DNA of 64,000 nt, taken from NCBI GenBank assembly GCA_035771165.1, contig JAWNZC010000349.1, positions 1,240,001-1,304,000 of the forward strand. Reading direction: 5' to 3'. A model generated the notes under the pieces. The model was not told the origin of the DNA. It made no database searches and saw nothing but the letters and a program-made list of their open reading frames with translations. Position 1 is the stretch's first letter. Each line of letters opens with the position of its first letter. The DNA is from Paragorgia papillata (lineage: Eukaryota > Cnidaria > Anthozoa > Scleralcyonacea > Coralliidae). Shown piece by piece: positions 1 through 64,000 of this stretch. Made by a program: the position numbers and the translations under genes.

Positions 1-400
1 TAAGTTCGACTTCCGATGCGAGTACCAATACTGAATACGGTTCTGATCATGCGCAGTAGATCATTTAACGACGGCGTATGGGACTTCGGTAGTCAACACT
101 TCCGAAGTAGACCGAATTTCGGAAGTCAGTTTGATGGGACGATGCAGACCGAATATGGGGCGAGAAGAAGCTCTTCCTCATCTATATATAATGTCATCAT
201 CATACGCTTGCAGAAGTAAGTCGTCTTCGAGGTTTACATTACTCGCCATGTTTCACAGTTTCAGTATTTGCATTCGAATTAGCAAGCTTATCGGATATCT
301 AATATGAAAACGAATCGGAAGCAGAAGTGTAGAATTTCGGTATTGGTATTTGCATCGGAAGTCGGGCTTAAACTCCCCACTATATAAGCAGATAACTCAC
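1..400. other. Intronic edge of ACVR2
   Basis: Sequence 3' of the last visible ACVR2 exon. I see no exon on either strand; purine-rich segments and loose GGAAGT/ACTTCC motifs only. Confidence 0.4.
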
Positions 401-531
401 CACATGATTCTTCCACTCTTCACGGATTCTTGGCCTCACTTTTCTCTGAACGACGTAATCTTGCAGCTCATCTAAGCTGGGATGCATACCAACTTCCTCT
501 TCAAAAGGAAACTTGTACTCGTTGACTGGAC
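401..531 (-). CDS. ACVR2: ACVR2 exon 5: kinase C-lobe
   Basis: Encodes [20 protein letters not shown] and continues to REEWKNHV. 131 nt, ending in phase 0 at donor gtgagt. No following exon is seen between 1 and 395, so the gene continues off the left edge. Confidence 0.93.
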
Positions 532-3500
532 CTTTAGAAACCAGAGAAAAAACATTGACCTTTAAAGTGTCGATGAAGCGAAAATCCTTTTAGCGGTTTT
601 AAACAGCGTGACAGCAGCATTCACTGAAAATGTTAAGCAAATCTGGTGTATTGTCTTTGAGCTATAAAAAACTATCAAAGTTTGCCTTGGTTTGTCTATT
701 TTTGAAGAAATTAATCACTCGGGTAGAGTGCTGGATGACGGATGCACAACTATGTATAACAACAATTTATTTTAAAACAAGACGCCTGGGTCAGGCGTTC
801 TGGCAAAGTGCGGAGGAGACCTCCGCAGAGGCTCTATACCGTGCGAGCAAAGGTGGAAGTGAGCCGAGGAAGAACAGATCGAAGGCGGAATGTGGTGCAT
901 ACTTCACATTAGTGAACATATTTACGATTAAGACAGTTGTCAGCCACATCTGATCATTGTTAAACTACAAAGTCAGTCAGTCTACTTCGAAATCTACCAA
1001 CAATGTGCAAGAACACCTTGATCAAAAGGCAAAGCTGTTCAACTTTTTGTCCAACTCCAAAAGCAATAGGAGCAAAGAACTTACAACATGCCTCACAGCC
1101 TCACTCCATCACACGGCTAACAACTCACCGGAAGTATGAATAGTAATTAATAATGGAGCGGTATACGTCGTACGAATATATAGGATTCGTTCCCAGTCTT
1201 TCCTATTTTGTAATGTCAGGAAAGCAACTTTGGCAATTAACGGGCCGTTTTCACTCACGTGATCGGCGGCCCCGTTGGGGTACTGAAACAATACGAAATG
1301 TTTGAATAACAATAGAGTTAAATTTCCATTTAATAAGGATAAAGATCGTGCACAAATATATGGCCGCGCCATTTCATTGTTTCGGTGACGTCAGATGAAA
1401 ACCAAGAATATCTCCAAAAGTACATGCCACATTTATCTTATTTTTTAGAAATTAGTTACTTAGATTATAAACTTCAAATCTGTTCTGTCGGAAATTTTCA
1501 CTCCACAAACACTTTACAGATTGCTTAACTTCACATGTCCAGGGATTGAATCTTTAAAAAGTTTTAGTTTGACCTTAGTACTTTATTCCGAAAAACGCCA
1601 CACGATTTATTAACTTCTGAGGAAAGCCCTGGACAAGGATTAGTTATAATCTATTCCTGATGATGCCATGAAGACTCTACCAAAACGTTGAATCCCAAAG
1701 CCGGGTCCAGAAACGCTGCCACTGGGGACAATAATTTAAAATTGAATCAAGCCAGGGGCGGATCTAGACTGTTGCAACTGTTGCAAATACAACTGTTGCA
1801 AATGCAACTGTTGCAAATGCAACTGTTGCAAATGCAACTGTTGCAAATGCAACAGTCAAATGTCCGGAAAAACGAAAAACGACATTAAAAGATAATAAGA
1901 ATAATTCAATTTGCAAAATTACCTAACAGTTATGACTCGAGAGCTCAGCCTCGGCCCTCCAGTCTTCGCTTCGAACTATATCCGGGAAAATTCTAACCCG
2001 CAAATGGGTGAGATTGTCATTACCCAGAAAACCCGCAATATACAATATTTCCGACCGCACACCCCCCCCCCCCCCCCCCCCTTCCCCCCCATAACATTGG
2101 GTCACATCCTTGTGCAACAGGTCCCCCTAGATGGAGTGGACCACGCCATGCATGCAACAGTCAGATATTTTCCTAGATCCACCCCTGAATCAAGCTACAT
2201 GCACATTCAACCAGTAAACTCAAGTTAAAATGTGGTAACTGGAAACCAAAAGGCGAGGGAAAAGTTCCAGGCCCCTACACGGTTTGCAAGTAGGTTTCAG
2301 TCTCCCATAAAATGTTTTTACACAGCCGCCCGGCTCAAAAAAAGGTTTGAAAATTTTTTTTACCAAATTATTTTGTCAGACTAAACGTGCATTTAATAGT
2401 TTCCCATTGTTGTGCAGTGCTGTTGTTGTTTTATTAACTGTAATAGCAGTCCAGTAAATTAAGCTAGGGATGAAAATAGGCATAGGCTGAGAAAACAGAC
2501 GTCCTTTTGCTGGCTAGGATGAAAACGACCAGCCGAAAAGGTGAGAACAAGAGTGAGGAAGCTATTCTTGTACGACTTTGAAGACATATTGATAATTGAT
2601 ATTTCATAATATTATATACATCCAATGTCATTTTCTTATTTCTGCTCCTTTAATTTTTTGTTCAAATGTGTTAAACGGCCTTTTGTAACTAATGATATTT
2701 TAAGAAATAACTGACAACTAGACTGTTTATTTTTCACGTTTGCTCCTGGCTAGGTGTTTTTGGTACGATTAATGCGGAATGCTTTTTAAACAAAACGACA
2801 CATGAAACTGGTACTAATGGCATATTCTATACTAAGTTTGTGTTGATTTTTTGTATCCTCTTCGGAGTAACGTAACTCTAATATATGGTTTATATTATAA
2901 CGAAAAGTTGTTTTTTTAATTTAATTTCTTGACTGACAAACTTCGTGCACGGTTTGTATAGACAATGACTTTTACTTTGGCAAAAACGAAAAGTTTTTTT
3001 TAAATTTAATTTCCTGACTGACAAACTTCGTGCACGTTTTGTATAGACAATGACTTTTACTATAGCAACAAATAAACAATTACTGCATAATTAGTTCGGC
3101 AGCATAGCACAACCAATCAAAATTTAAAATGCACATTTAGCAAAGTGTGATAAAATGATTCAATAAATAATTTTTGAAACCTTTTCGAGCCTTCGCGGTT
3201 TGCTAAGACTGGTGGCCAATGGAAAAAAAAACATTTTGTGGGAGACTGAAACCTACTTGCAAACCGCACAGGGGCCTAAAACTTTGCCTCACTTTTTGCT
3301 CCACGAATGACTGGAGTCACTGGACGTTAGCGTTCCAGTTACCACATTATTTTTAACTTACATCGAGTTCACCCACATTCAACAAGCTGGACATGCAGGA
3401 CATATATAGTGAGATGCATTAAATGTTATTTGTATTTATAACATACTGTAATGGCTACATACAAAACACAACACAAATCCAAAGCAACTAACCTTCCAGA

Positions 3501-6500
3501 GCTGTGCACCTTGAAAGCAACTCCCATAAACATAAACCAAAAGCATACATATCAATGCGAAGAAAAGCCTCCCTTGAAAAATTGATTGCTCCTTCTAGTA
3601 CCTCAGGTGCCATGTATCGTCGCGTACCAACCTTAAAATAATTTCGGAGGGAATAAAAATGAGACATTTGCAGTCAATTTTATCCTTCCACTGTAATAAA
3701 TACAAATGAAACACAATAGAACAAAGTTTTGAAAATACATGTAATGTCTTGGTAAATGTTTAAAACACAATTGTTATTTCCCCCCATATTTTCTCATGTA
3801 AATTAGTATTAGGTTATTGCCCTGATGAAGGCCTGACTTAGCAAATAAATATTAAACACAAAACTTGAATATTATTATAATATACATGTGTAGTGGACAG
3901 ATTTTCACTTTCCCAATGACTTGTGACACGTACACTACTGTATGAATACCATTTAGATATTTTTGAATCAATACACTAGAACTGGACATGTCACCTAAAC
4001 TAGAATGTTTTGTTGTTAAGCAATAGCTGATGTTTGAAAAAGCTTGGATGAGTACAAAGTGTATGAGTCGCATTTGCAAGAAAAAGTACAGTATTAAATT
4101 TTTGTCTGGAAAGTTCAATGTTTGTGGTTTCTTCCAGTTGTTTGCAAGTAGATTTCTTGTTGGAAAATATTGTAACCATAAAAGCAGTTAAGCATTCAAA
4201 TGAACACAGGAATTACAACAATGCGGTCATCACATTAATTTTGTCATGAATATTATAAATAATCATGTGCTTTTGCTTAAGCTTCATATGTGCAATTAAG
4301 GATTTACACAATATTTGAAATCAGTCTTTGCAATAAAAATGAAGTTTGCTTGTACAGTACGATCAAAGCTTACAACATTTACATACCTGACCATGTGTAT
4401 CTCCAGGACCATCTTTACTGTCAAACTTGAGAGACAGACCAAAGTCTGAAATACAACACGTAAGGTTGTTTTTAACCAGCACATTCTTGCTTTTCATATC
4501 ACGGTGAGCAATGGAAGGTTTTAGCTTTGGTACTTCAGCATGAAGGTAGCCCAACCCTAATGCCATACCCTCTGCCATGTGACAAAGATTATCCCACGTA
4601 ATAGTATTTCCTTTCAGAAAATCAGACAGTGATCCTTTCTCGAGATACTCGGTAATTAACCACAATTGTGTCTGGTTGCCTTCTTCATGGCTCTGTGCAG
4701 CTATGAACTTTAAAATATTCTGGTGATTTAAATTACAGGTGACATATATGTCCTTCTCAGTTAATGCAGATGGAGTTGCCTTGCTGCGCTGAGTAATAGG
4801 AAAGATTTTGACTGCCACATCCACATTTCCCATTCTACCTTTTCTCACCATACCAAACTGGCCTTGGGATAATACATCCTTAAGTTGTATTGGTGGCAGT
4901 TCCTTTGTTGTTAACAAGTTCTCTGTTTCTTTGCTCTTTGAAGTGTCACCAGGAACAGATTTCGAACGTTTGTGGAAGTATATCACAACTAAAGCCACAA
5001 TCAAGACAGAGACAATACCAACAGGAACGAAAACTACAAAAATGCTTATTTCACCATTTTCTTTCTGTTCTTCTCCATCATCTTTGATACCTGTTTGTCC
5101 TATGAAAAAAAAATACAAAAAAAAATAATAACTTGTATTCTATGACTACCTCTCTGACAGCATGGAGGATAGCCCTGAAATTCACATCCAGCATCAAGGC
5201 CACTGTCAACATACTGAATTTGTTTTCATTTTGATTGCCATCCTGGCATAAAACTTATGCCATTGTTGTTGGTCACATTTTGTAGTCAATGCAGTCTTCA
5301 CAACATGACTGACTGGTCTGTTAATAATTTACAATGAAGTTTTTACATACAATATATGTATAATACAGACTTATTATAAACAGTACATGTATTTTGGAGG
5401 AAAGTGACCTTCATTTTTTGAAGGGATCAATCTTTGAAATTGCAGAAAAATAATTACTTTCAGGCCCTGAATGTCAACTCTTCTGCTGCCTTTCACTCTC
5501 TTTATAAATTATTATTATTGGTACAGGTACAGTATTATTATAATTATTATTATTATTACTATTTTATTAGAGGTGTTGGTATGACTGGATTTTAAAATAA
5601 TCACTGTACAGTCCATGCATACAGTAATTAAGTTATAATTTAAATGTTCAATGAGCGCTTACCTGATTTGGAGCCAATAAAAGTAAAATTCGCATTGCAC
5701 CTCTCAGTGTTACATGAACAAAATGAATGGTTTATTTTATCAACTCCTGTAGCTTGGCACAGGGGAGTACTACCTTCAACTCCTGAAGGTGACCAACATC
5801 CTTTTTTCAAAACTGTAATATCTCCACTTGCATTATGCCACAATACAAAACACAGAGAATCTTTACCATGTTCACATTCCATTAACAATACATTGTTATT
5901 TGGCTGTGATAAATTAAAATATTGACACTTGAAAGCAGCAATGGGAACACCTATATATATAAATATATAAAATAGTAAACATCAGGCTACTGGGTTGACA
6001 CAAAAACTCGGTTTATCTACTCTATTACCGACTTTAAAGAGAAACTTTTGAACTGGGGAAGGGAAACTTTTGAACTGGGGAACTCTACGTAGCTGGCTAC
6101 AAATCTGGGTTAAATTATTTTTGGTTTGGCTGAGGAAAAGTTATAACATTCATCTTTTATAGACACTCCAGTTCAAGATCACTGAGATAGAAAATGTTCT
6201 ATCTCAGCGATCGTGGCGATCATTGTGTTTAATATATGGAAACGGTGATTTTGCAATCTCAGTGATCTTGGCGATCAGTATGCATCCCAGCGGACCATTA
6301 AAACAATGGCCGCAGTCAACCATAGTCGCCTTAGCAATCATAATTATGGAAACAGCGACATGATTGTTGATTGTTGCAATCGCTGAACTAATTTTTGAGC
6401 GATTTTTTAGCGATTATAAGGAAACCAGGCTTCAATGTTATTAGCTACTGTAGATACAATACAATACAGTAAAATATAGTCCCAAAAATTTCAGTGGGCA

Positions 6501-7599
6501 TGGCCACAAAAAATGTCAGCAGGTGTGCCCATAAGAAAAACTTTAGTTACCGTAGTCCTCTACCATTAGAATTGTCTTGAAATAATTATACAAAAACCAT
6601 GAACAATAAACAAAATTGAAAATAATTCAAAAAGCAATTTAAAAAGATTTCATTGGGTAAAAATTACATATTCTGTACTTAGTAAAATAATCTATTGAGC
6701 TTGTCAAACATATTGAAGAGTTTTTTAAACAATATGCTTGCTAGTACTGTAACTTCATGTTTATACGATGATATATTTGTCTATACAGTAGATATATGTA
6801 CCAGACTTCTCAATAATATGGAAACTAGTATGTGTGTGGTCAAACACATGTATAATTCAAGGCTAATTAGTGGCCTATAATTATATGTAAGTAGAAGTGC
6901 CACTGCAGAATGTAAACTAACATTCGCACCAAAGGTGGGACAAACAACTATGCTCCCCAGAAAAAAATTGAAATCTGGAATCTCTGAAAAGCCATTTCCT
7001 GCATTTTGGGGAAAGATTTAAATTTTTTTTTGATTGTCTAATATTACAGTATATTATATTATTGCAGTTGTAGTCCAGGTAGGCCTATACAGTAAATTAA
7101 TATTTATATACAGTACCGGTATCAGCATAATAATTCTGTGTATATTATTCTGTATAATACCATAATTATATATAATATATTATATATATATATATATGTA
7201 ATATATCAACAATGAGTTTGAGTGTTTCATCAGGGGATCCAAACACAAGAAAACATGATGAAAGCACGAGGCCAAAGGCCGAGTGGTTTTAATGTTTTTG
7301 AGTGTTTGGATTCCCCTGATGAAACATGATAAACGAGTTGTTGTGGCATCTCAATCAAGCGATTTCAAGTGAAAAATACAATTAAAATAAACCCTCATGA
7401 GATTTTATTCACGAGTGTGTGTAAAATTTATTCATACAGCAACTTGTTTGTTTTGCATAGATAATTTAAAAGATCTTAAGAATTAGATGAACACTGGTTT
7501 TCATCTAATATCTTGGGCTTTACTGGAGTATCCAACTTCAATCAGGTGATTGAATGAACTATTGTAATTGGCTGATTATCTCATGAATTAATGAGTTTG

Positions 7600-7633
<34 letters not shown>

Positions 7634-10600
7634 AGTATAATAATTATTGTTAAAATATGAAAACTCAAAGAAAAAATTAGAGATTGATCCCAGCCTACAC
7701 CCCCAGGATAAAATTAATAAAACAATTCCCCACACCCAATTTTCTGCATTGTCCCATTAGTGCGGGTAATAGGGTGGTGCACAGGGGCATAGCATGCAGG
7801 GGGGGTGTACCAGGATAAAATTAATAAAACAATCCACACCCAATTTTCTGCATTGTCCCATTAGTGCAGGTAATAGGGTGATGCACAGGGGCGTAGCGTG
7901 CAGGGGGGGGTGTAGGGGTGTGTGACACCCCCCCACTTTTTGGAAAACTTGTCAGTAAAACAGAGATTTTGCAGAGAAAAACGTGATTTGTCAGTAAATT
8001 GATCGGAAATTGGTTGGTAAATTGGACATAAAAATGAGTTGGTTGGTAATTGAGGAAGTGCAATAGAGGTACACCCCCCACTCAGAATGGTCACACTACG
8101 CCACTGGTGGTGCAGGTAATCTGTTGAATTCTTAAGACAAAGCCATCACGAAGACCAAAGAGCAAGGATTCTACTTTCAACTACCAGTACTGTACTTGTA
8201 CTGTACCCAGAAAATATGGTAGAGGAAGTAAAAATTATTTTTTCCTTTTCAACTATCATCCTAAGATGCTGATTACATGAGCCTGGGCTAGCCCAGCAAA
8301 GCTTAAAAAAAAAAAGTAGCCCAGCTACTTGTGTCACAAAATTCTTTCCTCAGCCGCAAAAGGAGAGTTGAATTAACATTTCAGATTTGTTTACATCTAA
8401 ACTAAGCCAATTCTTCTTTGTAAATTTAGTTTATGCGAGTTTTAAAACCACAGTAAGATCCTAATCAATCGCAAGAGCCAGGCTAGCCTGGCTCATGTAA
8501 TCAGCACCAAAGAAAAACATTTCATTTTGCAAACAAGTCAAAGTTCTCACTTCCACTAGTAAAACCTGATTTCTACATGTAATTGGTAAAGTCTTTTTTT
8601 AGGTTTCCAACATATATATATTATTTGGACATAATGCAAGGTTCGAATTAACGGTTCGTGATTCGTGATTCACAAACCAAATTATGAACTTAATGAATGC
8701 AAAAATTTTAATAAAAATCACGAATCGAAAATAACAAGTGACTTTTGAAACTTTATATAAAATTTTGCAGATTCAGTACTAATGCTGAAATGCTGAACTG
8801 GTCTCACACAGCGACACAGCGTACATGAAGTAGTTTACGTTAAGTGGTCAGTGGTACTGTGGAAACATTTTTTGAGCACCCAGGCACAGAATAAATGTGA
8901 ACACAGCAAAGACCTAGCACACTACAATATTAAGCTGTGGGAGTTTCAAAGAGAAGAAAAGACTGTGAGAAAAACTAAAATCAGGCATGTTACACACAGA
9001 TATCAAGATCTCTACAAAAAATAAACCTTTTTGTTTCTTGAGAGTATTAGTTTTTAAGTTTTTAAGGCATTGATTACTACTTTAAAAAGGGGGTAAAAAA
9101 TCAGGCATTATACTGGAACTTTTTTAAAATTCACAAACCAGTTTTCAATAGTTAATTCGAACCTTGTAATGATTGTTATAATAGTGCCCCTTTTACAGTA
9201 ATACTTCCCTGTCAAGACTCAAGACATATTCCTTCAACAAGTAAATTAAATCTACATGTATTTGTATGATGGTGACAAAACTACATTTAAAAGTCTTACC
9301 CCCTTGTTCAGACTAGATGCCTTGGGCATGGGCACTAAGGCAGCATTCAGACTGAGTGCCTGTGCCCAGTGCCCGGGAATGGGCACTAAATGCACTGGTG
9401 TTCAGACACGTCCCAAAACCCTGGATACTTTTGGTACTTCGATGTGTTTCCACTGTTTGTTCCTATTAAGAATGTATGTATATATGATGTATGTATATAT
9501 GAGCCACAGTTTATTTATGTTGTTTTGATTAAACGTGCTGAGCACTGTAAAATCCTGTTCAGATTAGTGCTCATGCCCAGCATGGTGCCCAGGTACTACC
9601 TCTTGCCTGTGCCTGGGCACCGTGCCCAGTTTTTAGCTCAGGAATGATGTTCAGACTAGTGCCCGTGCACTGGGCACAGGACTCAGTCTAAACACCACCT
9701 AATGTGAATACGACTTTTCGCGGTGCCCAACTCAAACTAATCAAAACTGGGCACTGTGCATTGAGGTGGTACCCAGGTACCATTCCCATGTACGGGCACT
9801 AATGTGAACATGTTTTCAGTGCCCAAAGTGGTGCCCATGCTTTTTACTCAATGTTCCTTGTAATTCAAAGGCTTAAAGCCACAAAATGGCTACAAAAGCC
9901 ATGAAAAGCTTTCTGTGTGAATGCTTATCAGATCAAGGGTACCATGAATGTGAACAAGTCAGTCTGAACACAGGGTTAGGATTAGAACATAGGCTGCTTG
10001 ATGTTGATAGAGAAAAATAAGCTCAATACATGTAATAGGTTGTAAATTAAAGAATGACAAAGGTATATTGTTTGAGCTCTTAATAGCATTAATTTATTCT
10101 TTTATACCTTCTTTCTGAAGCAGACAATGTGGCACCCTAAAACTAGGCCCAGCAAGAATTTAGTCCAAACACTTTAATACAAGCAACCAATATTTGATAA
10201 CCCTGTTGTAGTCACCAAGTTACAGATTTTTGTACAGTACATGTATATATATTAAATACTTAAATATAGAATATATAAGTTTTTTCTATTTCCTGTGTTC
10301 TATCAGTATTAAAAACCAAACTGGATTAAACTTCCACTTTTCCTTATCCAAATGTCATTTTAACCTCCACGACGACTCAACGGAAATCTATCACATACGG
10401 AAACGGAAAAAGCCGGTGGCCTTTTCGCTTTGGTCGAAAGGCAACTTTGTACATCAAAGTTGTAAAACAACATCACCCAAAGACTAGCCTGACATGAAGA
10501 GAAATATCAAAAAAGTAAAACTGCCATCATATCACCGTACAATAAACCTGAAATAATTATTGTGGTAGAAGTATCTATTTCAACAATACTATAAGTACAT

Positions 10601-11664
10601 CATTCTATAAACATAGTTGGCTCTTGTGAAAAACATTCATAACAACATATATTCTTGACGTCATTGTACTCCGCTCTGCACAAAGCGACGCCACTACAAT
10701 GAAAATAACTACTGTATAGTAAATAATGCGTTTTGAAAACAAATAATATTCACAGAGAAGAGACAAGTTAACCTTATCACAGAGAACATTGTTTTAGCTA
10801 CTCTATTCTAGGAGAAGGCCATTTCAATTCACAACGAATTTACCCAAAGGCCAGGCGTTGGAGCATCTCAATATTAAATCTCACTTCTTCGGTCAAACTG
10901 TAAGTTTAAATGAGGGAAACTCTACCTCGTATTTTACTCCCAAAATATCACCGTTGAAAAATCTTAATAGTCGGGGCTGCTATAAAAATCTCCAAGCATT
11001 AAGCCCTAATCAAACGAGAACGCAAGTCATCGCAAGTTGGCAGTCACGCTATCTCAGCCAGCCGCTCTGAATAGTTTCCCGAAAATATCGTGTACTGTGA
11101 CAAAGTTAAAACTTGTTTAAAACTCATGAAACCTTTATTTTGTTAATTTGGGTGTTCAAACGACCGCCACAGAAATTCTGACTGCCAACTTGCGATGACT
11201 TGCGTTCTCGTTTGATTAGGGCTTTACGTAGCAAAATAACACGCAGTGTGTAGGAAAGGCCAGACACAAGCCATGAAATGAGTTTTGTATTTTGTGATTT
11301 GCTGCCCTCGGGATATTTCGCATGTAAGCTTATTTAACACTGACTATCAACTCCAATATGACAATCAATGAAATATATAAACTGAACAAACTTCACAGCT
11401 GCTTCGCAAAACGAACTAAAATCTAATGGTGTACACTCGTAAACCTTTAGCACCAAGCGTCTTGCCAATGAAGCAGCTGAAATAAGCCGAATGCTTGAAT
11501 CGATTGACTCAGACTCGCATCACAGTTTCGTTCTCAAAGTCATTTCCATCAACAGCCTAATGTTTTAGTTTCGTGTACTTACCACATTGAAGAAAGAAGA
11601 AGAAACTCACAAAAAATGAGCACAATGCAAACTTTCCAATACAAAAACCCGGTCTTGACTTCAT
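401..11664 (-). CDS. ACVR2: Activin receptor type II (ACVR2-like), 3' end outside window
   Basis: Transmembrane Ser/Thr kinase that binds activin/BMP-type ligands and phosphorylates type I receptors. Five exons (11664-11583, 5950-5663, 5099-4387, 3631-3493, 531-401) join in perfect phase to 451 codons. Order: signal peptide (residues 1-27), cysteine-rich ligand-binding domain (about 28-120), transmembrane helix (about 143-165), then kinase. Visible kinase residues are the glycine loop GQFG (203-206), VAVK with K221, C-helix E238, HRDMKSKN (322-329), DFG (342-344) and GTRRYMAPE; all catalytic residues are present. The activation segment and the [12 protein letters not shown] segment are characteristic of ACVR2. 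The ectodomain has 8 cysteines instead of the usual 10. The last exon, expected to encode the ECWDHDAEAR region, must lie before position 1. Type II identity is very secure; ACVR2 versus another type II class is well supported by the kinase motifs. Confidence 0.95.
775..895. repeat. Dispersed repeat R1, copy 1
   Basis: Begins acaagacgcctgggtcaggc and continues through a ggctctatacc block to a gccgaggaagaacagatcg block. A second copy lies at 50174-50340 in the same orientation. It is not a recognisable tRNA or coding sequence. Confidence 0.7.
1020..1138. repeat. Dispersed repeat R2, copy 1
   Basis: About 115 bp that reappears as its reverse complement at 53715-53832. It includes caactttttgtccaactcc and ggctaacaactcaccgg. 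No coding potential is evident. Confidence 0.75.
1246..1402. mobile_element. MITE, GTTTTCA family, copy 1
   Basis: Left end cgttttcactcacgtgatc, right end gtgacgtcagatgaaaac. The interior resembles the copy at 18112-18279 (the gaaacaatacgaaat and atggccgc blocks). It sits in the last visible ACVR2 intron. Confidence 0.7.
1769..1853. repeat. 15-bp minisatellite
   Basis: About five tandem copies of CTGTTGCAAATGCAA, the first ones degenerate. Intronic. Confidence 0.85.
2224..3353. mobile_element. Long-TIR non-autonomous DNA element
   Basis: The left end (2224-2320) and right end (3231-3353) are inverted copies of about 100 bp. They share atgtggtaactggaa, the gcaagtaggtttcagtctcc block and an aagttaaaa edge. 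The interior has no ORF. It contains a tandem duplication of about 85 bp (2899-2984 and 2985-3068). Confidence 0.8.
2899..3068. repeat. Tandem duplication inside the long-TIR element
   Basis: Two direct copies of about 85 bp starting aacgaaaagtt and ending around acaatgactttta, with a few substitutions. The junction is at about 2985. Confidence 0.85.
3493..3631 (-). CDS. ACVR2: ACVR2 exon 4: P+1 loop and APE region
   Basis: Starts [16 protein letters not shown] and ends [10 protein letters not shown] with a split Gly. 139 nt, phase 0 to phase 1. Donor gttagt. Highly conserved activin-type II kinase subdomain VIII-IX sequence. Confidence 0.95.
3632..4386. other. ACVR2 intron 3
   Basis: No exon or recognisable repeat is seen. 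AT-rich unique sequence. Confidence 0.5.
4387..5099 (-). CDS. ACVR2: ACVR2 exon 3: membrane helix and kinase through the activation loop
   Basis: A 713-nt exon starting in the split Gly of SGQTG and ending after GDTHGQ in phase 0 (donor gtatgt). It holds the transmembrane segment, glycine loop, VAVK lysine, HRD and DFG motifs. It matches three separate exons (28641, 29395, 30893) of the paralogue on the other strand. Confidence 0.95.
5663..5950 (-). CDS. ACVR2: ACVR2 exon 2: ligand-binding ectodomain
   Basis: Encodes the three-finger extracellular domain: CQYFN, MEC, LCF, the hallmark GCW, LCQ and [10 protein letters not shown]. It has 8 cysteines. Relative to vertebrate ActRII, the fifth and eighth cysteines are missing. 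Acceptor atatatag; donor gtaagc; phases 1 in and 1 out. Confidence 0.93.
5951..7200. other. ACVR2 intron 1, proximal part
   Basis: Contains loosely palindromic sequence at 6150-6430, with several copies of a gatc-centred word such as tctcagcgatcgtggcgatc. This block is related to 35630-35715 and is probably a decayed MITE. It is otherwise AT-rich, with no exon seen. Confidence 0.4.
7224..7325. repeat. Inverted repeat, hairpin element
   Basis: The 23-24 nt arms gtttcatcagggg.. and ..cccctgatgaaac (7224-7246, 7302-7325) flank a 55-nt centre. The same gcttcatcaggatatccaaacac-type word occurs at 16912. Confidence 0.75.
7703..7915. repeat. Direct tandem duplication, unit about 107 bp
   Basis: ccaggataaaattaataaaa starts at 7703 and again at 7810, and both units end in a caggggc-tagc-tgcagggg stretch. 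The second unit runs into the hAT-like element at 7886, so the duplication includes that element's left end. Confidence 0.85.
7886..8106. mobile_element. hAT-like MITE, CAG-GGCGTAG type
   Basis: 221 bp bounded by caggggcgtag and ctacgccactg. The flanking 8-mers are gtgatgca (7878-7885) and gtggtgca (8107-8114), one mismatch. An 8-bp duplication with CAG...CTG ends is typical of hAT elements. Confidence 0.7.
8637..9166. mobile_element. TIR element, 530 bp
   Basis: Perfect 16-bp terminal inverted repeats (caaggttcgaattaac), flanked by a direct taatg at 8632-8636 and 9167-9171. Further inside, acaaacca words are also inverted. No ORF. Confidence 0.8.
9301..9975. mobile_element. Palindrome-rich element, GTTCAGACT ends
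   Basis: Starts cccttgttcagact and ends agtctgaacacaggg. The interior is built of many short gtgcc-tgggcac words in both orientations, so it can fold extensively. Non-coding. Confidence 0.65.
9976..11001. other. ACVR2 intron 1, distal unique part
   Basis: No supported exon. A short open frame at 10230-10487 has no family features. Confidence 0.4.
11002..11223. mobile_element. PIF/Harbinger-like MITE, copy 1
   Basis: TIRs of about 45 bp start agccctaatcaaacgag, and a TTA duplication flanks both sides (10999-11001, 11224-11226). The second copy is at 43832-44059 in the opposite orientation, with a TAA duplication. TWA target sites are characteristic of PIF/Harbinger elements. Confidence 0.85.
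11583..11664 (-). CDS. ACVR2: ACVR2 exon 1: signal peptide
   Basis: ATG at 11664-11662. It encodes 27 residues with a basic start (MKSRPG) and a hydrophobic Phe-rich core ending LQC, then one base of a split Gly codon. The donor is gtaagtac. The first base pairs exactly in phase with the exon at 5950, which supports this start. An exon this far upstream (5.6 kb intron) is assigned from phase fit and signal-peptide character. Confidence 0.8.
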
Positions 11665-13440
11665 TTTAAACGTCCTTTGCAAAAATTCTGAACACAATCT
11701 GGATTCTGAAGTCGCCAATGTGTTCACGACGAGAAGAACAAGACCCGTATGTCACTACTGCGCAACTCCGTCTAATAATTAAGTTACTCGAGTTTCACCA
11801 CATGCGGGAAGGAAGGCGTGATGTCAAAAGATATAATCCGTAGAACTGAAATCTATAGAATAAAAGAAACAAACATGCAACAAAAATTACTTACTTCATC
11901 GAATATTAACTCTTTTCTTTGTCGTTTTATTTGGCCTAAAAGTTATATTTTATCAATTTTGAGTTCCTGACTGTGATTGATGTCTGCCGTTCATCGGATT
12001 ATAGTATATTAATATACAAAATCACTTTTTGTTCGGATTTTCTAATAATAATTTCCTCACGGATTTACGGATAACGCAGTTGCACTGTGGATTATACATT
12101 TATCCAATTTGGCAACTATATAAGTTCTTATCCGAAATAATCGGATATCTTTCTGAGAAAAAAATGTACTCACTAAATTAAACCGATTATTTTCCTAATG
12201 TCAATTAAGTAAATTAAAAATAATAGTTTGTAATTCAATTAACAGAGTCTTAATTTAAACTAACACTACGCAGTGAAAAACGGGATGCGCAAAAAATGAG
12301 CACACGGAAACGTTTTTCTGCGTTTTTGCTCTGGCGTTTTTGTATTGTTTACTGTTTTCAAGGAAATCAAGAACAATCAGCTCATTACTTGAAACCAGAG
12401 TTGGAAAAAGTATTCAACCTTCCTCCGGATGGGTTTTTAAGTTTAGATAACCTTCCTCAAAATATATAGCGAGAATTTTGTGTTTTGCAACGTTCATAAA
12501 TACTGCGTGACTTTTGCATTACCTTGGTTTTCTAGGTTGTCCTAGGTAAGCTTTGGCATACTACAATAGCTATAACTGACCGCTGCTGACTGATAGCCTG
12601 CCAACTACCCTCGACGGCTGCGAAGATACAGACATCAGAGCAGACATCAGCGTACATGACTCACACGTGTAACTGCTGCCACTGATTGTTGGTTAGCCAA
12701 TGTTTTGGTGCAAATCGCATTTCTTCTCGACACCTTGCTTGATCAATTGTAACTTTCTCAGATTACCGAATGTGTTGTTTCACGTGTTTTCACTAATATA
12801 AACCTTCCTCACTAACTCAGTAAACCTTCCTCCAGGTGGTACCCGCATACCCGCAGCTTTTTTCCAACCCTGCTTGAAACACTACAAAAAAGTCAAAAAC
12901 GCTCGGAAACGTTACCGCGTCACAGTCAGTGCACATATACTTAAAGTTGTCGATAGCCGGGGCTCATAGTGAGCGGTGATATCGATGATCTGGTGTAGAC
13001 GATAACAAAAAAAAAAAGCTTCTATACTGAAGTTTATAAAGAGTTGTGAGTCCCCAATGTAAGATGGCTAAATATGGGGAGGAACGGAGGGCATTTTGAG
13101 AGCGAGGGGTGTTAGTTACTTTGAGAGTACTGGTTTTAACTACTGGACTCATAAGGAAATTTCAATATCTATATTTTCACATTTGAATTCTCTGAAAACC
13201 GCTGTTACAACGATGGAACGACTTTCCCGATTGCGATACATGTTTCCGGCAATTATGGAAACCGATGCGCGAAGTTGAAGTTGCATCCTACTTTGGTGAA
13301 ACCTGTCACGCAATGGAAAGCAACAAAGGTTCATAAACTTGAAGGGGGTAGGGAGTGTTACACGTTACAATCTGTCTTGAAACCTGTCTCGCCCTAGTCT
13401 CGCACAGGTTTCACGAAAAATTGCATCGTGCATGTATGTA
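11665..13440. other. Upstream region of ACVR2
   Basis: 5' flank of the receptor gene; would hold its promoter, which I cannot identify by motif. Around 12280-12935 there are imperfectly inverted cggaaacgtt words, perhaps an old element. No exon seen. Confidence 0.4.
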
Positions 13441-15400
13441 ACAGCGGTTTAATTATATATATATGCCCCCTTCAACCCTTGAGGGCCTTGAGGCCGGCAA
13501 GGCCAATATGGCAAGAGTTGCTACACTAGTACTGAAAGAAGTGCACAGCAGCTGTGTGCATGCCATATATATAGCTACAGTAAAGTTTGTCAAACGTAAA
13601 ACTAGAACTGAGAATTGAATTGAACAATAGAAAAATTCACTGACAGTGATCTGTTTATTGATCGTGGCATCGTGCATGCTGCAGTTGGCGCGTTATAATA
13701 ATACCAGTTATACACGCGGTATATGTCTATTAGCAATGGCTATATATATGTACTGGTAAGTTTACAATATCTCTAAGTCTCTTAGAAACAATCAAACTGA
13801 AGTTTCTAACTTTCTACCTCTAAATATGCTTTAAATGCTTTTACTCACTAGAACCTTACCAGGACGCCGGCGTGAAGAATTGAAAACTGTCTTGGTTGTC
13901 GGCCGTGCGACAATCGCGTTCACAGTCAATACAAGTATTTTTGGCACCCTAATTTAGTGGTGATTCAAGATATAATAATGATGAATGAGTGAATGAGTAT
14001 TAGGGTAAACAACATTAACTTATAATTATAGTATTTAATTTGGATTTTTTTTTTTAATTAACAGAATAAGCTAGCTATAGTGCAGAGATTTCAGTTTTTG
14101 AAATTTTAACAATCAAAATATCACGAAATATGAAAAGAGTATATATAAACAACATTAACATATCTAATTTTGAAGTGTTTTCCAAAAAAGGCGAACAGTA
14201 GCTGTATATGCATGTGTTAATAGCCTGAAATGTCAGGCGTTCTCTCATGCACGCGGCTGGGGTTTAAGTAAACTTAGAAATTTATATTTGAACTGAGAAT
14301 TTTTTTACAATTTCCGTTTCGTTGTTCTAAAGATCTGCAGGGCAAATGTTAATATCCTCGCGTGACTATTTTCAGAAAATCTCATTGATCGGAAGGAAAC
14401 CGAAAAGATCATTTGCCTTCATTATAGGTCATTATTGTCATAATAACGATATTGGTTATCTTGCGTTTATCATGTGTGATATTAATACATCTGCTACATC
14501 ACGCGTATACGTTGAAAACCTTATAATACTATAAACAGAAACTAAAGTGAAATATATATATATATATATATATTCGGGGTCTAGCCTCAAGAATCACGAG
14601 TTTACAGAAGAAGATGTAGTTGCTCCTAATTACATAATCTAAATATAAAAATGCAAATAAGGTCTTTTAAGTTTAATCCCTGAGGTATAAACGAATCCAG
14701 TTTATAAGCCCAAAATCCTTTCTCTCCGTGTAGGATCATTAAATATATATAATAATAGAATACTAATTAGATAAGAAATGAAGAAAAAGCTAGGAAAATC
14801 TTCGTCCAAGGTGGAAAAAATAGACAAAATGTTGTGGGAAAACCTTCTCAATCATGAATAAGTCAGATGAATCCCTCGAACGTCGGGATGATATACAGCC
14901 CTCGGACATCGATCCCTCGTTCTTGGGATTTATCCCTTACTTATTTATATATATATGTATATATATATACATTGTAATATGAAATATGTTAAAACAATTA
15001 CCCGAATTTCACGTTCGAGCGTGAAACTCGATTAATAAAACTGTTTAATCGAGCACTTTAATTATCGTTCAGTATATATATACAGTACCTATAACGCATG
15101 GCCAGACGATTTTACTCGTCAACAGGTAAACGGTTAACCCCTGGTACTATAAGGTTTACTAATATATCTTTGCTCTACATAAGTATGGTTGAGCTCTCTT
15201 ATGATTTATATGACCAAGTAATCCGTCATAGAAATCAAAAATAGAAACACGAGTGCATATAGAGAAGATTGGGAAAACGAGAAATTGCAGTGACAATTAT
15301 TAACGAGCCCACTTTAACCAATATACTGCTTGCGTTTTCAAAATTGTTATTTTATAAATACAAATGTGATATATGTTTATATATATATATGTACTATTTA
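13441..15400. other. Intergenic, AT-rich
   Basis: No supported gene. Contains (AT)n at 14552-14572 and short runs around 14945-14975. Nothing else recognisable. Confidence 0.4.
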
Positions 15401-15410
15401 CAGAATGAGT

Positions 15411-15479
15411 GGCCGTTCTGTATCGGGGTATACAGACACGAGGCGAAGCCGAGTGCCTGTATCCCGATACAGAACGGAC
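15411..15479. repeat. Palindromic hairpin
   Basis: Arms ccgttctgtatcggg and cccgatacagaacgg, with further paired bases towards a gaggcgaagccga centre. Likely the middle of a MITE; sequence at 15600-15680 continues a family seen again at 58290-58330. Confidence 0.75.
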
Positions 15480-15710
15480 ACGAATTCTGTAAATGACTTC
15501 TAAAACGATCCGATTTGGTTAGTTCATTGGCGTAGTAATTTTTCTAAAAAAAACGTTGTCTAAGTCGAGAAAATCAAAGCTAAAACTTATGTAAATCAAG
15601 AGGAATCTGTATCACGTATACAGACACTCATTAAACATGGATTTTCTTTGTGTTTTCCTCATGAATTATTAATGAGTTTTAGAAATATATATATATATAT
15701 ATATATTCAG

Positions 15711-15751
15711 TCGCCTGATGATCCCGTTTAGGGTGAAACCTCTGGTAGCGA
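15711..15751 (+). ncRNA. Degenerate type I hammerhead ribozyme
   Basis: Core ctgatga (15715-15721) and gaa (15735-15737). Stem I tcgc/gcga (15711-15714 with 15748-15751). Stem II ccc/ggg (15723-15725 with 15731-15733), with a U-U mismatch next to the core. Stem III acc/ggt, loop tct. The cleavage base would be A15747 in a GUA triplet. The U-U pair makes activity doubtful. Confidence 0.5.
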
Positions 15752-15835
15752 AGACTTTAAGGTAAAACTATACTTTATACTTTGTATTTTGCTCTATCTA
15801 TATATGGTATTGAGCACTCTCTAACATTTCGTGAA
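15711..15835 (+). repeat. Hammerhead-bearing short element between (TA)n tracts, copy a
   Basis: Lies between (AT)n at 15686-15706 and the long (TA)n at 15848-15950. It starts with a hammerhead-like core (15711-15751). It then carries ttgctctat, ggtattgagcac and acatttcgtgaac words that recur, inverted, at 41910-41970. Confidence 0.7.
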
Positions 15836-15845
15836 CCATAACTCA

Positions 15846-15951
<106 letters not shown>

Positions 15952-16299
15952 TTTTTTCATTCGCTAGCGATACTTCTTTTATTAATACTGCGTATGATAA
16001 CCACTCATGCACAGGAAACGCTGCATAGACCGTCAAAACATTCTAAACGCGTTTATTATTAATCCCCTTACAAAAGAAAATTAACAATATAATCTCGATA
16101 TAATTATAGTATATCCTATAATTGTAAACAAATTATGGTGCAGTATATGTTGTTTTAAAGAGATTGTCTCACAAATGCATGTGTAAGCCAACATTGCCCT
16201 AGTCTAGCTCTGGTCATACTCAAAACCCGTGTGAAACTTGAAAGCCGTAACTATTATTATACTACTCATATAATTATTTCATTTAATTTCATTTAAGTT

Positions 16300-16359
16300 G
16301 AATCTTGGAGTCTGAAATATTATAGCATTGTAACAAACAAACAAACAAACAAACAAACA

Positions 16360-16398
<39 letters not shown>

Positions 16399-16500
16399 AA
16401 CAAACAAACAAACAAACAAACAAACAAACAAACAAATAAATAAACAAGCAAACAAACAAACAAAAAGGAGAAAACATAACCTCCTTGCGGAGGTAATAAA
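16300..16500 (+). mobile_element. Repeat with CAGA/CAAA core and GGAGG hairpin tail, copy 1
   Basis: (CAAA)n-(CAGA)n-(CAAA)n at 16334-16462, followed by a tail with aacataacctccttgcggag and gtaataa; cctcc/ggagg form a hairpin. The same tail follows CAGA or CAAA tracts at 37990-38235 and 54785-55105. Probably a short interspersed element whose internal microsatellite varies. Confidence 0.7.
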
Positions 16501-16609
16501 ATATTCAAGACAAATGTTCTACTTTATATAACCGCGAGTTTACAATGAAATTCGCAATCCCACATGCCTCTTCGAGTCTTTGGTTGTAGAGAACGCGTAA
16601 TATTTTTTC

Positions 16610-17116
16610 TCATAGCCCATAATGCTTTGCGTTTTTAAGAGTTACAACCTTGTACCCAGGCTCTTTTTTCCGTTTTGAACGTTATTTTGAATTTTTGAGC
16701 CTGAAGGCGGATTTCCAGTCCTCGCACGAAGCAACTCGCAGCTCGCTGCGTGCACTCGCACGCTCGCTGCGAGTATTTTAGCCCTCGTGGCAGATCGTTG
16801 TAAATTTTGAATTATTTTTTACTCGCGGCAAGTACTCGCGGTAAATAAACCAATCAAAACGAATTTATGTCAACATTGATTGAGATGCTATATCAAACAC
16901 TCCGGCAGGAGAGTGCTTCATCAGGATATCCAAACACCTCGAAGTTTCTTCGAAAAACTCGGCTATCGCTTCATCAGCCGCGAGTTATCGCAACGAGCTG
17001 CGTTTGGTGAAAATACAGTGGAAACTGTGCGAGTATTCGCAGCGAGCTGCGTGTTGCTTCGTGCGAGGACTGGAGGTTGTTACCCCCAAAACGCAAAGCA
17101 TTGTAGGAATGGAAAA
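16610..17116. mobile_element. Foldback-type MITE, about 500 bp
   Basis: Outer arms cataatgctttgcgttt and aacgcaaagcattgta. Inner arms tccagtcctcgcacgaagca and tgcttcgtgcgaggactgga, then cgcagc/gctgcg words. Non-coding. Confidence 0.75.
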
Positions 17117-17252
17117 CTAGCGAATAGAACGTTGGTTGTCTATATGCTGTTTCTATTACGTTTGCATCATTGCATGCACCAATCAGAAAAGATGATATAG
17201 GCTATAGCACTTTTTAAATAGGCACTGCCGGTGTGTTGTTTGGGATTAACTG

Positions 17253-17489
17253 CATAGGTGTATTAGGTGGGGTGGGGGGGAGGGGGATGGCAATTGCCCT
17301 CCCAAAATATCTGAAAAAGGAAAATTCGGGCACTTTCTGCTGGGAATTTCGGGCAATTTCGATAAGTATTGCTGTGAAATGTTCAAACAAAATTCATACT
17401 TTAAACTAATTAAAAATCAGTATTTAACCCTAAATTTTTCGGGCAAAAATCTCTGCAAAAAAAAAAAAGAATTGGCTGCTACGCCTATG
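17253..17489. mobile_element. hAT-like MITE with exact 8-bp duplication
   Basis: Ends cataggtgta and tacgcctatg. Perfect direct 8-mer attaactg on both sides (17245-17252, 17490-17497). 237 bp, G-rich left half, no ORF. Confidence 0.82.
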
Positions 17490-17579
17490 ATTAACTGCAC
17501 TGCGTTGGATCAAGCAATGCAGGCATGATCACAATCGACAAACGTTTTTCTATATTATTAGTCAGTATATTAGTTAATA

Positions 17580-17843
17580 ATGCACGGTATTAGTTCAATA
17601 TATGTGAGAAAGGCCTGGATTCCCAAGCATGCGTCAGATAACGTAGATTTAGTCGAGATACCAATCACTGACAAGCCTATCAGTATCTGTAATTTCCGAA
17701 ACGCGCACGAAGATTTTGTGAAACATTGTTTCGTAGCTTCAACGTGTGGGGAGTGTATACTGTATAGTTCAGATCGAAAAGACATGAACGTCTGTCTTTG
17801 CATGGTTTCTGCATGTGGATTAGATTTTGAAGCGTTGAAGTAG
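17580..17843 (+). CDS. Unassigned cysteine-rich open frame
   Basis: 87 codons with a cluster near the end: STCGECILY, then VCLCMVSACGLDF. The spacing CxCx4C loosely resembles the last cysteines of receptor ectodomains, but there is no GCW motif, signal peptide or matching splice phase. The opposite strand is also open over most of this span. I do not recognise a family; it could be chance or a decayed exon. Confidence 0.2.
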   Translation: MHGISSIYVRKAWIPKHASDNVDLVEIPITDKPISICNFRNAHEDFVKHCFVASTCGECILYSSDRKDMNVCLCMVSACGLDFEALK

Positions 17844-18111
17844 AAAGTAAAATCGCCTCGAGAAAGATCGACCAGGACCACCCAGATCGCCAGTGTGTGG
17901 CCTTTTCCTCTCTAGCTTAGTTTATTCATGCATACATTATCTTTGATGTGCCGCGGTTAATAAATAGGTTATTGACCTTGCATATTAAATTACCTACTAT
18001 ATCGCTTTAAAACTACGTCTAGAATACCATTTTTTTGTTAAATATAAACGACAAATATCGTCTGTGTCATGAATAAACTAAGTCGGTTAGTGACCTTAAC
18101 CTAATAACCTA

Positions 18112-18279
18112 ATAGAGCGTTTTCATCTGACGTCACGGCGGCCATATTGGTGTACCAAAACAATGAAATGGCGGCCATATTGGTGTACGGTATGGGAATT
18201 AGCTCTTTCTTATTCAAATATTTCGTATTGTTTCACCACCCCAATGGGGCCACCGATCACGTGAGTGAAAACGCTCTAT
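18112..18279. mobile_element. MITE, GTTTTCA family, intact copy
   Basis: 168 bp with perfect 14-bp TIRs (atagagcgttttca). It holds two copies of ggccatattggtgta and a tcacgtgagtgaaaacg end. Relatives are at 1246-1402, 35341-35453 and split across 35716-36620. A flanking TAA on each side is possible. Confidence 0.82.
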
Positions 18280-18329
18280 AACCAGCGTAGTGACCTCGGT
18301 TTCGGTCACTAATTAACCTATACTTATAT

Positions 18330-18933
18330 CAGGCTCGGACTGGGCCCAATTTAATTAGGGGCCTTGCCATTTCAGCCGTGAGGGGACCCAGGCCTAGGGG
18401 GACAATTTGAGAAGCCTCTAGGGGGGTCCGGGGGCATGCCCCCCCGGAACATTTTGAAATCTAGAGTCCCTGAAATGGCATTTCCTGCATTTTGGGGGAA
18501 TATTTTATAGAATTCCGGAGATTATAAAACATTAAAACGTCATATAAAACACACAATTTACACAAAATACAACAGATTTCAGGACTTTTCAACATTTAGA
18601 ACAAAACATTTTTAACATTTCAGAACATAAGAATCTATTCCACTTCCGAGGACTTTGACGCAAGTTTTCGATACACTGCCTCGTTATCAACAGCCTTCAG
18701 TAAATCAACTTCTATAGAACAAATCATTACTGCTTCCAAAGTGTTACTGTTGATCTGTTGTAAACTATTTTGAGTATTTTCCTTATCACTAATTTCACAA
18801 ATGCAGAATTAAGAAATTGCTTCAATGCTTTCAATTTGATATTTGATGGGTGTGTCTGGTCAGGGGCCCATTTTGATGTCCCAGAAGGGCTCATGTGCCA
18901 TGGCACAATGGCACATAGGCCAGTCCGAGCCTG
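18330..18933. mobile_element. hAT-like non-autonomous element, 604 bp
   Basis: Ends caggctcggactgg and ccagtccgagcctg. Exact 8-bp duplication acttatat at 18322-18329 and 18934-18941. The interior has a G/C-rich mirror at 18420-18445 and no transposase. Confidence 0.88.
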
Positions 18934-18949
18934 ACTTATATAACAGTAT

Positions 18950-21300
18950 AATGCACTAGTATGGTCAGCGTAAAATGCAAAAACATACATAAATCATACT
19001 TTCAAAGAATTAATACATAAATCACTTCAAATCAACCCCAGAAACACACAAATAGGAGATCGACAACACATTATACAATGCCGTTCAATGTGAATCTAAA
19101 TGTCATAGCTTATTTAATGTTCCGATTACTTGAAAGTTTTAAAGATACTATATGTCACCGCCGGCAAAGGGTCCAACACTGGGCAGACACCGCCCAATCT
19201 CGCATGGCTATATTCTTAGGTGAAGATCTGATCGAAGCACAAAATAATTTTTAATTAAAATATTTAGCCTTTTTATACATACTGTATGTACATTTTCAAT
19301 TTACTGTATTACAAGAACATTTTATATAGTCTCTTTGTAGCTTTTGTATAGACCAAGATGTCTTACACGTTGACGTAGTTACAAGGAAAGACATGCATGA
19401 AAAGAGACGAGGCAAGATCTCACTTTACCACTGGAACAAGAAATCGGCTCCTGGTCGCTTTATATAGCAGTAGCGTAAGAATTAATTCGATATTTTCAGG
19501 AGACGCTACCCGGGTCTTCCCTGGTTCCAGAGGTTCTACGACCCCCCCGCCGAAATACTGAAAGCGGCGACAGAACTTCTGGTCCAAGACGCCGTTTCTT
19601 TGATCACTCCGAGCCAATGAAGTCGCTACGGTCAGATTTTTCTGATTGACTCAGAAATCTGTTAAGGGGGTATATAATAAATTGGTTAGGCAAGTGTTTT
19701 TATTGCTCGGGTTTTAATTAGAGTACTGCAACACTGATGAAAGCGAGATTGGTGGCGTCTTCGACCAGAAGTTTTCTCGAAGCTTTCAGTATTTCCGGGG
19801 GAGTGTGCGGCGTAGAACCTCTGAGACCATGCAGGGTAAGAAGACACGGCTTAATTCAAAAGGACAATTTGTTCTGGAAGTAAAGCTACAAAAAGACACT
19901 TTGGATTTATAATTAAAAAGGCACTTTTCTATTGCAAATATAACTGAGACATATATTACGACAAAGTTGCTCCCAGTTCCTACGCGCCTCTGTGCTTTGG
20001 CCAGCTTCAGTGGCAGCCGAGTGTATTAATGCCCATAACCCGACGATAAAATCCTCGAAGCACCAAAGAGATCAACTACAACTCTACTCATATGAGTCCC
20101 AAGCTCATCACCAGACAGGCGCGCTCAGGAAACCCTCGTACATTTAAAACAATCTGCTTAAAATGTAACTGTTCCCGTAGCCTTAGGTTAGTTTAGTTAG
20201 TATTTTGCTGTTATTAATTGTAGCTAAGATTTGACTTTGTAGTTAGTATATTTATTTACTAGTTTATTTAGTTTAGTTTAGTTTATTTTTGGGCCCGCGG
20301 TAATTGGCTTATTGCTGTTGCGGTGACAGCCGTTATAGTTTGAATTTATTTTATAATGCATGTATATACTATAACACTATAATGGCGAATCTAATAAAAA
20401 AAAAGGTAAAAAAAGCGCGCGTGGGGGTGGCAGAAAATGATTTCAAGATGGCCGACGATATACTTGTTCTTGACACATGTAAATGAGGAGGAAATTAGCG
20501 AAGTATACATACAACTGATATACATACATCTCTTCATCACTGTCTGTAAATTTGTTCAAACGATGTTTAAACATTCAATTATTCATAAAATATTTGATAT
20601 AAATGGCATATAATATCCCATGCTCTCAGCAGAGATGCGCATGAGAAGAGCGACGTTTGACCTTACCGCTAACTTAGGTCAACGGTAGTCACAAAAATAG
20701 TATGAGTTGCAAAGTCTGAAAACGTTTCTGTTGCCGTTTTAATGTTGCAAAACGCAATAAAAGCAACCGTTCATATTTTAATTATTTTATACCTGAGTGT
20801 TAGAGTCTGTTTTATGATGTGTTAAAGTTCAGACAATCCGAATGCTAAAAAGGAAGTACAACGAATAATAAACAAATTTGTTTTGTCTCATTCGGCAACC
20901 TTTTTATTGTTTAGCGTTTTCATTGGCCGGTACCGTCTCATCCGTTCTGCGCAGCAAAAACAAATTGTAATAACAACTAATCAGATTTATATCTATACTA
21001 GCTTACTTCAGGAAAAAAAGGGATATTAAATGCCTACTTTGCTGCAAAGGAAATTTGCGGTGAAATATAAACATTAGCAGGTAAGCATGCTGTATAATCT
21101 ACATTGTAACATATATATGTTTGCCTAAACACTTAAAATAAGTTAATATGAGGTTTGATGATGTCTTATCAAATAAAACTATAAAGCTTCATTTTAGCGA
21201 CAATAAGATAATTCAGTTTATTCGGACTAAAATGCATCGTTCACTTCTTCAGAATTATCTACATGTGGCATACAAACTCGACACGCAAGTATATACTTCA
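18950..21300. other. Upstream region of the second receptor gene
   Basis: Intergenic. Contains a reverse-strand SINE fragment (20048-20104). Presumably includes the promoter, which I cannot place by motif. No other exon seen. Confidence 0.4.
20048..20104 (-). mobile_element. SINE fragment, reverse orientation
   Basis: Reverse complement of the body of the SINE at 34382-34800: it shares atcaactacaactctactca and the tcctcgaagcac edge. No head region is present here. Confidence 0.7.
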
Positions 21301-21316
21301 AACTTAACTATATATA

Positions 21317-21383
21317 ATGGGCCGAAAACCATGGAGAAGTTTGATTCTCTTTCTTATGGTGTTTGGAATAATAATCGAGACAG
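21317..21383 (+). CDS. Second receptor exon 1: signal peptide
   Basis: MGRKPWRSLILFLMVFGIII then ET and one base of a split Gly. A basic start followed by a hydrophobic core is a standard signal peptide. Donor gtaagt. The phase matches the ectodomain exon at 23676, as in the paralogue. Confidence 0.85.
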
Positions 21384-22290
21384 GTAAGTAAAGCATTGAA
21401 TTATTTGTGTACATGCAAGATTATGCAACATTTTGGTCTCGCAATCAATCTGTATTTCTGAACTATATTTTTTCTAAAAAAATATTTTGTGAGCAATAAT
21501 TATAGCGAAGACTTGAAAACAATACAAATGATAGGACACGGATAATAAGATACAGTCTAATTTAGTTTTGCATGCATGATTTACATGCAATCAGTAGTAA
21601 AGATCTGACAGTATCCCCTCCCTATTGTTTTGTCTCCAAAACCATCAAGCTCATTTCCGAATCAGCTGTTGTTTTGATAACAATTTCTTATCCAGTTAGT
21701 ATAGTTTTCTTTTTTATTGGCTTTTCACCCAAAAAAAGAACAAGATGTGTAGAATTCTGAATTCAATAACGTTGGCCAGTAGCCGTTAAAAATATTTCAA
21801 AGTTTAAATCAGAACGTAATTTGTCGCACTGAACATAGGTAATTTGGGGCTATCCCGATCTGGGTAATTTTGACAGTGTTATACTATATCGACCGGCTGA
21901 CAGCATTGCATAACGCAAGCTATACTTAAATTAAAGCCTGGTTTCCATATAGCCGTAAGAGTCGGCGGCACGTCTGCGGCAAGCGGCAATGGTCCAATCG
22001 CATACAGCAGTTTTTATTGCTGGCTAATTCAACACTGTCTATGATTGGACCATCGCCCCTTGCCGCAGCCATGCTGCCGGCTCTAACGGCTATATGGAAA
22101 AGGTACATGCATGCAGTAGTATATCGACTTAGGGAAATGACGAAAATGGTTTCACAGCGCGTATTAATTACCCATTATCCAATTATATGACTCATATATC
22201 TATAAAAAAAAGAAAAATAACAGTCTCCTATAAAAATATGTTGACCTTTATTTGAATACGAAATAATTTACTATAGAAGCATCACATATA

Positions 22291-22332
<42 letters not shown>

Positions 22333-22353
22333 TATATGTGATGCTTCTATAGT

Positions 22354-22385
<32 letters not shown>

Positions 22386-24269
22386 ACACTCTGTTTTAAA
22401 TTGTATATATATATGCACACGGACTGATTACCTGGGCTTCAAAAGAACACGAATGACGTCATGGCCAGCAAATTTTTGAAAATATCATTTTGAAATTATA
22501 TTCTTTTCTAACTTATCTTATAAAATTATAAAACAAATAGAACATTACTGCACCTGTGCACATATATACATGTATATATATATATATATATACATGGGCC
22601 CATGCGCACTTCACGCTATCTGAATGTATTTCACCGATGCTGTCCCACATGCGGTTGTCACCGACGATCGCATGTGTATAAGTAATTGATGAAATTCATT
22701 CAGATTGTTCCAAGCTACACTGATGAGCTGTTGTACAGCGAAACACCGTGTCTGTAGATTGAACTATATATATATATATATATATATATATGTAGAGGAC
22801 ATCTTATTTTATAAATTGTATAGTATCTAAATCTCACATTCAGGATTTAATCAAAAACATAGTCAGAGCATGCGTCGACTAGCAAATTCGTTTTCCGATA
22901 AAGCCGCTTGACCTTTGATGGCGATGCTTTGGTGTCCAGGCACAAAGAATACGTCAAAATGGAACGCAAAAGCATGCACTATCAGTCTCACACTCATGCA
23001 ACTAAAATTATGACGAGTATGATTGCTGCCGGTTTTGAGGTTTTCACATTTCGGTATAAACCCAGTTTCAGACAGTTAATATATATCAGTGAGTATGATA
23101 CCGTCACTCACGAGTCTGCTCTTTCCCCTCAGAGGTAATTTCGTTCTGGACAGACAGAATCTGCGTGTTGTTGCCATGAACACACACGATATATTGTTCC
23201 GGATCTGACATCGCTACGGGATCTGATGAAAGCGTGGGTTTTGTGTACGTATAAGATGTTATATAGCTGCGTTCGTTAAGCCAAAACAAATCTATTATAT
23301 AGGGTGTATAGCCGTAAATCTGATCACCTGCGTGTTTCCCTTGCTGATCCCATGGTCCTACCTACGCTCCCATGCACCCTAGGTATAAACGGGAAATTGA
23401 ATTAGAAACTGGGAAATTTACAGTAAACAGTGACGGCGGAAGGTTATATTGGAGGGGCTAATTCATCAACTGAAGAATCATAAGGAATGTATTTTGACCC
23501 ACTTTCAATAAATTGTAGACCATTCTTAGCCCCATCTCCAGATCTCCCATCATCCCCCCCCGTCCTTGTTCCGCCACCCTTGATTTTAAAGTGTTATACT
23601 GGTGCTGCAGTTCACTTCTTGATTGCATGTTTTTAGTGTTATAACTTTAATATTACTAACATTATTTTTTACCAGGTAGTGGCATCCCGTCACGAAGAGT
23701 GTGTCTGGAGTACGACAGAATCAGTGAGAATGGTCTTAAAAATAGTACGGTTAAAAAGAAAATATGTAAAAAGTCGCAAAATATGTGTTTTATGTTACTA
23801 AAGCGACTGGTTAAAGATGGAAGAGAGAGTACTATTCTTCTCAAGCAAGATTGCTGGGGATTTGAAAACAGCCAAAACGAAACATGTGGTAGTACAGAAT
23901 GCACTTCACATAAATTGCACATAAAAGAAAATGGTGAATTTTGCTGTTGCCAAAAAGATTTATGCAACAGAAAGTTTATACCGGTGAAAACATACCCAAG
24001 ATTAGACAAAAATCAACCAACATCAGCAACAGGTTTGTAAAACTAGTCTACTTAACAAATATAAATGTATAGACTCCAATTCACGGAACGTTGTCTGAAT
24101 GTACAGTCATGCGTGAAAGCCCATTTACACTTACCAATTTTATCCGTGCTTGGACCTTGTAAATAGGTAGTCCTAGCACGCCGGATAAAATTGGTACGTA
24201 TATATACCATTTTTATCCAAGCCGTACCAACCAACCAAGCGTATAGTGTAAATGGGTTATCAATGTCAA

Positions 24270-24314
<45 letters not shown>

Positions 24315-27300
24315 ATATATAGGATGCAAATTCGAATGATTCTCTGCTTGAGCTTGATCTACAAATATTAATTGATATTGATTTCTCTTTATTTTCCTTA
24401 ATTAATTTCTCATCCCCGTCCGAGGGTCTAAAATCATCAAGAGCTGACCAGAATAAAACGAATACGTTTAATATATAAACAATATAAACACTAATACTAA
24501 TGAATTTGATCAATAGTAAATAATATTTCTCATATGTACCAACAGCGCCTTCATAACTCTTTTCACGGCCGGAAAAGAGACTAACGTTACTAAAGCGGCC
24601 GGACGTACTAATATGAGCTGCACTTTCTTCGTGATATTCCTTTGGTTTATACTTATTTACACTCGTTTTGAAGACAATCAGTGCTTTAAAGATCGTATGC
24701 ACGTACCAAGGTACAGAGAAGGCTGTTGGAGTTCGACCTGGAGATATTTTAAGCCATCTCTGTCTCCTAGGTCGACTGGTATGGATTTCAAGCGACACAC
24801 ATATCGCAAATTTACAGGCCCTGGCGGTTATATTACCGGCTTTCTACTTCTCTGTGGGGACATAATCAGCCAGCCTGGACCTACAGTCCTGTCATCTTCT
24901 CGTTCTCGCCAACAGGCCCAGTAAAACCTTGGTAAAAATATTGGAGGGGGCCCTCGCGCAAATTATGACCCGGGGCCCGTTCTGGCTCTCGACGGCCCTG
25001 GGTACACAGTCTATAGGAAAGACCGATTAAATCGGAATGGTGGCGGGGTGCTTATCGCAATTAAATCCGATTCCTTTACATCAGTGAGAGAGTATATACC
25101 TGGCTCGGATGAGCTACGAGATTTGGAAATTGTTTGTGCCGAGGTGACCACGGGCTGTAAGCAAAAAGTACTATTTGGTTCCTGTTATCGACCACCAAAC
25201 GCCGATATAAGCTGGGCTCAAAAATTTAATATTTTTATCTTCCAAATATCCCGTGGGACTCATCATCCCGTTCAGGGGGCGCTAATGAAGTAGCTTTTGT
25301 TGATATACTTAATGATCACTATTTGTCACAAGTGAATAACTTTGTCACTCGCAGTCGGAATGTGTTAGACCTAATAATAACAAGCGTGCCAGACCGGGTT
25401 ACTGGGTTGGAAGTATTGTCTCCAGAACAGAGTGGCTTTTTTACCGATCATTGCGTATTGTCCTTCGAGTTTTCGGCCTTTATAAAATCGCCTAAAAAGA
25501 TTCATCGAACTGTGTATGATTACAAGAGAGGAGACTTCGAGGGCTTGCTCGATGCAATAAATCTGTCCTTAACGTTGGGATCTGAAGACATTAATACTGA
25601 TTGGCAAAACTGGAAAGACACATTCCTGGCGGCAGTTACAGACTATATCCCTACTGAACAGCTTAAGGGCAAATATCCTCTACCATGGATTAATGGTCCA
25701 ATTCTTAATATGATAAAGAAGAAGGACCCTGTACGGCAAAAACTCAAGAAATCGTCATTCAGTTATTTGAAGGAGAAATATAGACATCTACGCGCGGAAG
25801 TGAAGCGTATGCTATACGCGAGAGCCCCAGTAGAATCTGATTTCAAGTTAAATCCCAAACGATTTTGGTGGGTATTGAGACTAAATTCAAAGTCACGCAG
25901 CGTACCTCATCGGATCTCCATGGCAACTGGGCCTGGAAGGACTACCATGGAAGGACATGCATATCCCTCTTGGCGCCCAGGATTTTTGCTGAAGGCCCAA
26001 AGGCAACGGCGAGTCTCTTCAATCGTTATTTCGCCTCTGTGTTTACCAACAGTAGTCCCGAGTCTGAAGATTTTAATGACAACTATGATTCTAATCAGAC
26101 AGCTTTGACTGAGCTTAGATTAACTGAGGGTGAAGTATATATATCTGGATGTCTCCAAGGCAATTGGACCGGACGAGATCCCGGCAAGACTGCTCAGAGA
26201 AACAGCAGATGTTATTGCACCATCGTTATGCATCAAGTCGCTCAGTACTGGATCTATATCATAGAGTGGAAATTGGCAAACGTAGTGCCAGTATATAAAA
26301 AGGGGGACCGCGAATACACTGAAAATTACAGACCTATTTCTTTATTGTCGATAATATCGAAAGTATATTGGAACGCTGTGTCCTTAACAATATCAAAGAC
26401 TGGCTTTATAGTCTAGTTAATGACTGCCAACACGGATTCATCACTGCCAAATCCTGCATTACGAACCTTATCGAGTCTTTAGAACATATTGGGTCTGTCC
26501 TGGATAAAGGTGGACAAATTGATACAATCTATTTAGATATGTCAAAGGCCTTTGATAAGGTGGACCATGGTTTGCTTATTAAGAAGCTACGCGGGATGGG
26601 ATTTGGTGGAACGTTTTTGCAATGGTTGACAAGTTATCTGACTGATCGTCATCAACAGGTCACGGTACTCGGTGCAACATCAGATGCGATGCCGGTAACC
26701 TCAGGTGTGCCTCAGGGGTCGTTACTGGGCCGGGCCAGCATTATTCTTATTATTTGTGAATGATCAGATGATCTCCCAGAATCCGTTAAATCGAGTCGGA
26801 TAGCTATGTATGCTGATGACACCAAAGTGTTTAAGGTCATTCAAACACCGGAAGACGCCTCTGCTCTACAGGCAGATTTGACCAATCTAAGTAGGTGGTC
26901 GATGGGCTCAGGACTCGGGTTTAACGAGATCAAGTGTCATGCCCAGTCGATAACACGCAAGACAAAGCCAATTGTCACTACCTACAAGATTAATGATGTT
27001 CCACTTCAATCGACGTGCTGTGAGCCGGGATCTTGGCGTTCGTGTCTGTTCGGATCTCATGTGGAAAGAACAAGTGCTGGAGCAAACTGCACGTGCAAAC
27101 AAGCTGCTCGGATATGTGCGAAGGAACACGCATCGCATCAAGAGTGTATATCAATAAGAAGATCAATGTACCTTTCAATGGTTCGTCCACATATAGGTTA
27201 CGCCACACAGGTTTTGGGCACCTCAATCAATTGATCTAATGTTAAAGCTTGAGAGGATTCAGAGAAGCGCCACGAGATACATCTTAAATCTACCGTGTTT

Positions 27301-27889
27301 GCTATACTTCAAGGCTGCAGTCTTTATCACTCCTACCTATATGCTACTGGCATGAATTTTTAGACCTGGCATGATTTTTAAATCCATCTATTGTTCCTCA
27401 TGTACGCAGACCGGACGTACGCGATCATCTGCGGATGTTAAGACTATAAAGTATGATGTACCCAAATGTAAAACTACGACATACCAACGCTCTTACATTG
27501 TAAGAGTTACTCGCACTTGGAATATCCTAGCAGATAAACTGAATTCTTCTATGGACAGCTAATTGGGCGTTTTTAAATCTTTTCTTTTAAATTATTACTT
27601 TACTGCCCTGAATACTAGTTTTAATGTAGACGATCCTAAACTTTTAAAACTATCTGCAGTAAATGTAATACTGCTCGTAGTCTTGATCATAGAATAACTT
27701 GTTGCTTTTAATTTGGACTTTATTTTTAATATTCTGTTTTTAATATTTTGTGTTGTTCATTAAGAATTTAGAATTTTTATCCGGGTCCGCTGTAATTGGC
27801 AATGCTGTTGTGGATACCCTGCCTGTTATGTTTTGATTGTTTGTACTGTAATTTTTGTTAAATATTTGTAATGTCATGAGGCGAAGTTT

Positions 27890-27929
<40 letters not shown>

Positions 27930-30900
27930 ATATAATTAAGTAATTAAGAAACGCTCTCTGACCAAAACAATTTATTGAACGAGCCTTCGACTGCCAGTCT
28001 GCAGTCTTTAACGGGTTAAAGATAAGTGAGAAAAACATGTGATATATATATATATACATATAGGATCTATATAAATAAAGGGATCAAATGTTGCCAACCA
28101 TGCATGGGTTTAGTTAATGACCATTCTATTGCCTTTGACAATGGAATGGTTATTGACAAAGGGACTTTCCGAAATCGCAGAACTTTAGAATCTTGGCATA
28201 CAGCAGCAACGAAAGAAGCTGACAACAATTCTAAGCCGGCACTTCCAAGACAATACTCGATTCTTTTAAAGAAGTAACCGAACACTATTTTTTTCTTTTT
28301 CTCCTACGCGCATGTCATTAATTAGCTAACAACATATTTATTTATAGATCCTATATGTATATATATCACATGTTTTTCTCACTTATCTTTAATCCGTTGA
28401 AGACTGCAGACTGGCAGTCGAAAGCTCGTTCAATTAATTGTTTTGGTCAGAGAGCGTTTCTTAATTACTTCATTATGTTTAAACCTGACCGCGCATCATC
28501 TATATTTTTATAGTTTTTAACCAGTCGGTTAAATCTGTATACAAATAATTTTGATAAAATCCAGAAGTCACTATTTGATTTGCTGTGTCATCACAGAATA
28601 TTTTTGCAACCAATGCATATATTACTGTTTCTTGAATAAGGCTCAAAAGAAACAACTCAAGAAAAGCATCTTCAAGTTTTCACTGGAATAATTTCTGTTG
28701 CCACCATACTTCTTGTTCTTACAAGTGCAATAGTAGCCATGTTGTTTTGGAAAAGAAAAATAAAGCAGAAAGAAGCTGTGGATAACGACAATTCCGGAAC
28801 TCTTCCTTTATCGGCCGAACTACATGTGAGACTTATCTGTCCAATCAATAAAGGAAAATTTGGCGAGATTTGGAAAGGGACACTTAATTCCAGACCTGTG
28901 GCGATAAAAAAGTTTCACATTTCGCATAAAAGTAGCTGGGATAACGAAAAGAACATTTACAACTTAGGTTTGGAGCATCATGGTATTTTAAAGGTAAGAT
29001 ATCAGACAGCATATAACCCTTTATACATGCAGTTACAGCACATTTGCAATGAACTTTGCAGTCAGATCTGTATGCAGAAATAACTAAATAGATGGTATGG
29101 TATGGTATGGTATGGTATGGTACGTTACGTTACGGTATGGTATGGTATGGATAGGAGTATGGGTATAGGTATGGGCATGGTATGGGTATGGTATGGTATG
29201 GTATGATATAGTATGGTATAGTATGGTATGGTATGGTATATGGTATGGTATGGTATGGTATGGTATGGTATGGTATGGTATGGTATGGTATATGCATGGT
29301 ATGGTATGTTATACTACAGCATGGTAAGAAATGATTTGGTAGAAAATGATACCTGTCATTCCGTACTCTCATACCATTTTTAAATATCTTTCAGTTTTTT
29401 GGAGCTTCAATTTATACTGAGAAAGACAGCCTAGTAAGTTTCATCTTGGTCATTGAGTATCATGCCAGGGGTTCGTTAAGATCTTGTTTACAATCCACAT
29501 CCTTTTCATGGCAAGAAATGTGCAAGATGAGTCATAGTGTAGCAGAAGCACTTGCCTACTTACACGGAGAACTAGGTAAGAAATATAATGGCTTGAATAT
29601 CGAAAATAATGGGTATAAACATGGTTTATATTTAGATAATTGCATTTTGTATTTTAATTACTGTCGTGGCAATAGAAGCGTTCCGTAAAATATTGTTGCA
29701 ATATATTCCTCAAGAACAATTCATTTGGTAAGATTCGTCGACAACTTCCTGTTTTGAATTCTGTTTTTAATTTGATTGGTGTTTGGCAAATAATCCTGTT
29801 TCTTATTGGTTGTTTAAAAACAAGAAACACTAGTCAAATTCAAAACAGGAAGTTAGCAATAATTTTCATCAAATGAATTGGTCAACTTGAGGAATATATT
29901 GCAACGATATTTTAGGAACGCTTCTATTGCCACGACAGTAAGCAAATCCCACGCAGTTCAGGCGCTCATATTCAAATTTTATTTATTTAATTAATCAATA
30001 TTTATATTCTCAGCTTTATATAATATATAAGCCGGGTATACTCATGCTTCATATATCATGCACTTAATTATTGGTTAAAACACTGACCAGTAGAATGTGA
30101 TTTCTTCTTAATAATATTTATTATCATTATTAATTAAGTTAATATGTTGGAAAAGATGTTCTATATTGCTCACAACAATTGCAGGAATATACAACGGCAC
30201 TCCTTTTTATACACCATTCTTCAAATCCAAATTTGACTTATACATTACATGCGAATATAGCAGACACACAAATGTGCACCTCCTGCTCAAATTTTTAGGT
30301 GTTCCATCTAGTCTCTCTCTGACGGAAAAGCGGAAGCGCGGGATAGAAGGGGAGGGGAGGGGAGGAGACGGACTTTGAGAAAGTCTTAAACGCACTGTAT
30401 ATAGGGATTATATAAGAAAGCTGGAAATGTTATGTACACATGCAGTTCTTCTTCAATAGCTAAAAAAATTCGATCGATGTAAATGCAAAGTAAAATCTAG
30501 TCCTGACTATCTCTACCTATCAAGAAGGATAGCTGGCGCCTGGAATAGAGTATTGGGGGTCTATAATTATAGTTTGGGGACTAGGCGGTTTTAGCCATTA
30601 TTTTAGGACGCGGATTTCGATCATATCCAGTTTTTCGGGGCGGTTTGCGGTTAACTGAGAACCGTTCGGTTGCGGGAAACTTTGAAATGTCCTCATCGGA
30701 TACGGTTATCTTTTAGAATGTAGAACGCTCTTCGCAAAACTGGCAATGATTTCTCAAAAACGCGGTTCCTAAGTGAAACAGAAAAGCGGTTGCGGTTAAA
30801 ATTGCCAAAATAAAACGGATTTCGGAAATTCAGACCCCCTATAATAGACCTCCAGTATTTCCTACTGTGTAAAGTTCAGTTTCTCATTTTAGAATTTAAA

Positions 30901-33900
30901 ACAAAGTTAAAGCGTCTGTGCATTGTTCACCGTGATATCTCTAGCGAAAATATTCTTGTCAAAGAAGATGGCTCTTGCATTCTCTGTGATCTTGGTCTCT
31001 CTCGTGTCATGTCAGATCAAGAAAGACATTATATAGTCAGCGAGAAAAATCAACAGGTATATATAGGATAGTAAAATGAGTGGATTGGAAACTAATAGTC
31101 ACGTGAGGTGTTTCCAGGCCGCCGATTGGCTGAAAAGCGTTTTTCTTTGCTCGAGAGATGTTGAAACCTAGTTGCAAATTGTGATGTCACGAATGGCGTG
31201 AGTACGCTTGTTTTACTGAGGTTTTTAGTGAACTTTTCTTCAAATTCTTCATATCCTCACATTCAGATGACTATATGTTGACGTTTCAAATGATTTTATC
31301 GCCTTACAAACCTGCCTAAGCCACAATCGAGCGTTCGAGGTAAGCGTTGTTGATCTTTGTTTTGATGATTCCTGTGTTGTTTTGAAGAAACTGGCGTCCC
31401 CAAATTGTGCTTTGTTTTGCTCGGAATTTGGGATGCATATTTTAACTAGTAAACCTTGATATCTTCTTTTAAAATGAGTAAGAATAGACGGGCATTTTGT
31501 CGTATTGTGGCTTTGTCGCATTTACAGACAATTCGATTATCATTTTAGGCTGTATTAATCCCAAACTTTGAATATACTCGGGTTTTTTAAGCTTGTCAAT
31601 TGCAACCAGGTTGTTATGCTCACGCCATCAAGTTTCCAATCCAGTCTTTTTACTATCCACGATATAACCTTGAAATCAACTCACCAGAAATGGCTTGCAT
31701 CCCCACACACTTTCCAAGAAACCGGCCATGGATGATTTGTAATTCCATGAACCACTGATCTTTAAATAACTGGATTGCTCATCCGGCTCCAAAAATGAAG
31801 CCAGCGGACGAATTTGGAGTACCAAGATGGCCGCCACGGAAAATTGTATGTTTTCGGATCTTTTCGTAGCACGAAAAAAGCTACATTAAAAATATTTCTG
31901 CCATTGGTATCAAACAAAGAACATTGTAAAAGGTTTAGAAGCTTAGTTTTTGCATTTGTTGGTATTATTTAGCAGTAAAACGTGTTATTTTGTAGTTTTT
32001 TACTCTGCTCGTTGGTCGAGAAACTTGCCTATATTACAAAACTCGTAAAAACCAACGAAATCAGTCAATAACTTTATTATAAAACTATCTATATACCTTT
32101 GGTATTAAAGCATAAGTCTTTACAAAGCCTTGAAGTATGTAGTTGACAATTTCGGACTGTATTTGCTTGTATTTCCCTTCTGTTTTTCGGTAGTATAAAC
32201 AGTATATTGCCCATGTGGGAATAGACGAGTTCAAGGTTACGGACGCCATATTGAAAAGGGGGCAAAGAGTCTGGGGCGAGCGCGGTCAAAGGGGGCAAAT
32301 TAACGCCTTATATTTTCATATGTAAACGTCACGATTTTTGATCGGTGGGTGAATGGTTTTGAACGATTTCGGGTCCGTATCGTTTTGTAATTTCTGTAAT
32401 ACTTCAAGGAAACGTAGGGAAAGCTTTGTATGTTATTTTGGAAGGCTTGGAGGATTCTAAAAGAAATCGCGATGGTTTGTTGAGGAATTGTATGCGAGCG
32501 CTTCACTGATTTGGTCATGAAAATATTATTCTAGACACTCTAGGTTCAGTTCACGTCCTTAAAAGTGCAATCTATCACTAACATTTAGAATACCTGCTCG
32601 TAAATTGGCTTGTTCATCGCTCCTCGCTCTGTATCAGTAGGCGCGTGTACATACAATTCCTCAACAAACCATCGCGATTTCTTTTAGAATCCTCCAAGCC
32701 TTCCAAAATAACATACAAAGCTTTTTCTATGTTTCCTTGAAGTATTACAAAAATTACAAAACGATACGGACCCGAAATCGTTCAAAACAAGCGTAAACCA
32801 TTCACCCACTGATCAAAAATCGTGAAGTTTACATATGAAAATATAAGGCGTTTGCCCCCTTTGACCGAGCTCGCCCCAGACTCTTTGCCCCCTTTTCAAT
32901 ATGGCGTCCGTAACCTTGAACTCGTCTATTGCTTTACAGCTTTTCCGACGACTCCCCCGGTAAACTCTCAATACTCTTAAGCCCACAAGGTACACTGGAC
33001 CTAGAGTACCAATATGGCCGCCAGTGGCTTCAAAATGTTTACTGCTGACCATAAAGGATGAGCAATCCATTTGTATATATAGAGATACAAATTGAGACAC
33101 CAATTAGTGAAAATCGTTAAAAACAACAAAGCGTCCCAACAATTTTGGCCAGGATTAAAGGCTTCTATATACCGTCGATTGCATCTAAGGATGGACACCG
33201 TTGATAAACTGTGATAAACCGCCAGCGTCAAACTTCAACGTTTCCCACGAGCATTTGACAGGTTTCTTTTAGCTCAACCAATCACCTTGAGACTGGTAAA
33301 CGTGATTGGTTGAGCTAAAAGAAACCTGTCAAATGCTCGTGGGAAACGTTGAAGTTTGACGCTGGCGGAGGTAAAGTTTTTTTTATCAACAGTGTCCATC
33401 CTTAGATGCAATCGACGGTAGTCCTAGCTCTTGTACTAGAAGCATGACTTCTATAAGAAATAGAAGCACCACTCCATGGAACCACGCCTTATTATTATTA
33501 TAAGAAATATATTGCCACTCGATACTGGAGTCAGAGCTCAGCTGGAAAGGTGGTACCAATTTTCCCTAACACAAGCGAAGCACGCGCTGAAGTTAGGCAA
33601 TGAGCGCCTTAATCGCCCATTACAAAACTTATACGAACGCTGTTTGACTGTTATAGGTTGGTTCTCTCAGATACATGGCACCTGAAGCGTTAGATGGACA
33701 TATCAATCTTAATGATGTTGTTTCTCAACTAAAACAAATCGACATGTATGCTTTGGGAATAGTTTTGTGGGAAATATCCTCAAGATGTCACGAACTTTAT
33801 CAAGGTAAGTTGATTTGTAAAATAAATGCAATGAAGTGTCTTGGATGTTTCACTTAATTAGCTTATAGTGATACGTGGCAAAATCATGCAGTCATCAAGT

Positions 33901-36900
33901 TAACTTAATGTAGCTTCCCAAAGCTTTGTCAATTGCATGCACAGACTCGGCAATTGGCGGCACCGAAAAAGATGGCGACGGTCATTTAACCACAATGCTC
34001 CAACGGCCCAAAAATTAACATTCTGTTTTTGTCGATTTACCTAAACGTGAGTTCAAAAAAATAGTCTTTTTAGGATTAGGGTTTGTGTTAGGAATTGGGT
34101 TGGATCGAGTTTGGGTAAAGGCTATAATCAACGATTATTGTTCAATCATTATATAAGCCAAATAAATACCAGTATCCGCATGTACGTAATGCGTACCTAT
34201 TTTTATGCTTTGCCAAAGGCTTTTGTTCAATCAGAGCTTTACATTTTACAAATTAACAAGAATTCGAAATGCTACACTCTATACAGCACTCTGATCAGTG
34301 ATGCATCGGTAAAAAATAACTTTGGCCGTTATTATTGATGCATATAATTCTTCAGTTCCGTAGTATATATACATTATACTTGGGGAGCACGGGTGGCGTG
34401 TGTTGTTAGCGCGCTGCCTCTCACCAAAAAGTTAAGCCCGATTAGACGGGGTTAGTACTTGGATGGGTGACCGCTTGGGAATGACCCCGTTGTCGGGCTT
34501 GGAACTCATGTGAGTAGAGTTGTAGTTGATTTCTCCTGTGCTTCGAGGGTTTTTCGCCGGGTTCCTCGGTTTTCCTCCCTCCATAAAATCAACACCTAAC
34601 ATCTTAGCTGTGATCCGTAGTCTGAACTGTGTCGTATGGCGGCAGCCTGGAGCGCCTTTGATATGCCTCGACACGGCCACGTTGATCTGCGTCCTTCGCA
34701 ATTCAGCCGCTGGCTGCAAGTAAGGATGATTAGCCCCCAGTCCTTTTACTTCCGAAATGATGAAGGCGCTGTGTACGACAATAATAAAATACTTTTTCAG
34801 TAAACTTCATCTATAACAACTACGAGTAAAGCTGAATAAGATCAAGCGAAAAAAATGACAATCGGATCAACATGCACTGACTTGCAAATTATTTCTTTTC
34901 TTACATAGGTTGTGTTGTTCCAAGATATCGCTTGCCTTTCGAAGACCTGGCAAATGACCTTACGGTGCAAAGTTTGAAGACTTGTGTCTTTGTAGAAAAG
35001 AAACGTCCATCTTTTCTAGACGTTTGGAACGGAAATGAGCAGGTAAGACGCATGGGGCAACAGCAAATTAAAGCACATATTTATGTTTATGCAAAAATGA
35101 GTTTTCAATGTAATAATATACAGGGCAAAATTATACTTGAATATGAATGGCTAATGAAGAGGGCATTTTTTTTTGTAATTCAGGGCAACATTAATTACTT
35201 GCACTTAATTGGTTACTTGATCAGCAGTACTTGCATGTGATTGGTCGCTTTGTTACTTAGCAACAGTGAACCTCAAATGACTGACTTTTTTTCAACAAAT
35301 ATGCAAGGAAATGCTTTTTTGTTTACTTTGAACTAATTTAAACTCAGAAACAATGAAATGGCGGCCATCTTTATCCTATGGGAGTTTAACCCTATTCTTA
35401 TTCAAACATTTCATATTTGTTTCACCAATCACTAGAGTGAAAACGATCATTGATTCCGCATGAACTATACGAACGAACTCGTAGGCAGAATATAAAGCGC
35501 TGTTAACGGCATCGCAATCTCGCTATTTAAGGCTGTTTTCTACTAGATATTTTTCGAGCGAAACGACTTTTTGCTTTTAACAAAAGAGTGGAAATCCAGC
35601 CTTATGTATGTCAAAATTCCTGCTATTTAAGACCCTGGTCTCCGTATAATCGCTCAAAAATGAACTCCGCGATCATAGAAACCACTGACGCAACGATCGC
35701 TACGAGATAGAAAATGTCGTTTTCACTCACGTGATCGTTTTCACTCACGTGATCGGTGGCCCCAGGTGAAACAATATGAAATTTTTGAATAAGAATAGAG
35801 CTAAATTCCCATAAGATAAAGATGTCAAATATTAGCAAACTCTAAGCCGTACATAACTTTGCATGCAGGATAATCACAAATACAAGAAAGTATGATCACA
35901 TCACTCCTGCGCTACGCCAGATTGGTTGGCTACCTGTCAGTGAACAACTGCTGCTCAGAGACTCAATTATGACCTACAAATGTATGAACTCGCTCGCTCC
36001 ACCATATTTAATTAACAAATTTAGTAAACGCTCTTCAATACACAACCGACTCACACGTAACCAAGATAGTGTACAAATTCCTCTTTACCGAACTGCTTCT
36101 GGGCAACGATCGTTTCACTACAGAGCTGTAAAACTTTGGAATAGTTTAGAAGATAACATTAAACAGGCAACATCTCTTGGGGCGCTTTCCAATTGACAAA
36201 GTTAGACCGATCAGTCCGGCCAGAATGGACTTGCTTTTGATTAGGACCAAATTTTCCAGTCAGACCATCCCAGGTCTCAAACGAATCGTGTTCCATTTAA
36301 CCGGACTGACCGGTCTAACCGTGTAAATGGAAAGCCCCCTAAGTCACTTTAATTAAGATGTTAATGAAAAACTATATGTTAGACAATTTTATTAATAGCC
36401 AGTAATTAATATTTTAAGCTGTTATACATTTGATTTTATAAATATTCATATTTTACATTATAAATTTTAAACTGTAATGGGCATTGAAAAGCCCAGTTGG
36501 GAATTGCTCAATAAAGTATGTATGTATGTATGTATGTATGTATGTATGGTACACCAATATGGCCGCCATTTCATTGTTTCGGTACACCAATATGGCCGCC
36601 GTGACGTCAGATGAAAACGATCTATTGAAGGAGTGTAAACTATTAGTGAAAATGAATAAACTAGAAAATGTACGAACTTTTGCCTGTGTTTACAAAAAGA
36701 AAGCAACAGGCACAGCGATAGAGCGAGGAAAATTGGAATCTTGCCAAGCACTGACCGTGATAAGGTGCATGTACTTCGACATTTTTTGGACATAATATAG
36801 CTAACATAGCTCTTGAATAATTTTGCCCGCTATATTATTAACATATAATCGCATGAGTTTTCGTAAAATTAAGATTTAATTTCACTCGTGTTTTCAAAAT

Positions 36901-37818
36901 CTTACAAATTACCCTCGTTGTAAAATTTTGAAAACACTCGTGAAATTAAACCTTAATTTTTCTCGGCCCCATGCGATTACCTATACAAATATAATCGAGG
37001 GGCAAAGCACTCCATAAAAAGTGTACGAGACTTTCGGACTTCCAAAAGTCCTTCGATTTTCTCATCGGACTTTTGTGAATTTTTTGCGGACTTAAAGGAG
37101 CTAAATGGGAGAATAGTAGGGAAATATATTCATAAAAACAGTCAAATATGAAAATACAAAAAGTAAAAAAAAAAATTACATAAAAAAAAATTACATAAAG
37201 TATTACTGCAGGAATTCGTAGTGCAGATTTCTTCGGATTTTCTGGGGATTTTGATCAATTGAGTCGGATTTTATGGAATTTCAAAGGATTTCCATGTGGA
37301 TTTGTATGGATTTTCAAGGATTTTCATGGATTTTCAAGAATTTTTGGAGATTTTTAAGGATTTTTAAAATTCCGCTGGAGTGCTTTGCCCCTCGAATATA
37401 ATAGTTTTTGGAAGACGCGAGACTATTCTCGTAAAACGGCTGCTCGACACTCTACTGATGTGGCGGATGGGGGAATGTTTTAGGTTAAATTCTTAAGTTA
37501 ATTATTAAACATGGAAATAGAAATAAAATTCCTAGAATTTCACATTGCTCTTGAATTAATAAACGCAGGAATTCTTTCCCCTTGGTTGTCGGACTAAGAA
37601 ATATGACTACAGTCGTACAGAAAATTGAGGTTAAGTTTACTAATTAAATCATAAAATGTTTTGTTTTTCTTTTTAATCAAATGTAGAGCGTTGAAAGACT
37701 TCAAGAATTGATAAACGAGTGTTGGGATCACGACGCTGAAGCTAGAGTATCAGCGTCATGTGTTTGTCATAGAATTGTGGAACTCAAACATTACCACAAG
37801 CAATCCCCATTAGAATAA
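21317..37818 (+). CDS. Divergent activin-type II receptor with altered kinase motifs
   Basis: Eight exons (21317-21383, 23676-24032, 28641-28993, 29395-29575, 30893-31056, 33657-33804, 34909-35042, 37687-37818) join in phase to 1536 nt, 511 residues plus stop, close to the usual ACVR2 length. Order: signal peptide (1-22), ectodomain with all 10 cysteines including DCW and FCCCQKDLCN, membrane helix (about 154-177), kinase. Present: KGKFGEIWKG, VAIK lysine 231, C-helix E244, APE, and the ECWDHDAEAR tail typical of ACVR2. Altered: the catalytic loop is HRDISSEN (332-339), with Ser at 336 where Ser/Thr kinases have Lys, and DFG is DLG (352-354). It keeps ligand-binding and scaffold features but may have weak or no kinase activity. 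It lies head to head with ACVR2 and shares its intron positions. Confidence 0.93.
21946..22097. mobile_element. MITE, CCATATAGCCG ends
   Basis: Arms tttccatatagccgt and acggctatatggaaa continue inward with matching gcggcaag and ggtccaatc words. About 150 bp, in intron 1 of the second receptor. Confidence 0.8.
22257..22362. repeat. Perfect palindrome around (TA)n
   Basis: tttactatagaagcatcaca and its exact inverse flank a (TA)n centre. It can extrude as a long hairpin. Confidence 0.9.
22600..22766 (+). repeat. Hammerhead-bearing short element between (TA)n tracts, copy b
   Basis: About 165 bp set exactly between (TA)n at 22572-22592 and at 22765-22791. It has an inner hairpin (ctgaatg.atttcacc with tgaaattcattcag) and ends with an intact hammerhead motif. 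Compare retrozyme or Penelope-type terminal repeats, which are known to carry such ribozymes. Confidence 0.75.
22707..22764 (+). ncRNA. Type I hammerhead ribozyme, complete
   Basis: Core ctgatga (22720-22726) and gaa (22740-22742). Stem I: ctaca (22715-22719) pairs with tgtag (22753-22757). After an internal loop, gttc (22707-22710) pairs with gaac (22761-22764). Stem II: gctgt/acagc (22727-22731, 22735-22739), loop tgt. Stem III: aca/tgt (22743-22745, 22749-22751), loop ccg. Predicted cut after C22752 in a GUC triplet. Every conserved core base and every stem pair is present. Intronic and in the sense strand of the receptor transcript. Confidence 0.85.
23676..24032 (+). CDS. Second receptor exon 2: ectodomain
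   Basis: Cysteines in VCLEY, KIC, MCF, DCW, ETC, TEC and FCCCQKDLCN: ten, the full type II pattern. N-glycosylation sites NST and NET. Acceptor ttaccag; donor gtttgt is weaker than the others. Confidence 0.93.
24096..24256. mobile_element. MITE, CCCATTTACACT ends
   Basis: Outer inverted words cccatttacact and agtgtaaatggg, with inner ccaattttatcc/ggataaaattgg. About 160 bp, in intron 2. Confidence 0.75.
24600..27935 (+). mobile_element. CR1/L2-like LINE, decayed, sense to the receptor
   Basis: About 3.3 kb inside intron 2. Visible parts: a GDIISQPGP start typical of the CR1/L2/jockey endonuclease ORF; endonuclease pieces GGGVLIAIK and SCYRPP (25.0-25.3 kb); reverse-transcriptase motifs YKKGDR, NYRPISLL, DMSKAFDKVDH, SGVPQGSLLG (26.3-26.7 kb) and the catalytic MYADDTKVFK (26806); then DLGVRVCSDL and ANKLLGYVRR. 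It ends in an (AAAT)n tail at 27893-27930. Several frameshifts and a stop after SLLG show it is dead. The 5' part of the endonuclease is missing. Confidence 0.9.
25323..27234 (+). pseudogene. Broken LINE endonuclease/reverse-transcriptase ORF
   Basis: The reading frame shifts near 25.9, 26.4, 26.76 and 27.0 kb. Domain order is endonuclease C-end, linker, RT palm and thumb. The YADD catalytic box survives, but the frame is interrupted before it. Cannot encode a full protein as it stands. Confidence 0.88.
27936..28500 (+). mobile_element. Penelope-like element remnant with inverted arms
   Basis: Arms of about 140 bp (27940-28080 and 28335-28495) are inverted copies. They share ttaagaaacgctctctgac, the gactgccagtctgcagtct block and a (TA)n stretch. 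The centre is open (about 28085-28274): it encodes HSIAFDNGMVIDKG and RRTLESWHTAATKEADNN, the pattern of the GIY-YIG endonuclease C-terminus of Penelope-like elements. Directly abuts the LINE tail. Confidence 0.65.
28641..28993 (+). CDS. Second receptor exon 3: membrane helix and kinase N-lobe
   Basis: Starts in a split Gly (GSKETTQ). The membrane helix VFTGIISVATILLVLTSAIV is followed by basic KRKIKQK, then the glycine loop, VAIKKF and NEKNIY, ending GILK in phase 0. Confidence 0.93.
29087..29312. repeat. (TATGG)n pentanucleotide tract
   Basis: About 220 bp of TATGG with interruptions, in intron 3 between exons 28641 and 29395. Open frames across it are artefacts of the repeat. Confidence 0.95.
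29395..29575 (+). CDS. Second receptor exon 4: kinase hinge and helix D-E
   Basis: FFGASIYTEKDS, then the hinge VIEYHARGSLRSCL and AEALAYLHGELG with a split Gly/Glu codon. No matching intron exists in the paralogue. Acceptor ctttcag. Confidence 0.93.
29659..29940. mobile_element. MITE, TACTGTCGTGG ends
   Basis: 282 bp. Arms of about 70 bp begin tactgtcgtggcaatagaag and end with its inverse. Lies 84 bp after the donor of exon 4. Confidence 0.85.
29941..30892. other. Intron 4 remainder
   Basis: No exon seen. Includes a purine-rich ggagggg run at 30349-30366. Otherwise unique. Confidence 0.4.
30893..31056 (+). CDS. Second receptor exon 5: catalytic loop and DLG
   Basis: Encodes IVHRDISSENILV and CILCDLGLSRVM, ending SEKNQQ in phase 0. 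Both departures from the family (Lys to Ser, Phe to Leu) are read directly here. A transposon begins 10 bp after the donor gtatat. Confidence 0.93.
31066..31658. mobile_element. TIR element, GGATAGTAAAA ends
   Basis: Ends ggatagtaaaa and ttttactatcc, plus an inverted ggattggaaact word inside each end. About 593 bp, starting 10 bp after the exon 5 donor. Confidence 0.78.
31774..33073. mobile_element. Outer element with ggattgctcatcc ends
   Basis: tggattgctcatcc at 31772 is inverted at 33060-33073. Both sides carry gagtaccaa-atggccgcc further in. The 711-bp hairpin element at 32220 lies inside, so this may be a nested pair. The boundary is less certain than those with duplications. Confidence 0.5.
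32220..32930. mobile_element. Long-arm hairpin element, 711 bp
   Basis: Arms of about 275 bp (32220-32495 and 32650-32930), near-identical and inverted, starting aatagacgagttcaaggtta. The spacer is about 155 bp. The transcript would form a long double-stranded stem inside intron 5. Confidence 0.88.
33170..33420. mobile_element. MITE with near-perfect 108-bp arms
   Basis: Arms start taccgtcgattgcatctaag and are inverted at the other end. The inner part, from gccagcgtcaaacttcaacg inward, matches almost exactly. 251 bp, in intron 5. Confidence 0.9.
33657..33804 (+). CDS. Second receptor exon 6: APE region
   Basis: VGSLRYMAPEALDGHI, then QIDMYALGIVLWEISSRC, ending in a split Gly. The exact intron positions of ACVR2 exon 4 are kept. 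GTRR of the family reads GSLR here. Confidence 0.95.
34382..34800 (+). mobile_element. SINE with tRNA-like and 5S-rRNA-like head
   Basis: Head: gttgttagcgcgctgcctct resembles a tRNA A-box region. It is followed by ggttagtacttggatgggtg and accgcttgggaat, the internal control region of 5S rRNA. A non-coding body of about 300 bp follows to about 34800. Not a functional 5S gene, because the 5' half of 5S is absent. Other pieces are at 20048-20104 and 50465-50578. Confidence 0.75.
34909..35042 (+). CDS. Second receptor exon 7: kinase C-lobe
   Basis: GCVVPRYRLPFEDLANDLTV and on to KKRPSFLDVWNGNEQ. Phase 1 in, 0 out. The acidic FEEE of ACVR2 is reduced to FED. Confidence 0.92.
35341..35453. mobile_element. 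MITE fragment, GTTTTCA family
   Basis: Shares caatgaaatggcggccat, the attcttattcaaa block and the tgaaaacg end with the intact copy at 18112-18279. One end is missing. Confidence 0.7.
35716..35834. mobile_element. MITE, GTTTTCA family, left half (split by LINE)
   Basis: Starts with tcgttttcactcacgtgatc, then repeats the same end. The matching right half is at 36547-36620, after the LINE tail. Confidence 0.7.
35880..36546 (+). mobile_element. 5'-truncated CR1/L2-type LINE 3' end
   Basis: Encodes HITPALRQIGWLPV, then MTYKCMNSLAPPYL and GQRSFHYRAVKLWNSL, the conserved C-terminal end of CR1/L2-like reverse transcriptases. Ends in (ATGT)n at 36517-36547. Interrupted by the small element at 36179-36342. 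Confidence 0.85.
36179..36342. mobile_element. MITE nested in the LINE tail
   Basis: Arms of about 40 bp: ggggcgctttcca.. and ..tggaaagcccc, with gttagaccg-tcagtccgg inside. 164 bp. Confidence 0.82.
36547..36620. mobile_element. MITE, GTTTTCA family, right half
   Basis: ggtacaccaatatggccgcc occurs twice, then gacgtcagatgaaaacg. Completes the copy whose left half ends at about 35834. Confidence 0.7.
36843..36990. mobile_element. Hairpin element
   Basis: Inverted arms with ataatcgcatga, aatttcactcgtgttttcaa and their inverses. Next to the element at 36996. Confidence 0.75.
36996..37394. mobile_element. DNA element with exact 8-bp duplication
   Basis: TIRs cgaggggcaaagcactcca (19 bp, exact). 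Direct aatataat at 36988-36995 and 37395-37402. 399 bp. The interior repeats ggattttcaagga-type words. hAT-like by duplication length. Confidence 0.87.
37687..37818 (+). CDS. Second receptor exon 8: C-terminus
   Basis: SVERLQELINECWDHDAEAR, then a short tail ending QSPLE and TAA at 37816-37818. An AATAAA hexamer (37814-37819) overlaps the stop codon. Confidence 0.93.
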   Translation, partial: SVERLQELINECWDHDAEARVSASCVCHRIVELKHYHKQSPLE

Positions 37819-37989
37819 AATGGTAGAACGAAGAATCAAGATATTGTTCATAGTCAGTCAAAATATAGTCTGGAAATTCATTTATGCAAACATTGTGCAT
37901 GAGGGGGGACTGCATACATCCGCCAGCGGGTTATTGAGACCCCAGTTTAATAAGCTTCATTATACCGGATTGCTTGAATATCGGTTATG

Positions 37990-38235
37990 TAAGGCATAAT
38001 AATGAGCACAATCAAGCATTTTTTCAAATTTCTTCTACACGGAGAAACGTTTATGAAATTTTCATCCAATTTTCAACCAAATTAAACCAAAATTTAATGG
38101 CTTTGTCCTTGGTCTGTGATCAATCTTTCCACAAACTTTCAGTCATGAAAACCTGTGCAGTACTTTGTGAGATATCCTGACGATAGACAGACGGACATAG
38201 GTGAAAATATAACCTCCTGGCGGAGACAATAAGCA
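37990..38235 (+). mobile_element. GGAGG-hairpin repeat, copy 2
   Basis: Shares aatgagc-caatcaagc, aaccaaaatttaatgg, gtgagatatcctgacgatag and the tail aacctcctggcggag with 54785-55105. The internal CAGA tract is short here. Confidence 0.82.
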
Positions 38236-38799
38236 AAAAGCAAAAGATTTGTGCACAGCGAGTACTGTTTCAACAGTTCATAACATAGGTTTTTTGAAGT
38301 TCGCCGGGTTTCCAGATCATTTCTCGATTGACTATGTTCTTCCCAAAAATTCACCTCAGCCATGTTAGAAAGACAACATGAGTTCTTGAGTCACTTCATG
38401 ATTTTGCTATGATTTAAATATTTGAACTTAATTATTATATTCTATTATATGTATTAACACATCTTGCATTTGCATGCACGTGAAATCTTGTGTTAGTAAT
38501 TCAAATCCCATGATTGCAACAAAAAATAATTTGTAGTCAAAACACGTATAATAGCTTACGATACGTGGAAGAGTAAAATTTGCTTCAACATAAAAAAGAA
38601 TATTTAAAAAAGTTAAAAGTAGACCTTGATTGTATCATCTTTAATAAAGTATATATTGACCCGATTAAACGCGTTTTGAAAGTGTCTTTTTCAAACAGGA
38701 AAATGAATGTTGCATAATTTGTTTATAGCAATGAAGTATATCAAATTTTGACAACTCTGTCGTACAAATTAAGGTAAAACAGTAGTTATTTAATGGATA

Positions 38800-38978
38800 C
38801 AGTGGCGTAACGCTCATTAGGTAGGGTTAGGGCGAGAACTAAGAGCCCCCAACAGTTGGGGCCCCCGAGGGGCCCCCAGCCCGCCGCAGCCCCGCGCCAT
38901 GTCAGTCAAATCATGACAACCGAAGGGCCCCCACACCAAATATGCTTAAGGGCCCCGTCTTCCTCCGTTACGCCACTG
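38800..38978. mobile_element. hAT MITE, CAGTGGCGTAACG ends
   Basis: Exact TIRs cagtggcgtaacg and exact 8-bp duplication aatggata (38792-38799, 38979-38986). 179 bp, rich in ggcccc. A relative begins at 63928. Confidence 0.9.
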
Positions 38979-39149
38979 AATGGATATGTAACGAAATTGA
39001 GCGTAGAATGTTGGATAGCATGTATTTCGCGCATACTCACACGTCGAGATAGAATACCATGATTATGCTTATGCAACCATAAATGTTTAAGTTCAAGTTT
39101 AATAAGCATTCGTATACAATACATTGATACGCGGAGTTGAGCAACAGAG

Positions 39150-40043
39150 GGTGTTTGTATTCCGAGTAATGAATTTATTACGGTATTATTTCAACTATTT
39201 CGCATCTCCTAATTAGTTCGTTCAACTTTTATAGAAACATCAAGGATTTTTGTGAGAAAATTTTGTGGGAAAAAACGATTTTTTGAATTATGACGTCATT
39301 GTGATGTCACACTTCTACGGTTACAGTATCATATTAAATTGTTTTGCAGCACCACTTGATATCCAAATTTCATTTATTCTGTAATCGTTCAAGAGTTACA
39401 GCTGGTCGCGGCACTTCCCGGCCTCATGCAGCAGAATCCCGCTCTAGTGTCAACGAAACCTTGCTGACTTGCTCTGGTAAAGCTGACCATGTACGTACAT
39501 CTTTAATAGTGTCAGCAATAATCGACTTCGTGACAATTTTTGTTTTGAAACAATTTGATCTTTATATTATTATATCTCTCTATTTGGTACTCTCTCCGAA
39601 ATGCACTAAAGTACCGTAGTCTCGAAAGTAGCCGCCTCTTTTGACACCCTTCTTAAAAAGGGTGCCCAGGAAAGTAGCCGCTTCCAACATTTATTTTCGT
39701 ACAACCTCTGGTATTAATTTATTTAAGAATTGTGGTCTCCCATTTATTCATGCCATGCAGTTGATATAAAGGAAAAAGCAATAAATAAAACTATCTATTA
39801 AGCACCTGAACTTGTAGAGCAAGACTTTATTATAAATATAGATAAAATGTAACTACTCTGCTATTGTCATTTAATAAAAATAAAACAAACATTTTGAAAC
39901 GTTTTTCGAAATGTAGTGGTTCAAAATAAAATGAATACGGCCAAGGTGGCCGATACTAAAAATATATAGCAACCCAAAAGTAGCCGCCCTTAGGCTTAGG
40001 GGTTATATGGTATTGATTACTCATTACTCGGAATACAAACACC
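39150..40043. mobile_element. TIR element, 894 bp
   Basis: Exact 23-bp TIRs beginning ggtgtttgtattccg. The interior contains three copies of an aaagtagccgcc word. No ORF and no clear target duplication. Confidence 0.82.
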
Positions 40044-40928
40044 ATCCCAGGTCTTTTGATCATTTCAAGTAATGATGAAGTTATTTTTACCAAAGGGAAA
40101 AAAACTTGTCGGATCATATTGATTTTGAATCATTGAATCACTTGTCGGATCATGTTGAGGTTGGTTGCAGGTATTTAGTTATTTCTTACGAAAAAGATCG
40201 TCTAGACATATTCCAAAGTAGAAAAAGACAAAAAATGAGTGGTTTTTTAAGGTTTCTATTTTATTTAGAAAGTTCCATTTTTAACAATTGTATATATACA
40301 AGAACATTGGAAAAGATTGTTCATCTGAAGTAATATCATACTGAGCAATTATAAATAAGATATAACTTTTACAACTATGGACGTGAGTAAAAGAACAGAC
40401 ACCTGAAAAACAGATTAAACGTTTTCCAAAACAATAGTTTCTAGCTAAATCAAAACCCTCCTAATTGATCAGTATTTCAAAATTATTGCAATGGTTTTTA
40501 GTCCCATTTCAGACCATGTTCTTATGGTCGACTTAACTAAACGAGTCAAAAACCTGGCAGTCAGCATAGTGTTCTTTAGATTTTCCGAACCCAGTTTCTT
40601 CTCAATAAAGAAACCCCTGATTTAAACTGATGTTTTTACAGAATTCTAAACTGCAAGACTTTCTATATCTGAAATTGAGTAGAACAGATACTCCATTTCA
40701 CGAATCAATCGAACAGTGATAGGTCAGGCCAAATCACTGATCCTATACAATCCTGGGATAACCCCAACTTTACAAATTATTAACTCATGGTGATCCCGAA
40801 AGTTGGCTAAGTACCGTGCACGCCTGCACAGAAACTGTAAACTATGTAGAAAGGAGGCAATCTATGAACAATTTTCGTCTGGAAGTTAGCGTTCCACTTG
40901 ACTTTACCGGATTACGTGTAAACCTAAT

Positions 40929-41066
40929 GAGCTTGTGTCACCCTGCCCTCTGCCTTACTGTGATTGGTCAGTTATAGCATTTGAGGGCAAAATGTTTTGC
41001 CCTCAAACGCTAACCGACCAATCACAGGTCAGGGTCACGTGGGGGGTGACACAAGCCCATTCGCGC
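40929..41066. repeat. Inverted repeat
   Basis: gagcttgtgtcaccc/gggtgacacaagc outer and ctgtgattggtcagtta/..gaccaatcacag inner arms around gagggcaaaatgttttgcc. Lies beyond the CDK2 stop. Confidence 0.8.
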
Positions 41067-41424
41067 TACACACAACCGTACTTCCAAAAGATCCAAGAAC
41101 ATTAAATGTAACCACCTCAACTCTTGTGTCGTGAATTTATTGAAGTGCAAGAATAGTTTACTTAACCAAAAGTTAGAAAAGAGGTGTAGTCTGTTTTTAA
41201 AACACGTGCATATGTTCAATACACTTTTATATCCTTAAAATTTCTACAACTGCCTGTGGCAGACTATCAAATAAATTCAATTCTTAGAATAAAGTACAAA
41301 TTGACAAAAAGTTAAAAAGACACTTTTTGGTGGAATACAGCACAATCCAGCAAGAATTAATCAGTAACGTTCTTAAAATACAGGTTTGTCAAAATATATT
41401 TAATGTTTACAGTATGTGTAACGT

Positions 41425-49438
<8,014 letters not shown>

Positions 49439-49984
49439 GTTGACCATGTAAGCGTGTTGTTGCTATCCCACTTGGTGTGAAATCCTACGTCCACTCTCCA
49501 TTGTTGTTTGCCCCGGAATACCAAGACAGTGAGACACTAGATACACCTCCGCTCGTAACCAGTGCAGACTTTCCCGCGAATTTTCACGCTCCATGAAATC
49601 ATTGGTTGATTTTACCGCCAAATCAGTCAAGCGAGTGATGATTGGTCAAAACGCCAACCTGTGTTCAGCGGACTCAGTTGTTACGAAGAAGTACTTCATA
49701 TTATATGGTACATATTTAAACCAAATTTATATGCTGTTTATCCCACTCAGCCATTTGTAACGATAGGTTTTGGGACTAATTTTTGTCGCTTTTAATAGGT
49801 ATAGAATACGTAATTTTCACCCTATGACGTCAATTTCCTTTCAAATTTTCTTTTGAATTATTTTCAATTTAGCTTTTGTATATTTTCAATATAATTCAAA
49901 ACTTGGCGGAAAATGACGTACTCTGCACTTATTAAAAGGGTCTATAATTAATACAACGGCGGCCATTAGTCGTGTCTCTTTCCC

Positions 49985-50165
49985 GAAATAGAATGGAATA
50001 GGATAGAGTAGAATGGAATAAACAGGGATATAATAGAATAAAATGGAATACAATGAAACAAAATGAAATAGAATGGATTAGAATAGATTAGAATAGAATA
50101 GAATAGAATAGAATAGAATAGAATAGAATAGAATAGAATAGAATAGAATAGAATGGTATTAAATA
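49985..50165. repeat. (GAATA)n pentanucleotide tract
   Basis: About 170 bp, perfect from 50088 to 50152 and degenerate to the left. Phe/Ile/Ser-rich open frames here are artefacts. Confidence 0.95.
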
Positions 50166-50173
50166 ATATATGA

Positions 50174-50340
50174 AACAAGACGCCTTGGTCAGGCGTTCCC
50201 TCGGGCTACTGACAAAGTGGCAAAGTGTGGAGGTGCTTGTGTAAAAGATACTGATTGTAATGTGAATCGAAGGCTCTATACCGCGCTAGTAAAGGTGCGA
50301 GTGGGCCGAGGAAGATCATATCGAAGGCCAATCTCGTTCC
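50174..50340. repeat. Dispersed repeat R1, copy 2
   Basis: acaagacgccttggtcaggc, the ggctctatacc block and the gccgaggaagatcatatcg block match 775-895, with an insertion in the middle. Next to the SINE-like head at 50465. Confidence 0.72.
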
Positions 50341-50464
50341 CAGAGCCAAATATGCCCGGCTGAATGTGGTCAGCATATCCTCTCATCTAGAATTGAGAGG
50401 AGATGTTGAAATTTCAAACATTTTGGATTGGCCTATTCGGCTTTACTATACTTTGACTATAGCT

Positions 50465-50578
50465 TTTAGTACGCACTGCCTCTCACCACTGAGGACTGGA
50501 GTAAGGCCCAATTGGATTGAATTACTATTTGAATGGGTGACCAGTGCTTAGCCTCCTATGCCCGGCTTTACTCTGAGT
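50465..50578 (+). mobile_element. Degenerate SINE head
   Basis: Contains gcactgcctctcacc and gaatgggtgaccagtgctta, matching the head of the SINE at 34382. The 5S-like box is diverged. Confidence 0.6.
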
Positions 50579-50639
50579 TCTTTTTTTTTAAATGTTAAAA
50601 CAGCATGACCAGCATATAGACAATTTTGTTAAAAATCTT

Positions 50640-50960
50640 GTTCAGCTCTGAATACAAGGTTGTTACAAGTATACAATTGAATCATTGTTTTTACCATAGT
50701 AGCTATAGGCATTAAACACAGTAGATACATGCACGCCTGGGCGTGCCTATTTTTTGTCTTTAACATTTTTGCTTTATATCCTCGCTCACAACATCCATCC
50801 ATCGCTTTTCTGCATGGTCTCCTTTGCTTTCTTCGTCCATGCAGCGGTCCAGAGAATGGCATATCTGCTGCTTTCCGCAGATAGTACCCTGGATCTCTCC
50901 GGTACACACAGCCCACCATGAGGTGTTTGAATGTGCGCATCTTCCACGAACAACTCTCTT
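50640..50960 (-). pseudogene. LINE reverse-transcriptase tail remnant
   Basis: The minus strand encodes pieces such as AEKRWMDVVSEDIKQK, which match the GRPKKRWxDxVxED signature at the end of many RTE/BovB-like retrotransposon proteins. Frame-broken and short. Confidence 0.5.
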
Positions 50961-51370
50961 ATTTTTCATGAAATTTGATCCAAAAAGAAGCAAGAAAAAC
51001 CAAACATCATGGTACTAAATCAGCTTTCCTTATAATCACTTTCTTGAAATTAGTTTTACCTTCAGAAATTGTGGAATTACCCAGTGAGTTGATAATTTGT
51101 AGACTTTCTTTAATGAGTTGAAGCTACACATTACATCAGATTCAATACATCATTTCCTATTAACAACTGTTAGTAAATCCATGAAAATACAATGCATTTT
51201 CAAAATATATGTCTAAAATTAGATCATATTTGAGCAGATCTCACTGGGTACGTTTTAAAAACAAATGGTTTTACATATACGTACTGTTGTTTTGTACGTT
51301 GTTCAAAATTAGCAATGTTTTTATACATGGACACTTTTTTTTGTTCGCCCCCTGTATATATATATATAGT

Positions 51371-51495
51371 GAAATAAAAGTAGCGTGCTGCGTAGGCAGT
51401 TAGAAACAACAATCGAAATATAGTAAGGTTAGATATACTGCCGAAACAGAGAACGTAGGAGTCTAACGTTTCGAGCGAAGGCCCTTCGTCAGTAT
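51371..51495 (-). repeat. Hammerhead-like short element, copy d
   Basis: Between (TA)n at 51355-51368 and 51496-51512. The minus strand starts with a ctgacga core (51492-51486), a short hairpin and gaaacgtt, and ends with actgcctacgcagcacgcta. The same end is seen at 60406. The base pair next to the core in stem I is A-A, so it is probably not a working ribozyme. Confidence 0.55.
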
Positions 51496-51664
51496 ATATA
51501 TATATATATATTGATTAGAAAGGACGCACCACCTTGGTTGTTCATAACCTTGTTCACAGTTCGATAAGAAGATCATATATGTCGGGTCTGTATTTCAAAA
51601 CAAGAGCGAGATACATGTTTTAATGTTTCTAGATTAATATTCCAAGTATAAACTTAACTCGTGT

Positions 51665-51847
51665 CTAGCCCACAGCACCAGAAGCCCACTGAGATAACTC
51701 CGTTGGACAGTCGGGATAGTTTCGTAAAACTTCGGTAATCTGATGGGGCTCGACGAGCAATGTCAATAAGCGGTATTCTTTTGGTGTGTTCGCGCCACTC
51801 CCGTCGATATTCTTCACCAACTCAACGGCTAACAAATGCTCAAACGC
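51665..51847 (-). CDS. ORC4: ORC4 last exon: winged-helix end
   Basis: [18 protein letters not shown], then [19 protein letters not shown] and [17 protein letters not shown] at 51667-51665. Acceptor cacttag. Confidence 0.93.
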   Translation of the reverse strand, partial: AFEHLLAVELVKNIDGSGANTPKEYRLLTLLVEPHQITEVLRNYPDCPTELSQWASGAVG

Positions 51848-54800
51848 CTAAGTGAAGAAGAAAGAAGAAGAACATAATACCATCCTCGTAATTCCCGACG
51901 TAACTGGCTTTCAATTGTTTTCCATGATGAAAGGCAAAGAAACACCAAAACAAGATGGTGAAATTAAAGTGCTGTGAATGTTTAAAGGAAAGTATATCAC
52001 CGTATACTTCGTGCTTTAGAAAGTGACAGTGCAGCAGTCAAGGGAGCTGAGTTTCTTTTGTTGTTCTTAAAAATTGAACTATTCATGGCTTCTTATTAAC
52101 CGAGAGTGCGGTCATTATGGAGAATTATTATATGGCTGTGTCACGTGAGAGTTCTTAACGCGACTTTTCTGCAATTTGATTGGTTTCTGGCGGTCTAATT
52201 TACAAACCGGTAAAGACCGGTCATTACAAAAATTGAAAAAAACAACCTGTCAGGAATTCAAAATTAAGCAAGACAAGCTAAAATAGTGTTCAAATATGGT
52301 GAAAATAAATTTAGCGTTAAAAAATTAAATATGACAGTGTTTACGGTGACTGCATGAAAGTGTTTTTGTTGTTTTCAGCTTTCGTTACTTCGCCTTCGGT
52401 CTTTGCTGTTTGTACTCCCGACATTCAAATAAAACTAAAAAACCTGGGCCATATAATAAAAACCATATTAACCTCGCTTAGTCGGTCTTTACTGCAAAAT
52501 TATCTTGCCTTTGGTCTATTCGCACAAACCTCCATACTTCGTTGCTCGCTCTGTACTGAAAGACCGCGGGCATGATAATTTGGCCGTAAAGACCTCCCGC
52601 TCGGTCAATAAGTTTTCCTTCAAAAGACAACCATGCAGCGCATGAAGGTATATAGGCTGCCCTCTAAGATTATGTGTTAATACATAATGCACCTATCAAT
52701 GTAAACCCGGGGGGCGGGGGGAGGCCTGGCAAGGGTAGGGGATTTGACAAAAATATTAAAAAGCTAATCAAATTTCCCGGGGCGGGAAGTGACAATTTGT
52801 TCAAAGCCAGTGGTTTTCCCCTACCAGGGGCGCGACTTCCAATCTATTATGCTTTAACACGCTTGATACAATTGAACTAATATGTATCATTATTAATATT
52901 GAAAACATAACCATAAACATAAAATAACAAGTAAAATTGAACAGATACTTCGCTGGGATATGCGGGACAGATACTTTAGTCCCACATTTCACTACAGTTT
53001 TAACATTGTCAATGTTCTGGTGCATGTGGCTCCACGACGAACAGCCATCGCAGCAAATTTATAAAAGCAATCCTTGCCAAACCACGCTGTATTCTGAGCC
53101 CGCGTTCCTTAATGCACACTAGGACCCAGGCCTTATAAAGAAAACTGATTGCGTGCCTAAATTTGCGATGCCCGACCCCGGGGCCAAATCGAATGGTCAA
53201 ATGTCACAGGTATGGAATGCTTCTACTTGTCAAATCCCCTACCCTTGCCCGGCCTCCCCTCCCCCCACGCGGGGTTTACATTGATAGGTGCATAATGTTA
53301 GAGGGCGCGAATACACCAAAACATTAGTCACTACCAACAATATTTCCATCGGAAACGCACTGTAAGTTTTTCTGATTGTCCGATAACGACTAACGACTAG
53401 GATTGTATCCTACCTTCAACACTACTGTTTTTTCAAAACACTGTAACGAATGACCTCTTGTTCGAACAAACTTTTGATATTCTATAACATAAGAAACACA
53501 TGTTACTTACCACAGAAAAATGCAACGTTTTGAAAGTCAGCAATGAATTTTTGAAATGTCCGATTTACAACTATACTAATCATACAGGAAACCCTTTAAA
53601 GTTTTTTTTATAAATTTCTTTTTTATTACTCGGGCTACCTTTCTGTATTTTTTGTTTAGTTTTTTGTCGTGTCATAAAATTGCATTTTTGCACATTTTAC
53701 TTCCGCTACAATCCATACTTCCGGTGAGTTGTTAGCCATGCGATGGAGTGAGGCCGTGAGGCATGTTATAACTTCTTTGCTCCTTTAGCTTTTGGAGTTG
53801 GACAAAAAGTTGAACAGTTTTGCTAGGCCGGTGGCTGTGCCTCGATATTCTTAAGTTTGGCTGGACACATTTAAAGAATAAGATTTCTTTAGTGGAAATG
53901 CAATTAAATGCGATGCAGATGTGAAATCAACTAATTGGCTCCGGAGTTAACAACCAGTTTGGTCAAAAAGGGGGGTGTGCTAAATAATGACGTCATATGT
54001 AGTTGGAAAAAATATAAATTTTAGAAATGTGCAAGTTAAACATTTCTGCCAGATAGATCTAGATAAGTGGACAAAAAAACTCAATTGGACTGATTACTCT
54101 CAGTCATTCGCTACGGAAATATCGTTGACCAAAGTTTTTGAAAAATGCTGACTAAACATTTTTTATCTATTTTGTATCTCTAAATGGTTCATTGTAACTC
54201 GTTTATTTTTCTACCAGCAAAGCTTCTATTGAGAGACCATCTTTAAGAGGATGGTCTAAAATATTTCTTTTGCGCTAGTACCTTAAATTCAGCACTCAAG
54301 TGTGTCCATTAAAGGATGATAGCTTTTCTCTTAAAATGGTAATCGACAAACTGTGGAAATCAAGTTAAAATTAAACGTCCAGAAGAAAAACAAGAAACGT
54401 TGCTAATTATGTCTTCATTCCTGCCACAACTATTTTAATTGTCCAGTTTTTAGGCACGTCAGAAGGTCATTGTGCTACAAAATAAGCGTTTAGTTGTTCT
54501 TTTGCTTTGATATACTATTGATTGAAGTGGCATTTTGATACTACGCTTAATTTTTAAGGATCTGGATGATTCATTGAATGCTTAGGAGTGTGGCAGAAAA
54601 TCTAATTTTTGCTTGCTCTCCAAATTTTACTCCACATTTTTTAAAGAAATTTACCATCTTTTGATGCACACACTGGAGTGCCGAATTAAAGATACTAGTG
54701 CTATGTAAATCTTTTAAGCCTTTCTCTAAGAGATGATCTGTTAACAGGAACTTTACTGGTAGAAAAATAAAGGATTTGAAATGAAAAAAATATTTGCATA

Positions 54801-57800
54801 AAATAAGAATAATGAGCGCAATCAAGCTTTTCTTCTACACGGTGAATCTTGCGGTCAGATTTTTATTAATTTCGCATCCAAATTTTGACTACTAAATTCA
54901 ACCAAAATTTAATGGATTGGTCGTTGGTCTATGGCCAACCCTTCTGCAAACTTTCATGAAAATCGGTGCAATACTTTTTGAGATATCCTGGCGACAGACA
55001 GACAGACAAACAAACAAACAAACAAACAAACAAACAAACAAACAAACAAACAAACAAACAAACAGAACGGGGTAAAAACATAACCTCCAGACGGAGGTAA
55101 TAAATGTTGTGTGTCCACAAGTTTAGCTCATGGTTTACCTCAGCAATTATTTGTTGTTATTTGTTATGGCTCGTTATATAAATAGAATTTGGTAATGAGT
55201 ACCGTTGTAAACCATTTGAAAATTGAAGGCACGACCATCAAATGTTTCCACCAGATATTTCATTGTGATAAGTAGGCATAACTCTAGAACCGATAATCCT
55301 AAAACAAATCGGGTAAATTACAATCAATTCATGACAACATGTTTCAAAACACGTCCAACACAGTCAACTCCATTCTCCACCTCTTGGAACTAACTTCAGT
55401 CATTAGCAGGCTTTAAAAGCGAAGTCAGGATTTCCAGTATCATTATATGTCGGATTTAATCCCCTACGTTGTCTGTTACCTGTTGACCTCGTAGGGAAGA
55501 GGTTTGTAGGGGGACTGAAAGCGACGTAATATAACCACCACTGCCAAACGTTTGCGCATGCGTGAATTTGAATAAAGTAAACATTGCAAGAGAAGTGGAA
55601 ACTAGCCGTGGCAAAAACAACCAGACAGTGAAGACTAAGTAAGACTAGCATTTGTGTTTTAAAAAAAGGGGCATGGAAATTATGCTTATATTTTTAACTT
55701 TTGTGTGGGGCTCTCGGAGCAGTCCAAATATTTCAGTGTTTTCCCGCTCTTTTACGAGGTACGAGCTCGGATGTGTTCGTAATATAGCCAACTTCTATTC
55801 TCGTATCCAGACCCCCTCGCTCCCTCCCCTCGCGAGGTTCTGGGAAGTGACGTAACAGGCGCATTCCAAACATTCCAAACTCTCGTACCCAGACCCATGG
55901 TCATCGGCTTGTCATTTTTTCTCCCTTCAATAAATCTCGTGTAAATCGTATCGTATCCAACATGAATCGTGAGGTATACGAAGCTATGCGCGCGATGTGC
56001 TTTAGAAAGGACGGGACAATCTGTTGGTTTAAGTCGAGACGATCGCAACACGAGTTAGTATCACGATAATACATTATATTTTCGAATTCAAATGTGGTTT
56101 ATATTACTGTGTTATTATATTGCTGTTATTTGGTTTGTCCAAATTATATCAAACGTATGTTTATGGCAAACAGAGTGCACATTGTGAAATTCGTATTTTG
56201 TTGAATTTTTGTCATTGTTTCAAAGCCAATCAGAACGCTCACATTTACAGAGATTCCCAGAACCACTTGACGCATTAACGCGTGGGTCTGTATGAGAATA
56301 AGCCAACTTCATTTTCTGCCCTGGAGTTCACGCTCCAGTATAAAAATTGAGTTCACTGGTCTAACATAATAAGGGGAAAAACGAATAAGGAAACAGCTTT
56401 TCTTAAGTGTCTTTCGTGCGATTATACTAAGCTAAGGAATCAACTTCAACAGAAATTTACGTTATGAGTGATAGTTAAACACCAAAATATTCTAACCAAC
56501 TCACCTTGCAACATCACAGATTTATTGTCTCTGGTGAGTTCTTTTTGTGATTCAGCAAAATCTCCTGCCAGCAGAAAAGGATGATCGACTGATAACAACG
56601 ATACTGGAACTGTCTTAAGAAACAAAAACCTGCAATAAGAGACTTACAGTATTGAGAACCTGGAGTTCAACCCAAGCTCTGTATTATAATAATTTTATCG
56701 GGCATTGTGGTGTATTTTGCATGCTAAAATGAAGAATTCAGCGGCCGCTGATCTGAACCTATCAGTTTTAACAGTTCTAAATCACTATTGGTTTGTTGTT
56801 TTTGGAATTGTATACTTTTCGTGTCAATACTTTGGAGCAAAGATTGTTTAGATGACAAATGTGGCGTTTTTCTGCCAAGTTACATGTAAGTCATGAGTTG
56901 TGTAGATATCTAATGCAATGCATGAAATACACGCCGACGCGAAGGTGGCACTGTTCAAGACACTGTTTACCGTTTATTGTCTTTGATTTTTTTCTAAATG
57001 CCCACTAAAATTATTATAATAGTAATACGGTTGATGTTCTTGGGCATAAATATGTCTTTGGCCCTTCTCAAAGTTACTTTTAACCCTTGCCTTCGGCTCG
57101 GGCTAAAATGAGCCTTAGTCGGGCCAAAAACATATTTATGCCCGCGAACATCAACTCTTTAACAAATAGATTCCATTTTCCCGTTGTCTGTTAAGTTATT
57201 TTGTAGATGCACAGATGACGTCACAACGGGTAAGAACAAAAAAAGTGGCCCACGAGACGTAGTCGAGTGGGTCACTGATGTTCTTACCACGTTGTGACGT
57301 CCTCTGTGCATCTACAACTGAACAGACAACGGAAAAAATGGAATCTATTTGTTTTATACAATAAAAGAGTTAAAAAAAACAACTTCTGATAAGATTCATT
57401 GAATTTCCCGCCGAACTTCCGGGGCATTGAAAAAGATGAAGCACGCCATCTGACGTGATCCATACAAGACAAGCAATATGATTGGTTCGTGACATTGGAG
57501 TGGCGATTTTCATTGGTTCACAGCAATCAGAACAAGTTGTGACGAAATCCGTGCATCTGTCCAGTAATAGATCATGGCTCTCGACCAATGAAAACGTGCA
57601 AAACATTTAGCTTATTGTATAAATTGTTATATTAGATACCATCATACTAGTATGCACAATCAATTTTTCAAGAAAAAATGTTGAAGGTAGAAAAGAAGCT
57701 GCCTATATTGAATCAGAAACTCTCCCAAATGAATACCCCCCCCCCCCCCCCCCACACACACATATATATTTTAAAAATAGGTACGCAGAGCGTACATGTG

Positions 57801-60800
57801 TCGATTGCTATTTGGATTTAAAAAAGTAAGTAAGTAAGTAAGTTGAATTAACGAGATTTAAACAAAGAGAAATTGTTAATGAACTTCTAATTCAACAAAT
57901 AAATTCCCAACGCAGCTAGGTGAAGAATCAGACATAGTTTAACGCTACTCTGGCTTTAGTTACTGTTCATGACCCAACGTTTCGACAGATCGGAGTGTCG
58001 AAACGTTGGGTCATGAACAGTAACTTTTTAAGCTACGTTCAAAAAACTTTTAAGCCAGAGTAGCGTTAACTATGTCTGAACTTCTAATTATAGATCAATT
58101 TAAGACAAATTGTTTTTTTCTCTTTATTTATGTATTAAAACGCTCAGAATCCAAATATGATGGTAAACATTTAAAGCAAAAAGTCTTTTTCACTGTTTTC
58201 ATATTAAGAGAGAGATATTTTGACAAAACCCCTAATCAACCTTTGCTTTGAGCATTAACATCAGGAAAACGTAAATGGAAGCAACCTTCAAAAACTCATT
58301 AATAATTCATGAGGAAAACACAAAGGAAAATCATGACCGTGACGTGTCTCTATATGTGATAGAGACACGTTCGTTATTTTCGATGAACTTTTTCTTCGAT
58401 TTTGCGGCTCAGACAACTTCAATTTTAAAAATTGATTTCTATATGAGATACTATATGGATAGTTTTTCAAGCCATCCAAAACATTCGCAGTACGTGTTTT
58501 ATCAGATCTAAAACAGGTTTTTCAAACCTGAAAAAACACTGCTGCTCATGTTTTAAATAGTACATCACAGTCAACTGAAGTATAAACATAGTCAAAAAGC
58601 ATCAAAACGTTTTCAAAAGTATATCAAAATATACAGGCCCTAAAAGACACTCTCGAATTTGCTTTCACTATTTAATATTATTATTCACCATTGTTTGCAC
58701 CCATTGAAGCAAATTCGGGAATTGTCAATTAATCCAGCCATAGTAAATAGAAAATATACAAGGTTTGGAAACCTGGCTAACTTCAAGCAGTTAACAAACA
58801 AACAAGCTACGATTCATGTTGAAAGGTAGGTGCATAAATCCATTGTTTTAGGTTTATTAATATTTAAACAGTGCGGTTGAGTGATTGAAATTGTATGATT
58901 GCTTCAGTATACAGAAAACACAATATGTTCAGTATTAAAACCGTGAAAGTGTAAAGATTTCCATAAACCTGAACAAAAACATAAAACAATGACTTTTGTT
59001 GAGCTCCCAAACCATGTATTATGTATATTTTCTATTAACTATGATCCAGCTCAGTTAATGTAATAAATAAGCGAATGAGATGAAAGGGCAATCCCTTGAT
59101 ATTAAAAAGATATCGTGGGGCAGATCATGGCTATTTAGATACAACTTTATACAGTAAGAAGTCAATGAGTTTAATATGCATGAGGACATGCATGTGTGTA
59201 TTGTACTGCTAATACACTTGACTGCATTAAAAATGTAAAATGATGCTACCGGTTGTGAAATAAAATAAATACTTGTAAGTTTCCTCCAAAGAGAATTGTT
59301 TGTCTTCCGAAGAGTAATGTTTATCACTTGAAGACCACGGTCCTAATTCATAAACAGTTTACACGTGTTGACCTGAGTCGCCTGACTCGATAAATCGCCC
59401 AACGAGTTGAAAACCTTTTGTCAACTCTTCAATCATTCTGTATAACGCACAAAAACTGTGGTAGATCACACTTGCAATGTTAAAAATACTTGCCATTTGT
59501 ATCAGCAAATATTGTCTTTCTTTGAAAATAGAGTTGCTCTTAACACGATCGGGGATTAAAGAATACTTGTTTCCATCGTTCAAACTGACAACTCGTACGT
59601 TGACGCCAAAAAATTCTGAGCTTCCATTGTCCCCGATTTAATTGTCGCGCATTGGTTAGTGGTTACACAAAAAAGTTAACCCACACACACAACACGATAG
59701 CAATATTATATCTGCTGCGCAGATACAAAAATCCCAAAACCAGCAAAACCTACATGTAGTTTTCACTTCCAATTGTCGTCATCGTATTCAAATTGCGTGC
59801 TTTGACGAACAAGAAAAGCTAAAAATGCAAAAAATTGTCTATTGTGCGACGTTAAGCGCAGCCCTAAGTGTTCTTTAAAATACGACCATGCATGGTTCAG
59901 TGGAAAGTCATCCAACGTCATTGTTCTATGTTTTTGTTTAAGTTTATGGAAATTTGTGCAACTTCACGGTATTGTATTTTCTGTATAATGAAGCAGTCAT
60001 CCAATAGCATGAAGGACCACACTAATTAAACCCGATCGTTCATCACGTGCTGTGGTGCTTCGTCGTCACGTGTTCATAGAATTTACTTCCGTATGAGGAA
60101 CTCCATTGTCTTTCAACATGACTATTACTTCAAGTTGAAAGACAATAGAGCTTCCAAACAAATATGTTCTACCATATGTTCTATTAACTATGCTGCGACA
60201 GACTAAATTTTCGTTTCATAACATTTTAACTGTTGTGTACTTACCATGAGTGTATGTAAATTTCGAACACTTTTGTTACAAGTGTAGTTTTCATAAAGTA
60301 CATCTCTGAGACGACTATCCCTGCATAATGCCTACAATACACAAAAAATAATTTTACAACTACCGTACCATAAAAAGATTATTTTAAAGAGTGTAAAAAA
60401 GTATAGCGTGCTGCGTATAGGCAGTGTTTTGGATAGAGCAAAGTGAAAAGGTGATAGCGACCAAAATTTTTAATATCGAAATACTGACGTTTCAAGCGGA
60501 GACCTTCATCAGTAAAGTAATAAACTAGACATAGTTACTCTGGCTTAAAAGTTTTCTGAACGTAGCTTAAAAAGTTACTGTTCATAGACCACTTTCATAA
60601 AGGCCTTCACTTTAAATGTTCTTTTATGTGCATCTAAATGAGCCTTTCTGGCCTCGTTATGAAGCAAAGATTCTTTTGAATTGCAGACACACAAACGAGG
60701 CTAGAAAGCTTATTAAGATGCACATAAAAGAATATTCAAATTAGTCGCTATTATGAAAGTGGTCTATGACCCAACGTTTCGACACTCCGATCGGGTGATC

Positions 60801-63687
60801 GTTGTGACGACAGGTCCCATATTTATACTCTCATAGGGTTAACCATTAATGACGTTATCTATCAACAAGATTCAAATAGGCTTCCAGCAATAGACCGCCG
60901 TCATCACGATTTAAATGTCCATTAAATCGTGATGACGGCGGTCTATTGCCGGAAGCCTATTTGCATGCATCTTGTTGATAGATAACGTAATGTAATAACC
61001 TGATGAAGACCAATATTTGGCTCTGGGAACGAGATTGGATGAAGACACTCATCGGCTGCCTCGTACCCAGACGTCTCCGTTATATTTTTCTTTTCGCGAG
61101 TTCGCAGCATCCTGCTTTTGCATCCTGCTAGTCTTTCGCGCGCGCGCGTCGTTTGATGCGTTTTATCTAATATTTGCCTGTATAAATGCGTTTATATAAT
61201 AAATCCTGAAGAGACGCCTGCGGAGTAGGCAGACTCATCGGAGTGTCGAAACTTTGGGTATGTCTGATTCTTCACCTGGCTGCGTTGGGAATTTATTTGT
61301 AACAGACTATTTGAACTTCTTTTCTGATACAATTACGATATTACAATTATTCTGATACTACAATTCATTGCCTTCTTCTAAATATGCCCAATCCTCGTTC
61401 CCAGTGCCTCCTCGGTAAACTTGAAATGAAAGACAAGTCGGATGTTCACATTTGTATTAATACTGCATGCACATGTACATGATACTGTAAATTTCTGTTT
61501 TGAAATTGACAGACCAGAGAATAGGGAATTTAAGATTTACAACGACGTCCTTCAAACTAGAGGTGTGCGTCGGATCGGATTGACCCTTTATAATCCGAGG
61601 GTTTGCCTAAACTGTCAAATCCGAATCCGATCCGATGCCATAAAATCGTAGTCCGATCCGATCCGGAAACAGCCGCTCAAATCCGATCTGATCAGAAAAA
61701 AATAAAACACCAGATATACAGTCAACTCTCACCTTGCGGACACATGAAATGTATTGAAATAACTCTCGCTATTACGGAATTGCGGACACTTCATGTGGTC
61801 CGCAACAAACATTTTTATTGTTCTACTCTCGTTACAACGGACACCTTGGACGTATTTTCTCTTGACACATGAAAGTGAATGACTTTTTAATTTATCGAGA
61901 CATATTTATGTTACTGATTCATGTTACCGTTGTATTTTTGGTTTTGGAATAAAAAAAATTTGAATACAAATGTTTGACTTGTATTTTGACTTGTACTGTG
62001 TACTTATGTATCACAGTAAACGTCAACTAGAAATTGAAATAAACTGGACATTTTAAAACAAAAAAGCAGTAATACATTGTAGTGACATTTTACAACCTGA
62101 AATCGGGATATTTTCATCGCATCCCGCTATTGCGGACTCTCGTTATTACGGACACCAAATGACGGTCCCCAGGGTGTCCGCTATAACGAGAGTTGACTGT
62201 ATGTGGTAATATAGTTGCGCCAAATTTCCAAAAAGGAAACCAATGAAGAAATAGATTTAAGAAAACTAATATACAACAATCATCATATACAATAATAACC
62301 TTTATATATTTTGTAATGTGCATGACAAAAACTATGACAAAAGCGAACCTATGCAGGCAAGTAGGATTTTCTTTTAATTATTCTTCACATTTGTAATTTA
62401 GATTATTGACATACATGTATTTAGCTCTTTTTAAACTTTGTAAACGCATCGAGACGTATGTAAGATGCGTACTAAAAACTGTTATTATATTATATTAACC
62501 TGTGAAGATGATACTGCGTGGTTTAATTACAAAACTTCAATTCTATTCGTAAAATAATTTTTCGTACATCGTGAAATCATTTTTCTTCATCTTTCATGCA
62601 TATTCGCGTCACTTACTATTCCACACACACACATTTCTTTTTTAAAATTTATAAGTACTACCTGTTTTAAATTAAGTCCCACGTTACTTCCATTTCATCT
62701 CCCGACTTACTGTGATGAATGGTTTTGTTATAAAACGTCAGTATTTCGTTTTCTATAATACCTCGGCAGTTAACCGTCTTTATTATTGGAAGAAAATACC
62801 TCTATATCTTCGTTCCATGATTTAGCAGTATTTTTATCCGTAAAGTTCGTCGGAACAGCAACAATCGACCTAATAAATTATAACAAACCATTATCACAGC
62901 AGCAACAGCAACAACGACGACGACATGTAATGACGACGACATGAAACGACGACGACATGCAACGACGACATGTAACGAACGACGACGACATGCAACGACG
63001 ACGACAACAACAACCACTGCACCGCAACAACAACCACACATGTTCTGAAAAAAACCCTCAACGAGATGTCAAGTATGATTAGCAATAGACCATTTGCACG
63101 TTCACGTACGATGGCGTTGGGTGACTACAACTACCAGAATGCTTTACCAGTATTCTAAGGTTTCGACTAAAAAGGATGACTCAAAAGGACCCTTCAAGTC
63201 CTTTCGCTACTTTTCCAAAATATGTCGTAAAACTTGTTTTCTCCAAATTTTTCGTCAAGTTTCAGGGAGACTATATTTTAGAAATCTTTTCGACACCCTA
63301 ATCATAACATAAACTCTAACCCTAATCAGAAATCTGGTTTACCCCTAGCTTTTTGGAAAAACATATTTGACGACATATTTTGGAAAAGCCGCGAAAGGAC
63401 CGGACGGATCCTTTTGAGTCATCCTTTTCAGCCGAAACCTCAGAATACTGGCAAAGCATTCTGGTATTTGTAGTCACCCAACGCCATCTCACGTCATCGT
63501 GCAAATGGCCTATTAGAGCAACCAACTAACGTATTAAAAAAAAAACCCAGTAGGAACACAGTGATTATTGTGTATGAACATACTTAAATATCTTAATATA
63601 ATCTCCAAACATGAAATCGTTAAAAAAATGAATCTGTCGATGAGAAAACCTTGACTTGACCCTCTTTTCAAGATGTTCAACTACATC
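51665..63687 (-). CDS. ORC4: Origin recognition complex subunit 4 (C-terminal part)
   Basis: Subunit of the six-protein complex that marks replication origins and loads the MCM helicase in the nucleus. Seven exons (63687-63584, 62869-62800, 60331-60245, 56613-56505, 55298-55203, 53481-53414, 51847-51665) join to 717 nt, 238 residues plus stop. Features: [15 protein letters not shown] (end of the AAA+ region, sensor-2-like), [19 protein letters not shown] with FNFQMVYNE, then the winged-helix end [14 protein letters not shown] and [11 protein letters not shown]. Each block aligns in order with animal ORC4. The Walker A/B half lies beyond 64000. No frame breaks. The one ambiguous acceptor (56613 versus 56629) was chosen by phase and length. 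Confidence 0.93.
52660..53312. mobile_element. TIR element in ORC4 intron
   Basis: Inverted ends: ccctctaa, then cataatgcacctatcaatg and a g/c-rich ggaggcctggcaagggtagg stretch, mirrored at 53216-53310. About 650 bp, no ORF. Confidence 0.78.
53414..53481 (-). CDS. ORC4: ORC4 exon: QKFV segment
   Basis: [20 protein letters not shown], then LK. 68 nt, phase 1 in, 0 out; donor gtagga. Confidence 0.92.
53715..53832. repeat. Dispersed repeat R2, copy 2
   Basis: Reverse complement of 1020-1138 with about ten substitutions. Confidence 0.75.
53833..54784. other. ORC4 intron sequence
   Basis: No exon or bounded element seen between the R2 repeat and the GGAGG repeat. AT-rich. Confidence 0.45.
54785..55105 (+). 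mobile_element. GGAGG-hairpin repeat, copy 3
   Basis: Same 5' body as copy 2, then gatatcctggcgacagacag, a (CAAA)n of about 50 bp, and the cctccagacggagg tail. The microsatellite lies inside the element, not at its end. Confidence 0.85.
55203..55298 (-). CDS. ORC4: ORC4 exon: LSVLEL segment
   Basis: [20 protein letters not shown], then [11 protein letters not shown] and a split Glu. Nearly the same as the vertebrate block. Donor gtactc is unusual. Confidence 0.93.
55795..56301. mobile_element. DNA element with 8-bp duplication
   Basis: Ends tattctcgtatccagaccc and gggtctgtatgagaata. Direct gccaactt at 55787-55794 and 56302-56309. 507 bp. In the ORC4 intron, about 200 bp from exon 56505. Confidence 0.8.
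56505..56613 (-). CDS. ORC4: ORC4 exon: HPF segment
   Basis: [20 protein letters not shown], then [16 protein letters not shown] and a split Gly. The acceptor at cttaag (56614) keeps the frame and the family length; the AG at 56630 would hit a stop. Confidence 0.85.
57032..57140. repeat. Hairpin element
   Basis: ttgatgttcttgggcataaatat and its inverse surround gggctaaaatgagcc-type words. Directly left of the next hairpin. Confidence 0.78.
57142..57370. mobile_element. MITE, AACTCTTT ends
   Basis: Arms with aatagattccattttccc, gttgtctgtt and gtagatgcacag, mirrored to 57370. About 229 bp. Confidence 0.8.
57894..58082. mobile_element. Foldback element of the CCCAACGTTTCGA family
   Basis: tcagacatagtttaacgcta, ctctggctt and atgacccaacgtttcgaca are mirrored about a short centre. 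Parts recur at 60523-60800 and 61225-61310, including the gaagaatcagacata edge. Confidence 0.78.
58270..58380. repeat. Short dispersed repeat
   Basis: ttaataattcatgaggaaaa, then cacaaaggaaaatcatg, matches the reverse complement of 15636-15675. It is followed by a small hairpin cgtgtctctat/atagagacacg. Confidence 0.65.
58383..60244. other. ORC4 intron sequence
   Basis: No further ORC4 exon is needed here, since phases join across it. A 74-codon open frame at 59359-59583 on the minus strand lacks family features. Otherwise unique AT-rich DNA. Confidence 0.45.
60245..60331 (-). CDS. ORC4: ORC4 exon: SVRNLH segment
   Basis: [20 protein letters not shown], then SVRNLHTLM. 29 codons in phase 0; donor gtaagt. 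Confidence 0.92.
60406..60522 (-). repeat. Hammerhead-like short element, copy e
   Basis: The minus strand has ctgatga (60512-60506), a weak stem-loop, gaaacgtcagtattt, then a ttgctctatc word and actgcctatacgcagcacg. The same family end as 51371-51495. A-A mismatch beside the core. Confidence 0.55.
60523..60800. mobile_element. CCCAACGTTTCGA-family copy, interrupted
   Basis: tagacatagttactctggct, the gaacgtagcttaaaaagtta block and gacccaacgtttcgacactc match 57894-58082 but are split by a 180-bp element at 60586. Confidence 0.78.
60586..60765. mobile_element. MITE nested in a repeat, AGACCACTTTCATAA ends
   Basis: Exact 15-bp inverted ends. The uninterrupted relative reads gttcatgaccc, so the insertion point is known; an AT dinucleotide would be the duplication. 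180 bp. Confidence 0.87.
60845..60992. repeat. Near-perfect hairpin element
   Basis: Arms of about 70 nt (gacgttatctatcaacaaga.. and its inverse) with caatagaccgccgtcatcac near the centre. Almost no loop. Confidence 0.88.
61225..61310. repeat. CCCAACGTTTCGA-family fragment
   Basis: ggagtgtcgaaactttgggt, then gtctgattcttcacctggct and gcgttgggaatttattt match the outer part of 57894-58082 inverted. Confidence 0.7.
61719..62199. mobile_element. pogo/Tigger-like non-autonomous element
   Basis: Ends cagtcaactctc and gagagttgactg, flanked by TA on both sides (61717-61718, 62200-62201). Inside, ctctcgttattacggaca words repeat in both orientations. CAGT ends and a TA site are typical of Tc1/mariner pogo-type elements. 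481 bp, no transposase. Confidence 0.85.
62800..62869 (-). CDS. ORC4: ORC4 exon: linker
   Basis: [20 protein letters not shown], then DIE. The Trp-Asn-Glu matches the family KWNEN segment. Phase 2 in, 0 out; donor gtattt. Confidence 0.85.
62898..63022. repeat. ACGACG-rich trinucleotide tract
   Basis: Irregular gacgacgacatg units. Val/Ser/His-rich frames across it are artefacts. Confidence 0.9.
63080..63516. mobile_element. Long-arm MITE, TAGACCATTTGCACG ends
   Basis: Arms of about 150 bp (tggcgttgggtgactacaa, ggatgactcaaaaggac and more) mirror each other about 63310. 437 bp, 67 bp from the ORC4 exon at 63584. Confidence 0.85.
63584..63687 (-). CDS. ORC4: ORC4 exon: end of AAA+ region
   Basis: [20 protein letters not shown], then [14 protein letters not shown]. 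Phase 0 in, 2 out; donor gtatgt. Confidence 0.93.
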
Positions 63688-63927
63688 CTAAAAATAAAAC
63701 ATATTATGTTATATTATATATTAAAACCCAATAAATTTGTTCTTCGTCATATTTACAACAATTTATTAAAGTGCTTATGCAGTGAAAAATTCGCTTTGAA
63801 ATAAAACATAGAAATCTTAAAGATTGGCGTTTACAATTCTTTCATATTTCACTTCGTTCTTGATATATTAAGATTTGTTTGATATGCAAATGATCCTCAC
63901 TTTGACGTCACATAGCCTGTTTGGATG

Positions 63928-64000
63928 CAGTAGCGTAACGGACTATAGTCAGGGTACCAGGGTACTCCTAAGGGCCCCCTGATGAATTTATTGGGCTAAC
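63928..64000. mobile_element. hAT MITE left end, cut by the window
   Basis: cagtagcgtaacgg followed by ggtac-rich and ggccccc sequence, as in the element at 38800. The right end is not in the window. Confidence 0.6.

Follow-up and report, generated by a model that had tools for sequence, protein, structure and literature searches.

A type I hammerhead ribozyme in a 5′-truncated repeat copy, probably of a non-LTR retrozyme, at a (TA)n microsatellite of Paragorgia papillata

Results

Genes and repeats around the hammerhead

The window (the whole stretch of DNA that was analysed, 64,000 nucleotides of contig JAWNZC010000349.1 in the Paragorgia papillata assembly GCA_035771165.1) contains an open frame with an activin-receptor ectodomain at 23660–24040 on the plus strand (PF01064, E 1.4e-4, 23.2 bits, cut-off 20.9) and, downstream of it, a kinase frame at 29350–29685; the frame at 28640–29080 had no Pfam match. 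About 0.9 kb upstream of the ectodomain frame, on the same strand, lies the repeat copy described here, which carries a hammerhead ribozyme (HHR). The first-pass annotation had placed this ribozyme in an intron of the receptor gene, in the sense strand of its pre-mRNA. The shared strand holds; the intronic position is at most putative, as no upstream exon was identified.

LINE-like frames in several pieces (24520–27234) follow a (TA)n run between the receptor frames; one of them has a PF00078 reverse transcriptase match. A second activin-type receptor gene, with kinase and ectodomain frames, is present on the minus strand at 4363–5981, and the relatives of the receptors, among the matches listed, include Acropora, vertebrates and arthropods. 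Runs of (TA) of at least 6 repeats make up 0.7% of the window. A perfect inverted repeat, whose two arms of 49 nt adjoin within a (TA)n run, was seen at 22263–22360, and inverted repeats also occur near related copies elsewhere in the genome, in loci L019 and L024.

The hammerhead motif

The HHR was confirmed at 22707–22764 (plus strand), with every element and stem length that had been claimed for it. The core CTGATGA (22720–22726) is followed by a 5-bp stem II with a TGT loop (22727–22739; GCTGT/ACAGC at 22727–22731/22735–22739) and by a segment (22740–22752) that holds the GAA of the core (22740–22742), stem III (ACA/TGT at 22743–22745/22749–22751, 3 bp counting the A15.1–U16.1 pair, loop CCG) and C17, the cleavage-site base (22752). 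Stem I comprises 5 proximal bp (CTACA/TGTAG at 22715–22719/22753–22757) and 4 distal bp (GTTC/GAAC at 22707–22710/22761–22764), and the internal loop between them, also claimed previously, has 4 and 3 nt. From known HHR chemistry, the cut is predicted between 22752 and 22753. In hammerhead position numbering (for example A15.1, U16.1 and H17), the motif has the CUGANGA/GAA core, the A15.1–U16.1 pair, H17, closed stems II and III and the open stem I of a type I ribozyme, and both the stem I internal loop and the stem II loop are present.

The probability that such a motif arises by chance was evaluated with descriptors of increasing stringency. The core pattern alone (CTGATGA, GAAA and GTC with gaps) had at least one match in 14 of 100 shuffles of the window and is therefore weak evidence. 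A looser stem descriptor found 24 matches in 2.24 Gb of order-3 Markov sequence modelled on the window, or 0.0014 expected per window on both strands. The strict descriptor (stem I of at least 5 bp, stem II of at least 4, stem III of at least 3, GAAA and H17) found one site on both strands of the window and none in the same 2.24 Gb.

The Rfam models scored the motif poorly. A scan of the window at gathering level called no family; in permissive searches the best model on an 86-nt stretch was RF02275 Hammerhead_HH9, yet at 20.2 bits against a cut-off of 52 (E 0.0034), and a 501-nt stretch gave Hammerhead_3 at 16.1 bits. The covariance search that the first-pass annotation had proposed as a check thus returned nothing above threshold in the window, the outcome that it had named as speaking against a hammerhead. 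We overrule this result because the evidence described below, namely the copies across the genome and the differences in stems from one HHR family to another, outweighs poorly scoring models; a gathering score is an automatic threshold and no defining feature of the fold, and membership is not decided by it. With energy models that omit tertiary contacts, the hammerhead fold of the 58 nt has −8.8 kcal/mol relative to a minimum free energy (MFE) of −10.8 and takes up 0.1% of the ensemble, and a 69-nt stretch was no more stable than its shuffles (z 0.33; 123 of 200 equally good).

Across the HHR families of this genome, all three stems vary in both of their strands, in paired fashion. Stem I occurs as CTACA/TGTAG, CTGCA/TGCAG and CCCTG/CAGGG, stem II as GCTGT/ACAGC and GACC/GGTC, and stem III as ACA/TGT and ACG/CGT; this covariation comes from few families found with a descriptor that already demands pairing, and common descent was shown for the first two stem variants only.

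Extent of the copy in the window

The copy spans 173 nt (22595–22767, plus strand) and corresponds to positions 120–277, and then 1–15, of a 277-bp unit. Compared by BLAST with such a unit from locus L025, it was identical at 158 of 158 and 15 of 15 positions. It is therefore truncated at its 5′ end, and the unit of about 165 bp originally described between (TA)n runs is really 173 nt of a 277-nt unit, while the (TA)n on both sides was described correctly. These runs lie at 22573–22592 on the 5′ side and at 22765–22790 on the 3′ side, where GATTGAAC is joined to TATATA, an end that recurs in the genome; the closing TAT of the copy is indistinguishable from the (TA)n target. Directly 5′ of the HHR, the body of the copy forms a long imperfect hairpin (22618–22705, plus strand) in the fold of 22597–22764, which has −55.9 kcal/mol and a z of −4.17, with none of 200 shuffles equally stable. 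BLAST found no second copy within the whole window.

A tandem family of 277-bp units

Copies were located by pattern searches in the 618-Mb assembly that holds the window. A loose HHR pattern had 6,292 matches, compared to 3 for the reversed control. Among the first 100 of these, on three contigs, 94 were of the window type, including 3 diverged ones, and the remaining 6 belonged to other types. Matches of the window type are often spaced 277 bp apart, and the genome search for tandem copies, another check named at the outset, did find arrays, in which 277-bp units adjoin one another directly. One unit from L025 served as reference, numbered from the base that immediately follows the HHR cleavage site (position 1). 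The loci sampled below were drawn from the first three contigs and not at random.

The family agrees with the description of non-LTR retrozymes, having a type I HHR in tandem repeats of about 150–450 bp that form dimers to multimers, a GC content below 50% (47%) and a strongly self-paired predicted circle (MFE −90 kcal/mol, z −4.25, none of 100 shuffles as low), within which the HHR fold is incomplete. The element in the window is thus best filed as a metazoan non-LTR retrozyme, one of the two mobile-RNA options that the first-pass annotation had offered. The other, a Penelope-like terminal repeat, does not fit the directly adjacent units, although a different HHR family of this genome may be linked to Penelope-like elements.

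The retrozyme family patterns had no matches in the viral contig and genome contig collections. With a looser HHR pattern, 17 viral contigs matched (L001–L017). A 34-nt match to the HHR itself (88%, E 0.01) lies inside a MoaE-like gene of a Pelagibacter phage (MT375521.1:8784–8817) and may be a phage hammerhead.

A recurrent 3′ end in (TA)n

To characterise the junctions, HHRs of the window type were read in the window and 39 loci; L018 was left out as belonging to another family, and the remaining loci overlap these. Of 93 such HHRs, 46 continue into a next unit and 40 stop at GAAC followed by at least 10 A/T. Of the other 7, 4 are variants rich in TA, while 3 are copies of a single exception (L068–L070).

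The extents of copies were then tallied in the window and 35 loci, leaving out L052, L053, L063 and L081 as other families; opposite-strand shadow matches of the unit's own hairpin were dropped, and 70 extents were kept. It was found that 49 of the 70 stop at unit position 14 or 15, which is 12–15 nt past the HHR cleavage site. Their 5′ ends are varied, with 34 distinct ends at unit positions 2 to 259, some of which may be chaining breaks. The lengths of these 49 range from 0.13 to 7.6 units, and 15 of them exceed 287 nt; many of the insertions sampled are shorter than one unit. The 3′ flank is A/T at 10 of 10 positions in 44 of the 49, and the 5′ flank at 10 of 10 in 28 and at 8 or more in 37. 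Target-site duplications are unreadable because (TA)n makes up most of the target on either side. Genome-wide, the exact junction TGTAGATTGAACTATATATATA occurs 2,862 times, compared to 0 for the reversed control; the unit sequence GTGTCTGTAGATTGAAC may precede (TA)n, the internal TATGTA or other sequence.

The 21 extents that end elsewhere are found largely in diverged or interrupted stretches (L048, L049, L056, L074, L075 and L078), and many of these ends look like chaining breaks. Also among the 21 are three loci that are alike (L068–L070, at G000:C1:4855200-4874500); they contain a fragment that ends at position 277, the cleavage site, without (TA)n, and they perhaps represent one insertion from a cleaved RNA that was duplicated later. 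The 5′ ends recur near unit positions 79, 119–122 and 126, which may reflect stops in copying or related copies.

Likeness of units within arrays

Because copies span both sides of the cleavage site, a cut and unligated monomer is excluded as their template, which leaves a circle or an uncut multimer. We aligned 45 whole units from 13 arrays or clusters in 12 loci. The nearest neighbour of a unit was in the same array at a frequency of 0.79, relative to a mean of 0.16 and a maximum of 0.36 in 500 shuffles. The median difference between units was 0.0036 within arrays and 0.019 between them. The mean was no lower within (0.030) than between (0.029), because the pooled locus C1_420k mixes several insertions and a diverged unit. 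A table of 14 informative columns was compiled without the six units of C1_430k. In it, each of five arrays (19 units) shows an allele that all of its own units carry and that is absent elsewhere in the table. Such private alleles fit the trace expected if one circle was copied several times; copying of a multimeric transcript or later unequal exchange could also give homogeneous arrays.

Other hammerhead families

A second tandem family (L081, G000:C3:893500-895100) has a unit of about 188 bp and the stems CTGCA/TGCAG and ACG/CGT. It has in common with the 277-bp family its HHR and roughly the next 50 nt; this shared part contains a stem loop, which forms in the folds of both families. The L081 array also ends in a short TA run. 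The region shared by the two retrozyme families thus consists of the HHR, a GATTGAA motif and the stem loop.

A third family (L018, L052 and L053) has the stems CCCTG/CAGGG (one GCCTG) and GACC/GGTC and a tiny stem III. These HHRs resemble the minimal ones tied to Penelope-like elements (PLEs) in the literature and are perhaps Penelope-borne here. They are followed by GATTGCACT, which is close to GATTGAACT of the retrozyme; on their 3′ side the minimal HHRs have GATTGCACTATA.

A reverse transcriptase frame at L085:2-925 (RVT_1 at 26.6 bits, below the cut-off of 29.6, E 6e-6) is one that we take to be of the PLE type. GIY-YIG PF01541 was also found in 3 of the 120 relatives listed for this frame, and these relatives, among the matches listed, include Actinostola and Branchiostoma. 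As the coding partner of a minimal-stem-III HHR (L018, L052 and L053 being the HHRs considered) the frame is an unproven candidate: it is 6.3 kb upstream on the same strand, with other long frames between.

Discussion

Taken as a whole, these results are very probably explained by a metazoan non-LTR retrozyme whose unit has 277 nt: the HHR of the window belongs to a single 5′-truncated copy of it, which would have arisen by target-primed copying of a circle at (TA)n. The insertion data fit target-primed reverse transcription at (TA)n that began inside a circular or uncut multimeric RNA.

Three other explanations were weighed. In the first, which we consider highly improbable, the HHR would belong to the pseudo-LTR of an autonomous PLE with remains in the window. 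Type I HHRs are indeed carried by PLEs, a PLE of Anolis cuts AT-rich DNA (PMC11167929), and the genome has the putative PLE-type frame described above. In a PLE, however, a reverse transcriptase (and GIY-YIG) lies between HHR-bearing pseudo-LTRs, and the 277-bp units are directly adjacent and too short for a reverse transcriptase. The PLE hammerheads published in the accessible text of PMC7229834 and PMC7761336 are minimal, with little stem III, whereas that of the window has 3 bp, and the PLE-like HHRs of this genome belong to the third family.

Slightly less probable again is a satellite repeat that unequal exchange and the movement of neighbouring DNA have dispersed, without retrotransposition. 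The tandem arrays of up to about 7.6 units and the local clusters with mixed insertions (L048 and L049) would suit it, but a single kind of exact 3′ junction with (TA)n at 2,862 places, the varied 5′ ends in the sample and the many insertions below one unit would not. A functional intronic ribozyme, under selection and regulating the receptor transcript, is scarcely credible in spite of the intact motif and of receptor frames on the same strand: the copy is identical to a retrozyme unit elsewhere, is one among thousands of HHRs and sits in a microsatellite, and its intactness is attributable to recent insertion.

We propose the following mechanism for the retrozyme. By analogy with published work, multimeric transcripts of intact arrays would be cleaved at every HHR, and the resulting monomers would be circularised. 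An endonuclease and reverse transcriptase supplied in trans would nick a (TA)n microsatellite, and the junctions suggest that a primer with a TA end initiates synthesis within the circle at ACUAU, 12–15 nt 3′ of the cleavage site. Copying would run through the HHR and might circle several times, after which the end of the cDNA would be attached to (TA)n, in many cases where a short stretch of TA matches, as the junctions suggest. For the copy in the window, copying would have stopped at unit position 120, giving 173 nt with one complete HHR. Because this locus has one HHR, it cannot release a circle; the ribozyme, if active and transcribed, could at most cut the sense transcript at 22752/22753. 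Intact hammerheads can thus be present close to genes as insertions of a single copy; the one described here lies upstream of receptor frames.

A wider proposal is tentative, and we hold its chances to be a little under even. Retrozyme circles may be templates for target-primed, rolling-circle reverse transcription, in which a TA primer from nicked (TA)n starts at one fixed site shortly downstream of the hammerhead cut, each array being the product of one circle; the start region would be common to the two retrozyme families and resembles the GATTGCACT that follows the minimal, perhaps Penelope-borne HHRs. If the start region is truly shared in this way, a retrozyme and a Penelope element would be a matched parasite and host pair, like SINEs and LINEs.

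How animal retrozymes return to DNA, and by whose enzyme, is unsettled in the accessible literature. PMC7229834, in its accessible text, proposes that the enzyme of a LINE or PLE copies a primed retrozyme circle; the review PMC7761336 agrees, as far as its accessible text goes. Internal initiation and AT-rich cleavage have been demonstrated for a PLE (PMC11167929). The kind of retrozyme is already known, and the (TA)n insertion signature is apparently the new part: a recurrent (TA)n-joined 3′ end of retrozymes was not found described in the accessible text of these three papers, most subscription papers being outside the search. The pattern of insertion shows with unusual clarity how a retrozyme may move, and thousands of insertions that share a recurrent 3′ end and a defined target make the primer, start point and template form directly testable.

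Comparison with known systems

PMC7229834 describes, again within its accessible text, metazoan retrozymes that measure 170–400 nt and carry type I HHRs, among them some from cnidarians. The present family resembles those of Acropora millepora, Mytilus and axolotl in its type I HHR, its tandem units of 150–450 bp (here 277) in dimers to multimers, its GC content below 50%, its thousands of HHRs per genome and its strongly self-paired predicted circle. Coral units in that report have 220–245 bp and thus differ from the 277 bp here in length, the property on which they were compared. The ending of 49 of 70 extents at one internal position in (TA)n is not among the features found described in its accessible part.

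The plant LTR retrozymes, as that paper's accessible text recounts them, are likewise non-autonomous and processed by an HHR to circular RNA; unlike the family described here, they have type III HHRs, LTRs, a length of about 700 bp and a GC content above 55%. The PLE Poseidon of Anolis (PMC11167929) is alike in having an HHR followed shortly downstream, inside the RNA, by the start of reverse transcription, and in its AT-rich targets, but it encodes its own reverse transcriptase and endonuclease. Relative to Poseidon, the start suggested for the retrozyme would lie 12–15 nt beyond the point of HHR cleavage, immediately before a stem loop, and would have a TAT match to the target.
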